Origin: Bryobacteraceae bacterium
GTDB taxonomy: Bacteria > Acidobacteriota > Terriglobia > Bryobacterales > Bryobacteraceae
Assembly (NCBI GenBank): GCA_025056865.1
Contig: JANWVO010000053.1
Coordinates: forward strand, 1-51,876
Length of the DNA stretch: 51,876 nt
Direction: 5' to 3'
Shown: in pieces, positions 1-51,876 of the stretch
Position numbering within the stretch: the stretch's first letter is position 1
Layout: every line of letters begins with the position of its first letter
Made by a program: the position numbers and the translations under genes
The notes under the pieces: generated by a model
Databases searched by the model: none
What the model was told of the DNA's origin: nothing
The model's input: only the letters and a program-made list of their open reading frames with translations

Positions 1-5
1 GCGCC

Positions 6-545
6 TCAGTCCGGCTTCAGCACGGCGATGAAGTTCAGGTTGCGGTAGAGCTGCTTGTAGTCGAGCCCGCAGCCGATGACGAAGCGGTCCGGGATCTCAA
101 AGCAGCGGAAATCGATCTTCAGCGGCACGATGCGCCGCGCAGGGCGGTCCAGCATCGTGCAGAGAGCAATGGAATTGGGCCCGCGGCCGGCCAGCGTCTG
201 CAACAGGTAGCGCGCCGTGAAGCCGGTGTCGACGATGTCCTCGACAAGGAGCACGTCCTCGCCTTCGATCGAGTCGTCCAGGTCCTTCGAGATGCGCACC
301 ACGCCCGGCGCCCGCGTGTGGTTGGAAAACGGGGAGATGGAAAGAAAATCGATCTTCACCGGAATGGTGAGCTCGCGGGCCAGCGCGGTGAGGAAAAATA
401 CCGATCCTTTCAGCACCCCGATCATCTTCAGGTTCCCGTCGCGGTAGCGGGCCGAGATTTCGGCCGCCACCTCGCGGATGCGGCGCTGCACCTCTTCTTC
501 GGTGAACAGCACGCGGTCGATGACGGGCAGCGCGGGAACCTTCAT
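6..545 (-). CDS. hpt: Hypoxanthine phosphoribosyltransferase
   Basis: Transfers phosphoribose from PRPP to hypoxanthine/guanine in cytosolic purine salvage. The 179-residue protein is of normal family length. The PRPP-binding loop is clear (VLLVEDIVDTG, about residues 98-108), preceded by the GVLKGSVFF segment near residue 43 and followed by the C-terminal base-contacting region (PDRFVIGCGLDY). It starts 10 bp after the stop of the upstream cytidylate-kinase-like gene, so the two are probably one transcript. Family assignment is very secure; preference for hypoxanthine over guanine cannot be read from sequence. Confidence 0.96.
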   Translation of the reverse strand: MKVPALPVIDRVLFTEEEVQRRIREVAAEISARYRDGNLKMIGVLKGSVFFLTALARELTIPVKIDFLSISPFSNHTRAPGVVRISKDLDDSIEGEDVLLVEDIVDTGFTARYLLQTLAGRGPNSIALCTMLDRPARRIVPLKIDFRCFEIPDRFVIGCGLDYKQLYRNLNFIAVLKPD

Positions 546-555
546 GGCAGGGCGC

Positions 556-1512
556 TCACGGCTGCGGCTGCGCCTGCGGGGCCAGGCCGTACTTCATCAC
601 CAGGTCCATGATGTCCTTCTGGTAGAAGACCTGGATGTTGATGTGGGGATAAATCTCGCGCAGCAGCCGGATTTTCCTGTTCTTTTTCGTGACAAGGGAC
701 TGTTTCATTGTCGTGAGCTCGACATAAAGGTTCGACTCCGGCAGGTAAAAATCCGGGGTGAAGGACTCGATGACGTTGCCGTTTTCGTCCCACGCGATCG
801 GGAACGAGCGGGGCTCGTACTCCCAGGGGATGCGGTAGAAATCCAGCAGGTTGGCGAAGATCTCCTCCGACGGATGGCCGAACTGCACCTTGGCGAGCGA
901 GGCGCGGCCCCGCGGCTGGATGCCGTGCCGCGCCAGCCGCAGGCGGATCTGGAACTGGAGCTGCGCCTCGGCCGCCGGCGAAAGGAAGCCATGTTCGGCC
1001 AGCCCCTGCCGCTCGACCGCGTGCGCGATGATGTCGGCCATGTGGGCGCTGTCCAGGGTGGCCGCATTGAGCACGAGGTCGAAAGCTTCGGGCGCCGCCG
1101 AAGCGCGTCCGAAGCGCGCCTTGCGCACGCGCGCCGCCTCGCGGTCCCTTTCGGCCAGGGCCTGGCGCGCGGCCGTGCGGTCCAGGCCGTTGTCCAGCAT
1201 CACGTTGCCGGTGCGGCGCGCCGCCGGCGCGACCACGCGCACGCGGAGCAGGGCGGGGAAGCCACGGAACAGCTCCTCGGCGCCGTCCACTCCGACGACG
1301 AGATGTTCGGTGGTCGCCAGCCGCAGCAGGATGGAAGCCGCCATGTCGGGCCAGGCGCGCGAGGCGCTCTCGATGACCGGGCCGAACTCCTCGGCCAGAA
1401 GCGCGTCAAGCCGCTCCGCGCTCAGATGCGTGAAGGAGAGCCGCTGCGCGGCGAGGCGGGCCACCTCGCCCGTCCGGCATCCCGGCTGCCCGGAAACGGT
1501 CACAACCGCCAT
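556..1512 (-). CDS. Cytidylate-kinase-like protein with C-terminal PD-(D/E)XK-like domain
   Basis: 318 residues in two parts. The N-terminal ~200 residues resemble the cytidylate kinase-like (CMPK2-type) NTPase family, with a degenerate P-loop (SGQPGCRTGE, residues 7-16), an Asp/Arg-rich lid region (DREAARVRKARFG) and an ending like LNAATLDSAHMADII. Residues ~213-310 form a separate domain with Glu216/217, PDFYLPE (Asp254), YVELTTMK (Glu265, Lys270) and a basic KKNRKIRLLREIYP helix, a spacing reminiscent of PD-(D/E)XK nuclease folds. The ATG at 1512 was chosen because upstream codons run into the divergent oxidoreductase gene. It is probably cotranscribed with hpt. The nuclease reading is inference; activity of either half is unknown. 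Confidence 0.75.
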   Translation of the reverse strand: MAVVTVSGQPGCRTGEVARLAAQRLSFTHLSAERLDALLAEEFGPVIESASRAWPDMAASILLRLATTEHLVVGVDGAEELFRGFPALLRVRVVAPAARRTGNVMLDNGLDRTAARQALAERDREAARVRKARFGRASAAPEAFDLVLNAATLDSAHMADIIAHAVERQGLAEHGFLSPAAEAQLQFQIRLRLARHGIQPRGRASLAKVQFGHPSEEIFANLLDFYRIPWEYEPRSFPIAWDENGNVIESFTPDFYLPESNLYVELTTMKQSLVTKKNRKIRLLREIYPHINIQVFYQKDIMDLVMKYGLAPQAQPQP

Positions 1513-1566
1513 GAATGGTTTCCGACGTGCTGGCTCAAGCCCATGATAGCGTAGGAGGGTTCCGCC

Positions 1567-3252
1567 ATGAAGCTGACGCGGCGCTCGTTCCTTCAGACAT
1601 TTTCGGCGCTTCCTGTTTTTTCGCTCCCCTCCTGGGCGGCGGGCCGGGAGATCGGTTGCGACGTGGCCATCGCCGGCGGGGGCGTCGGCGGCTGCGCGGC
1701 GGCGCTGGCAGCCTGCCGCGCGGGGCTGCGCGTCGTGATGACCGAGGAGACGCGCTGGATCGGCGGGCAGCTCACCGCGCAGGCGGTGCCTCCGGACGAA
1801 CACCCGTGGATCGAAATGTTCGGCTGCACGGCGTCCTGGCGCGCCTTCCGCGAGGGCGTGCGGCGGTACTACCGCGAGCATTACCCGCTGCTGGCGGAGC
1901 ACCGCGCCAATCCGCGCCTCAATCCGGGCGGCGGGTCGGTGTCGGCGCTGACGCACGAGCCGCGCGTCGCCCTCGCCGTTCTGCACGCGATGCTCCAGCC
2001 TTATCTCGCTTCGGGACGGCTGGCCCTGTTCACCGAAGCCCGCCCGCTGCGCGCCGACGTCGACGGCGACGCGGTGCGGCACCTGGCTTTCCGCGATGGC
2101 TCCGGCGCCGTGCGCACCGTGCGCGCCGCATTTTTCCTCGACGCCACCGAGACCGGCGAGCTGCTGCCGATGACGGGAACGGAATTCGTCATGGGGGCCG
2201 AATCCCGGGCGCAGACCGGCGAGCTGCACGCCCCCGAGCAGCCGCAGCCGCAGAATCATCAGGCCTTCACCATGTGTTTCGCGCTCGGCTACGACCCGGA
2301 TGCCGACCACACCATCGACCGCCCGGACGAGTACGCCTTCTGGCGCGAATACGTCCCGCAACTGCGCCCGCCCTGGCCGGGGAGGCTGCTGAGCTGGTCG
2401 ATGTCGGATCCCGTCACGCTCCAGCCGCGCCAGGTCTACTTCGATCCCACGCTCCAGGCCCGCCAGCCGGGGCTCAACCTCTGGCTCTACCGCCGCATCA
2501 TCCAGAAAGCCATCCATGAGCCCGGCTTCTGTTCCACCGATGTCACACTGGTCAACTGGCCGCAGAACGACTACTGGCTCGGCAACCTTTACGGCGTGCC
2601 CGAGGAGGAGGCCGCGCGGCACCTGAAGCGCGCGCGGCAGCTCAGCCTCTCGCTGCTGTATTGGATGCAGACGGAAGCGCCGCGCCCCGATGGCGGCGCG
2701 GGCTGGCGTGGGCTCCACCTCCGGCCGGACGTCACCGGCACGGCCGATGGGCTGGCCATGTACCCCTACATCCGCGAGTCGCGCCGCATCCAGGCCGAAT
2801 TCACCGTGCTCGAGCACCATGTGGGCACCGAGGCGCGGATGCAGGCGACGGGGAAGAAGGCCGAAGACGTGGCTGCGGAGCCGTTCCCGGACTCGGTGGG
2901 CGTCGGCAGCTACCGCATCGACCTGCACCCGTCCAGCGGCGGCGACAACTACATCGACGTCAGCAGCCTGCCCTTCCAGATTCCGCTCGGCGCGCTGATC
3001 CCGAAGCGCATGGAGAACCTGCTGCCGGCGTGCAAGAACCTCGGCGTCACCCACATCACCAACGGCTGCTACCGGCTGCACCCGGTGGAGTGGAACATCG
3101 GCGAGAGCGCCGGAGCGCTGGCCGCCCACTGCGTGCGGCGCCGCCTGCGGCCGCGCCAGGTGCGCAACACGGAGAAGCTGCTGCGCGAGTTCCAGGACGA
3201 ACTGATGCGGCAGGGCGTCGAGATCGCCTGGCCGCGGCTGCGGCCGCGCTGA
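1567..3252 (+). CDS. Exported FAD-dependent oxidoreductase
   Basis: 561 residues of the FAD-dependent oxidoreductase family with the PF12831 type of layout. A Tat-like leader (TRRSFLQ at residues 4-10, then a hydrophobic stretch ending in SWA) precedes a Rossmann dinucleotide-binding motif ([19 protein letters not shown], residues ~33-51) and the conserved [10 protein letters not shown] segment. A good Shine-Dalgarno (AGGAGG) lies 8 nt before the ATG. Many acidobacteria and planctomycetes carry such exported FAD enzymes of unknown substrate, often tied to sugar or organic-matter breakdown. Folding with FAD in the cytoplasm would explain the Tat leader. Convergent with the next gene (7 bp gap). 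Substrate not predictable. Confidence 0.88.
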
Positions 3253-3259
3253 GGCGCGC

Positions 3260-4426
3260 TCAGGTGTCGGTCCTCTCGATCAGCTTCTCGACGTTCACCA
3301 TGAAAATGGCCGGCTTGCCCAGCCGGTCGCTGACGAACAGAATCCGTTGGCTGTCGGGCGTGAAAATCGGGTTGGTCATCGCCACGTCGCTCGCCTTGTG
3401 CTCGCACAGCGGCAGCTCGCGGCGGTTGACGCGGAGCAGGATCAGAATCAGCGGCGAAGCGGCGCTCCGGCTGGCGCCGAGGAAGACGCTGGCGTTGGCG
3501 TTGCGGGCAAAGCGGCCGAACTGCGTCGTCGGCGCCACGAGCCTGTCCTCGCGGCTGTCGAGCGCCTGCTCGCGGATCGTGCAGCGCGGGCGGTCTTCGG
3601 CCGATTCGTGCAGGTAGACCACCGCCTGACCGTCGGGCGACCACCACGCTTCCAGCACCCGGCCCGGCGGAGTTTCCAGCCGTCTTCGCAGCGTTCCATC
3701 CTGCGCCGCCACTTCCACCACGCCCGCGGGCGTCCGCCAAAGAAGCATGGCCCGGCGCGGATTCGGGGCTGGCAGCAGGATCGGCTCCGCCGATTCCACG
3801 ACCGCCGCGGGTGCGCCCTTCGGCAGCGGCAGCCTTTGCAGCAGCCAGCGTCCCGCAGCCTTCTCGGCATAGTAAAGCGCGGTGCCGTCCGGCGCGGGCG
3901 CCAGCGGCGGAACCACCTCCGCGCCGGGCGAGACCTGGGCCAGATCGCGCGGCCGGAGGTTGCCGAGCGTGACGGCCTTGATCCACTCCCCGTCCACCAG
4001 AGCAGCTTCCCGGCCAGTGGCCAGCAGCGTGAGGGATTGGGGCAGGAAGCCAGAAAACGTGCCCAGCGGGCGGCTGATGCCGGCGGCGAGATCCATCGCC
4101 CAGGGCTGCCACATTCCGTTGCGGCGGCTGGAAAAAACGAGCGTCCGGCTGCGCCGGTCGACGGCCATCGCAGGCGGGGAGGGAAAAAAGCTCTCAAATT
4201 GCGGGTCGGTCAGCAGGAAGACTTCGAATTCCGTGGCCGGATCGAGATACTTGCGCCATTCCCCGGCCGGGGCCGTGCCCTGCGCTTCCGCGCCCGCGGC
4301 GAAGACCGCCGCCAGAAAGAGGCGCCGCGAGAGGCGGCTGCCCGGGACGGGCGGTGCCGGCCCAGGGCAGGGATCAGCCGTCAGAAGCTGTTGCCGCTGA
4401 GGCTGTTGCCGCGCCGCTGGTCTCAC
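3260..4426 (-). CDS. Exported beta-propeller protein, TolB/oligogalacturonate-lyase-like
   Basis: 388 residues from a GTG start. After an unusual Pro/Gln-rich N-terminus comes a Tat-like signal ([16 protein letters not shown], about residues 34-49). The mature part has repeated propeller-blade signatures such as [36 protein letters not shown] and the terminal [30 protein letters not shown], as in WD40-like TolB propellers and PF14583 oligogalacturonate lyases. The start is uncertain, since no ATG or obvious ribosome site lies before the signal sequence. It lies 48 bp downstream of the M23 peptidase and is probably transcribed with it. Enzymatic activity is not established; a periplasmic binding or sensing role is equally possible. 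Confidence 0.7.
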
Positions 4427-4474
4427 ACTCGATGGATGTCTCCGTGGCCGCAGGCGGTTGCAGGAAAGCAGGCG

Positions 4475-5371
4475 TCAGAAGGGAAAGTCGCGCCTCGGAT
4501 CGGGCGTTGTCAGCGCGGAGCGCGCCAGGTATCCGTAGGGGTTCACCGCGACGCCGCCGCGGCGCACCTCGTAGTGCAGGTGAGGCGAGGTCACTCGCCC
4601 GGTGGCCCCCGTGGCGCCGATGATCTGGCCCATGCGCACTTCCTGTCCGGGAATCACATCAATGCGGGACAGGTGCGCGTACCACGTTTGCAGACCCCGT
4701 CCGTGATCGAGCACGATCAGCTTGCCGTAATTGCCCATCCAGTCGGCTTCGATCACGATGCCGTCAGCAGCCGCCTTGACGGGCGTGCCAATGGGCGAGC
4801 TGATGTCGACGCCCGTGTGGAACGCCATGTGTCCGTGGAAGGGATCCTCCCGGTTGCCAAAGTTGCTCAGCAGCCGCCCGGTGACCGGCCAGAGGCTCGG
4901 GGTCGTGTTGACCAGCCAGCGCCGCGACGACAATCTCGTACTCGCCGTGAGGGATGCGGTGCGAAGCTTGTTGTAGGTCTCAAGGGTTTCCGCCAGGCTG
5001 GGCGTCAGCTTCACCGAGGTCAGCGCCAGTTCGCTTTCCGCCGGGTAGGCCGGCTGGCGATGAAGTCCATACGCCACCGAAACTTCCGCCGCGAACAGGG
5101 ACAGCTTGGCGACTTCCTCGTTGGCCTCCTGCGCCTCGCTGAGAAGCCGCTGGTAGCGGGCGCGCAGCAGTTCCGCCTCCTGCCTGAGGCTGTTGTAATT
5201 GGAAACCTTCCACGCCATGCGGACATAGCTGGAGACCATGCCGAACAGCGTGAAGCAGCCCAGCAGAGCCAGCGCGAGCACGGCGAAAACCACCTTTTGG
5301 TCGATGTGGAAACGCCGCAGGCGCCCGTGCAGGGAGTGAGCCAGGACGACGATGAAGTACGACTGATTCAT
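4475..5371 (-). CDS. Membrane-anchored M23 family metallopeptidase (LytM-type)
   Basis: 298 residues. A cationic cytoplasmic N-terminus (residues 1-26) is followed by one transmembrane helix (~27-50), a coiled-coil-like stretch rich in Glu/Arg/Leu (~58-95) and a C-terminal M23 domain. Zinc ligands visible are His185 and Asp189 (FHTGVDI) and His266 (SPHLHYEV), with catalytic His233 and His264 in the expected places. M23 enzymes cut or bind peptidoglycan cross-links in the periplasm; membrane plus coiled coil plus LytM is typical of cell-division or shape regulators. The ATG at 5371 was preferred over an in-frame upstream start because it begins the natural N-terminus. Preceded by a strong promoter at 5475-5503. 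Confidence 0.9.
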   Translation of the reverse strand: MNQSYFIVVLAHSLHGRLRRFHIDQKVVFAVLALALLGCFTLFGMVSSYVRMAWKVSNYNSLRQEAELLRARYQRLLSEAQEANEEVAKLSLFAAEVSVAYGLHRQPAYPAESELALTSVKLTPSLAETLETYNKLRTASLTASTRLSSRRWLVNTTPSLWPVTGRLLSNFGNREDPFHGHMAFHTGVDISSPIGTPVKAAADGIVIEADWMGNYGKLIVLDHGRGLQTWYAHLSRIDVIPGQEVRMGQIIGATGATGRVTSPHLHYEVRRGGVAVNPYGYLARSALTTPDPRRDFPF

Positions 5372-5434
5372 TGCGGCACTCGCGCAGCCGGAGGAGTGTC
5401 TGCGCAACCGCCAGGCGTGACTTCCTGGCTGCCG

Positions 5435-5465
5435 GGCCAGTTGATAGGGAACGGATCAACTGGCC
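5435..5465. repeat. Perfect 11-bp inverted repeat upstream of the M23 gene
   Basis: GGCCAGTTGAT (5435-5445) and ATCAACTGGCC (5455-5465) are perfect inverted copies around a 9-nt loop. On the minus strand the repeat begins about 10 nt after the -10 box at 5475-5480, right at the predicted transcription start. No T-run follows on either strand, so it is not a terminator. It is either an operator or a 5'-UTR hairpin of the M23 transcript. Confidence 0.75.
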
Positions 5466-5474
5466 GAAACTCCA

Positions 5475-5503
5475 ACATTAACCGAAGTGATCGGGATTGT
5501 CAA
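5475..5503 (-). promoter_or_regulatory. Sigma-70-type promoter for the M23 peptidase gene
   Basis: On the minus strand a perfect -35 box TTGACA (5498-5503) is followed by exactly 17 bp and a -10 box TAATGT (5475-5480). Expected transcription start is near 5468, about 97 nt before the M23 start codon. This is the most consensus-like promoter in the window. It lies in an otherwise empty stretch (5372-5785) between gmhB and the M23 gene, showing that the M23 gene is not simply the tail of the gmhB operon. Confidence 0.75.
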
Positions 5504-5785
5504 CCCCGGATTTCAGACAAGTCGGCCTGTTTTCGTCCTTTGTTCGACCTGGGTGCCCCGGTCCGCCGCCATCGTTGCCGACCGGCCCGCGCCTTCCACC
5601 GATGGCAGCGCACCCATGGGTCTTGCCCGGCCTGCGGTGGCCGGACTTACGGGCGACCGAGGCCCTATGCTCGCCGTCGGCTGAGCATTCCGCTGCCGCC
5701 TGCCAACGGCACGCCGCTTCCGCAGCCGCCGGAAGAAACCGGCGCTCTCCCGGGAACCTCTGGCCAGAGCGCATTCCCCGCGGCG

Positions 5786-6343
5786 TCAGACGCGGTCCGA
5801 TCCCTTCCCTTCGGCGCCCAGGATGCGCTGCACCGCCTCCAGCACGCCCGGCGCGACAAACTCCGCCAGCCCTGCACTCTCCGCGGCGGCACCGGCTCCA
5901 TAGCCGGTCAGCACCAGCACGCCGCGCATCCCGGCGTTGCGGGCCAGCTCCAGGTCCGCCGCCTTGTCGCCGATCATCCAGCTCCGCCTGAGGTCGAGGT
6001 CGAGCTTGCGGCGGGCCTCTTCCACGAGGCCGGTGCGCGGCTTGCGGCACCCGCAGCCGTCCTCGGGGGCGTGCGGACACACAAAGATTCCGTCGACGGC
6101 AGCGCCTCCGGCGGCCAGCAGCTCCAGCATGCGCCCGTTCACCCGGTGCACGTCGTCCAGCGTGAAGTAGCCGCGGCCGACCCCCGACTGGTTGGTCAGC
6201 ACCACCGCCAGATAGCCGTTCTCGCGCGCCAGCCGCAAAGCCTCCGCCGCGCCGGGGATCAGCGCCACGCCAGCGGGATCCGAAAGGTAGTTGCGCTCTT
6301 CGATCAGGGTGCCGTCGCGGTCGAAGAAGAGGCAGGGCTTCAC
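5786..6343 (-). CDS. gmhB: D-glycero-D-manno-heptose 1,7-bisphosphate 7-phosphatase (GmhB-like HAD)
   Basis: 185 residues, the normal length for GmhB/HisB-type HAD phosphatases. Motif I is FFDRDGTL (residues 6-13), the motif II region is VVLTNQSGVGRG, and the zinc-binding loop CPHAPEDGCGCRKP, diagnostic of GmhB, is intact, followed by motif IV in WMIGDKAADLELA. It removes the 7-phosphate from heptose bisphosphate on the route to ADP-heptose for lipopolysaccharide core. Starts at GTG 6343, overlapping the glycosyltransferase stop (GTGA), so the two are translationally coupled. Histidinol phosphatase is the main alternative but no his gene is nearby. Confidence 0.88.
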   Translation of the reverse strand: MKPCLFFDRDGTLIEERNYLSDPAGVALIPGAAEALRLARENGYLAVVLTNQSGVGRGYFTLDDVHRVNGRMLELLAAGGAAVDGIFVCPHAPEDGCGCRKPRTGLVEEARRKLDLDLRRSWMIGDKAADLELARNAGMRGVLVLTGYGAGAAAESAGLAEFVAPGVLEAVQRILGAEGKGSDRV

Positions 6344-7497
6344 GATCCGCGCTCCAGCCGGACGACGGCGCGCTCCAGCACCTTCAGGTTCTCCTTCCAG
6401 GAGAACCGATTCATCGCCTCGCGGCGGATGCCGGCCATATTCAGCGGAGCGCCGTAATCCTCCGTCACGCCGCAGCAGCGCACACCGCGCGGCAGCTCCT
6501 TGCCCAGCGTCCGGCAGACCTCAGGCGAGGCCAGCACCGGCTTGTCCATCGCCAGGGACTCGAGCACCTTGTTCTGGATGCCGCGGGCGATCCGCAGCGG
6601 TGCCACTGTGGCCAATGCGTGCCGGTAGTAGGGACGCACGTCTTCCACCGTGCCCGCGACTTCGACGCCCTCCAGCGCCGCCAGAGCAAGCACGCGCGGC
6701 GCCGGATTCCTGCCCACGACGATCAGCTCGAGCCCTGGATCGCGGCGGCGCAGCGCGGGAAAGACCTCGCGGGCGAATTCGACAATGCCCTGCTCGTTGG
6801 GGAAGTAATCGAGCTGCCCGCAGAAGAGCAGGTAGCGCCTGCCGGCCAGCCGCGGATCGGTGGGGCAACGCTGCGGGTCGAAGAAGTCGAAATCGACGCC
6901 ATTCTCCATCGTTTCACAGCGCGCTTCCGGCGCAATCCGCAGCAGCGCTTCGCGTTCGGCGGCCGTCGTCACCAGCACCAGCCTCGCCCGGCGCGCCTCG
7001 CGCGCTTCCAGCCTGGCAAGGCGCTCTGCTTCGGTCTGGAACAGAAACCGGGGTTTCCGGTAGCGCGCGTAGGCCCGCCACTTCTCCGAATCGACGTCCA
7101 CCATGTCGAGCACGAAGGGCAGGTCTGAGGGCACGAACGGTGCCATCACCGCCGTGTAGGCGACGGCGGCGCGGATCGGTCGGCTCCCGAGCAGCCCGAG
7201 CAGGTCGGCCGAAAAGCGGCGGCTCGAGTAGAAGGCGTCGGTAAGGGATCCGCCGGCCGCGAAACGCAGCCCGGCGCGCGCCAGATGCAGTCCGCGCGGA
7301 AACAGCGGTGCGACGTAAACGGAGGCGCAGCGGTCGAGCAGCGCCCGGGCGTCTTCCAGCTCCTTTTCGTTGTGCGCGAAACAGCTCAGGTGCACGCGGT
7401 GGCGCGCGGCCAGCGCGTTCAGTTCATGATGGGCGCGGATCTTTTCGCCCTTGTCGGGCGGATTGGGCACGCAGTGGGAAAGAAACAGCAGCTCCAC
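6340..7497 (-). CDS. Glycosyltransferase, PEP-CTERM/EpsH1-associated family
   Basis: 385-residue GT-B glycosyltransferase (family 4-like). The N-terminal LSHCVPNPPDKGEKIRAHHEL and the central FVLDMVDVDSEKW and MENGVDFDFF signatures are typical of the sugar transferase family TIGR03087, associated with exosortase/EpsH exopolysaccharide loci. The C-terminal donor-binding region is LLFCGQLDYFPNEQG ... PLRIARGIQNKVLESLAMDKPVLAS. No exosortase or PEP-CTERM protein lies in this window. Likely cytoplasmic, transferring a nucleotide sugar during exopolysaccharide or LPS assembly. Overlaps gmhB by 4 bp and follows the FmdB-like gene by 9 bp. Confidence 0.87.
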   Translation of the reverse strand: MELLFLSHCVPNPPDKGEKIRAHHELNALAARHRVHLSCFAHNEKELEDARALLDRCASVYVAPLFPRGLHLARAGLRFAAGGSLTDAFYSSRRFSADLLGLLGSRPIRAAVAYTAVMAPFVPSDLPFVLDMVDVDSEKWRAYARYRKPRFLFQTEAERLARLEAREARRARLVLVTTAAEREALLRIAPEARCETMENGVDFDFFDPQRCPTDPRLAGRRYLLFCGQLDYFPNEQGIVEFAREVFPALRRRDPGLELIVVGRNPAPRVLALAALEGVEVAGTVEDVRPYYRHALATVAPLRIARGIQNKVLESLAMDKPVLASPEVCRTLGKELPRGVRCCGVTEDYGAPLNMAGIRREAMNRFSWKENLKVLERAVVRLERGS

Positions 7498-7506
7498 TGC
7501 CGCGCC

Positions 7507-7797
7507 CTACTTGCCGGACGCCTCGCTGCCCTTCGACGCCGTCTCGCTCTTCGCTCCGTTGGCGCCCGAGCCGGCCTCCCCGCTCTTGCCGTTGCTGCCA
7601 TTGCCGCCGTTCGAGCCGGCGCGCGCGTAGTCGGTGATGTACCAGCCGGTGCCCTTGAACTGGATGGCGGGCGCCGAGATCAGCCGCCGCACCGTGCCGC
7701 CGCACTTGTCGTGCGTTTCCAGCGGAGCGTCGCTGAACTTCTGCATCACCTCGAAGACTTCATCGCACTGGTCGCACTTGTATTCGTACAGTGGCAT
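7507..7797 (-). CDS. FmdB-family zinc ribbon protein
   Basis: 96 residues. Residues 1-53 are an FmdB-type putative regulatory zinc ribbon: MPLYEYKCDQCDEVFEVMQKFSD, then HDKCGGTVRRLISAPAIQFKGTGWYITDY. The first pair is CxxC (C8, C11); the second is HDKC instead of the usual CxxC, so one Cys has become His, still a possible zinc ligand. The C-terminal ~38 residues are a low-complexity Gly/Ser/Asn/Ala/Lys tail. It sits 12 bp downstream of the S41-family gene and 9 bp upstream of the glycosyltransferase. Function of the family is unclear. Confidence 0.88.
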   Translation of the reverse strand: MPLYEYKCDQCDEVFEVMQKFSDAPLETHDKCGGTVRRLISAPAIQFKGTGWYITDYARAGSNGGNGSNGKSGEAGSGANGAKSETASKGSEASGK

Positions 7798-7809
7798 GGC
7801 CGAAACTTC

Positions 7810-9090
7810 TCAAGCCCCCTTGTGCAAGGTCTGTCCGGCAGCGGCGGGCGCCAGGGGCGCGGCCAGCGCCTGCGCCGCCTTGCCGCCGAGAATCTCCAAT
7901 GCCTTCTTCAGGACCGCGTCTTCCTTCTTCTCCGGCTGCTTCAGGTCCTGCGCCGGAGCCGGCGCGGCTTCATCCTCATCCAGCATCGCCTGCGGCTCGA
8001 AATCGGAGACAGGATGCTGCGGCACCACGGAAGTCTCGTTGATGGCTTTGCCGTCCGGCGCATAATACTTGGCCACTGCGAGCAGCACGGCGCCGCCGTC
8101 CCCGGTGGGCACGGGCTTGCGCAGCGCCGCGTCGCCATAAGTGCGCTCGCCAACCACCTCGGCGCGCTTGTTGCCCGCCAGCGCCGCAGCAGCGATCTCG
8201 GCCGCTCCCGCCGTGCCGCGGTTGGTCAACACCACCATGGGCCCGCGGAACACCGTCTTGACCGGGCTGGCTTCGAAGACCTGCTTCTTCACCTTCTGGC
8301 CTTCCAGCGTGGCAATGACGCCCTTGTCGAGGAAGAGATCCGCCAGCGCCACGCCCTCCTCGGGGACGCTCAGCGCCGCATGCCGCAGGTCGAGGACCAG
8401 CTTCTTTGCGCCCTTGCCCGCCAGCTCCTTCACTGCGGAGGCCACCTGCGCCGCCTTGCCCGCCGTCAGGTCGGTGACGGCCACGTAGCCTGTCTCCGCG
8501 TCCAGCATCCGGGCCTCCACGGGCGGCGGCGACACCACTGCCCGCTTCAGCTTCACTTTCACCGGCTCAGGACGGCTCAGCCGCAGCACGGTCAGCTCCA
8601 CTTCCGTTCCCGGCTCGCCGTGCAACAGAACATCGGCGAAGGCCAGCGGCATGTCCCGGGTGAGAATGCCGTTGATCGCCTCGATGATGTCCCCCGTGGT
8701 CAGCCCTTCCCTGTCAGCCGGAGACCCGGGAATCGCATCGACAACGCCCAGCTCGTATCCGTACTTGCGGCTGAGGATCAGCCCGACGCCGCCCCGGGGG
8801 TTCTCCAGCGTCTTCAGATACTGCTTGTATTGGTCCGCGTTGAGGTAGCAGGCGAAAGGATCCAGGGAGACCAATAGCCCGTTGATCGCGCCCAGCGAGA
8901 CGCTCTTCATGTCGGGCTCTTCCACATAGTCGGACTTGATCTTCGCCAGCACCTCGGTGAAGACATTCAGGTGACGGTAGGGATCGGCTGGCTGCGCCGG
9001 GCGGTTCTGCCCCAGCAGCACACCAACCAGAAGAAGCGCCACCAGGACGCCCGACAGTGTCACCAGCGTGTATTGAAATCGGCTGCTCAT
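7810..9090 (-). CDS. S41-family (CtpA-like) PDZ protein, predicted catalytically inactive
   Basis: 426 residues: N-terminal signal anchor (~7-27), CtpA-type N-terminal helices, a PDZ domain (~95-170, GVGLILSRKYGYELGVVDAIPGSPADREGLTTGDIIEAING) and an S41 core. In active enzymes the core has LDLRxNPGG, then (S/T)ASASE with the nucleophile Ser and GKG with the Lys 25 residues later. Here these are LDLRHAAL (~234-240), TAGAAE (Gly295 at the Ser position) and GDA (Asp320 at the Lys position). All three catalytic elements are lost while the fold-defining residues remain, so it is probably a pseudoprotease or binding protein. Ribosome site AGGAGC precedes the ATG. Lead gene of the FmdB-GT-gmhB cluster. 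Confidence 0.88.
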   Translation of the reverse strand: MSSRFQYTLVTLSGVLVALLLVGVLLGQNRPAQPADPYRHLNVFTEVLAKIKSDYVEEPDMKSVSLGAINGLLVSLDPFACYLNADQYKQYLKTLENPRGGVGLILSRKYGYELGVVDAIPGSPADREGLTTGDIIEAINGILTRDMPLAFADVLLHGEPGTEVELTVLRLSRPEPVKVKLKRAVVSPPPVEARMLDAETGYVAVTDLTAGKAAQVASAVKELAGKGAKKLVLDLRHAALSVPEEGVALADLFLDKGVIATLEGQKVKKQVFEASPVKTVFRGPMVVLTNRGTAGAAEIAAAALAGNKRAEVVGERTYGDAALRKPVPTGDGGAVLLAVAKYYAPDGKAINETSVVPQHPVSDFEPQAMLDEDEAAPAPAQDLKQPEKKEDAVLKKALEILGGKAAQALAAPLAPAAAGQTLHKGA

Positions 9091-9157
9091 TCTGCTCCTG
9101 TTACGCCCAGCCGGCGGCAGGCTTCCCTGCGCCCGCCGCAACTCCCGCCCATTGTTC

Positions 9158-9163
9158 AGTATA
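9158..9163 (-). promoter_or_regulatory. Candidate extended -10 box for the S41-family gene
   Basis: On the minus strand TGCTATACT places a TATACT hexamer at 9158-9163 with an upstream TG (extended -10), 67 nt before the start at 9090. No good -35 was seen. It belongs to a recurring GCTANA(C/A)T element in this window. Confidence 0.4.
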
Positions 9164-9272
9164 GCAGCCGGGCGCAAGCGGGACATGATTCTGGATGCCG
9201 CCCGCAGCCCCCAGGTTTCCGCGGGGCTGCGCAGAATGAAGTGGATTTCATCAAATTTGACAATCCTGTCTC

Positions 9273-9301
9273 TTGGGATCCAGGTCGAGGCGTGGTAAAA
9301 T
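9273..9301 (+). promoter_or_regulatory. Promoter for the first Oar-like receptor
   Basis: TTGGGA (9273-9278), a 17-bp spacer and TAAAAT (9296-9301) form a plausible sigma-70 promoter. Transcription would start near 9308, giving a 5'-UTR of about 190 nt before the receptor ATG at 9501, which has its own GGAG ribosome site. A second TTGACA at 9257-9262 has no well-spaced -10. Confidence 0.55.
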
Positions 9302-9500
9302 TTTGCCCAATCTGGGCTTGAGTGCTGGGCAGTTCGGGAGTTGCCGCAGGGGCCACGTCGCCATCCAGGAAACCTTCGCGTTCCCGGAGCTTCCACGTCG
9401 ATCTCCCCCGTCGGTCTGCCAGGGAACGCGGGCGGCTGGACGGATTCCCGCGCCGGCCTGGAAGTGTTCACCCAAATTCTGCATTCCAGGAGCTTCGTGA

Positions 9501-12500
9501 ATGGCCAGTCGAAATCTCCTCCTCATGGCGGCGGCGATGGCTCTCATCGCGTTCCTGCTACCGGGAACGGCTGCCGCCCAGGTGTCCAACGGACGCATCG
9601 AAGGCGTGGTGACGGACCCTGCGGGCGCGGTCGTGCCGAACGCCAGCGTTTCGGCGCGCAACAACCGCACGGGCACAGTGGTCACCGCCGCAACGAATGA
9701 AACGGGCTACTTCCTGTTCGCCTCCCTGCCGCCAAGCAACTACACGCTGACGGTTGAGGCGCCGGGCTTCCGCAAGGCGCAGGTGGAAAACATCGAGCTG
9801 AACGTGGCGGTCACGCTGCGGCAGGACGTGCAGCTCGAGGTCGGCTCGCTGGCCGAGAGCGTCACGGTGGAAGCGAGCGCGATCCGCGTCAACACCTCGG
9901 ACGCGCAGATCGGCCGCAGCGTCACCCTGCGCGACATCGACACGCTGCCGCAGCTCGGCCGCAACCCGATGGCGCTGGTCCCCTATACGCCGGGCGTCAG
10001 CATCGACCCGAGCGATACGTCGTTCTCGCGCATCAACGGCACGCGGCAGGGGTCCAACAACACGCGGCTGGACGGCATCGACGCCAATGACGCCGTGGTG
10101 CCCCGCCTGGGCCTTTCCCTCACGGCATTCAACGTCGATTCCATCGAAGAGTTCCGCGTCATCACCAACGGCGGCAAGGCCGAATACGGGCGGAATGCCG
10201 GCGGCCAGATCGAAATGATCACCCGCTCCGGCACCAACCAGTGGCACGGCAATGCCTTCGAATTTCTGCGCAACACCAAGCTGAACGCCAACAACTTTTT
10301 CAACAATGCCAGCGGAATTGCGCGTCCGAAATTCATCCAGAACACCTTCGGCGCCTCGCTGGGCGGGCCGATCCGGAAGGAGAAATGGTTCATCTTCGGC
10401 AACTGGCAGAGCCAGCGCACCGCACAGGAAGTCGTCCGCAACCGCACGGTGCTGACCAATGAAGCCAAGCAGGGCATCTTCCGCTGGGTGCCGCCCAGCG
10501 GCGGCGCGGCGCAGTCGTTCAACATCGTTGCCAACGACCCGCGCGCTCTCGGCTTCGACCCCGCCACCAAGAAGCTGATCGACCTGCTGCCTGCGGCCAA
10601 CAACTTCGACCTAGGCGACGGGCTCAACACCGCCGGCTTCCGCTTCAACAACCCCGCCGGGTCGGAAAACGACCAGTTCACCATCCGCACCGACTACAAC
10701 CTCACTTCCACGCACCGCATCTTCTACCGCCACAGCCGCTTCCGCACCGAGTCGATCGACGCCCTCAACAGCGCCGACGCCACCTTCCCCGGACAGCCGC
10801 AGGGCACGCAGGGCGGCATCCGCTGGGGCTTCTCGCTCGGTTCGGACTGGGCCATCACGTCCACCGTCGTCAACGAGCTGCGCATCGGGTATCAGTCGGC
10901 CAGCGTCGACTTCCGCCGCCCGGCGCGCATCCCGGGGCCGCAGGTGCTGCCGAACTCTTACACCAACCCGATCCTGCCCAATTTCGCCCAGGGCCGCAAT
11001 TCGCCGGTCATCGACCTGACGGAAAACGTCACCTGGCTCAAGGGCGCCCATACGATCAAGACGGGCTTCACCTTCAAGCGCACCCTTCAGTGGGGCTATA
11101 ACGCTGCGGGCATCTATCCCAACATCAGCCTCTCCACCGCCAACAACAACGTGCCGCCGCTCACCATCGGCCCCTCCGGCTCGGTGATCAGCTCGGCGGA
11201 CCGCCAGCGCTTTGAGAACCTTTACAACGACATCCTCGGCCGGGTGAGCAACATCACCACCACCTTCTACTCCGACCTCGAGAAGTTCCAGCCCGCCGGC
11301 GAGCCGCGCGTCCGCAACACCTACTTCCGCGACTATGCCGGCTTCATCCAGGACGACTGGAAGATGGCCCGGAATTTCGTGCTGAATATCGGCATCCGCT
11401 ACGAGGTCTTCGGCGCGCCCACCGAACGCGACCGGCTCCAGGGCACGCTCAAGCAGATCGACCAGATCGGCTACTTCAGCCAGCTCGACAGCACCGAGAT
11501 CCAGCGCTCCTCCGGCTGGTACAAGACCGACATGAACAACTTCGCTCCGCGCATCGGCTTTACCTGGGATCCGACAAAAACGGGCAAGTGGGCCATCCGC
11601 GGAAGCTGGGGCATCTTCTACGACCGCATGATCGGCGCGACCGCGAGCCTGGTGGACGGCAACACGCCGGGCTTCGCCCAGACCGTGCAGACCTTCCCCA
11701 ACACCGCCGCCGGATCCGACGTGCGCGTCCGCGACAACCCGGCCCTGCCCGCCGCTCCCCCCGCACCGCAGCTTGTGCTGCCCGCCAACCGGCAGACCAA
11801 CATCGTGGTCTTCGGGCCGAACCTGCGCACGGGCTACGTCCAGCATTACAACTTCAGCATCCAGCGCGAGATCATGCGCAACACGATCCTCGACGTCGCC
11901 TACGTCCGCACCCGCGGCATCAAGCTCTTCAACTGGGTGGACGTCAACCAGCCGCGCATCTACGGCAACTTCCTGGAGTCGTTCAACGAAATCGTGAATT
12001 TCCAGCGGACCGGCGCACAGCCTTCCCCCACCAACACGCTGGTGCGCATCTTCGGCACGCCGCAGGCGGTCATCAACAGCCTCGGCGCCACCACGGTGCA
12101 GCAGCAGCTTGCCAACACCGCGGCCAACAACCTCGACCGCAACAACTTCTCCCGCTATGCCGCGGCCGGCATTTCGCAGTTCTACCTGCGCAACTTCCCG
12201 CAGTACAACCAGGTGATCCTCGGCACCCAGGACGGCTCAAGCTGGTATGACTCGCTCCAGCTTTCATTCCGCCGCACCATGGGGGCGCTGAAGTTCGAGC
12301 TGAACTACACGTTCTCGAAGTCGCTCGACAACGGCAGCGCCGACGGCAACGGCTTCACCGCGCCGATGGACAACTACAACATGGCCCTCAACAAGGGCCG
12401 CGGCGTCGCCGACCGTCCGCACGTGTTCAACTGGTCCGGCACCTACACGCTGCCCATCGGCCGCGGCCGCCGCTGGCTCAGCGACTCCCATCCGCTGGTG

Positions 12501-12986
12501 GATGCCCTGCTCGGCGGCTGGGACCTCGGCCTCCTCGGCAACTGGCAGTCCGGCTCCGTGTTCTCGATGTCCTCGGGACGCCTGACTGGCCCCTCGACCG
12601 CCACGACCTTCATCAATTACAGCGGCGACCGCAACATCGGAACGGTGATGCGCCGCGGCAACGGCGTCTGGTTCTTCACGGATGAGCAGATCGCGGCGCT
12701 TACTGCACCCACTGCCTTCCCGAATGCCGGCGAGATCGGCACCTCGGGCCGTAACAGCTTCCGCGGGCCGCGCTTCTTCAACTTCGATGCGTCCATCGTG
12801 AAGCGCTTCAAACTGCCCTGGGAGCAGCACCGCATCACCTTCCGCTGGGAGATGTACAACGCGTTCAACAACGTGAACTTCGGGCTGCCTGGCTCGACGA
12901 TTACGACCCCGCAGAACGTGGGCCGCATCTCGAGCACGGTCGGCAACCCGCGCATCATCCAGGCGGCGCTTCGCTACGACTTCTGA
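9501..12986 (+). CDS. Oar-like TonB-dependent outer-membrane receptor with N-terminal carboxypeptidase-regulatory domain
   Basis: 1,161 residues. Signal peptide (residues 1-30, ending GTAAAQ), then an Ig-like carboxypeptidase regulatory domain (NGRIEGVVTDPAGAVVPNASV ... PPSNYTLTVEAPGFRK, ~33-115), a plug-like segment (SVTLRDIDTLPQLGRNPMALVPYTPGV ... RLDGIDAND) and a long beta-barrel with aromatic-rich strands, ending in LRYDF as expected for a barrel recognised by BAM. Such Oar-type receptors are greatly expanded in Solibacter-like acidobacteria and are thought to take up or bind oligosaccharides or peptides, by analogy with SusC. No SusD partner is adjacent. Ligand unknown. A strong GGAG ribosome site precedes the ATG. 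Confidence 0.93.
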   Translation: MASRNLLLMAAAMALIAFLLPGTAAAQVSNGRIEGVVTDPAGAVVPNASVSARNNRTGTVVTAATNETGYFLFASLPPSNYTLTVEAPGFRKAQVENIELNVAVTLRQDVQLEVGSLAESVTVEASAIRVNTSDAQIGRSVTLRDIDTLPQLGRNPMALVPYTPGVSIDPSDTSFSRINGTRQGSNNTRLDGIDANDAVVPRLGLSLTAFNVDSIEEFRVITNGGKAEYGRNAGGQIEMITRSGTNQWHGNAFEFLRNTKLNANNFFNNASGIARPKFIQNTFGASLGGPIRKEKWFIFGNWQSQRTAQEVVRNRTVLTNEAKQGIFRWVPPSGGAAQSFNIVANDPRALGFDPATKKLIDLLPAANNFDLGDGLNTAGFRFNNPAGSENDQFTIRTDYNLTSTHRIFYRHSRFRTESIDALNSADATFPGQPQGTQGGIRWGFSLGSDWAITSTVVNELRIGYQSASVDFRRPARIPGPQVLPNSYTNPILPNFAQGRNSPVIDLTENVTWLKGAHTIKTGFTFKRTLQWGYNAAGIYPNISLSTANNNVPPLTIGPSGSVISSADRQRFENLYNDILGRVSNITTTFYSDLEKFQPAGEPRVRNTYFRDYAGFIQDDWKMARNFVLNIGIRYEVFGAPTERDRLQGTLKQIDQIGYFSQLDSTEIQRSSGWYKTDMNNFAPRIGFTWDPTKTGKWAIRGSWGIFYDRMIGATASLVDGNTPGFAQTVQTFPNTAAGSDVRVRDNPALPAAPPAPQLVLPANRQTNIVVFGPNLRTGYVQHYNFSIQREIMRNTILDVAYVRTRGIKLFNWVDVNQPRIYGNFLESFNEIVNFQRTGAQPSPTNTLVRIFGTPQAVINSLGATTVQQQLANTAANNLDRNNFSRYAAAGISQFYLRNFPQYNQVILGTQDGSSWYDSLQLSFRRTMGALKFELNYTFSKSLDNGSADGNGFTAPMDNYNMALNKGRGVADRPHVFNWSGTYTLPIGRGRRWLSDSHPLVDALLGGWDLGLLGNWQSGSVFSMSSGRLTGPSTATTFINYSGDRNIGTVMRRGNGVWFFTDEQIAALTAPTAFPNAGEIGTSGRNSFRGPRFFNFDASIVKRFKLPWEQHRITFRWEMYNAFNNVNFGLPGSTITTPQNVGRISSTVGNPRIIQAALRYDF

Positions 12987-13352
12987 TTTCCATCCCACCC
13001 TGTGCTGACGCTCCGGGCGGCGCGTTCCGCAGGCGCGGAACCGCCGCCCCTTTTTCTTCTCCGCAGCGGGCGATGTCCGCCCATCAGAGACGAAACCGGC
13101 GGGATCTCCGCGCCTCAGGAGATCCAGCGCTTCCGGGCGCTGCGCGCGGCGCACCGCCCAGGCTGGGTTTCTGACAGGCAGGGGCGGAAGTATACCTCAG
13201 GCGTGTTGTGTTGTCAGAGGACGAAAGACGCGCCGCAACGCCGCGTGGGCAGGCAGGGGGAACGGGCGGGGACGTCGTTCCGCGCTGCTGGCGGGGGTCT
13301 GGGTTGCGGGCATTCCGCGCAGCGGCCATCCGCCCGCGAAACGCTCCGGGCT
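12987..13352. other. Gene-free stretch after the receptor
   Basis: About 366 bp with no convincing gene on either strand. Open frames here have compositions expected of random GC-rich DNA and no family resemblance. Part of the GC-rich sequence after the receptor stop may form weak hairpins, but no terminator with a T-run was identified on the plus strand. Confidence 0.5.
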
Positions 13353-13580
13353 GGAAAAAGAGAGCGGGCGATCACGTCGGGAACCTTCAGCCGGCGCAGC
13401 CGTAGCCTGCCTGGCGATCGCTGTCATCTCCGCCCGCGATGCGGTACGAACCGCTGGCCGGGGCCCTCTGGCCGCTACAGCCGGTGGAGGCGGGGCAGCG
13501 CTTCCGGTTCCGGTCGTGATCGCCCCGAGTGATGATCTACCAGGATGTTCACCTCCTTTCGGTAGCAATCACTGCTAGCC
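13353..13580 (-). ncRNA. Candidate structured RNA or leader on the minus strand
   Basis: Unexplained signals on the minus strand. (1) A near-perfect Shine-Dalgarno, AAAGGAGGTGAA (13548-13559). (2) Two mutually exclusive hairpins around it: 13561-13580 (arms GGTAGCA/TGCTA-CC), and 13529-13541 pairing with 13561-13572, which would present the Shine-Dalgarno in the loop. (3) An 11-bp perfect long-range helix, 13515-13525 with 13366-13376, closing a 160-nt segment. (4) A T-rich stretch right after it (13353-13364). A 22-codon frame (CTG start 13543 to stop 13475) sits 8 nt after the Shine-Dalgarno but resembles nothing I know. Either a small RNA, a riboregulated leader or a short-peptide gene. 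Confidence 0.35.
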
Positions 13581-13691
13581 CTTTCATCGGCAGATTCAGG
13601 CGGATCTTTAGCCGTCTGCGTCAGCGCCTGGCGTCGGTGCGCCCGCCGGGCCGCGGCCGCGGATATGCTGTTGTCGGAGCCTGACGCCGCG

Positions 13692-15098
13692 ATGATCACC
13701 CGCCGCTCCTTCGCCGCCTCCCTGGCAGGCCTCGGCGCCGCACCGCAGGTCCTTTTGCCGAACCCGCTCGACATGAGGATCGAGTCGGTCGAGATGTCCG
13801 AGGAAAGCTACTCCTACCGCACGCCGATCAAGTTCGGCGGGTCCGTGGTCGACCGGGTCACGCTGCTCAATGTCCGCCTGCGCGCCCGCAACCGCGCCGG
13901 GCGCGAGGCCGAAGGCTTCGGCTCGATGCCGCTCGGCAATGTCTGGAGCTGGCCGAGCCGCACCCTCGGCTACGACGGCACGCTGGCCGTCATGCGCCGC
14001 CTTGCGGGCCGCATCCGCGAGCTCACCGCGGAGTTCCGCGACTACGGCCACCCGGTGGAGATCAACCATCACCTGGAACCCGCGTGGCTGAAGGCCGCGG
14101 CCGCGCCCGGCCCGCCCGAGCCCGTGCCGAAGCTCGCGGTGCTCGTCACCGCCAGCCCCTTCGATGCCGCCCTGCACGACGCCTACGGGAAACTCTGCGG
14201 CGCCAGCGTCTACCGCTGCTACACCCGCGAACACCTGCGCGAGGACCTCTCGCGCTATCTCGGGCCCGAGTTCAGCGGGCTGCACCTGGAACGCTTCGTG
14301 AGGAAGAGCCCAGAGCCGCGCATGCCGCTCTACCATCTGGTGGGCGCCGCGGATCCCATTTTCGAGTCCGACATCGCCAGGAGGATCGGCGACGGGCTGC
14401 CCGAGACGCTGGCCGAATGGATCCACTACAACGGACTCACGCACCTCAAGATCAAGCTCAACGGGGACGACCTCGCCTGGGACCGCGACCGCGTGCTCGC
14501 CGTGGAGCGCTGCGCCGCCGAGGCGATGGCGCGGCGCGGCGCGCGGCGCTGGTTCTATTCGCTCGACTTCAACGAGCGGTGCCCCAACGTGGGATATCTG
14601 ATCGAATTCCTGCGGCAGATCCGCGAAAAATCCCCGGCCGCATTCCGCCGCATCCAGTATGTGGAACAGCCGACGCATCGCGACCTCAAAGCGCACCGGG
14701 AAAACGTCATGCATGAGGCGGCCAGGCTCTGCCCGGTGGTGATCGACGAGTCGCTCACGGATCTGGAAAGCCTCCGGCTGGCGCGCGAAATGGGCTACAC
14801 CGGGGCGGCGCTCAAGGCCTGCAAGGGCCAGGCGCAGGCGCTGCTGATGGCGGCGGCCGCGCAGCGCTGGAAGATGTTCCTGTGCGTGCAGGACCTCACC
14901 TGCCCCGGCGCATCGCTCATCCATTCCGCCGGCCTGGCCGCGCACATTCCCGGCGTCGCCGCCATCGAGGCCAACGCGCGCCAGTATGTGCCGGCGGCCA
15001 ACCGCGGCTGGGAGGAGAAATTCCCCGGCATTTTCGTCATCAAAGACGGCTATATGCGCACCGGAATTCTCACCGGGCCGGGCCTCGGCGCGGTGTGA
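13692..15098 (+). CDS. Tat-exported enolase-superfamily enzyme (muconate-lactonizing subgroup-like)
   Basis: 468 residues. A Tat-like leader ([17 protein letters not shown], residues 2-18) precedes an enolase-superfamily capping domain and barrel. Candidate active-site residues are the KIK pair ([10 protein letters not shown]), metal ligands Asp in FYSLDFNE, Glu in YVEQPTHRD and Asp/Glu in VIDESLTD, and the second base Lys in LKACKGQAQ. This is the K-x-K ... D-E-D ... K layout of the MLE subgroup (cycloisomerases, epimerases, dehydratases). Export is unusual for the superfamily. Two ATGs are possible (13665 and 13692); the second begins the leader. The substrate is likely an acid sugar, dipeptide or lactone, not determinable here. 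Confidence 0.8.
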
Positions 15099-15108
15099 AA
15101 TCCGTCGC

Positions 15109-15828
15109 TCAGGACTCCCAGCGGAAGACGAACAGGCGGGAAGGCGCGTCTTCCGGAACGAGGTACAGCAGCCCGTCGCGGAAATCCATGCCCTCGCCCG
15201 TCAGGGGAACGCCGCGGTCGGTGCGCCCCAGCGTTTCATTCTGCAAAGGGCGCAGCGTCTCCGGATCGAGCCACTCGAGGACCGCCGCCGCGTCGGCGCC
15301 GCGGCCCCGCAGGCCGGAGGCGAGGATCGTTCCGTAACGGCGCTTCATGTCCTGATACCGGGTCGGATTCGGGTTCGGACGGCTCCACAGCAGCCTGCCG
15401 TTGCGCGTGTACAGGTAGAACCGCCGGGCATCCCAGTTGGCCATCAGCAGCCCCTCGGGCACGACAGCAAGTGCGCCGATGTGGTCCGGCACCTCGAAGG
15501 AGGACAGCAGCTCGAGCGTGGCTTTCGAGCGGCGCTGAATGACGCTTCTCGACTCGGGCCGGTACTCGGCCACGGGAACCCAGAGGACGTCTTCCTCGTG
15601 GTCGAACCCGCCGGGATGGTACATGCCGTCCGCCTGCACCTCCACCGTGCGAAGACGCTTCCCCGTGGCGGGGTCGTATTCGAACAGATACCCCTTGCGG
15701 CCGGCCGCGTCGACGCTGGTCAGGTACAGCCTGTCCCCGTCCACCACCAGCCCCTGCACGTGATGCGTGGCGCCTTCGAGCGCGACCACGCGCACGAGAG
15801 ACAATGCGAGAAGCAGGAACGAATGCAT
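15109..15828 (-). CDS. Exported DUF6454-like propeller protein
   Basis: 239 residues with a signal peptide (MHSFLLLALSLVRVVALEGA) and a repetitive beta-strand pattern: THHVQGLVVDGDRLYLTSVD, KGYLFEYDPATGKRLRTVEV, MYHPGGFDHEEDVLWVPVAEY, GEGMDFRDGLLYLVPED. It resembles the DUF6454 family of predicted exported propellers of unknown function. The ATG at 15828 was chosen as the only start immediately before the signal peptide. It is divergent from the flavodoxin-like gene with only 29 bp between start codons, so the promoter of each must overlap the other gene's 5' end. Convergent with the enolase-superfamily gene (10 bp gap). Confidence 0.72.
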   Translation of the reverse strand: MHSFLLLALSLVRVVALEGATHHVQGLVVDGDRLYLTSVDAAGRKGYLFEYDPATGKRLRTVEVQADGMYHPGGFDHEEDVLWVPVAEYRPESRSVIQRRSKATLELLSSFEVPDHIGALAVVPEGLLMANWDARRFYLYTRNGRLLWSRPNPNPTRYQDMKRRYGTILASGLRGRGADAAAVLEWLDPETLRPLQNETLGRTDRGVPLTGEGMDFRDGLLYLVPEDAPSRLFVFRWES

Positions 15829-15845
15829 GAAAACATGCCTCGCGC

Positions 15846-15851
15846 TAAAAT
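15846..15851 (+). promoter_or_regulatory. -10 box immediately before the flavodoxin-like gene
   Basis: TAAAAT in the context GCTAAAAT ends only 6 nt before the ATG at 15858. If used, transcription starts at or within a base or two of the start codon, giving a leaderless mRNA, consistent with the absence of a ribosome site. Confidence 0.45.
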
Positions 15852-15857
15852 TCCGCC

Positions 15858-16415
15858 ATGGCGTGCGGAATTCTGATTTTACTTTTCCTGTCGCCTCTCT
15901 GGGCGGCTGAGCCGGTCCGGCTCCTCGTGGCTTTCCACTCAGAGACCGGACAGACGGCGGCATTGGCCGGGGCTGTGCGCGAGGGCGCGGCACGCGTGGA
16001 GGGCGTCTCGGTCACGCTGCGCCGCGTGGAAGAAGTCAGGGACGAGGAGATCCGCGCGGCCCACGGGATCCTGCTTGGCACGCCCGTCCACTGGCAGACG
16101 CAGAGCGCCGCCGTGAAGAATTTCCTCGACCGCATGGGCCGCGTCCTCGGCCCGCAGTACGGGGAAGGGAAGACGGGCGGCGTTTTTGTGACTTCCGGCT
16201 CGCCTTCCAACGGCGCAGACCTCGCGCGCCTTGATGTCATCGCAGCCCTGCTCTCGATGCGCTTCGTCGTCATTGGCGGCCTGACCGGGGACGGCTTCGG
16301 CTCGCTGGGCGCGCAGGCGTTCGGCTCCGTGACGCCCGCGGCGCAGGAGCAGGCCCGCCAGTTCGGAGAGCGGTTCGCACGGATCACCACAAGGATGCAG
16401 AAAGGCGCGCCGTAA
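15858..16415 (+). CDS. Flavodoxin-like (WrbA/NQO type) protein with signal peptide
   Basis: 185 residues. Residues 1-17 look like a signal peptide (hydrophobic ILILLFLSPLWA followed by AEP). The rest is a flavodoxin fold: FMN phosphate loop HSETGQT (~27-33), LLGTPVHWQTQSAAVKNFLDRMG and VFVTSGSPSNGADLARLDVIAALLSMRFVVIGG, as in NAD(P)H:quinone oxidoreductases of the WrbA type, which reduce quinones by two electrons in the cytoplasm. A signal peptide is unusual, and the N-terminus lacks basic residues, so export is not certain. Later starts would remove the hydrophobic segment but no good one is visible. No Shine-Dalgarno; see the -10 box at 15846. Confidence 0.75.
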   Translation: MACGILILLFLSPLWAAEPVRLLVAFHSETGQTAALAGAVREGAARVEGVSVTLRRVEEVRDEEIRAAHGILLGTPVHWQTQSAAVKNFLDRMGRVLGPQYGEGKTGGVFVTSGSPSNGADLARLDVIAALLSMRFVVIGGLTGDGFGSLGAQAFGSVTPAAQEQARQFGERFARITTRMQKGAP

Positions 16416-16602
16416 CGCAGCAACGGGCGGCCCGGGCGGCCGGAACACGCTGGTTTTCCGCGCGGCCGGTCCGCGCGGGCAGCACTCCGGCAGGATGCCC
16501 GGTCTTCCCCCTCTGGCTGCATGCCTGATAGGATGCGCACCAGGCCTGCGCGCAGCGGCAACCGGAAGAGTTCCGCCGCGGGACAGCGCCTGCCGGAAGA
16601 CC

Positions 16603-18720
16603 ATGTGCCTGAATGCTCTGCTACCCTTCCTCCTTTTTGCTGCCGCCGGTCCTGAGGCGCGCGCCGGGCAGGAGCCCGTGGACACGCGCAACTGGACGGC
16701 CGCGGAGGATCACGCCCACATGATGCGGCAGCTCGGCATCCGCAGGTTGCGGCCGGGCGTCAGCCCGAAGGAGGATGCGCCCAACGCGGCCAACTACAGT
16801 GAGGAGCGCGCCAATCCCTTCCCCGACTACCCGGAGCTGCTCCGCACGAAGGACGGCCGTCCGGTGACGACGCCGGAAATGTGGTGGAAAGTGCGCCGCC
16901 CGGAAATCGTGGAGGATTTCGAACGCGAGATTTACGGGCGCGTACCCGCCAATGCCCCGAAGATCGAGTGGCGGGTGATCCGCGCGGCAGAGGACAGGGC
17001 GGGGCCGTTTCCCGTCCTCGCGCGGGAACTCCGTGGACGGGCCGACAACCGCGGTTTTCCGGAAATCGAAGTCGAAATCCAGATGGTCCTTGTGACGCCC
17101 GCCTGGATCCGGCAGCCCGTGCCGGTGATGATCCTGTTCGGCCGCCCGGCGTTTCCATCCGATCCCGTGCCGCCGGCGTTCGCGAAATTCGCCGCGCTCG
17201 CCGGGCCGGACCCGCCCGCCACCGTGCAGCTCATCGGCGCAGGCTGGGGCTATGCCCTGCTCAACCCCGTGAGCATCCAGGCTGACAACGGCGCGGGGCT
17301 CACCAAAGGCGTCATCGGGCTGGCCAACCGCGGCCAGCCCCGCAAGCCGGACGATTGGGGCGCGCTGCGCGCATGGGCATGGGGCGCCTCGCGTGCGCTG
17401 GATTTCTTCGAAAGCGATCCGGCCGTGGACGCCCGCCGCGTCGGCATCGAGGGCGTGTCCCGCTACGGCAAGGCGGCGCTGGTAACGATGGCCTTCGACC
17501 AGCGTTTCGCCGTGGCGCTTGTCGGAAGCTCGGGCGCCGGCGGCGTGAAGCCCTTCCGGCGGAACTTCGGCGAATCCCTCGAGAACCTTGCCGGCCAGGG
17601 CGCCTATCACTGGATGGCGGGCAATTTCCTGAAATATGCTGCCGCGGAATCCGAATTCGGCAGCAAAAATGCGGGCGATTTGCCCGTGGATTCCCACCAG
17701 CTTCTGGCGCTTTGCGCGCCGCGCCCCGTCTTTGTCAGCTACGGAATTCCCGAAAAAGGCGATGCAAAATGGCTCGACCAGCAGGGCAGCTTCATGGCCG
17801 CCGTTGCAGCCGGAGCGGCGTGGCGCCTGCTGGGCGCGCGCGGCATCGGCATCGCCGAAGACTACCGCCGCGCGAAGATGCCGCCGGTCAACCACGGGCT
17901 GCTGGAAGGAGAGCTCGCCTGGAGGCAGCATGACGGCGGCCACACCGACGGGCCGAACTGGAAATATTTCATCCCCTGGGCCTCGCAGAAGCTGGGATAC
18001 AAGGCGCCGCCCCTGCCACCCCTGCCTGCCGACGCCGCCGTGCCGCGGCTGGACGCGAACTCGCTCGAGGCGCACGCGCAGCTCCTCGAAAAGACCCGGA
18101 AGGGCCGCATTGACGTCTATTTCCTCGGCGACTCGATCACCCGCCGCTGGGGCGCGCTCGACTACCCTTCGCTGCTCGAGCACTGGAGGAAGACGTTCTT
18201 CGGCTGGAATGCCGCCAATTTCGGCTGGGGCGGAGATACGACGCAGAACATCCTGTGGCGGATCCGCAATGGAGAGCTCGATGGCGTCAGCCCCAAAGTC
18301 TTCGTCCTGCTTGCCGGCACGAATAACCTCGGGCGCCACGGCCCAGCGGAAATCGCCGCCGGCATCCGCGCCATCCTGGACGCAATTCGCGAGAAAGCGC
18401 CGGACGCCGTCACGCTTCTGATGGGCATTTTCCCGCGCGCCGACCGGCCCGAATTCGCCCCCGTCATCCGCGACACCAACGCACTGCTGAAGGAGATGGC
18501 CGGGCCGAAGATCCGCTACATGGATCTGACGGCCGCCATGACGGGCGCCGATGGCAGGCCACTGCCCGGCGTGCTCGACCCCGACGGCATCCACCTCGCG
18601 CTGCGCGGCTACGAAATCTGGGCCGCTGCCCTGCGGCCGCACCTGATGGAGCTGCTCGGGCCTCCCGGCAGCGAGGACTTCGCGCCGCCGCCCACGGGCA
18701 ACCCCGCAGCGCTCCGCTAG
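16603..18720 (+). CDS. Two-domain exported esterase: CE15-like glucuronoyl esterase plus SGNH/GDSL hydrolase
   Basis: 705 residues from ATG 16603 (ribosome site GGAAGA). Signal peptide (LNALLPFLLFAAAGPEARA), then a CE15-like alpha/beta hydrolase (~20-475) with nucleophile elbow GVSRYGK (Ser286), the CE15-typical GAYHWMAGNFLKYAA and LALCAPRPVFVSYG segments and a terminal His in GGHTDGPNW. After a Pro-rich linker (~480-490), residues ~505-680 form an SGNH hydrolase: YFLGDSITRRWG (Ser511), GGDTTQNILWR, LLAGTNNLG and DPDGIHLALRGYE (Asp/His). CE15 enzymes cut lignin-glucuronoxylan esters; SGNH esterases often deacetylate xylan. The fusion suggests concerted de-esterification of plant hemicellulose. 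Its stop codon overlaps that of the convergent aminotransferase. Confidence 0.88.
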   Translation: MCLNALLPFLLFAAAGPEARAGQEPVDTRNWTAAEDHAHMMRQLGIRRLRPGVSPKEDAPNAANYSEERANPFPDYPELLRTKDGRPVTTPEMWWKVRRPEIVEDFEREIYGRVPANAPKIEWRVIRAAEDRAGPFPVLARELRGRADNRGFPEIEVEIQMVLVTPAWIRQPVPVMILFGRPAFPSDPVPPAFAKFAALAGPDPPATVQLIGAGWGYALLNPVSIQADNGAGLTKGVIGLANRGQPRKPDDWGALRAWAWGASRALDFFESDPAVDARRVGIEGVSRYGKAALVTMAFDQRFAVALVGSSGAGGVKPFRRNFGESLENLAGQGAYHWMAGNFLKYAAAESEFGSKNAGDLPVDSHQLLALCAPRPVFVSYGIPEKGDAKWLDQQGSFMAAVAAGAAWRLLGARGIGIAEDYRRAKMPPVNHGLLEGELAWRQHDGGHTDGPNWKYFIPWASQKLGYKAPPLPPLPADAAVPRLDANSLEAHAQLLEKTRKGRIDVYFLGDSITRRWGALDYPSLLEHWRKTFFGWNAANFGWGGDTTQNILWRIRNGELDGVSPKVFVLLAGTNNLGRHGPAEIAAGIRAILDAIREKAPDAVTLLMGIFPRADRPEFAPVIRDTNALLKEMAGPKIRYMDLTAAMTGADGRPLPGVLDPDGIHLALRGYEIWAAALRPHLMELLGPPGSEDFAPPPTGNPAALR

Positions 18721-19799
18721 GCGGTGCCCTCCATCGCCTCGGCCAGCCGCGCGATGTCCGCCTCGTTGTTGTAGAAATGCGTCGACACGCGCAGCAGCCC
18801 GTGGCGGGCCGAGACGAGGATCCGCCGTTCTTTCAGCCGCGCCGCGGCTCCGGCGGCGTCCGGCACGGGCGCGGCGATGATCGGCGAGTCCTCGAAAGGA
18901 AGCGCCTGCGGAAACAGGCGCCGCGCATGCCGGGCCAGCTCCAGCACGCGCTGTTCAATGACGGGCGGCCCCAGCTCCAACATGAGATCGACGCTCGCTT
19001 CGAGCGCGTAAAGCAGCGCCGAAGGCAGCATGCCGCCCTCGTATTTTTCTGCGGACTCCTTCAGCTCGGGCTTCCCATGCCAGAGCGCGGAGACGTTGCG
19101 CCAGTCGTGGTGCGAGCGCCAGCCGATGGCCAGCGGCTTCAGCCGCTCCCGCAGCCGCGCGTGCACGGCGGCGAAGGCGATCCCGTTCGGAGCCAGCATC
19201 CACTTGTAGCAGTTCACCGCGAACATGTCGGGAGCGATGCGCCCGAAGTCGAATTCGAGCGCGCCCGCATGCTGCGTGCCGTCGACGTAGAGCGGGATGC
19301 CGCGGCGGCGGCATTCGGCTGCGATTTCGCCCAGCGGCGCGCGGTAGCCGTTGGTGTAGTTCACCGAGCTGATCGCCACCAGCCGCGTGCGCGGCGTGAA
19401 GGACTCGGGCAGCCTCTCCGGCGGCGCTTCGACCAGCCGCGCCCCCGCAAAGAGCGGCGCGTAAATCTGATTCGGGAATTCGTGCCCGAGCGTGAGCACT
19501 TCGTCGTCCGGACTCAGCCCGAGGCCGTGCACGAGCACGCCGAGCGCCGTGCTCGCGTTGGGGAAAAAGGCGATGTCGTCGGCCGCGGCGTGGATCAGCC
19601 GCGCAAGCTTGCCGCGCAGCCGGTCATGGTCGTCGAACCAGTCGAGGAAGTCCGCGCAGGCCAGTTCGCGCCTCCGCGCGAAATGATCGAGCACGGCCTG
19701 CTCGCTGCGCGTGGAAAGCTGCCCGAAGGTGGCGGTGTTGAGAAACGTCCAGCGCCCGAGGGCCGGATACAGCGCGCGGATCGAGTCCCAGTCCGGCAT
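18717..19799 (-). CDS. Class V (cysteine desulfurase-like) PLP-dependent aminotransferase
   Basis: 360 residues of the class V aminotransferase family. The PLP Lys lies in NCYKWMLAPNG; the cofactor-contacting Asp and following His are in YVDGTQHAGALEFDF; an N-terminal TATFGQLS and ASTALGVLVHGL help form the phosphate cup. Isopenicillin-N-epimerase-like and SufS/CsdA-like proteins share this layout; no Cys-bearing desulfurase loop is obvious and no suf/isc gene is nearby, so the substrate is open. The start codon overlaps the proS stop (ATGA), implying coupled translation after proS. Confidence 0.87.
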   Translation of the reverse strand: MPDWDSIRALYPALGRWTFLNTATFGQLSTRSEQAVLDHFARRRELACADFLDWFDDHDRLRGKLARLIHAAADDIAFFPNASTALGVLVHGLGLSPDDEVLTLGHEFPNQIYAPLFAGARLVEAPPERLPESFTPRTRLVAISSVNYTNGYRAPLGEIAAECRRRGIPLYVDGTQHAGALEFDFGRIAPDMFAVNCYKWMLAPNGIAFAAVHARLRERLKPLAIGWRSHHDWRNVSALWHGKPELKESAEKYEGGMLPSALLYALEASVDLMLELGPPVIEQRVLELARHARRLFPQALPFEDSPIIAAPVPDAAGAAARLKERRILVSARHGLLRVSTHFYNNEADIARLAEAMEGTA

Positions 19800-21523
19800 C
19801 AGTGCCTGGCCTGCGGGCGCGCCTCCTCGATCCGGCGCCGGATTTCGGCGGCTGCCGTGGCCGCGTCGATCTCGGCCGTCTCGCGCGTGCGGCGGTTCAC
19901 CAGCTCGAGCTTGCCTTCGGCCAGCTTGCGGCCGATGTTGACGCGGAAAGGCACGCCAATCAGGTCGGCGTCCTTGAACTTCACGCCAGGGCTCAGGTCG
20001 CGGTCATCGTAGAGCACATCCACGCCGGCCGCCTTCAGCTCCGCGTAGAGCCGGTCGGCGGCTTCCTTCAGCGATGGGTCGGTGATCTTCACCGGCGTGA
20101 GCACTACCTCGAACGGCGCAATCGACACCGGCAGGCACATGCCGTCTTCGTCGGAGAACAGCTCGACGGCCGCGCACAGCACGCGCTCGACGCCGATGCC
20201 GTAGCTGCCCATGATCACCGGAATTTCGGCGCCGTTCTGGTCCAGCACTTTCAGCCCCATCGCGTGCGAGTACTTGTAGCCGAGCTTGAAAATGTGGCCG
20301 ATCTCGACGCACTTGACGATCTCGAGCGGCGCGCCGGTCTCCAGCTCCGTATCGCCCGGCGCCACCTGCCGCAGGTCGTGCCATTCGCCGCGGAAGTCCT
20401 CTTCCGGGGTGACGTTCCGCAGATGGTAATCGTCCCGGTTGGCGCCGCAAACCATGTTCCTGCGCCCGCGCAGCGCCTCGTCGACGAGGATCCGCACGCC
20501 GTTCAGGCCCACCGGACCCAGCGAACCCGCCGATGCGCCGAACAGTTCGCGGATCTCTTCGGGATGCGCCGGGCGGAACTCCTGGCAACCGGCCGCGCTC
20601 TGGAATTTCGTCTCCGAAAGCTGATGGTCGCCGCGCAGGATGGCCACCACCGGCTGGCTGTCGGCGATCAGGCACAGCGTCTTCATCAGCGAGGTCTGCG
20701 GCAGGCCCAGGAAGTTGGCCACCTCCTCGATGGTTTTCTGCCCGGGGGTGTGCACCAGTTCCGGCTCGAGAGCCCCTTCCGGATCGGGCGCCTCGGGCGG
20801 CTTCGGCCGCGACACGGCCTTCTCAAGATTGGCCGCATAGCCCGTCTGCCGGCACAGCACCACGTAGTCCTCGCCGGCTTCGGTCTTCACCATGAACTCC
20901 TGAGACTGCGAACCGCCCATGGCGCCCGAGTGCGCCTCGACGGCGATGTAGTCCAGCCCGCAGCGGTCGAAGATGCGGCAGTAGGCGATGCGGTGTTTCT
21001 CGTAGGATTCGTCCAGCCCTTCCGGCGTCAGGTCGAACGAATAGGAGTCTTTCATGATGAACTGCCGGACGCGCAAAAGGCCGGATTTCGGCCGCGGCTC
21101 GTCGCGGAATTTCGTCTGGATCTGATACCAGATCTGCGGGAGCTGCTTGTAGGAGCGCAGCTCGCCCCGGGCGATGTACGTCATGACTTCCTCATGCGTC
21201 ATCCCCAGGCAGAGCGGCCGCCCGTAGCGGTCCTTCAGCCGGAAAAGATTGTCCCCCATGACTTCATAGCGGCCGGATTCCTGCCAGACTTCCGCCGGAT
21301 TCAGCGCCGCGAGATAAAATTCCTGGGCGCCGATTGCGTCCATTTCCTCGCGGATAATCTGCTGGATTTTCAGCATGGACCGCTGGGCAAGGTAAAGGTA
21401 ATTGTAGATGCCCGCTCCGAGCTGACGGATGTAGCCGGCGCGCAGCAGCAGCCGGTGGCTGACGACCTCCGCCTCGGCGGGCGTCTCACGCAGGGTTGGA
21501 ATGAAAGCGCGGGACCACAGCAT
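19799..21523 (-). CDS. proS: Prolyl-tRNA synthetase
   Basis: 574 residues, the length of the bacterial-type enzyme. Class II motif 2 region ([26 protein letters not shown]), a YbaK-like editing insertion (~225-385; [18 protein letters not shown] ... [13 protein letters not shown]), motif 3 ([18 protein letters not shown]) and a C-terminal anticodon-binding domain (~465-565). Charges tRNA-Pro and hydrolyses mischarged Ala-tRNA-Pro. A TGCTACACT extended -10 lies 12 nt before the ATG, so the 5'-UTR is at most a few bases. Confidence 0.97.
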
Positions 21524-21535
21524 GGGAAACTCTTG

Positions 21536-21541
21536 AGTGTA
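21536..21541 (-). promoter_or_regulatory. Extended -10 box just upstream of proS
   Basis: Minus-strand TGCTACACT gives a TACACT hexamer at 21536-21541, 12 nt before the proS ATG, implying a very short leader. One of the GCTANA(C/A)T elements in this window. Confidence 0.45.
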
Positions 21542-21643
21542 GCACGCGGGCTGCGGCCGGCTCCGGCAGCGGCGCGTGCCGCTTTCGGGTTCGCCCGCGC
21601 GGACCTCAGCCGCTGCCCGTGCCGGAATGTCCGCGCCGCCCGC

Positions 21644-22174
21644 CTAGATCGTCCAGTGCGCGCGCCTGCGGAAGTTCCGCCGGATCCTCGCCGCCGAGAG
21701 TCCCGCCGCCACGGCAAACAGGCACAGCGAGCCCCAGACGAGAATTTCGCCGCGCCGGCGCTCCGCAGGCCGGGGACGCACGGGAAACGGGATGGAGGGA
21801 TCCATCAGCCGCACCAGAAGGCGCAGGTGAGTCATCTCGCGCGCACCACTGCCCGTCTCGAGGACCAGAACCAGCTCGCTGGGCGCCCTGGCCACGAAGG
21901 AGAGCGATCCGGAGCGGCCGAGGCCCGAGGCTGCCAGCAGCATGTGGGGCTTGTGCTGCACCCACGCGTCCACCTCCTCGGCGGGCAGCAGCACCAGCCT
22001 GGCTGGGGCGCCGCGCCGCACCGCCCACGAGCAGGCCACGCGCAGCGGCGCGCTTCGCACCGGAATGGCCAGCGTGCGCACCTGGCCGGGCGCGATCTCG
22101 ACGGCGTCGTCAAAAACCGTCTGGACCGGCGCCGCCGGGACCGCCATCGCCAGCAGGAGCACGGCGTGCATCAT
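21644..22174 (-). CDS. Exported/membrane protein of unknown function
   Basis: 176 residues with a signal peptide (MMHAVLLLAMAVPAAPV), a beta-rich central domain (~20-110; FDDAVEIAPGQVRTLAIPVRSAPLRVACSWAV ... GSLSFVARAPSELVLVLE) and one C-terminal transmembrane helix (~144-163; GEILVWGSLCLFAVAAGLSAARI) followed by a basic tail (RRNFRRRAHW). I recognise no family. The layout suggests a periplasmic domain anchored by its C-terminus. Start overlaps the amidohydrolase stop (ATGA), so it is translated together with it. Confidence 0.7.
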   Translation of the reverse strand: MMHAVLLLAMAVPAAPVQTVFDDAVEIAPGQVRTLAIPVRSAPLRVACSWAVRRGAPARLVLLPAEEVDAWVQHKPHMLLAASGLGRSGSLSFVARAPSELVLVLETGSGAREMTHLRLLVRLMDPSIPFPVRPRPAERRRGEILVWGSLCLFAVAAGLSAARIRRNFRRRAHWTI

Positions 22175-23796
22175 TTCGCTTCATGGACCAGGCGGCCGCC
22201 GACGAAATGCATCCGGACGCGGGTCTTCAGGATTTCCGCGGGCGGCGCGGTCATGATGTCTCGGTCCAGAACGACAAAATCGGCGTATTTTCCGGGTTCC
22301 AGCGTACCGCGGAGTTTCTCTTCAAAAGCGGCGTATGCGGCGGAAACCGTCCAGGATTCCAGCGCCTCTTCACGCGTCATTTTCTGCTCCGGCATCCAGC
22401 CTCCGGGAGGATTTCCTGCGGCGTCCTGCCGTGTAATGGAAGCGTAAAACCCGAGCATCGGGTTCGGCTCCTCCACGGGAAAGTCGCTGCCATTCGGCAC
22501 GGGAATCCCGAGTTGCAGGAAGCGCCGCCACGCATAGGCGCCGGCGATCCGGTCCGGCCCCAGCCGCGCTTCCGCCCACCGCATGTCGCTGGTGGCATGG
22601 GTGGCCTGTATGGCAGGGATCACGGAAAAGTCCCGGAACAGGCGGAAATCCGGCAGCGAGACCACCTGGGCGTGCTCGATCCGGAAGCGCCGGTCATTGG
22701 GGCCGCCCAGCACGGCGGCGTAGGCATCCAGCACCACCCGGTTGGCGCGGTCGCCGATGGCGTGCGTGCACACCTGGAAGCCCCGCTGCACAGCCTGCCG
22801 GGCGATCCGTTCGATCTCTTCGCGGGGAGTGATCAGCAGCCCGGTGTTGTTCCGGTCGTCCGAGTACGGCTGCCACATCGCCGCACCGCGCGAACCCAGC
22901 GCCCCGTCGGCGTACAGCTTGATGGCGCGCACCGTCAGCCACTCGCCGATTTCCGGTCCCCGGTTGAGGTACTCGCGCCACAGCGGGCCATCGCCGCCGA
23001 TCATCGCGTAGACGCGGATGGGCAGCTTGCCCTCGGCAATCAGTTCGCGGTAGGCGCGCAGATCTTCGGCGCTGACGCCCGCGTCGTGCACGCCGGCAAG
23101 GCCGAGACGCGCGCATTCGGCGGCGGCCAGCTCGAGCTGCCGTTTGATCTGGGCGAAGGAAGGCGGCGGAATCCTGTTGCGCACGAGCTGCATGGCGCGG
23201 TCAATCAGGATGCCCGTGGGCTTCCCCGCCGCGTCGCGGACGATCCTGCCGCCCGGCGGATCCGGCGTCTTCTCATGGATGCCCGCCAGCTCCAGCGCCC
23301 GCGAATTCACCCAGGCCGCGTGGCCGTCCACGCGCGACAGAAACACGGGATGATCGGGCGCGGCCGCATCGAGGTCCTTCGCGGCGGGAAACGCGCCACC
23401 CCAGTTCGTCTGGTCCCAGTTGCGCGCGAGGATCCACTCGCCCTTCGGCGTCGCCGCCGCGCGTTCCCTGACGAAGGCGGCGATCTCGGCCACCGTGCGC
23501 ACGTGCCGCAGGTCCCGCGACTCGAGCAGCGCGCCCAGCCCGCGCATGTGCGCGTGCGAATCGATGAAGGACGGGAAAACCGCCGCGCCGCCCAGGTCCA
23601 GCCGCCGCGTGCCCGGACCCGCATGCCGCAGCGCCTCGTCCCCGGCCGCCAGTACGCGGCCGCCGCGGACGGCCAGCGCGGTCACGGGCTGGGACCGCGC
23701 CGTCGTGTAAATGCGCGCGTTCACCAGCAGCAGCTCCGCTTCGGGCTGCGCCTGCGCCCCAGCCGCTGCCGCCAGCAGGAATAGAATGGGGAGCAT
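22171..23796 (-). CDS. Exported amidohydrolase (YtcJ/amidohydrolase-3 family)
   Basis: 541 residues, signal peptide (MLPILFLLAAAAGAQAQ). Metal-dependent amidohydrolase of the YtcJ / N-substituted-formamide-deformylase type: first strand HxH in FIDSHAHMRGLG, WILARNWDQTNWGG, RAIKLYADGALGSRGAAM, His in CTHAIGDRANR, RIEHAQVV and the metal Asp in PVPNGSDFPVEEPNPMLGFYASITRQD. Residues 20-60 and the C-terminus (LEPGKYADFVVLDRDI) form the composite beta domain of the family. Substrate unknown. Its ATG (23796) overlaps the divergent MauE-thioredoxin gene start region. Confidence 0.9.
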   Translation of the reverse strand: MLPILFLLAAAAGAQAQPEAELLLVNARIYTTARSQPVTALAVRGGRVLAAGDEALRHAGPGTRRLDLGGAAVFPSFIDSHAHMRGLGALLESRDLRHVRTVAEIAAFVRERAAATPKGEWILARNWDQTNWGGAFPAAKDLDAAAPDHPVFLSRVDGHAAWVNSRALELAGIHEKTPDPPGGRIVRDAAGKPTGILIDRAMQLVRNRIPPPSFAQIKRQLELAAAECARLGLAGVHDAGVSAEDLRAYRELIAEGKLPIRVYAMIGGDGPLWREYLNRGPEIGEWLTVRAIKLYADGALGSRGAAMWQPYSDDRNNTGLLITPREEIERIARQAVQRGFQVCTHAIGDRANRVVLDAYAAVLGGPNDRRFRIEHAQVVSLPDFRLFRDFSVIPAIQATHATSDMRWAEARLGPDRIAGAYAWRRFLQLGIPVPNGSDFPVEEPNPMLGFYASITRQDAAGNPPGGWMPEQKMTREEALESWTVSAAYAAFEEKLRGTLEPGKYADFVVLDRDIMTAPPAEILKTRVRMHFVGGRLVHEAK

Positions 23797-24715
23797 GGAA
23801 GACAGTATGTCACAGGGCCCCGCCGAGGCCGCCCGAAGTCTGGAGGACTGGCGGAGCTGGGTGGCCGCGGCGTGCTCCCTCCTTCTGGCTCTGTTGTTCC
23901 TGGTGGCGGGCCTCTGGAAGCTGAGCGATCCCTTCGCCACGGAAGCCCGCATGACGCAGGCGCTGATCCCCAAGCCGCTGGCCATGCCGGTGGCGCTGCT
24001 GGCAGGCATCGGCGAAACCTGGATCGGCGTGCTGCTGCTGGTGCCGCGCTGGCGCCGCTGGGGCGCCTGGCTGGCGGCCGCCGCGCTGGTGGTTTTCATG
24101 GCCTATTTCGGCATTTTCTACAACCAGCTCCGCGGCGCCGATTGTAGCTGTTTCCCGTGGCTGAAGAGAGTGGTCGGCGTCGAATTCTTCGTCTCTGACG
24201 CGCTGATGCTGGCCGCCGCGCTGCTGGGCGCGGCCTGGTCGGCCCGCAGCACCCACTGGAAGCAGGCCTCCATGGCGCTGGGGGTGATCATCGTGATGGC
24301 GCTGGCCGTCTACGGCGCCACGCTGACGCAGCGAGGCGGCGTGCAGGCGCCGGAGCAGATCGTCGTAGACGGCAAGCCGTTCGCCCTGCGCGAGGGGCGC
24401 GTGCTGCTTTTCTTCTTTGACCCGGAGTGCTCGCACTGCTTCCAGAGCGCGAAGGAGCTGGCAACGCTTGACTGGAATGGCGCGCGCGTCGTCGTGGTGC
24501 CTACCGTGAATCCGCAGTGGGCCACGGCCTTTCTGCGCGATACGGGCCTGCGCGCCGGCGTCTCTTTCGACGTCATGAAGCTGCGCCAGACGTTCCGCTT
24601 CACGGATCCGCCCTACGCCGTTGCGCTGGAAGATGGCCGCGTCAGGAAGGAATTCACGTTCGCCGGCGGCGAGGACGCGCCCGCCGCGCTGCGCCAGTTG
24701 GGCTGGATCCGCTGA
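23786..24715 (+). CDS. MauE/DoxX-type membrane domain fused to a thioredoxin-like domain
   Basis: 309 residues. Four membrane helices (~27-175) with the MauE/DoxX signatures (GLWKLSDPFATEARMTQALIPKPLAMPVALLAGIGETWIGVLLLVPR) and a CSCF motif (GADCSCFPWLKRVVGVEFFVSDALMLAAA), then a fifth helix and a thioredoxin-like C-terminal domain with redox pair CSHC (LFFFDPECSHCFQSAKEL). MauE-like proteins pass electrons or disulfides across the membrane. The fusion predicts a periplasmic thiol oxidoreductase fed from the membrane. Starts at 23786, 23795 and 23807 are all possible; 23786 has an AGGA ribosome site. The amidohydrolase start lies inside this overlap region. Confidence 0.83.
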   Translation: MGSMEDSMSQGPAEAARSLEDWRSWVAAACSLLLALLFLVAGLWKLSDPFATEARMTQALIPKPLAMPVALLAGIGETWIGVLLLVPRWRRWGAWLAAAALVVFMAYFGIFYNQLRGADCSCFPWLKRVVGVEFFVSDALMLAAALLGAAWSARSTHWKQASMALGVIIVMALAVYGATLTQRGGVQAPEQIVVDGKPFALREGRVLLFFFDPECSHCFQSAKELATLDWNGARVVVVPTVNPQWATAFLRDTGLRAGVSFDVMKLRQTFRFTDPPYAVALEDGRVRKEFTFAGGEDAPAALRQLGWIR

Positions 24716-24723
24716 GCCGCCGC

Positions 24724-25194
24724 TCAGCAGCTTTCCACGCCGCGCCGCTGCGCATAGCGGCATCCGAGCTCGCGCAGCCGCTCTTCGCTGAGCCTCTCGC
24801 GCACCAGCCCGAACAGCACTCGCTCTTCAACGGCGAAGTGCTCCCGCACCAGCTCGATCAGCCGCAGCAGCATGGAGCGGGCCCGCTGCGCCTGGCGCAC
24901 ATTGCGCAGCTCCTCGAGCAGGCGCCGCATCTCTTCATGCTCGCCGTACATCGCCTCCAGCGCCGTGTGCAGTTGCGGCGGCACGCCCTCCAGCGAGGCG
25001 AACAGGAGCTGGTCTTCTTCCACGGCGTGCGCCTGAAGCACGGCTTCCAGCGCCGCGCCGCACCCTTTCAGCTCAGCCAGGCCCATCGTTGCCAGCCGGC
25101 GCTCCATGCTGCGGACGAGCGCCAGGATGCAGCCGTGCTCGCCGAGCAGCAGCTCGATCAGCCCCGCGCCTGTGTGTGGTTGCACTGCCGCCAT
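24724..25194 (-). CDS. Hemerythrin HHE domain protein
   Basis: 156 residues, an all-helical four-helix bundle. Metal ligands in order are His in LLGEHGCIL, His and Glu in HAVEEDQLLF, His and Glu in YGEHEEMRRL and His and Glu in VREHFAVEERVLF. Binds a di-iron centre; family roles include oxygen or NO sensing and iron storage. Convergent with the MauE-thioredoxin gene (8 bp apart) and divergent from the Rid-like gene. Confidence 0.88.
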   Translation of the reverse strand: MAAVQPHTGAGLIELLLGEHGCILALVRSMERRLATMGLAELKGCGAALEAVLQAHAVEEDQLLFASLEGVPPQLHTALEAMYGEHEEMRRLLEELRNVRQAQRARSMLLRLIELVREHFAVEERVLFGLVRERLSEERLRELGCRYAQRRGVESC

Positions 25195-25289
25195 CGGTGC
25201 AGGAAACGTCTCTTATTTTGACAGATTCCGGTCTCTTTGACCATTGCCGGGCCGCTGGAGTGTTTTGATAGCATGGCGGGTGCACAGCC

Positions 25290-26363
25290 ATGAACAGCGT
25301 GTTCCGGGCGGCTGCGTGGGCGGCGGCGCTTGTGCTGTTGGCGGAGCTGGCCGCCGGCGCCTTCCAGCGGAGGAAGAAGCAGAAGGAAGAAGAGGAAATC
25401 ACCCAGACGCTGGAGCTGCCTCCCGAGCCTCCCGCCTCGGTCTTTGCCGATCCATCCCGGCTCGGCTTCCTCCACGCGCCGCTGTCGGCCCGCGGGCTGC
25501 TCTCCCAGCAGACCCGCGACGCCATCCGGGCGCTGCTACAGAACGCGCGCGGGGCGCGCTTCGTGCGCATCCGCGCCTACGTGGCCGGAACCGGCGATCT
25601 GCGCCGCGTGCCGATGCTCGTCTCCGAGATCTTCTCCGAACGCAAGCTGCCGCTGCCAGTGGTGACCGTCGTCCAGGTGGGGGCGCTGCCGCTGGAGGGA
25701 GCGCAGGTGCAGCTTGAGGCGGTCGTCGAACAGCGCAAGCCCGCAGGGGCGGGCATCGTCCTTGCGGCCGTGTCTTCGCAGACGCCCGGAGACACCTTCA
25801 ACCGGCTGTCGCGGACCCTCCGCGACGCCGGCGCCCGGCCGGAAGCCCTTGCGTCGCTCGTCTGCGGCGTCACCAGTCCGGACCTGCTCGACCCGGTGCG
25901 CCGCGAGGCGGCCCAGGCCTTCCCCCGCACCCTGCTGCTCGCCTTCCAGGTGCAGCGGCTGCCGGCGGAGCCCGCCGTCGCCTGTGAAGCGGCAGCGCCG
26001 CTCGGCGGCGCGGTGCCGGGCGGCGTGCGGCGGCTGGACTCGGCCGTCGCGCTCAGCGTGCCGCGCGTCGTCTTCACGGGCGCGCAGCTTGCCTTCCGCT
26101 ACGAGGAAAGCGACGCCCGCCTGGCATTCCAGCGGCTGGAACGCACATTGCAGCAGGCGGGGGCGTCGCTGAAGTCCGCCGTCATCCTGAACATCTATCC
26201 GTTGTCGCGCCAGTTGGCCGAGATGGCCAGCCGGGTCCGCGCCGAGTTCATTGACGCCGCGAACCCGCCTGCCGGGCTCGTGGTTCCCTACGAGGGCCTG
26301 CCGTCCATGGACGGCGCATTCGCCCTCGAAGCGGTCGCCCTGCCTGCGCAGGGCACGCAGTGA
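25290..26363 (+). CDS. Exported protein with two Rid (YjgF/YER057c)-like domains
   Basis: 357 residues. Signal peptide (~1-24), then a charged, Lys/Glu-rich stretch ([22 protein letters not shown], ~27-48). Two Rid-like domains follow: ~50-145 ([28 protein letters not shown] ... [37 protein letters not shown]) and ~240-352 ([47 protein letters not shown] ... FALEAVAL). A similar central segment (~150-235) may be a third degenerate copy. RidA proteins hydrolyse reactive enamines in the cytoplasm using an Arg; the exported tandem form here is unexplained. 38 bp upstream of kdgK and possibly cotranscribed. Confidence 0.72.
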
Positions 26364-26401
26364 CCGGTTGTATCAGTAATCAGAAAGCGAGGTGTTCATC
26401 C

Positions 26402-27436
26402 ATGTCCCAGGCTCCTGTGGTGACGTTTGGCGAAATCATGTTGCGGCTTGCGCCGCCGGGCTTTGAACGTCTGCTCATGTCGCCGGCGCTCGTCGCCACC
26501 TTCGGCGGCGGCGAAGCCAACGTCGCCGTCTCGGTGGCCAACTTCGGCCACCCGGCGCGCTACGTGACCGTCCTGCCCGACAATCCCATCACGGACGCAT
26601 TCATCTACCAGATGCGCGGCTTCGGCATCGACACGCGCTTCATCAGGCGCGCCCCGGGCCGCTTCGGCATCTACTTCGTCGAGCCGGGCGCCAACCAGCG
26701 CCCGTCCAAAGTGGTCTACGACCGAGCGCATTCCTCCATCTCGATGGCGAAGCCCGGCGACCTCGACTGGAAGGCGATCTTTGCCGACGCCGGCTGGTTC
26801 CACATCACCGGCATCACGCCGGCGCTGTCGCAGTCGGCCGCGGACCTCGCGCTGGAGGCCGTGAAAACGGCGCGCGGGATGGGCGTGCCCGTCTCCTGCG
26901 ACCTGAACTACCGCAAGAACCTCTGGAAGTACGGCAAGAGCGCGCAGGAGGTGATGACGGAGATCGTCCGCTACGTCGACTACGCCATCGCCAACGAAGA
27001 AGACTGCCAGAAGTCGCTCGGCATCCAGATTGACGTCGACGTCACTTCCGGCAAACTCGACCAGCAGCAGTACCGGATGCTGGCCGAGAAGGTCCTGGCG
27101 GCCTACCCGAACCTGAAGCTGATCGCCATCACCCTGCGCGAGAGCTACTCGGCCTCGCACAACGGCTGGTCGGCCTGCCTGCACGACCGCAATGAGTTCC
27201 TGGTGAGCCGCCATTACGACATCACCCACATCGTGGACCGCGTGGGCGGCGGCGACGCTTTCGCCGGAGGCCTCATTTACGGCATCCTGAACCTGCCTTC
27301 CCTGCGCGACGCGCTCGAATTCGCCGTCGCCGCCTCCTGCCTGAAGCACTCCGTGCCCGGGGATTTCAACCGGTTCTCGCGCGCCGAGGTGGAAGCGCTG
27401 CTCAGGGAAGGCGGCAGCGGCCGCGTGCAACGCTGA
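26402..27436 (+). CDS. kdgK: 2-keto-3-deoxygluconate kinase-like PfkB sugar kinase
   Basis: 344 residues of the PfkB/ribokinase family. Sugar-binding [15 protein letters not shown] (~38-52), the KDG-kinase-like [28 protein letters not shown] segment, and the phosphate-binding/catalytic [17 protein letters not shown] motif with catalytic Asp. Phosphorylates 2-keto-3-deoxygluconate (KDG) to KDPG. A GAGGTG ribosome site precedes ATG 26402. A gap of 79 bp containing a 10-bp hairpin separates it from the aldolase gene. The operon partner, a DHDPS/KDG-type aldolase, fits a 2-keto-3-deoxy-sugar pathway. Confidence 0.85.
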
Positions 27437-27446
27437 GCCGCTGACA

Positions 27447-27474
27447 GGCGGCCCCGCCCCGCCGCGGGGCCGCC
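27447..27474. repeat. Strong GC hairpin between kdgK and the aldolase gene
   Basis: GGCGGCCCCG (27447-27456) and CGGGGCCGCC (27465-27474) form a perfect 10-bp stem with an 8-nt loop. No T-run follows, so it is more likely an intercistronic mRNA-processing or stability element than a terminator. Confidence 0.6.
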
Positions 27475-27515
27475 GGCTTGCCCGCCCGGCCGGCAAAGTG
27501 AAACGATAGTACGCA

Positions 27516-28532
27516 ATGGGCGTGCGGCTCCAGGGCATCTTCACGCCGATGCTCGTCCCGCTCGACGAGCGCGACCGCATCGACGAGGCCGAGCTGCGCC
27601 GCTTCATCCGCTGGCTCATCAGCAAAGGCATCCACGGCCTGTATCCGAACGGCTCCACCGGCGAGTTCACCCGCCTCACCGCCGAAGAGCGCCGCCTCAT
27701 CGTGAAGATCACCTGCGAGGAGGCCGCGGGCCGCGTGCCCGTGCTGGCCGGAGCGGCGGAAGCCAACTTGCGCGAGACGATCGCCGCCTGCGAGCTGTAT
27801 CACCGCTACGGCGCGCGCGCCGTGGCCATCGTCTCCCCCATCTATTACCGGCTCAGCCCGGAGTCCGTCTACGCCTACTTCCGCGAGATCGCGCTGCATT
27901 CGCCCATCGACGTCACCCTCTACAACATCCCGCTGTTCGCCAGCCCGATCGACCTCAACACCATACGGCGGCTGAGCGAACTGGAGCGCATCGCCGGCAT
28001 CAAGGACTCTTCCGGAGACGTGGCCTTCATGATGCGGATGATCGCCGCCATCCGTCCGCACCGGCCGGACTTCACCTTCCTGACCGGGTGGGACTGCGTG
28101 CTCGTGCCGATGATGCTCGCCGGCGCCGACGGCGGCACCAATGCGGCCTCCAACGTGGTGCCGGAGCTCATGCGGAAGCTGTATGACCTGTTCCGCGCCG
28201 GGCAGCTCGAGGAGGCGATGAAACTCCAGTTCCGCATCCTCGAGCTGTTCGACCTGATGCTGAACCACTTCGAATTTCCTGACGGCTTCCGCGCCGGCGC
28301 CGAGATGCGCGGCTTCCGCTTCGGCCGCGGCCGCCAGCCGCAGAGCGCTTCCCAGCGCGCCGACCGCGCCGCGCTCAAGCGCATGCTCCAGTGCCTGCTG
28401 GCCGGCTCCGGCATCGTCGAGCCGCCCGAGTCCGGCTGCGCCCCGCGCACCGGCGACGCGGCGCGCGACCGCATCGAGCAGGTGGTCGTCGAGGTGATGG
28501 AAGTGCTGCGCCGCAGGGGCATGATCGGATGA
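27516..28532 (+). CDS. DHDPS/NAL-family aldolase, probable KDG/KDPG aldolase, with BMC-targeting-like C-terminal extension
   Basis: 338 residues; the family is usually ~290-300. The barrel has GSTGEF (47-51), catalytic Tyr136 (TLYNIP) and Schiff-base Lys163 (GIKDSSGD). Next to a KDG kinase the likely reaction is retro-aldol cleavage of KDG or KDPG to pyruvate plus glyceraldehyde or its phosphate. The normal C-terminal helix ends about residue 300; a Pro/Gly linker (301-315) and a helix 317-334 follow, with Ile320, Val323/324, Val327, Val330 and Leu331 on one face and charged residues on the other. That is the format of bacterial-microcompartment encapsulation peptides. Stop overlaps the BMC-T start (ATGA). 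Substrate is inferred. Confidence 0.83.
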
Positions 28533-29152
28533 ACGCGCTCGGGCTGATCGAGATCGCCGGCTGGAGCCCGTCGATGGTGGTGCTCGACGCGATGGAGAAA
28601 AGCGCCGGCGTCGCGTTGTTTCAGGTGGAGCTGAACGATCTGGCCGGCGCGATGATGAAAATCACGGGGCCGCTCGGAGCCGTGCGCGCGGCCATGGAAA
28701 CGGGCAGGCGGCTGGCCGAAGAGATGCGCGTCGCCTGCGTCACCGACATCATCCCCAATCCCGAGCCGCGCGGACGCCGCGGCTGGCAGGGAGGAAAAGA
28801 ATACAACCCGCTCATCGAGCAGGACGTCGTGCATACGCCCGATGAGCGTTACCGGGAGGCCAGAGTGAAGGGGCAGGCGCCATTCGCCGTTGGACTGATC
28901 GAAACGCAGGGTTTCACCGCCGTCTTCGAGGCCATCGACACGGCCTGCAAGACGGCCGATGTCGAGGTGCTCGCCAGAGAAAAGCTCGGCGGCGGCTACA
29001 TCACTGTCGTCATCAAGGGCGACGTCGCCGCCGTGCGCGCCGCCATTGAGGCGGGCAAGGCGAAGGTGGACGGCCTCGGCAGGCTCATCGCCGCCCACGT
29101 CATTCCGAGCCCCACCGAAGCCGTGCTGTCGCTGTTGCCGAAGCAGCCGTGA
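28529..29152 (+). CDS. Tandem-domain bacterial microcompartment shell protein (BMC-T)
   Basis: 207 residues containing two BMC domains: ~3-80 ([26 protein letters not shown] ... [19 protein letters not shown]) and ~118-205 ([59 protein letters not shown]), joined by a ~37-residue insert (81-117). Such proteins form pseudohexameric trimers in the shell of metabolosomes. The second domain keeps the KLGGG pore-loop region; in the first it is degenerate (NDLAGAM). Translation is coupled to the aldolase gene by an ATGA overlap. No BMC-H, BMC-P or aldehyde dehydrogenase lies in this window, so the rest of the shell must be encoded elsewhere or be absent. Confidence 0.92.
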
Positions 29153-29171
29153 AAGGGCGGCGCAGCGCCGC

Positions 29172-30911
29172 TCAGATCTGCTCGAGCTCCTCTTCCAGAA
29201 GCTGCTTCTGATAAAGATCCGCGTAATAGCCGTTGAGCTCGAGCAGCTCTTCGTGGCTGCCCTGCTCGACGATCCGCCCCTGCTCGAGCACGTAGATGCG
29301 GTTCGCCTCGCGCACCGTGGAAACGCGGTGTGAAATGAGGATGGTCGTGCGGCCGAGCATGAACTCGCGCAGACTGCGCAGGATGCGGTCCTCCGTCAGT
29401 GTGTCCACCGCCGAAAGCGCATCGTCGAGGATCAGGATCTCCGGATTGCGCAGCAGCGCCCGCGCAATGGCCACCCGCTGCTTCTGGCCGCCGGACAGCG
29501 TCAGCCCTCGCTCGCCCACCTCCGTATCCAGCCCCTGAGGAAAGGAGGCGAGATCCTGCTCCAGCCCGGCCATCAGCGCCGCGCGGAGGATCTCCTCGCG
29601 GGACGCCCCGGGCGCGCCCAGCGCGATGTTGTCGGCCAGCGTCGCGCTGAAAAGGAATGTCTCCTGCGGCACAAAGCCGATGCGCCGGCGCAGCTCGCGT
29701 GGGTCGAATTCCCGCACGTCAACACCACCCAGGCGCACGCAGCCCGAAGAAGGATCGAGCAGCCTCGGAATGAGATGCACCAGCGTGCTCTTGCCGCTGC
29801 CCGTGCGGCCGACAATGGCGACCGTTTCTCCGGCCGAGATGCGCAGCGACACGCCGCGGAGCGCGCTCCGCCCGTCGAACTCCACCCCGACGGCGTGCAG
29901 TTCCACGTCGCACGGCCCGGCGGGCACGGCCTTTGGCGAGGCGGGCGCGGCGATGCGCGGCTCGACGGCCAGCAGCTCGCGGATGCGGCCCAGCGAAGCG
30001 CGCCCGCGCTCCACCAGGTTCGTCACCCAGCCGAAGGCGATCATCGGCCACACCAGCATCCCCATGTATGTGTTGAACATCACGAAGCTGCCCAGCGTGA
30101 TGCGGCCTTCCATCAGGCGCAGCCCGCCCACCCAGAGAACCAGCAGAAAGGTGAGGCCGATGCAGAAATGCAGCAGCGGCAGAAACAGCCCGCTCAGTTT
30201 CGCCAGGCGGAGATTCTCGCCGATGAAACGCTCGTTCAGCTCCTGGAAGCGGCGCATCTCGGCTTCCTCCTGTACGTAGGCGCGGATCACGCGGATGCCT
30301 GCCAGCGACTCCTGCACCCGGCTGCTGATATCGCTGAACAGCTTCTGGATGGCCTCGAAACGGTCGTGAATGCGCCGGCCGAAAAACGCCACTGCGACGC
30401 TGATCAGCGGCGCGGGAGCCAGCGCCCACAGCGTCAGCCGCCAGTCCACGGCCAGCATTACGCCGAGCGCGAGCACCAGCGTCAGCGACGTTTCCGCCAG
30501 ATACATCACCGCCGGGCCCATCATCATGCGGACGGCGTTGAGGTCGTTGGTGGCGCGCGCCATCAGGTCGCCCGTGCGGTAGCGGGCGAAAAAGCCGCCG
30601 TCCAGGCGCACCAGGTGCGCAAACAGGTCGTTGCGCATGTCGTACTCGACGTCGCGCGAGACGCCCACCAGGATCACGCGCATCCAATACATGAACACGC
30701 CCTTGACGAGCGAAAGGGCGGCCACCGCGCCCGCCAGCCATGCGACGCGTCCCAGCGGCGCGCCGGCGGTCAGCGCGTCGATCGCCCACTTGATCAGCAG
30801 CGGCACGCCCGCGCCGGCCAGGTCCTTGCACACCAGGGCGCCCGTGCCCAGCGCAATTTTCCGCCGGTATTTCCGCAGGTAGGGCAGGCAGAATTTCAGG
30901 TCCGCGTTCAT
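29172..30911 (-). CDS. MsbA-like ABC exporter (fused permease and ATPase)
   Basis: 579 residues: six membrane helices (~15-310), then an ATPase domain with Walker A (GRTGSGKST), Q-loop (FVPQETF), signature LSGGQKQ, Walker B (ILILDDALS) with the catalytic-Glu position occupied by Asp-Ala (LDDALSAVD) and the H-loop His (LISHR). Homodimeric half-transporter of the lipid/multidrug exporter family. It follows lpxC, pgsA and other envelope genes on the same strand (1 bp gap to the YdcF-like gene), so lipid or lipid-A flipping is plausible but unproven. Replacement of the usual Walker B Glu by Asp occurs in some family members and can slow turnover. Confidence 0.9.
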   Translation of the reverse strand: MNADLKFCLPYLRKYRRKIALGTGALVCKDLAGAGVPLLIKWAIDALTAGAPLGRVAWLAGAVAALSLVKGVFMYWMRVILVGVSRDVEYDMRNDLFAHLVRLDGGFFARYRTGDLMARATNDLNAVRMMMGPAVMYLAETSLTLVLALGVMLAVDWRLTLWALAPAPLISVAVAFFGRRIHDRFEAIQKLFSDISSRVQESLAGIRVIRAYVQEEAEMRRFQELNERFIGENLRLAKLSGLFLPLLHFCIGLTFLLVLWVGGLRLMEGRITLGSFVMFNTYMGMLVWPMIAFGWVTNLVERGRASLGRIRELLAVEPRIAAPASPKAVPAGPCDVELHAVGVEFDGRSALRGVSLRISAGETVAIVGRTGSGKSTLVHLIPRLLDPSSGCVRLGGVDVREFDPRELRRRIGFVPQETFLFSATLADNIALGAPGASREEILRAALMAGLEQDLASFPQGLDTEVGERGLTLSGGQKQRVAIARALLRNPEILILDDALSAVDTLTEDRILRSLREFMLGRTTILISHRVSTVREANRIYVLEQGRIVEQGSHEELLELNGYYADLYQKQLLEEELEQI

Positions 30912-30912
30912 C

Positions 30913-31536
30913 TCAGGAATCCACCGGGAGCGCGAGAATTTTCACCCATTCCATCACAACGGCCTTCTTGCCCTCGCGCGACTGCCACCACTGCTCCAGC
31001 CGGTAGGCCGGGTCGTCGGCGCCCACGTAATGGATTTCCATGCCGCGCGGCCGCGCCGCCTCGAAGAACCACTTCGCCCGCCGCAGGTGGGTGCGCACGC
31101 TCACCAGCAGCAGCCGACGCACGCCGCGGCGTTCCAGTTCCGGCAGCAGCAGCCGCGCTTCTTCGCGCGTCGAGCTGGCGCTGTTCGGCAGGCACTCGAA
31201 CCATTGGGCCGGGAAGCCCCGCTCGACGGCGAATGGAATGGCCGCATCGCACTCGGGCCGCTCGTAGAAGCTGCGCGGGCCGCTGACATAGGCCCTGGGC
31301 GCATATCCCTGCCGGATGAGTTCGCCCGCCTTCAGCATCCGTTCGCCGCGCCAGCCTCCGGCAAGAACCAGGATCGCATCGGCGCGCTGCGGCGGGCCTC
31401 CCGCATCGAGAAACAGCGCCGGAGCGCGCAACAGGGGCTCGCGGAACGCATACAGGAGAACGCCAGCCGCCAGCAGCACGAGCAATGGCAGCAGGACGGC
31501 GCCCCGGTGGGCTGCGCGCCGGAAGGAATTCCGCAT
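30913..31536 (-). CDS. YdcF/SanA-like DUF218 membrane protein
   Basis: 207 residues. One N-terminal membrane helix (~12-30, AVLLPLLVLLAAGVLLYAF) and a DUF218 domain beginning ADAILVLAGGWRGERMLKAGELIRQGYAPRAYVSG, with SASSTREEARLLLPELERRGVRRLLLVSVRTHLRRAKWFFEA. ElyC/SanA/YdcF proteins act in envelope maintenance (E. coli ElyC affects peptidoglycan assembly), but the reaction is unknown. The start at 31536 lies 10 bp after the preceding gene's stop and lacks a clear ribosome site. Confidence 0.83.
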   Translation of the reverse strand: MRNSFRRAAHRGAVLLPLLVLLAAGVLLYAFREPLLRAPALFLDAGGPPQRADAILVLAGGWRGERMLKAGELIRQGYAPRAYVSGPRSFYERPECDAAIPFAVERGFPAQWFECLPNSASSTREEARLLLPELERRGVRRLLLVSVRTHLRRAKWFFEAARPRGMEIHYVGADDPAYRLEQWWQSREGKKAVVMEWVKILALPVDS

Positions 31537-31546
31537 AGGAGCGCGG

Positions 31547-32101
31547 CTATTTCTCCGGATCCAGACGCCCGGCGCTGCGCAGCTTCTGATACAGCCTTTC
31601 GACCTCTGCTTCGTCCTCTTCCCGCAGAAGCCGCGGCCGCTGCGCGGGCGGCTGCGCGCGTTGCGCCGGGGCCGGGTCGCCGAAGATCTGCCGCCAGGGC
31701 ACGCCATTGATCAGCGCCTGCGTGGAATTCTGCTGGATCAGGCGCAGAAGGCGGTTGGAATTCGTCGTCTCGCCAGGATAAATAAGGCGGATTCTCCGCT
31801 TGCCGGTGAGCGTGAGATCGGCCACCAGCGGAGCGACCCAGCCCGTCTGATCCACGCGGCGGATGTCGCGCCAGGCAATGAATTCGTCGCCGATGCGCAG
31901 CCCCTCCTCGCTGACCTCGATCACCGGGCGCAGTGCCAGCCAGAGCGCCAGCGCGCCGGTGGCCAGAAACAGCGCCGCCGGGATCGCCGCCGGCAGCCAG
32001 AGGCGGGTCCACCAGCCGGAGAAAACCGCAAGCCCCAGCGCGATGGCCGCCAGCGTGAGGTACGTCCGGGCAGGATGGAAACGAATCGCTCCTGGCGTCA
32101 C
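31547..32101 (-). CDS. Membrane protein with PH-like domain, function unknown
   Basis: 184 residues. Two adjacent membrane helices (~14-31 and ~36-57) are followed by a bacterial PH-like beta domain (PVIEVSEEGLRIGDEFIAWRDIRRVDQTGWV ... LTLTGKRRIRLIYPGE) and a charged, Gln/Arg/Pro-rich helical tail (~130-184). Layout matches small bPH-type membrane proteins. It lies between pgsA and the YdcF-like gene in an envelope operon. No specific role can be assigned. Confidence 0.65.
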   Translation of the reverse strand: MTPGAIRFHPARTYLTLAAIALGLAVFSGWWTRLWLPAAIPAALFLATGALALWLALRPVIEVSEEGLRIGDEFIAWRDIRRVDQTGWVAPLVADLTLTGKRRIRLIYPGETTNSNRLLRLIQQNSTQALINGVPWRQIFGDPAPAQRAQPPAQRPRLLREEDEAEVERLYQKLRSAGRLDPEK

Positions 32102-32132
32102 AATTCAAGCCTACTCTGAGCCGCCCCTGCGG

Positions 32133-32681
32133 TCAATCCGCCATTTGCCGAAGCTGCCGCACCGCAGTCCACCCATAGTGAAGCCCGCTCCAGGCCGTAG
32201 CCACCGCCGCCAGGGGGACGAGGGCGTTTGACGCCGCCCCCAGGCCCGCCTCCGGCATCGCCATATCAAGCACGCACGCCACGCCCAGGCTGAACTGAAT
32301 GATCGTGCTCGCCTTGCCCCACACCGAGGGCGGGAAGCGTCGCAGCCGCGTGAAACGAAGCGCCCAGGCCGCAAACAGAAGAATCAACACATCGCGGCCG
32401 AGCACCAGCGCGGCCAGCCACCACGGCAGCCGGCCGCCCGCCGCCAGGCCCACGAACACCGTGGCGGCCAGCAGCTTGTCCGCAATCGGATCGAGATAGG
32501 CGCCGGTGGCAGTGATCGCGCCCAGCCTTCGCGCCAGCCAGCCGTCGGCCGCATCCGTCAGTGCCGCCACTGCCAGCAGCGGCAGGGCGGCGCGCGCCTC
32601 GCCGCGCGCCAGGAAGTAACCCACGGGCGGAGTCAGCGCGATGCGCGCCGCAGTGAGCGCATTCGGCAGCCAGTGCTTCAT
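32133..32681 (-). CDS. pgsA: CDP-diacylglycerol-glycerol-3-phosphate 3-phosphatidyltransferase
   Basis: 182 residues, integral membrane CDP-alcohol phosphatidyltransferase. The family signature is intact (DAADGWLARRLGAITATGAYLDPIADK, ~43-69), followed by several hydrophobic helices. Makes phosphatidylglycerol phosphate from CDP-diacylglycerol. Another CDP-alcohol transferase (for example cardiolipin synthase type) is possible, but length and motif fit PgsA. Its ATG overlaps the lpxC stop. Confidence 0.85.
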   Translation of the reverse strand: MKHWLPNALTAARIALTPPVGYFLARGEARAALPLLAVAALTDAADGWLARRLGAITATGAYLDPIADKLLAATVFVGLAAGGRLPWWLAALVLGRDVLILLFAAWALRFTRLRRFPPSVWGKASTIIQFSLGVACVLDMAMPEAGLGAASNALVPLAAVATAWSGLHYGWTAVRQLRQMAD

Positions 32682-33583
32682 CGCGCCGGAGCGGCCACGG
32701 CCCGCTCGGCGAGCTCGGCGGCAGTGACCACCTCGTACAGCGAAGGATCGGACATGATCTTCGCCACCAGCGCGACATGCATCGCGTGGCCGGCGCGTTC
32801 GGCCACAACCTCCCCAAGAAGCGGCCGGCCAATCAGCGCCAGATCGCCGATCAGGTCCAGCGCCTTGTGCCGGCACGGCTCGTCGGGAAACCGCAGCCCT
32901 CCCTCGTTCTGCACGCCGCCTGCGGCGGAAAAACACACGCCGCTTGCCAGGCTCGCCCCGCGGATCAGCCCCATGTTGCGCATCTGGTCGAGTTCGTTCT
33001 CAAACCCGAAAGTGCGCGCCGGCGCAATTTCGCGCGCGTAAATTTCCGGCGTCAATTCCAGCGCGAGCGACTGATGCCCCACCATCGGATGAGGAAAATA
33101 AACGCGGCAATTCAGCCGGAATGCGTCGGCCGGACGGATCGAAATAAACTTGCCGGGAACCTCGTGGCTCACCGGGCGCAGGATGCGCAGGTAGCGCCGC
33201 TTCCGCTTCGTCGCGCGGATGCCCGCCTCGGCGAGCATCTCCACAAACGGCGCGGCGCTGCCGTCCAGGATGGGCACCTCCAGGTTGTCCAGCTCCACAT
33301 AGACGTTATCCAGCCCCATGCTGTAAAACGTGCTCAGCAGGTGCTCGGTGGTGGAGATCAGCACGCCCTGCCGCATCAGCGACGTGGCGTAGCTCACCCG
33401 TTCCACGTAGCGCCAGCTCGCCGGCACCTCGAACCCGTCCAGATCCACCCGCCGGAACACAATGCCCGTCGCCGCCGGCGCCGGCACCAGCCGCATCCGC
33501 ACCCGCACGCCGCTGTGAAGCCCTATGCCGCGGCATTCCACCGGGCGCGAGATGGTGGTTTCGTAAACGGGCAGGTCGGTCAT
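32678..33583 (-). CDS. lpxC: UDP-3-O-acyl-N-acetylglucosamine deacetylase
   Basis: 301 residues. Zinc ligands His81 (TTEHLLSTFYSMG), His239 and Asp243 (CRHKALDLIGD) and general-base His266 are present, with GLHSG near the N-terminus. Catalyses the committed step of lipid A synthesis, so the organism makes LPS. Ribosome site GAGG lies before ATG 33583, and a weak GCTAGCAT -10-like element at 33600-33607 lies upstream. First gene of the lpxC-pgsA-PH-YdcF-ABC operon. Confidence 0.96.
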   Translation of the reverse strand: MTDLPVYETTISRPVECRGIGLHSGVRVRMRLVPAPAATGIVFRRVDLDGFEVPASWRYVERVSYATSLMRQGVLISTTEHLLSTFYSMGLDNVYVELDNLEVPILDGSAAPFVEMLAEAGIRATKRKRRYLRILRPVSHEVPGKFISIRPADAFRLNCRVYFPHPMVGHQSLALELTPEIYAREIAPARTFGFENELDQMRNMGLIRGASLASGVCFSAAGGVQNEGGLRFPDEPCRHKALDLIGDLALIGRPLLGEVVAERAGHAMHVALVAKIMSDPSLYEVVTAAELAERAVAAPAR

Positions 33584-33794
33584 GGCGCTTTCCTCGCCTT
33601 CATGCTAGCAGAGTCCACCCAGAAACGTAAGTCGTTCATCTGGAAATCCTTAGCCGGCTTTTCGGTGTGTTTTTTTTGACACATTCCGGCCTTCCTGCGT
33701 GTCGCAGGGGCCACGGCTGTCTCTCCTTTCGACGCCCCGCAGCCGCAGCCGTGGCAACGGCAGCCTCCACGCCCGGGTCCGTCGCGCCGCCCCT

Positions 33795-33883
33795 TCCGGT
33801 TTCCCTCGCCCGCGGAGCCGGCGATGCATTGCTGTCAAGAATGGCTGTTGTTGACTCCGGTTCCTCTCGCCCGCGGAGCCGGC
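33795..33883. repeat. 28-bp direct repeat pair, 61-bp period
   Basis: Copies at 33795-33822 and 33856-33883 agree at 26 of 28 positions; both contain CTCGCCCGCGGAGCCGGC. The exact 61-bp offset puts them about six helical turns apart, on the same DNA face, as would suit a dimeric regulator. A remnant of a larger dispersed repeat is the alternative. Confidence 0.65.
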
Positions 33884-33906
33884 CCGGCGGCATTCCAGCC
33901 GGCTGC

Positions 33907-33912
33907 TAGACT
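33907..33912 (+). promoter_or_regulatory. Extended -10 box before nfo
   Basis: TGCTAGACT gives a TAGACT hexamer at 33907-33912, 8 nt before the nfo ATG. The GGAAAG ribosome-site-like sequence lies between them. Transcription would start almost at the start codon. Confidence 0.4.
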
Positions 33913-33920
33913 CGGAAAGA

Positions 33921-34802
33921 ATGCGGATCGGCCTGCACTGCTCCACTTCGGGCCGGCTGGCAAACGCTGCCCGCCGCGCCGCCGAGGTCGGCGCCAACTG
34001 TTTCCAGATCTTCTCCTCCAGCCCCCGCACGTGGCGGGCTGCGCCGCCGCCGCCGGACCAGGTGGAGGAGCTGCGGCGGCTGCGCGCCGAGCATGACCTG
34101 CACCCGCTGGTCATTCACGACAGCTACCTCATCAACCTCGCCGCGCCGGATGAAGAGATCCGCGCCAGAAGCATCCACGCCATGCGCGGCGAGCTCGAGC
34201 GGGCCTTCCTGATCGGCGCCGACTATCTCGTCATCCATCCCGGCAGCGCCCGGCAGGCGCCCGTCGAGCAGGGCATCGAACGCATTGTCGATTCGCTCCG
34301 CCAGGCCGCGCGCCGCCTGCGCCCGCCGGACGGCTTCATGCTGCTGCTCGAAAACACGGCTGGCGCCGGCGCGACCATCGGCCGCACGCTCGAGGAGCTG
34401 CGTGAGCTGCGCGCGCGGCTGGAGCCGGAGCTTCCATTTCCCGTCGGCTACTGCCTGGACACGTGCCACCTCTATGCTTCCGGCTACGACGTCTCCACCG
34501 CCGAGGGCCTGCGCGACACCGTCCGGCAGGCGGAGGCCGTGCTGGGCCTCGCCCACGTTCCCGTCATCCATGCCAACGACAGCCTCGGCGCGTTTGGCTC
34601 CCGGCTGGATCGTCATGCGAACATAGGAGAAGGGCGCATCGGGCTCGACGGCTTCCGCCGCATCCTGAATCATCCCGCTCTGCGCCGGAAGGCCTTCGTG
34701 CTGGAGACGCCCGTCGACAAGCCGGGCGACGATCAGCGAAACGTCGAAACACTGAAATCGCTATGCCGGAAGTTCCGTACCGCCACGAAGAAATCGAGCT
34801 GA
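33921..34802 (+). CDS. nfo: Endonuclease IV (apurinic/apyrimidinic endonuclease)
   Basis: 293 residues, normal family length. Xylose-isomerase-like barrel of the AP2 endonuclease family with metal ligands in VIHPGSA (His), LLLENTAG (Glu), [14 protein letters not shown] (Asp/His), VIHANDS (His) and [12 protein letters not shown] (Asp/His), and terminal Glu in FVLETP. Cuts 5' of abasic sites in DNA base-excision repair. Its last 40 bp overlap the leuS start, so leuS translation is coupled to it. Confidence 0.95.
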
Positions 34803-37198
34803 AATGGTGCGCCCGCTGGACGGAGGACCGCACCCTGTACAAGGCGCTGGACGATGGCTCCAGGCCCCGCTACTACGTGCTCGAGATGTTCCCCTATCCG
34901 AGCGGGCGGCTCCACATGGGCCATGTGCGCAACTACTCGATCGGCGACACGCTGGCGCGCTACATGTGGATGCGCGGCTACGACGTGATGCACCCGATCG
35001 GCTGGGACGCCTTCGGCCTGCCGGCGGAAAACGCCGCCATCAAGCACGGGCGGCACCCGGCCGAATGGACGCACTCCAACGTCGCCTACATGAAGAAGCA
35101 GCTCCAGCGGCTCGGCTTCGCCTACGACTGGGACCGCGAGGTCAACACCTGCCTGCCCGAATACTACCGCTGGAACCAGTGGATGTTCCTGCGGATGTTC
35201 GAGCGCGGGCTGGCCTACCGCAAGACGTCGCTCGTCAACTGGTGCCCCGAGTGCCAGACCGTGCTCGCCAACGAGCAGGTGGTCGACGGCTGCTGCTGGC
35301 GGCACGAGACGACTCCCGTCGAGATGCGCGAGCTCGACCAGTGGTTCCTCCGCATCACCGCCTACGCCGACGAGCTGCTCGAGGACATGAAGCAGATCGA
35401 GGCCGGCTGGCCGCCGCAGGTGCTCACCATGCAGCGCAACTGGATCGGCCGCAGCGAGGGCGCCGAGATCGACTTCCGCCTGAAGGACACCGGCCAGCCG
35501 ATCCGCATCTTCACCACGCGGCTGGACACCATCTATGGGGCCACCTGCGTCATCCTGTCTCCCGAGCACGCGGTCGCCAGGGAGATCTGCACCGGGGAGC
35601 TGGCCGCCCGCCGCAAGGAGATGATCGACGAGCAGGCGCGGAAGCGGCCCGAGGACATGGAGAAGCTGGGCTTCTTCACCGGCCGTTACGCCATCAATCC
35701 CTTCAATGGCGCCGAAATCCCCGTCTGGGTGGGCAACTTCGTGCTGGCCACCTACGGCACCGGCGCCATCATGGCCGTGCCCGCGCACGACGAGCGCGAT
35801 TTCGAGTTCTGCCGCAAATACGGAATCCCCATCGTCAGCGTCATCCGGCCCGTGGACGGCGCGCTCGACCCCGACCCACGGCAGGCCTTCACCGATGACG
35901 GCATCATGGAGAACTCCGGCGAATGGTCCGGCCTGCCCAGCGCGGAGGGCCGCCGCCGCATGGCCGAAAAGGCCGAGCGCGAGGGCTTCGGCCGTGCCGC
36001 CGTCACCTACCGGCTGAAGGATTGGGGCATCTCGCGCCAGCGTTACTGGGGCACGCCGATCCCCATCATCCACTGCAAGGCCTGCGGCGCCGTGCCGGTG
36101 CCGGACGATCAGCTCCCGGTCGTGCTGCCCGAAAACGTCGAATTCACGGGCCGCGGCCGCTCGCCCCTGGCCAACCTGAAGAGCTTCGTCGAAACCACGT
36201 GTCCGAAATGCGGCGCGCCCGCCGAACGCGAGACCGACACGATGGACACCTTCGTCGACAGCTCGTGGTATTTCTTCCGCTACGTCGATCCGCGCAACGA
36301 CAGGATGCCGTTCGACCCGGCGAAGGTGAAGCCATGGTTCCCCGTGGACCAGTACATCGGCGGCATCACCCACGCCATCCTCCATCTGCTGTATTCGCGC
36401 TTCTGGTGCAAGGTGCTGCGCGACATCGGGCTGGTCGAAATCGACGAGCCTTTCCGCAACCTCTTCACGCAGGGCATGGTGCAGTTGCACGGGCAGACGA
36501 TGTCGAAGTCGAAGGGCAACATCGTCGACCCCGACGAGATGGTGGCCAGGTACGGCGCCGACACCTGCCGCCTCTTCACCCTCTTCGCCGCGCCGCCGGA
36601 GAAGAACATGGACTGGAACGAGAGCGGCGTCGAAGGCCAGTACCGCTTCCTCAGCCGCCTGTTCCGCTGGGTGTCGCGCAATGCCGATGCCGCCGGCGGA
36701 AGCGGCGAGAACGACTCCCGCGCCCTGCGGAAACTCCACCAGACGATCCGCAAGATCACGCAGGATTTCGACAACCGCTGGCATTTCAACACGTCCATCG
36801 CGGCGCTGATGGAGCTGATGAACGAGCTGCATGCCTGCGAGCCCGGAATGTCGGCCGCCGCGCTCCGCGATTGCGCTGAAAAGGTCACGCTGATGCTGGC
36901 TCCGTTCGCGCCCTTCGCCGCGCAGGAATTGTGGGAAATCCTCGGCCATTCCACCCCTGTTTTCAAGGAAAAATGGCCGGAATTCGATGAAAATCTGGCC
37001 CGCGAGGAGGAGCTCGAGGTTCCCGTCCAGGTCAACGGCAGGCTCCGCAGCCGCATCACCGTGCCTCACGGCACGCCGGCCGAGGAGCAGCAGCGGCTGG
37101 CCCTGGCCGACCCCCGCGTGCGCGCCCACACCGACGGCAGGCAGGTGGTGAAGGTCATCCACACCGGCCGGCTGATCAACATCGTGGTGAAGGGCTGA
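34763..37198 (+). CDS. leuS: Leucyl-tRNA synthetase
   Basis: 811 residues. Class I HIGH motif as HMGH (51-54, [12 protein letters not shown]), editing domain with [19 protein letters not shown] and [11 protein letters not shown], and KMSKS-type loop MSKSKG starting near residue 580. ATG 34763 gives the canonical N-terminus ([14 protein letters not shown]) and lies inside the nfo reading frame. Charges tRNA-Leu. An unusually long (40 bp) same-strand overlap with nfo. Confidence 0.97.
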
Positions 37199-37207
37199 GG
37201 CGCCGGG

Positions 37208-38524
37208 TCAGCGCTCCCGGATCCACCGGCACAGGTCCCCGATCACCTCCGGCGCCACGTGTCCGGGCCGGTTGTACTCGTCTGGCGTGCTCTGGCCCTG
37301 CCCGGGCTGGAACAGGTGGTTCAGCGCCGGATACCGTTTCAGCGCGGCGCGCGGACTCGCTTTCAGGGCGCTCTCCCACAGCCGGAAATCTTCGTCCGTC
37401 ACCTGATAATCGCGGCCGCCGTGCAGCAGCAGAAGCGGCGCGTCCAGCTTCGCTGCGGCGGCCAGCGGGTCCTTGCCGCGGAAGCTGAGCCAGTAAGAAC
37501 GGGGCGCGCCGAGCGCCCGCTCCGGACCCTGGCCCGTTTCGCGGATCTGGCGCACGGCGGCCGCCTCGCGCTCCGCCTCCGCGATCTTTTCGCGCTCGGC
37601 GGCGGAAGGCTCACCCCGCAGCGAGGCCAGATACCGGACCTGCTCCATATAAAGCTGCTCGAGCGGCCGCGCCGGAGCCGCCAGCAGGATCACTCCAGCC
37701 AGACGGCCGTCGGCGGCCGCAATCAGCGGCGCCGCCCACGCGCCCAGGCTGTGGCCGAGCACGAAAACGCGCTTCGGGTCGATGCCCGGCGTCCTGCGCA
37801 ACAGCGCGGCGGCGGCCAGCGCATCGTCGATCACTTCCTGCTCCAGCGTGATCTCCGTGGCCGCCGCCAGCCTCTGCGCGTGCGCGCGCGTGCGCTTCTC
37901 ATAGCGCAGCACCGCCACGCCGCAACTGGCCAGCCCTTCGGCCAGGTCGCGGAACGGCTTGGCCGCCATCACCGTCTCATCGCGGTCGTTGGGGCCGGAG
38001 CCATGCACCAGCACGACCGCCGGCCAGGGCCCCTCGCCGCGGGGCACGGTGAGCGTTGCGGGCAGAGGCCAGCCGGGTGCGCCGGCGGTCAGCTCGCGCT
38101 CCTCGAAGGCCTCCGGCTGGCTGTAGGAGGGCCGCTGCCAGGCGGGGGCCAGCGTAAAGCCCGGCGGGCGCAGAAACAGCCCGGCGATCGCCCCGGCGCC
38201 ATCGAACGTCACCTGCACCTGAATCGCGCCGCGCTCGAATTCGGCCGGCACCAGCGCCGTCTCCATCCCGCCCAGCTTTCCGGTCTGCGGCTCGCCAATC
38301 GCTTTGAGCGCGCCCAGCGCCTTGAGCGCAGGCTCCACGCCCTGCCGGAGCTTATCCGGCGGCGCCGCCTGCTTCATCTGCGCCGAGAACCGCTCCGCCA
38401 GCGCTTCGTACTGCCCGGAAAGAAGCAGCCGCGCCGCCTCGCGCGCCCGCTCCTTCAGCTCCGGCGCCTGCGCGAAGGACACCGCCGCCAGCGCCACTGC
38501 CAGCCATGCGTTACGCCCGCTCAT
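37208..38524 (-). CDS. Exported alpha/beta hydrolase with N-terminal DUF3887-like domain
   Basis: 438 residues. Signal peptide (MSGRNAWLAVALAAVSFAQ), a ~100-residue DUF3887-like domain (REAARLLLSGQYEALAERFSAQMKQAAPPDKLRQGVEPAL ... VQVTFDGAGAIAGLFLRP) and an alpha/beta hydrolase core: oxyanion region VVLVHGSGPNDRDET, nucleophile elbow GHSLGAWAA, acid in LLLLHGGRDYQVT and His in LNHLFQ. A GHSLG-type esterase or peptidase, substrate unknown. The gene starts inside the last codons of ybjQ (14 bp overlap), so it belongs to the ECF-sigma operon. Confidence 0.87.
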   Translation of the reverse strand: MSGRNAWLAVALAAVSFAQAPELKERAREAARLLLSGQYEALAERFSAQMKQAAPPDKLRQGVEPALKALGALKAIGEPQTGKLGGMETALVPAEFERGAIQVQVTFDGAGAIAGLFLRPPGFTLAPAWQRPSYSQPEAFEERELTAGAPGWPLPATLTVPRGEGPWPAVVLVHGSGPNDRDETVMAAKPFRDLAEGLASCGVAVLRYEKRTRAHAQRLAAATEITLEQEVIDDALAAAALLRRTPGIDPKRVFVLGHSLGAWAAPLIAAADGRLAGVILLAAPARPLEQLYMEQVRYLASLRGEPSAAEREKIAEAEREAAAVRQIRETGQGPERALGAPRSYWLSFRGKDPLAAAAKLDAPLLLLHGGRDYQVTDEDFRLWESALKASPRAALKRYPALNHLFQPGQGQSTPDEYNRPGHVAPEVIGDLCRWIRER

Positions 38525-38837
38525 CTTCCACCACCACGGCCGTGCCGTAGGCCAGCAGCTCCGCCATGCCGGCGGCCACCATCGAGGTGACGAAGCGCAC
38601 GCCCACCACCGCGTTGGCGCCCAGCAGGCGCGCCTCCTCCACCATCCGGTCAAGCGCCTGCTCGCGGCTCTCGGCCAGCAGCTTGGTATACTCCGGCACT
38701 TCTCCGCCGACGATGTTGCGCAGCGCGGCGAGAATGTCCCTGCCAATGTGGCGCGCCCGCACCGAATTGCCGCGCGCCAGCCCCAGCGTCCGCACAATCC
38801 GTTTGCCCGCAATTTCGGGCGTCGTGGCGACAATCAT
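38511..38837 (-). CDS. YbjQ/UPF0145 family protein
   Basis: 108 residues, complete UPF0145 (YbjQ) domain: IVATTPEIAGKRIVRTLGLARGNSVRARHIGRDILAALRNIVGGEVPEYTKLLAESREQALDRMVEEARLLGANAVVGVRF. The family forms pentameric rings and has been called a putative heavy-metal-binding domain; function unknown. Overlaps the anti-sigma gene by 4 bp and the hydrolase gene by 14 bp. Confidence 0.9.
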   Translation of the reverse strand: MIVATTPEIAGKRIVRTLGLARGNSVRARHIGRDILAALRNIVGGEVPEYTKLLAESREQALDRMVEEARLLGANAVVGVRFVTSMVAAGMAELLAYGTAVVVEDERA

Positions 38838-39277
38838 TTCTCGATCCTCCGGTAGCGGTCATGCGGCAGTTGCCGCACGCGTTCGGCGATCACGCTCGCC
38901 AGCAGCATGACAAACCCGATCCCCACGGCGCTGGCGATCAGCTCCTCCGCCGAGGGCGGACGCCAGTGGCGCACGTACGTCACCGCCGCGTAAATCAGCC
39001 ACGCCGCCAGGCCGCCGAGCACGAACAGCCAACCCAGCCGGCGCGGCGCCTGCACCATCAGGCTCTTCTCGAGTTCTTTCATCCTGTCCTCCGGGGGGCT
39101 GGCGAAATGCAGCGAGCGGGTCATCTGCTGAAGCCGGGCCAGTTCCTCATAGGCCTGCCGGCACTCGGCGCAGCCTTCCAGATGCACGCGCACCCTCTGC
39201 TCCTCGCCCTGCGTCAGTTCGCCGTCGAGGCAGGCGGAAAGCATCCGCCGGATCTCCTCATGCCGTTCCGCCGTCAT
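38834..39277 (-). CDS. Anti-sigma factor with zf-HC2 zinc finger and two membrane helices
   Basis: 147 residues. The N-terminal zinc-binding anti-sigma domain has His32, Cys36 and Cys39 (VHLEGCAECRQAYEEL, HxxxCxxC). Membrane helices lie at ~79-100 and ~112-134. Expected to hold the upstream ECF sigma factor at the membrane until an envelope signal releases it. The start overlaps the sigma factor's stop (ATGA), the usual pairing. Confidence 0.9.
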   Translation of the reverse strand: MTAERHEEIRRMLSACLDGELTQGEEQRVRVHLEGCAECRQAYEELARLQQMTRSLHFASPPEDRMKELEKSLMVQAPRRLGWLFVLGGLAAWLIYAAVTYVRHWRPPSAEELIASAVGIGFVMLLASVIAERVRQLPHDRYRRIEK

Positions 39278-39792
39278 CGCAGGAATCCCTCCATCGCTTC
39301 GCGCACCTTCTCCCGCGCGTGGTGCAGCCGGGAGGAGACGGTTCCCATGCTCAAACCCAGCACTTCGGCGATTTCCGCGTAGTTCAGCCCGTGCCAGTCC
39401 CGCAACAGCAGGATCTCCCGCTGTCCGGGCGGCAGGCTGCGGATCGCCTCCCAGAGCCGCCGGCTCACCTCGCTCTGCGCCGCCGCCTCTTCCGGTCCTG
39501 CCACCAGCGGGCCGGCGATGCCCTCCTCCAGCTCCGTCTCGCCTCGCCGCGCACGCCGCCGCAGATGATCGACGGCCAGGTTGCGGATGATCGTATACAG
39601 CCAGGCCGCGGCCTTGCCCGGCTCGGCGCAGCCGGTCCAGCGTTCATGCATCCGCAGGTACGCCTCCTGCACGATGTCCATCGCGTCCTCGCCATTCCCG
39701 GTCAGGTGCAGAGCGAAGGCGTAGGCCCTGCGGTTCGTGCTGCGGAAGAAGCCGGCGAACGAATCGGCTTCTGCCTCGTCATTCAGGCTCAT
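39274..39792 (-). CDS. ECF-type sigma-70 factor
   Basis: 172 residues from the ATG at 39792, which has an AGGA ribosome site about 9 nt upstream; ATGs at 39813/39816 would add 7-8 residues. Region 2 is FAGFFRSTNRRAYAFALHLTGNGEDAMDIVQEAYLRM ... AAAWLYTIIRNLAVDHLRR; region 4 is RLWEAIRSLPPGQREILLLRDWHGLNYAEIAEVLGLSMGTVSSRLHHAREKVREAM with a helix-turn-helix. First gene of the sigma / anti-sigma / ybjQ / hydrolase operon. Confidence 0.92.
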   Translation of the reverse strand: MSLNDEAEADSFAGFFRSTNRRAYAFALHLTGNGEDAMDIVQEAYLRMHERWTGCAEPGKAAAWLYTIIRNLAVDHLRRRARRGETELEEGIAGPLVAGPEEAAAQSEVSRRLWEAIRSLPPGQREILLLRDWHGLNYAEIAEVLGLSMGTVSSRLHHAREKVREAMEGFLR

Positions 39793-39917
39793 CGGAACGG
39801 TTCCTGCGGCCATCATGGGCGTCTATCCCAAGACACGTTTCAGGCCGCCGTTTTGTTCTCCCAGGGCATCGATTCCCGCGCCGCCCTGCGGCCGGATGCG
39901 GACTCCGCGGCGTTGCC

Positions 39918-41627
39918 TCAGCCTCTGGCCGCCAGCTCGCGCTCGGCGCGGTCCGGATCGTTCTTCACCGTGCAGGCGTCGTCGAAGATCATCGTGGCCC
40001 GCGAGGCGGCGTCCCAGGCGGGCCAGCGCGGAATCCCCTTGTGGTTCGGGTCGCCCGTGCGGGCAAACTGGATCCAGGCCTGGCTCATCCGCGCCGCCAG
40101 CGCCTGCGCCCGCGCGCCGCCGCCGGTCATGTGCTCGCAGCGTTCCACGTTGTCGAAGACGAACGGCAGCTCCAGGCAGTGGAACGAGCGCGGACGCCCG
40201 TCCAGCACCGGCGTCTTCCAGCAGAACCAGTAGTTCCACGCCGGAGCCGCCTTCAGCGCCGCCTTGCGCTCCACCTGATCGATGGCCGCCTGCCGCACGG
40301 GAGCCGTGGCGATCAGCGAGAACAGATCCAGCGGCTTCGCCTTCGGGTTGGCCCTGCGGAATGCCGCGAGGATCTGCGGCGCTCGGTCCTTCCAGGCCTC
40401 CGACACCCGCTTCTCCAGCTCGGCTTCGGTCATCTGCTCCATCGCCGGGTTGCCCATCGCCGAAACAAATTCGTTCATCGTGGTGCCGGCGATCAGCGGC
40501 ACGTGGGCGGAAACCTCGGGCGCGTCGGGATCGAAGGGGTGCCGCGGCAGGTCCCGGCCATCGACGACGGGCGCCCAGCCCAGAGTCCGGCCCATGTCGC
40601 TCAGCCGGAGCAAAGCGGGGCGGGGCGCCACCTTGTTGCGCGCCGCCATCGCCGCCGCAACCAGCGTCGGCGCCGGCAGCTCGTTCAGTCTTGCCAGCTC
40701 GTTGCGCGACAGATTCAGCTCCGTCAGCGTCGCGGCGGCGAGCTTCGCCGCCAGATCGGGCGTCGACAGCCGCAACGCCGAGCCGCTCTGCACGATCGCC
40801 TTGTGGAACAGGCCTTTCGCCGCGGGCATCGCCAGCAGCGCGTTCACCTTGCCGCCGCCGCCCGACTGGCCGAAGATCGTCACATTGCCCGGATCGCCGC
40901 CGAACGCGGCAATATTGTCGCGGACCCACTCGAGCGCGAGGATCAGGTCGAGGATGCCCGCGTTGCCCGAAGAGGCATAACGCGAATCCAGCTCGGCCAG
41001 AAAGAGATGCCCGAAAACGTTCAGCCGGTGGTTCACCGTCACCACCACGACGTCGCCCCGCCGCGCCAGATTCTCGCCATGGTAGGACGGCAGCTCGTGG
41101 CCGGACCCGGCCTGGAATCCGCCCCCGTGCAGCCACACCATCACCGGACGCTTCGCCGGGCGCGACACGCCGAGCCCCGGCGTCCAGACGTTCAGGCGCA
41201 GGCAGTCTTCGCCGGGCTGCCCGTCGTCCCACTGGAACAGCCACGCCACTTCATCGTTGGCCCAGCCTTCGCGCGGCGGCTGCGGACACACGGGGCCATA
41301 GTGCAGGCACGAGCGCACGCCCGCCCAAGGCTCCGGCTTCCGCGGCGGCAGGAAGCGGTTCGCCCCGCCCGTGGGCGCGCCATAAGGAATGCCCTTGAAT
41401 GTGAAGATGCCCCGCCGGATGTAGCCGCGCACGCGCCCCGCGGTTGTTTCCACTACGGCCTTCTGCTCTGAAGCAACGATGGGGTCATCCTGCGCTGGCT
41501 TTGGAGCAGGCGCGGGAACCGTCTTTCCCTCGCCGGACCTCTCTTGCGCCGCCAGCACCGGCGCTGCGGCAGCCGCCGCTGCCCCCTGAAGCCAGGCGCG
41601 GCGGGCCACTCCATCATTCCGTGACAT
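39918..41627 (-). CDS. Exported type B carboxylesterase
   Basis: 569 residues from ATG 41627 (AGGAGG 4 nt upstream). Tat-like leader ([19 protein letters not shown]), then a cholinesterase-like fold: N-terminal [29 protein letters not shown], oxyanion [12 protein letters not shown], nucleophile elbow [11 protein letters not shown], and acid/His later in the chain ([24 protein letters not shown]). para-Nitrobenzyl-esterase-like; many acidobacterial copies are annotated only as carboxylesterase. It precedes the ECF-sigma operon by 125 bp on the same strand. Confidence 0.9.
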
Positions 41628-41816
41628 GAGACCTCCTGACACCGGGTTCTCTCCGGCCTACGATTCTATCCGGGTGAAACGCCCTTTGGGCGAGGCGCGG
41701 TGCCGGGCACCGATGTCTTCAAAGTTCCTGCATTCACGCCGCCACGGCGCTCGGCGGCCCGGAAGGCGCCTGGATTTGCCAGCAGGCGTTGATTCTGTCG
41801 TTTGTGTCAATAGAAG
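41628..41816. other. Intergenic region between the divergent esterase and ilv leader
   Basis: About 190 bp with no gene. AT content rises toward its right end, where the ilv promoter lies. A small inverted repeat (GCCCTTTGGGC near 41683) is of unclear meaning. Confidence 0.5.
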
Positions 41817-41822
41817 TATAAT
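41817..41822 (+). promoter_or_regulatory. -10 box of the ilvBNC-cimA operon
   Basis: A perfect TATAAT at 41817-41822 in a locally AT-rich stretch (41800-41850) of an otherwise GC-rich window. No good -35 hexamer was found at 16-18 bp. Predicted start near 41829 gives a ~320-nt leader containing the attenuator. Confidence 0.65.
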
Positions 41823-41879
41823 TGCTTTTTATTAAAAACACCTCTTGCATTTCTCTGGCTTCTACGCTACCCTGTGTTC

Positions 41880-41996
41880 GTGACGCCATTCGGCACGACA
41901 GTCTGTGACCCGCAGCTCCTGCCGTCCAGTGGTGTCTCCATTCTCGTCATTGTAGGGATCATTCGGATTGGAGTCGCTGTACCGGCGCCCGCCTGA
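41880..41996 (+). CDS. ilv operon leader peptide (attenuation control)
   Basis: A 38-codon frame from GTG 41880 to TGA 41996. Its second half (residues 19-34) reads VSILVIVGIIRIGVAV: 11 of 16 residues are Val, Ile or Leu, the amino acids made by the operon downstream. This is the hallmark of ribosome-stalling control peptides such as E. coli IvbL and IlvL. The final codons (41987-41995) double as an antiterminator strand. Start is uncertain: another in-frame GTG lies at 41874 and neither has a ribosome site. Longer than enterobacterial ilv leader peptides, which are about 32 residues. Confidence 0.78.
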   Translation: MTPFGTTVCDPQLLPSSGVSILVIVGIIRIGVAVPAPA

Positions 41997-42040
41997 GTGA
42001 CCCTGCAACCGGAACCAATACGAAGGGCCACCAGGCGGGC
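41987..42040 (+). promoter_or_regulatory. Antiterminator pairing of the ilv attenuator
   Basis: GCCCGCCTG (41987-41995, the last codons of the leader peptide) is perfectly complementary to CAGGCGGGC (42032-42040), which is part of the left arm of the terminator. Pairing is mutually exclusive with the terminator. A ribosome finishing the leader peptide would cover 41987-41995 and permit termination; one stalled at Val/Ile codons would leave it free and allow read-through. Confidence 0.75.
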
Positions 42041-42063
42041 AAACCCCCGCCGGTGGCCCTTTT
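42025..42063 (+). terminator. Rho-independent attenuator terminator before ilvB
   Basis: Left arm GGGCCACC-A-GGCGGG (42025-42039, one bulged A), 6-nt loop, right arm CCCGCCGGTGGCCC (42046-42059), then TTTT (42060-42063) and an AT-rich tail. A 14-bp GC-rich stem with a T-tract, lying 86 bp before the ilvB start with no gene between, so it regulates rather than ends the operon. Confidence 0.88.
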
Positions 42064-42148
42064 GATTTCTCCATCCGTCCGGCGGCAACGGGATCCCTGG
42101 TCCGCCCCATGCGGTGGTCTTGAGACGAAGGAGAGGATTTCAGTCGCT

Positions 42149-43879
42149 ATGGCGCAAACAATGAGCGGCGCGCGCATCCTGATGGAATGCCTCCAGCGCG
42201 AAGGCGTGGAAGTGATCTTCGGCTACCCCGGCGGCGTCACGCTGCCCCTGTACGATGCGATGTACGAAGGGGCCATCCGCCACATCCTCGTGCGGCACGA
42301 GGAGAACGCCTGCTTCATGGCATCCGGCTATGCGCGCTCGACGGGCAAGGTGGGCGTGGCCTGCGCCACCTCCGGGCCGGGAGCCACCAACCTCGTCACC
42401 GGGCTGGTGGACTGCATGATGGACTCGATCCCGGTGGTGGCCCTCACCGGGCAGGTCAGCTCCAAGCTGATCGGCTCGGACGCCTTCCAGGAGGCGGACA
42501 CCTTCGGCATCACGCGCTCGGCCACGAAGCACAACTATCTGGTGAAGGACATCAAGGATCTCGCCAGCGTGATCCACGAGGCGTTCTACCTGGCCTCGAC
42601 GGGCCGTCCCGGCCCTGTGCTCGTTGATATCACGAAGGACGTCCTTCAGGGCCAGGCGCATTATCAGCCGGTGCACGCCATCCATCTGCCGGGCTACAAG
42701 CTGGTCACCGAAGGGCACGCCGGCCAGATCCGCCGCGCGGCCCAGATGATGTGGGAAGCCTCGCGCCCCTATGTTTACGCCGGCGGCGGCATCATCGCGA
42801 GCGGCGCCCATGAGGAGCTGCGCGAGCTGGTGGAAACGCTGGACGCGCCCACGGTGCTCACGCTGATGGGCCTTGGCGCGCTGCCCGGCAATCACCCCAA
42901 CTTCATCTCCATGCCCGGCATGCATGGCTCCTACGCCGCCAACATGGGCATGTACGAGTGCGACCTGCTCATCGCCCTCGGCGTGCGCTTCGACGACCGC
43001 GTCACCGGCCGCCTGGCCTCCTTCGCGCCGCACGCCAAGGTGATCCACGTCGACATCGACCCGGCGGAGATCGGCAAGAACCGCGCCGCGGACCTGCCCA
43101 TCGTCGGCGACGCGAAGAAAGTGCTGACGAAGCTCGTCCGCGTGCTGAAAGAAACCGCGCCGGAGATGAAGCCGCTGCGGGAGAAGGAGCGGCGCGAGTG
43201 GTGGAACCAGATCCGCGCCTGGCAGGAAGAGCACCCGCTGAAGCCCGTCTTCAGCGCCGACGAGATCAAGCCGCAGCACCTGATGGTGGAGATCGACCGC
43301 ATCTCCAACGGCCGCGCCATCGTCAGCGTCGACGTCGGCCAGCACCAGATGTGGGCCGCGCAGTTCATCCGCTTCGACCGCCCGCGCACCTGGCTCAGCT
43401 CGTCGGGGCTGGGCTCGATGGGCTTCGGCCTGCCGGCGGCCATCGGCGCGCAGGTGGCGCACCCGGACGCCCTCGTCATCGCCATCGTGGGCGACGGCGG
43501 CTTCCAGATGTCGATTCCCGAGCTGTCCACCATCGCCAACCAGGGCCTGCCGGTGAAGGTGATCATCATGAACAACGGCTACCTCGGCATGGTGCGGCAG
43601 TGGCAGGACCTCTTCTACCAGAACCGCCTCAGCGCCGTGCAGATCGAGGCCTTCCCGAACATCGAGAAGCTGGCCGACGCCTACGGCATCAGGGGCCGCA
43701 TCGTCGAGAAGCCATCCGAGCTGCGGCCGGCGCTCGAGGACGCCATCCGCCATCCCGGGCCGGTGCTCGTCGACGTGCGGGTCTCGCCGTTTGAGAACGT
43801 GTATCCGATGGTGCCCGCCGGCGCGGCCATCAACGAGATGGTTCTCGCGCCTCCCAGGCCGGTGGAAGTGCCCGCCTGA
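42149..43879 (+). CDS. ilvB: Acetolactate synthase large (catalytic) subunit
   Basis: 576 residues, ThDP-dependent acetohydroxyacid synthase. Catalytic Glu51 (RHEENA), FAD/pyruvate region (RFDDRVTGRLASFAPHAKVIHVDIDPAEIGKN), ThDP/Mg motif VGDGGFQMSIPELSTIANQGLPVKVIIMNN. First step of Val/Leu/Ile synthesis: two pyruvates to acetolactate, or pyruvate plus 2-ketobutyrate. The ribosome site AGGAGAGG is ~12 nt upstream, rather far. Controlled by the attenuator upstream. Confidence 0.97.
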   Translation: MAQTMSGARILMECLQREGVEVIFGYPGGVTLPLYDAMYEGAIRHILVRHEENACFMASGYARSTGKVGVACATSGPGATNLVTGLVDCMMDSIPVVALTGQVSSKLIGSDAFQEADTFGITRSATKHNYLVKDIKDLASVIHEAFYLASTGRPGPVLVDITKDVLQGQAHYQPVHAIHLPGYKLVTEGHAGQIRRAAQMMWEASRPYVYAGGGIIASGAHEELRELVETLDAPTVLTLMGLGALPGNHPNFISMPGMHGSYAANMGMYECDLLIALGVRFDDRVTGRLASFAPHAKVIHVDIDPAEIGKNRAADLPIVGDAKKVLTKLVRVLKETAPEMKPLREKERREWWNQIRAWQEEHPLKPVFSADEIKPQHLMVEIDRISNGRAIVSVDVGQHQMWAAQFIRFDRPRTWLSSSGLGSMGFGLPAAIGAQVAHPDALVIAIVGDGGFQMSIPELSTIANQGLPVKVIIMNNGYLGMVRQWQDLFYQNRLSAVQIEAFPNIEKLADAYGIRGRIVEKPSELRPALEDAIRHPGPVLVDVRVSPFENVYPMVPAGAAINEMVLAPPRPVEVPA

Positions 43880-43906
43880 GCGCCGCAGGAAGAGGAGTGA
43901 CCGCCC

Positions 43907-44449
43907 ATGCTGATGACCATCTCCGTGCTGATGGAAAACAAGCCGGGCGCGCTGATGCGCGTCACCGGGCTGCTGTCGCAGCGCGGCTACAACATCGAAT
44001 CGCTGACCGTTGCGCGCACGCTGGATCCGTCGCTGTCGCGCATGACCATCTGCGTCGACGTCGAGCCGCGCCTGCGCCCGCTGCTGATCAAGCAGATCCA
44101 CCGCCTCGTCAACGTGCTCCAGGCGGCCGACCTCACCGAGGCCCCGGCCGTCATCCGCGAAATGGTGCTCGTGCGCATCCGCACCAGCCTCGACAACCGC
44201 ACCGCCATCCTCAAGGAAGCCGAGATCTTCGGCGCGCGCGTCGTCGACAGCTCGGTGGAAGGCTTCGCGCTGGAGGCCAGCGGCGATCCGGAAAAGCTGG
44301 AAGAGTTCATCGCCGTCATGGAAACTTACGGCGAAATTGAAGTGACGCGCTCCGGGCTGGTGGCCGTCTCGCTCGAGCCCAAGCGGCTGAAGCTGGCGCC
44401 GCCCATTCCCAGAGCGCACCCTCAATCCGAACCCGCTCACACCCGATAG
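43907..44449 (+). CDS. ilvN: Acetolactate synthase small (regulatory) subunit
   Basis: 180 residues. N-terminal ACT domain ([45 protein letters not shown]) for valine feedback, plus the C-terminal activating domain (~80-165, ending in [22 protein letters not shown]). 27 bp after ilvB with an AGGAG ribosome site. Also called ilvH in other genomes; the choice of name here follows its partner. Confidence 0.95.
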
Positions 44450-44478
44450 AAGGAAGGAAGAAGGAAGTCCCCGTTATC

Positions 44479-45486
44479 ATGGCCAAGCGTTACTACGAAC
44501 AGGACGGCTCGCTCGAGCCTTTGCAGGGCAGGACCGTCGCCATCATCGGCTACGGCTCCCAGGGCCACGCCCACGCACTGAACCTGCGCGACTCCGGCGT
44601 CCAGGTCGTCGTCGGCCTGCCGGAAGGCTCGCGCTCGCGGGTGAAGGCCGAAAATGCGGGCCTCACGGTGCTGTCTCCCGCCGAGGCAGCCGCCCGAGCC
44701 GATTTCATCATGATCCTGGTGCCGGACCACATCCAGGCCGATCTGTACAACTCCGATATCGCGCCCTCGATGAAGCCCGGCAAGACGCTGATGTTCGCCC
44801 ACGGCTTCAACATCCACTTCGGCTTCATCCGTCCGCCGGAGGGCGTCGACGTGTCGATGGTGGCGCCCAAGGCGCCGGGCCACCGCGTCCGCGAGGTCTT
44901 CCTCGAAGGGCAGGGCGTGCCGGCGCTCGTCGCCGTGGCGCAGGATGCCAGCGGCCAGGCGTTGAAGAACGCCCTCGCCTACGCGCTCGCCCTCGGCTCG
45001 CTCAAGGCCGGCGTCATCGAGACCACCTTCCGCGAAGAGACCGAATCGGACCTGTTCGGCGAGCAGACGGTGCTCTGCGGCGGCGTCAGCGAGCTGATCA
45101 AGGCCGGCTTTGAAACGCTCGTCGAGGCCGGCTACGCCCCGGAGATCGCCTATTTCGAGTGCCTGCACGAGCTCAAGCTGATTGTCGACCTGATCTACGA
45201 AGGCGGCCTCAGCTACATGCGCTACTCGGTCTCCGACACGGCCGAATACGGCGATTACACGCGCGGCCCGCGCATCATCACCGCCGAAACCCGCGCTGAA
45301 ATGCGGAAGATCCTCGCCGAAATACAGTCCGGCGCCTTCGCCCGCGAGTGGATGGAGGAGAACCGCAGCGGCAGGAAGAATTTCCTCGCCATGCGCGAGG
45401 CGGCGCGCAACCATCCCATCGAAGTGGTGGGCGCCGGGCTGCGCGAGATGATGACCTTCCTGAAGAAGAAGAAGGTCGAACAGTAG
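44479..45486 (+). CDS. ilvC: Ketol-acid reductoisomerase (class I)
   Basis: 335 residues, the short class I form. NADPH-binding [17 protein letters not shown], metal-binding acidic residues in [21 protein letters not shown]-like segment ([15 protein letters not shown]) and the C-terminal [17 protein letters not shown]. Converts acetolactate and acetohydroxybutyrate to dihydroxy acids. 29 bp after ilvN, with a ribosome site around the ilvN stop. Confidence 0.97.
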
Positions 45487-45489
45487 TCT

Positions 45490-45519
45490 GCCGGGCGGCA
45501 GCCGCGGCTGCCGCCCGGC
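45490..45519. repeat. 30-bp perfect palindrome between ilvC and cimA
   Basis: GCCGGGCGGCAGCC (45490-45503) and GGCTGCCGCCCGGC (45506-45519) are exact inverse copies around a central GC. Starts 3 bp after the ilvC stop. As RNA it would be a very stable hairpin without a T-run, a likely processing or 3'-end protection site for the ilvBNC message. Confidence 0.75.
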
Positions 45520-45525
45520 GCCATC

Positions 45526-45542
45526 CGCCCCGCCACGGGGCG
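45526..45542 (+). promoter_or_regulatory. Hairpin next to the cimA ribosome site
   Basis: CGCCCCG (45526-45532) pairs with CGGGGCG (45536-45542) across a 3-nt loop, directly before CAGGAG and a T6 run that precede the cimA ATG. The T-run is 6 nt away, so a weak terminator or a translation-modulating hairpin is possible. Confidence 0.4.
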
Positions 45543-45556
45543 CAGGAGTTTTTTCG

Positions 45557-47167
45557 ATGCGCATCTGGACATTCGACACCACCCTCCGCGACGGCACGCA
45601 GGGCGAAGCCGTTTCGTTCTCGGTCGACGACAAGATTCTCATCGCCCAGAAGCTCGACGACCTGGGCATCGACTACATCGAGGGCGGCTGGCCCATGTCC
45701 AACCCGAAGGACAAGGAGTTCTTCGAGCGCATGAAGGGCGTCCGTCTCAAGCACGCCCGGCTCACCGCCTTCGGCTCCACGCGCTTCGCCCGCAATCCGG
45801 TGGAGAAGGATCCCAACGTGGCCGCGCTGCTGGATGCAGGCACGCCCGCCATCAGCATCTTCGGCAAGACCTGGGACCTGCACGCCACGCGCGTGCTCGG
45901 CATCTCGCTCGAGGACAACCTCGCGCTCATCGCCGACACGGTGCGCTACCTGAAGGAGCATGGGCGCGAAGTGATCTACGACGCCGAGCACTTCTTCGAC
46001 GGCTACAACGCCAACCCCTCCTACGCGCTGCGCACGCTCGAGGCAGCCAGGGAGGCCGGAGCCGACGTGCTCGTGCTGTGCGATACCAACGGCGGCACGC
46101 TCACGGACCGGCTGGCGGAGATCGTCGCCGAGGTCCGCCGCCGCTTCGACGGCGTGCTCGGCATCCACTGCCACAACGACTGCGAGCTCGCCGTCGCCAA
46201 CACGCTCGCCGCCGTGCGCGAGGGCGTCACGCACGTGCAGGGCTGCATGAACGGCTACGGCGAGCGCTGCGGCAACGCCAACCTCGCCTCCGTCATCGCC
46301 AACCTCGAGGCCAAGATGGGCTACACGACCATCGGCCCCGAGAAGCTCGCTTCGCTCACCTCCGTCTGCCACTACATCGCCGAGCTGGCCAACCTGCCGC
46401 TGCCGCCCAACACGCCTTTCGTCGGCCGCGCCGCCTTCGCGCACAAGGGCGGCGTGCATGTCTCGGCCGTGCTCAAGGATTCCATCACCTACGAGCACAT
46501 CCGGCCTTCGGTCGTCGGCAACCGCCAGCGCGTGCTGCTGAGCGACATGAGCGGCCGCGGCAACGTCCTCTACAAGCTCGAGCAGTACGGCCTGAAGGAC
46601 CGCCTCACCGAAGAGGCCAAGCGCGAGCTGCTTGACCGCATCAAGACGATGGAGTACCTCGGCTACGAGCTCGAGGCCGCGGAGGGCACCTTCGAGCTGC
46701 TCGTCCGCGAGGCTCTCCAGCCGGGGCTGCACTTCTTCGAGGTCGTCTCTCTCGAGGTCGAGACGCGCAAGATCGGAAACCGCGACTCGGTCACCACCGC
46801 CACAGTCATCCTGCGCGTCAACGACGCCATCCACTCTGCCACCGCCACCGGCGAGGGCCCGATGAACGCGCTCGACCTCTGCCTGCGGCAGTGCCTTTCC
46901 ACCGTCTATCCGGCCATCGCCAACGTCCGGCTCACCGACTACAAGGTGCGCGTCATCTCCACCGAGCGCGGCACCGCGTCCAAGGTGCGCGTGCTGGTGG
47001 AATGGAGCGACCACCGCCGCTCCTGGTGCACGGTAGGCGTCAGCGAGAACATCATCGAAGCGAGCTGGAACGCGCTGGTTGACGCCATCCGGCTCGAGCT
47101 GATGCGCCTTGCCGACAAGGACGAGAGCATCGAGAAGGCGGTGGAAGACTATTGCTGGGGCGTGTGA
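45557..47167 (+). CDS. cimA: (R)-citramalate synthase
   Basis: 536 residues, length and layout of the CimA/LeuA-like family TIGR00977: N-terminal barrel starting WTFDTTLRDGTQGEAVSFSVDDK, IEGGWPMSNPKD, HCHNDCELAVANTLAAVREGVTHVQGCMNGYGERCGNANL with the metal-binding His pair, and a C-terminal LeuA-type allosteric domain (~400-530). Condenses acetyl-CoA with pyruvate to citramalate, the threonine-independent entrance to isoleucine. Location after ilvBNC supports this over 2-isopropylmalate synthase. AGGAG lies 8 nt before the ATG. Confidence 0.93.
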   Translation: MRIWTFDTTLRDGTQGEAVSFSVDDKILIAQKLDDLGIDYIEGGWPMSNPKDKEFFERMKGVRLKHARLTAFGSTRFARNPVEKDPNVAALLDAGTPAISIFGKTWDLHATRVLGISLEDNLALIADTVRYLKEHGREVIYDAEHFFDGYNANPSYALRTLEAAREAGADVLVLCDTNGGTLTDRLAEIVAEVRRRFDGVLGIHCHNDCELAVANTLAAVREGVTHVQGCMNGYGERCGNANLASVIANLEAKMGYTTIGPEKLASLTSVCHYIAELANLPLPPNTPFVGRAAFAHKGGVHVSAVLKDSITYEHIRPSVVGNRQRVLLSDMSGRGNVLYKLEQYGLKDRLTEEAKRELLDRIKTMEYLGYELEAAEGTFELLVREALQPGLHFFEVVSLEVETRKIGNRDSVTTATVILRVNDAIHSATATGEGPMNALDLCLRQCLSTVYPAIANVRLTDYKVRVISTERGTASKVRVLVEWSDHRRSWCTVGVSENIIEASWNALVDAIRLELMRLADKDESIEKAVEDYCWGV

Positions 47168-48474
47168 AGCGCCGCGATCCCGGCCTCGAACGCGCCTTGC
47201 GCCGCTCGATGCGGCGCGAGGATGCGGCGCGCGGCGAGGCCATCGTGGAAATCATCCGCCGCATCCCGCGCGGCCGCGTGGCTGCCTACTCGGCGGTGGC
47301 CGCCGCCGCCGGCTACCCGCTGCACCACCGGCTGGTCGTGCAGCTCCTGCGCAGGCACGGCGAACGGCTCCCCTGGCACCGCGTTCTGGGCGCGGGCGGC
47401 GTCATCCGCCTGCGCGGCGAAGCCGCCCTCGAGCAGCGGCTGCGCCTCGAGGCCGAGGGCGTCCGCTTCCGCGGCGCCCGCGTCTGCCCGGAACACATTC
47501 TCGACTCGCAGGCTCTCGTCTGCCTGCGCCTCTGACCGCGGCCCCCGTGGCGCGCCGCGCATCCCGCTTCCGTCGCGCGCGCCTCCCGTCAGGCGCCCGA
47601 GCGCGCGCCAGAAGTCCGCGCGCATGGCGGCGGCATCAATGGAAACGGCCGCTTCCACTTCGCGCGGCGTGTTCTCGGGCGGCGTGCGCAGCTTCTTCCA
47701 TCGCACCAGCTCCGGCCTCAGCAGCCATTCGGCGGCCGCCAGGTCCCACATGATCCACGTCGAAGCGCCCGGCGCATGCTGCTTCCACCGCGCCAGCAGG
47801 AATTCGCCCAGCCGCCCGTGCCGCGCCAGGCGCTCCGCCGTCTCGGCGTAGTCGAACGTCAGCGCCCGCGCCACGCTCGCCGGCATCACCCGCAGCTCCA
47901 GGTCCTTCCTGTTCAGGACCTCGTTCAGCGCTGGAATATCGTTCAGGCAGTTGAATTCGCTCTTGTCCCAGACGCCCTTCTCCGTGTCGATGAACGCGCC
48001 CAGCCAGTACAGCCGGATCTTCGGCGCAATCGACGGCTCGATCATCAGCGCGGAAGCCACGTTGGTGAGCGCGCCCAGCGCGATGACGGTCAGCTTCTGT
48101 CCTTCCGGCATCTGTTGCGCGGCGCGGATCAGATGATACGCTGCCGCCGAGTAGGCCGCGCGGTCGGCGCCCCACCAGTAGACGCCCACGGCCGAGCCGC
48201 GCGGGTGCGGAATCGACGGCCGGCCTGCCAGACCGAGCAGCGCCTCGTTCAGCCGCTGGCTCGCCTCCACCGTGTTCCCCTCCGCCGCCGGCGAGCGGCT
48301 CCAATGCGCCGAGCTGAGCGCGGCGATCTCCAGCTCCGGAGCCGCCAGCAGGCGCGTGATGGCGTACAGGTCGTCAATCTCGTTGGCCGTGTCGGCGTCG
48401 ATCCACACCCGCGTCTGCGCCAGCGCGCAGATGCAGAAGAGCAGGCCAGCGGGAAGCCCTCTCATGCCTTCCAT
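47149..48474 (-). CDS. Exported nucleoside hydrolase-like protein, reading frame over-extended
   Basis: The frame is 441 residues but only ~1-300 look like an inosine-uridine-type nucleoside hydrolase: signal peptide (GLPAGLLFCICALAQ), calcium-binding IDADTANEIDDLYAITRLLAAPE, LTVIALGALTNVASALMIEP and WDLAAAEWLL. The normal end is near RADFWRALGRLTG (~47,580). After that the frame continues open for ~140 codons, entirely antisense to the alkyltransferase-like gene and the end of cimA, with Ala/Glu/Arg-rich composition. A TGA in the +1 frame occurs exactly at GGGCGCCTGACGG, so a lost stop or 1-nt indel is likely. Cleaves nucleosides to base and ribose if active. Confidence 0.7.
   Translation of the reverse strand: MEGMRGLPAGLLFCICALAQTRVWIDADTANEIDDLYAITRLLAAPELEIAALSSAHWSRSPAAEGNTVEASQRLNEALLGLAGRPSIPHPRGSAVGVYWWGADRAAYSAAAYHLIRAAQQMPEGQKLTVIALGALTNVASALMIEPSIAPKIRLYWLGAFIDTEKGVWDKSEFNCLNDIPALNEVLNRKDLELRVMPASVARALTFDYAETAERLARHGRLGEFLLARWKQHAPGASTWIMWDLAAAEWLLRPELVRWKKLRTPPENTPREVEAAVSIDAAAMRADFWRALGRLTGGARDGSGMRGAPRGPRSEAQADESLRVENVFRADAGAAEADALGLEAQPLLEGGFAAQADDAARAQNAVPGEPFAVPAQELHDQPVVQRVAGGGGHRRVGSHAAARDAADDFHDGLAARRILAPHRAAQGAFEAGIAALHTPQQ
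47164..47535 (+). CDS. Alkyltransferase-like protein (MGMT DNA-binding domain without acceptor Cys)
   Basis: 123 residues from GTG 47164, which overlaps the cimA stop (GTGTGA). The MGMT/ATL winged-helix domain spans ~23-110 (VEIIRRIPRGRVAAYSAVAAAAGYP). The alkyl-acceptor motif PCHRV of active O6-methylguanine methyltransferases is PWHRV here (Trp71), the hallmark of alkyltransferase-like proteins, which bind alkylated guanine and flag it to nucleotide-excision repair. Its whole length is opposed by the over-long reading frame of the minus-strand nucleoside hydrolase. Confidence 0.85.
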   Translation: MKRRDPGLERALRRSMRREDAARGEAIVEIIRRIPRGRVAAYSAVAAAAGYPLHHRLVVQLLRRHGERLPWHRVLGAGGVIRLRGEAALEQRLRLEAEGVRFRGARVCPEHILDSQALVCLRL

Positions 48475-48500
48475 CGTGCCACGGCTGCCGGGGCGCCGCT

Positions 48501-51500
48501 TCAGAATTTCCAGCGCAGGCTCAGCATCCCCTGCCGCGGCGTGCCTGCCGGCAGGAAGACGTGCGTGCTGGTGATCGTGCCGCCTGCGGAAACGTTCACC
48601 GTCATGTTCGGCTGGCCGTAGTTGAAATGATTCAGGATGTTGGTGAACGAGGCGCCCAGCTCAAGCTGCGTCTCGCGCGGCATCGGGAACCGCTTCATCA
48701 GGCCGGCATTGAACACCACGTAGCCCGGGCCCTCCACAATGTTGCGCCCGGCGTTGCCAAAGCGGCCCGCATTGGCGGGCGGCACGGCGAATGCCGTCCG
48801 GTCGAACCATGCGGCCAGCGTCTTCGGATAGGTCAGCGGGCCGGCCACGTCGGGCCGCCCTCCGAACGTGTTCGTATTGGAAGGATCCGGGCCGGTGAAC
48901 ACCGGATTCAGCCAGTGGCCGGTGCTCAGGTTCAGCAGGAAGTTCAACTGCCAGCCGCCAAGGACGGGCCCGCGGCCGAATGGCACGTCCCACAGCGCCT
49001 GATTCATCCACTGGTGCCGCGGCACCGAGTAGACGTTGGCGCGGTCGCGCCGGCGGTCGTAGGCGTCCTCGATCTGCGTGTTCAGCTCGGCGTTGTTGGT
49101 GTCGTCCACCTCGCTCAGTTGCTTGGCCCACACCCAGGCGGACTGGAATTGCAGCCCGCGCGAGTAGCGCTTGAGCACGCCCAGTTGCAGGCCGTGATAG
49201 CTGTTGTTGGCCCCGTTTTCGGCATAAATCACGTTGTTATAGATGGGCCACGGCCGGCGCGTTTGCGCGAAGGGCTGCGTCGAGGGCAGCGGCTGGTTGA
49301 TGTTCCGCAGATACGGGAGCTGCGTGCCTTTTGTGCCGATGTAGCTCGCGCGCACGCCGAAATTCCGGGTGATTTCCCGCTCCACGGTGAGCGTGTATTG
49401 CAGCGAGTACATGTTGCGAAGATCCGGCGTCAGGCCGTTTACATTGAGCGTGCCGGCGGAGCCAGGCACGGCGAAGGGATTGGCCAGCGTGAACAGGGGC
49501 TGGCCGCCGCTGATGGCGTTGTTGGCCGTCGTCGACACGGCGAATGGCCCGGCCACCTGGTTCGACAGCGCCGCCACGCTGAAGTGGCCGTAGTAGATGC
49601 CCGCGCCGCCGCGCACCACCATGCGCCCGGCATCGTCCAGGCGCCACGAAAAGCCGAGCCGCGGCGCCCAGTTGTTGCGGTCGGCGCGGCGCAGCGTCCG
49701 GCCGAGGCCCGCGTCGGCGGCCGTTTCCACCGGCAGCGACGCCGGGTAGAACGGGCTGACCAGCCGGCGGGCGCCCGCCGAGGCCAGCGTTACCGCCCCG
49801 TTGGCCGGGTTGAAGTTGTAAAAGTTGTCGTCGCGCGCGTACGGCGGCCCGTTGTATTCGTAGCGGATCCCGTAATTCAGGCTGAAACGCGGCGTGACTT
49901 TCCAGTCGTCCTGCGCGAAAAATGAGAAATCATTCCAGCGGAAATACTGTGCCGCCCAGGGGTCGATCCGCGCCACCGTGGTCGGCAGTCCGAGCAGGAA
50001 ATCGCCGTACGGCTGGCCGCTGAAGCGGTTCGTGAAGTTGAAGTCGCCGAACAGCGCCGGGTTGGACGTCACATGCCGGTTGACGAACCAGCGGATGTAC
50101 TCCGCGCCGGCCTTCACCGTATGGCGGCCGAGGACGCGCGTCAGGTTGTCGGAAAGCTGGAAATGGCCGTCGATCACCGGATTGAGCAGGCTCTGCGTGT
50201 ACGTGCTCAGGCCGGCCACGGTGAAGCGCGGCACGCCGGGCGCGGCGGGCCGCGGCGGCAGGCCGCGGATGCCGATCCGGTCGAGCAGGTCCTGCCCCTT
50301 TACGTCAGCCGAAGAGGAAGAGTCCAGATGGACGAGCCCCGCACGGAATTCGTTGAACATGGCCGGCCCCAGCGTCCACGCGTGGCCGAGCACCGCCATG
50401 TGCATCCGGCGCAGATTGTTCGACGTGCCCGCCGTGGTGGGCGGCAGGGGGCTGCGGGCGCCGGGGATGTCGTAGTCGTCCCTCTTGTATTGGTAGCGCA
50501 GGAACGCCGACTGAACGCTCGAGAAGTTGTGATCCACGCGGCCTTCGGCCAGCACGTGCGTCTCCGGCCCGTTGAACGCCGCGCGGTAGTTGCCCACGGT
50601 GAGCGTCTCGGGGCCGAAGTTCGGCAGCGGATAGAGCAGATCCTGCGCGCGGGCCGCTTCCGCCGCAATGCGCACCTGCGGGATGCGGTTGTCAGGGAAG
50701 GGAACATTACCGGCCAGCGGGTCGCGCACGGCGGCGCTGAACTCGCCCCGCCGCATCGCCAGCGTCGGCACGTTGGCCGTGAACGTGTATCCGCGCACGC
50801 CGCGGAACAGATCCACCGTGTGATAAAAGAACGTGCGGTTGGCGCGCAGCGGGCCGGAGACGGTCCAGCCGCCGTTGTGGATGTTCTGGTGCGCGCGGGA
50901 TGCCAGGAACGGATTGCGCGCGTCGAGCGCTGCATTGCGCGCATACCAGAACAGCGCCCCGTGCAGCTCGTTCGTGCCGGTCTTCGTCACCGTCGTCACC
51001 GTGCCCAGGCCGCTGAACTCGGCCCGGTTGCCGGCGATGCTCGCCGTGAACTCTTCCACCGACTCCATCGACGGCTGCGATACCGGATCCGGGCTGCCGA
51101 AGTTGCCGAACGTGGTGTCGATGCCGTCCACCTTCAGCCGCAGCCCGTTGGGCCCCGCGCCCGGGCTCATCCAGTAGGCGCCGTTGCCCATCTGCACGAC
51201 GCCCGGCACGGTGAGCGGCATCAGGTTGGCGATCAGGCCTGAATCGCCTGCGTTGTTGTACACGCTGCGCAGGTTGGTGGGCAGCTCCAGCACCAGCCGG
51301 GCGTTGAGCTGCACGCCGACGCTCGGGGTCTCGCTCTGCACCACCGGCGAAGCGGCAGCGCTCACCGTCACTTCGGTTGCGGTGGAGGCCAGTTCAAAGC
51401 GTACGTCCTGCCGCACGGTGCGGTAGGCCGCCACCTCGATGCCGGCAGCCTCGAACCTGCGGAAGCCCTGCGCCTCTGCGCTCAACCGGTACGTCCCCGG

Positions 51501-51794
51501 CGTGAGATTCGGAAACACGTACAGCCCGGCGGCGTTGGTGCGCGCCTCCTGCCGGACGCCCGTGGCCGTATTTTCCAGCGCGACGCGGGCCTCCGGCACC
51601 GGCGCTCCGCTTGGATCCAGCGCCAGCCCGGTGATGGAGCCGAGCGGCGACTGCGCCCGCAGCAGGGCCGGCGCGGCGAACAGGAAAACAGAGAAGGCAA
51701 AGACTGTTTGAAACAGGACGATACGGTTATGAAATGCCGGACCGCGGCGTTGGCGGCGCGGCGCCGCAGCGGAAATCACGCTCATGATTCCCAT
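48501..51794 (-). CDS. Oar-like TonB-dependent outer-membrane receptor with carboxypeptidase-regulatory domain
   Basis: 1,097 residues. A basic N-terminus (~1-24) and hydrophobic segment (~25-47, FQTVFAFSVFLFAAPALLRAQ) act as signal sequence, then the Ig-like regulatory domain (GSITGLALDPSGAPVPEARVALENTATG ... GTYRLSAEAQGFRRFE), plug segment (LVLELPTNLRSVYNNAGDS ... LKVDGIDTTFGNFG, EFTASIAGNRAEFSGLGTVTTVTKTGTNELHG) and barrel ending in SLRWKF. Same class as the 9501 receptor but distantly related. Possible starts 51794 and 51785. It lies next to a nucleoside hydrolase, so nucleoside uptake is an untested guess. Confidence 0.92.
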   Translation of the reverse strand: MGIMSVISAAAPRRQRRGPAFHNRIVLFQTVFAFSVFLFAAPALLRAQSPLGSITGLALDPSGAPVPEARVALENTATGVRQEARTNAAGLYVFPNLTPGTYRLSAEAQGFRRFEAAGIEVAAYRTVRQDVRFELASTATEVTVSAAASPVVQSETPSVGVQLNARLVLELPTNLRSVYNNAGDSGLIANLMPLTVPGVVQMGNGAYWMSPGAGPNGLRLKVDGIDTTFGNFGSPDPVSQPSMESVEEFTASIAGNRAEFSGLGTVTTVTKTGTNELHGALFWYARNAALDARNPFLASRAHQNIHNGGWTVSGPLRANRTFFYHTVDLFRGVRGYTFTANVPTLAMRRGEFSAAVRDPLAGNVPFPDNRIPQVRIAAEAARAQDLLYPLPNFGPETLTVGNYRAAFNGPETHVLAEGRVDHNFSSVQSAFLRYQYKRDDYDIPGARSPLPPTTAGTSNNLRRMHMAVLGHAWTLGPAMFNEFRAGLVHLDSSSSADVKGQDLLDRIGIRGLPPRPAAPGVPRFTVAGLSTYTQSLLNPVIDGHFQLSDNLTRVLGRHTVKAGAEYIRWFVNRHVTSNPALFGDFNFTNRFSGQPYGDFLLGLPTTVARIDPWAAQYFRWNDFSFFAQDDWKVTPRFSLNYGIRYEYNGPPYARDDNFYNFNPANGAVTLASAGARRLVSPFYPASLPVETAADAGLGRTLRRADRNNWAPRLGFSWRLDDAGRMVVRGGAGIYYGHFSVAALSNQVAGPFAVSTTANNAISGGQPLFTLANPFAVPGSAGTLNVNGLTPDLRNMYSLQYTLTVEREITRNFGVRASYIGTKGTQLPYLRNINQPLPSTQPFAQTRRPWPIYNNVIYAENGANNSYHGLQLGVLKRYSRGLQFQSAWVWAKQLSEVDDTNNAELNTQIEDAYDRRRDRANVYSVPRHQWMNQALWDVPFGRGPVLGGWQLNFLLNLSTGHWLNPVFTGPDPSNTNTFGGRPDVAGPLTYPKTLAAWFDRTAFAVPPANAGRFGNAGRNIVEGPGYVVFNAGLMKRFPMPRETQLELGASFTNILNHFNYGQPNMTVNVSAGGTITSTHVFLPAGTPRQGMLSLRWKF

Positions 51795-51855
51795 TTTTTC
51801 ACAGCCGTGCGCCGCACCCGCCGCCGCGCGGCTGCGGCCCGCCCGGGCGCCCCGC

Positions 51856-51861
51856 TACAAT
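51856..51861 (+). promoter_or_regulatory. -10 box and start of a truncated plus-strand gene
   Basis: GCTACAAT gives a TACAAT hexamer at 51856-51861, 7 nt before an ATG at 51869 that runs off the window. Same arrangement as before the flavodoxin-like gene, suggesting a leaderless start of the next gene. Nothing can be said about its product. Confidence 0.3.
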
Positions 51862-51876
51862 ACGCTGCATGCGAAT

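Follow-up and report, generated by a model that had tools for sequence, protein, structure and literature searches.

An aldolase of the DHDPS family (ALD) and a BMC-T shell protein form a two-gene unit in the genome of a Bryobacteraceae bacterium (GCA_025056865.1). With a probability of about 0.7, this pair is a satellite locus belonging to a PVM-like metabolosome with scattered genes, in which an encapsulated ALD would cleave a 2-keto-3-deoxy sugar acid inside the shell. Good evidence from sequence suggests the encapsulation of ALD. An earlier sequence-only reading of this DNA had linked a sugar-acid-type aldolase to a microcompartment, and that link was borne out: the pair is conserved, and the genome carries shell and aldehyde dehydrogenase (AldDH) genes.

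The aldolase and shell-protein pair

The window is the whole stretch of DNA analysed (51,876 nucleotides) and is one whole contig, C15 of 61, of a 4.18-Mb genome rated 100% complete. Pfam matches and coordinates confirmed that a kinase, ALD, and a two-domain BMC protein are consecutive on the plus strand and that the last two reading frames share an ATGA overlap, as read from the sequence earlier (Table 1). Each PF00936 domain of BMC-T matches profile positions 1–75 of 75, the standard, non-permuted arrangement. The absence of BMC-H, BMC-P, and dehydrogenase genes from the window was likewise confirmed. Contig C15 has no PF00936 or PF03319 match beyond the two domains of this BMC-T, and a search of the window with the two AldDHs of the genome gave no match at E 1e-3.

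Table 1. Positions of the features in the window.
Feature	Coordinates	Strand	Evidence and remarks
PfkB-family kinase (KDG kinase-like)	26402..27436	+	PF00294, 3.9e-28; judged outside the unit
GC-rich stem-loop in the kinase/ALD gap	27447..27474	+	
ALD, DHDPS-family (class I, Schiff-base) aldolase, 338 aa	27516..28532	+	PF00701, 7.3e-63, residues 5–292
Linker of ALD, about residues 293–318	28392..28469	+	pLDDT <50 at residues 312–317; column counts, 81 sequences
Candidate encapsulation peptide, terminal amphipathic helix, about ALD residues 319–338	28470..28529	+	
BMC-T shell protein, 207 aa	28529..29152	+	Two non-permuted PF00936 domains, 2.7e-40

Close relatives were compared in a set of 101 genomes, this one included; all conservation and co-occurrence counts are raw and uncorrected for relatedness. 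Full-length BMC-T orthologues (≥58% identity) were found in 18 of the 101, and ALD orthologues (≥62% identity) in exactly those 18. The remaining ALD matches at E 1e-40 among the 101 genomes are at most 36% identical. ALD lies directly 5′ of BMC-T in 16 of the 17 other genomes, with BMC-T orthologues 56–92% identical. The 17th is broken at contig ends: one contig carries BMC-T from base 153 onward, and another carries ALD, which stops 262 bases short of that contig's end. The closest relatives of this BMC-T thus sit in the same pair and not in unrelated classical loci. Neighbours beyond the pair change from locus to locus.

A scan of genome contigs with an ALD alignment retrieved at least 493 relatives, and the best 80 were examined. 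BMC-T is directly downstream of ALD in 63 of these (two by partial matches, L121 and L146) and further downstream in one; 12 have no BMC-T in the flank, and four have too little flank. By record title, the best 80 comprise 50 Acidobacteriota, 19 Planctomycetota, 9 Verrucomicrobiota, 1 Omnitrophota, and 1 "Arcobacter". A midpoint-rooted ALD tree places Acidobacteriota apart from the others, save one Acidobacteriota-titled row and the "Arcobacter" row. The latter (L090, DYJN01000009.1) groups with the genus of the window, its ALD is 91% identical, and its title is probably wrong. Pairwise distances of ALD and BMC-T correlate with r 0.75 (61 loci with near-full BMC-T matches; relatedness uncorrected). 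When gene families were clustered at the 80 loci, ALD numbered 77, BMC-T 59, and the next family 8. A second, diverged DHDPS-family gene is found near the pair at 4 of the 80 loci (L118:5759–6619, which has the Pfam match, and three others).

Shell genes were found in 19 of 20 ALD-bearing genomes searched, and in 11 of the 12 genomes without BMC-T in the ALD flank. Only 2 of these 12 have a BMC-T match at E 1e-25. At the same threshold, matches were found in 3 of 16 genomes (the 12, that of locus L165, and three of the four with short flanks), one being that of L165 and one only 36% identical; the three short-flank genomes gave none. ALD therefore occurs without this BMC-T, mostly outside Acidobacteriota.

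Shell and cargo genes on other contigs

PF00936 matches were found on contigs C3, C8, C15, and C47. C3 encodes a BMC-H followed by three consecutive BMC-P (PF03319). C8 encodes a second BMC-T adjoining a Nuo51/SLBB/RnfC/4Fe-4S protein (L012:10378–12236); these are presumably PduT-like and PduS-like, the latter an iron-sulphur flavoprotein, and perhaps serve electron transfer across the shell. C47 encodes a BMC-H followed by a 607-aa AldDH (L013:10817–12640). This AldDH has about 160 residues beyond its dehydrogenase part, spanned by the matches of many relatives. A second AldDH lies beside a class II aldolase on C34 (L087:9311–11866), a contig with no PF00936 or PF03319 match. Both AldDHs are of the acylating type. 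The C34 AldDH has a helix-like N-terminus, and the C34 class II aldolase is extended at both ends. A PduL (PF06130) search of the genome gave no match.

The sequence-only reading had left two options, a split locus or a solitary role for BMC-T, and had proposed a genome-wide search for BMC-H and BMC-P. That search found BMC-H and three BMC-P, and other contigs also carry a second BMC-T and the AldDHs. The split locus therefore holds, and a solitary role is unlikely because other shell genes are present. A satellite BMC locus was defined as a shell gene, alone or accompanied by an enzyme, that lies away from the genome's other shell genes. Shell genes lie on four separate contigs here, and G001 and G004, two congeners each assembled as a single contig, likewise have BMC matches far apart; the compartment is therefore scattered, and the window holds one satellite. 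Scattering as an assembly artefact was considered and is unlikely, given loci well inside contigs and their distances in the two congeners.

Main shell loci were read in 8 of the 20 ALD-bearing genomes, picked for clustered BMC hits. All eight carry PduL, AckA, BMC-H, BMC-P, and an AldDH 49–62% identical to that of C34. Seven carry a class II aldolase, and the contig of the eighth ends before it. This gene content is the PVM composition, and PVM compartments are described in PMC8857213 as handling lactaldehyde. Among the relatives, a class II aldolase (E 1e-60) is present in 10 of 18 with ALD versus 3 of 83 without (p 5e-7, not phylogeny-corrected), and in 5 of 13 versus 3 of 83 when the genus of the window is excluded (p 0.0009, also not phylogeny-corrected). 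The genome itself has a PVM-like class II aldolase, so both kinds of aldolase may serve one system.

The pair might instead serve a compartment built around the C47 dehydrogenase and not the PVM-like one, a reading compatible with encapsulation of ALD. A C47-type AldDH is present in 17 of the 18 ALD genomes (a 42% match in G032, within an 875-aa frame, was left out), and 8 of the 18 have no class II aldolase. However, 53 further relatives have a C47-type AldDH without ALD, and ALD is more strongly associated with the class II aldolase. Assignment to the C47-type compartment is less probable, and a PVM-like compartment is preferred.

Known systems resemble this one in part. The genome shares with PVM a class II aldolase, a PVM-locus-like AldDH, BMC-H, and three BMC-P (C34, C3, and C47). 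It differs in that the genes are on several contigs instead of one main locus, no PduL was found, and the window contributes a further, class I aldolase that has a BMC-T of its own. The ACI and FRAG types (PMC8217296) share several BMC-P, scattered shell genes, an AldDH apart from BMC-P, and a class II aldolase, but the descriptions consulted there mention no DHDPS-family aldolase. The arrangement of the shell genes, spread over several sites and including a BMC-P triplet, is FRAG-like. ACI is described there as a main locus, mostly from subdivisions 4 and 6; here the class II aldolase, BMC-P triplet, and BMC-H are not together (aldolase on C34, BMC-P on C3). The satellite EUT modules of HO, SPU3, and SPU6, as described in PMC8217296, also combine satellite signature enzymes with a BMC-T and are thought to widen substrate range, but they consist of EutABC and an EutL-type BMC-Tsp where ALD and a non-permuted BMC-T are found here.

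The kinase and the substrate

The sequence-only reading placed the kinase, ALD, and BMC-T in one KDG/KDPG operon, with glyceraldehyde or its phosphate as the enclosed product. The three genes are adjacent on one strand, and the kinase resembles KDG kinases: its best NCBIfam models are KDG-kinase types, with every score below cut-off. One Phycisphaera locus (L233/L246, contig C44 of G119) has an altronate/galactarate dehydratase directly 5′ of ALD and UxaE further along, a clue to glyceraldehyde. The kinase and ALD are separated by 79 bases that contain an 11-pair GC-rich stem (MFE z −2.24; 5 of 200 shuffles equally stable) and no terminator-like site on the plus strand. With this gap and stem, a three-gene operon is not demonstrated. 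No tblastn match to the kinase was found at the 17 orthologous loci of relatives (flanks of about 7 kb, some shorter) or at the 80 wider ALD loci. Neighbourhood conservation, proposed as a check, thus held for the ALD/BMC-T adjacency and not for the kinase, and the three-gene operon was rejected because relatives do not keep the kinase next to ALD and BMC-T. Glyceraldehyde 3-phosphate, moreover, should need no shell. The three-gene operon is improbable; the unit is ALD and BMC-T, and the kinase is a bystander. A 357-aa protein with two L-PSP/RidA-like stretches is encoded 5′ of the kinase (25290–26363).

Cleavage of KDG/KDPG to glyceraldehyde, the step proposed from the sequence, is one candidate reaction, and lactaldehyde fits about equally well. 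Lactaldehyde is tentatively placed first as the ALD product, at slightly less than even odds, and glyceraldehyde is a possible but somewhat less probable product. Neighbouring genes are mostly uninformative as substrate clues. Lactaldehyde is suggested by locus L107, where an SDR, a lactonase nearest to L-fucono-1,5-lactonase, and an SSF symporter precede ALD, and by L126, where a GH106 rhamnosidase is 5′ of ALD. Locus L165 has sugar-oxidation neighbours near ALD. The Phycisphaera region also holds clues to lactaldehyde: a lactonase of the L107 type, an AKR nearest to L-galactose dehydrogenases, and an RbsD/FucU protein. The dehydratase, ALD, BMC-T, lactonase, AKR, RbsD/FucU protein, and UxaE lie there within about 20 kb on both strands. 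UxaE and the kinase of the window favour KDG as substrate.

Lactonase scores at L107 and L233/L246 stay under the cut-off of the fuconolactonase model, and none of the matches in the 101 genomes pass it. At E 1e-30, this model has no match in the genome of the window or in its four congeners, and fuconolactonase-type genes are rarer in relatives with ALD (3 of 18) than in those without (44 of 83). An L-fuconate route in this genome is therefore unsupported.

The aldolase, its tail, and a proposed role

The nearest neighbours of ALD by profile and fold are of the DapA, YagE, and NanA types. ALD shares with the DHDPS/NAL superfamily (DapA, NanA, YagE, and archaeal KDG aldolase) the fold, the Schiff-base lysine, and the tyrosine. 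The two residues, Tyr136 and Lys163, had been recognized from the sequence and are invariant in 18 aligned ALD orthologues. ALD differs from the superfamily in its C-terminal tail, in Phe141, and in scoring below every listed NCBIfam cut-off; for the archaeal KDG/KDPG aldolase model NF040954, it scores 133 bits against a cut-off of 390. The arginine that follows the YN-P motif of DapA is substrate-binding. Phe141 occupies this position in all 18 sequences, and a DapA-type arginine is not present in ALD. Family and residues indicate that ALD is likely a pyruvate-releasing aldolase.

The PF00701 match stops at residue 292, leaving a C-terminal extension that the sequence-only reading overlooked. 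AlphaFold gives low confidence at residues 312–317 and predicts a helix at 319–333. In 81 aligned sequences, tail positions 320, 323, 327, 328, and 331 are hydrophobic in 96–100%, position 324 in 81%, and position 325 in 63%, while positions 319, 321, 322, 326, 329, 332, and 333 are hydrophobic in only 0–23%. The linker and amphipathic-helix tail are present in all 80 homologues examined, the best-scoring ones, which were retrieved with scan patterns in the ALD core and not the tail. Column conservation averages 0.81 over the core, 0.64 over the linker, and 0.59 over the helix. Since identity is no better conserved in the helix than in the linker, only the hydrophobic pattern marks the helix.

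In PMC12339742, encapsulation peptides are described as amphipathic helices at a protein terminus, typically 18 residues long and borne on poorly conserved, disordered linkers. ALD has the terminal amphipathic helix of about this length. Its linker has low pLDDT yet retains conserved residues: P304 (81 of 81), G307 (80 of 81), C308 (80 of 81), and R311 (74 of 81). Such conservation at window positions 28425–28454 (ALD residues 304–313) is unexpected in a disordered linker. An encapsulation-peptide motif was derived from the N-termini of AldDH and PduL proteins in other genomes; about 5 of 15 training rows fit badly. Among 130 proteins ranked, the N-terminus of the C34 AldDH came first and the ALD tail second. 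The best placement of the motif is the tail in only 10 of 17 ALD orthologues, that of the window included, and the result is supportive but not decisive. The hydrophobic moment of the ALD tail helix ranks 5th of 111, which by itself is weak support for a targeting helix; the tail of the C34 class II aldolase has a moment of 0.42, the control mean. Together, sequence and predicted structure make the ALD tail a probable shell-docking encapsulation peptide.

Least probable is a cytosolic ALD of another reaction (DapA or sialic-acid-lyase like) with a structural tail and a historical link to BMC-T: DapA and NanA are among its best PDB and NCBIfam neighbours, the linker keeps its Pro, Gly-Cys, and Arg, and some genomes have ALD without this BMC-T, but Phe141, scores under all listed cut-offs, the anatomy of the tail, and shell genes in nearly all ALD genomes searched argue against it.

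Under the preferred reading, that of an encapsulated ALD in a PVM-like metabolosome, ALD would enter the shell via its C-terminal helix and would split a 2-keto-3-deoxy sugar acid there, yielding pyruvate and a small hydroxyaldehyde. Candidate routes lead from 2-keto-3-deoxy-L-fuconate or -rhamnonate to L-lactaldehyde, or from KDG to glyceraldehyde. The aldehyde dehydrogenase of the compartment would then form an acyl-CoA, and BMC-T may supply a pore fit for entry of the acidic substrate or exit of pyruvate. If ALD and BMC-T belong to a PVM-like compartment, the pair would therefore give it a non-phosphorylating route in, beside the class II sugar-phosphate aldolase that otherwise feeds it.

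Among the papers that full-text literature searches listed, none describes the ALD/BMC-T pairing, though supplements may list it. The terms pfam00701 and dihydrodipicolinate are absent from the main text of the 2021 catalogue (PMC8217296), and pfam00701, pf00701, and DHDPS from that of the 2014 taxonomy (PMC4207490). Papers found for microcompartment together with dihydrodipicolinate or 2-keto-3-deoxy, PMC13274419 among them, were not on point by title and abstract. Many new metabolosome types in the 2021 catalogue, including the scattered FRAG types, have an AldDH but no obvious aldehyde-making enzyme (PMC8217296).

The pair may, tentatively, represent a class of microcompartment input not described so far: an encapsulated class I aldolase that releases pyruvate and in most cases comes with a shell protein of its own. 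It would occur in Acidobacteriota, Planctomycetota, Verrucomicrobiota, and relatives. Such an input would connect the oxidative, non-phosphorylating breakdown of deoxyhexoses or uronic acids to PVM-like compartments and could be the missing aldehyde source for some scattered compartments that have no signature enzyme. The tailed aldolase and its shell protein are a concrete candidate aldehyde source in several phyla. If true, the tail would provide a naturally occurring targeting tag for a well-studied aldolase fold, and the pair points to another way of supplying aldehydes to protein microcompartments.
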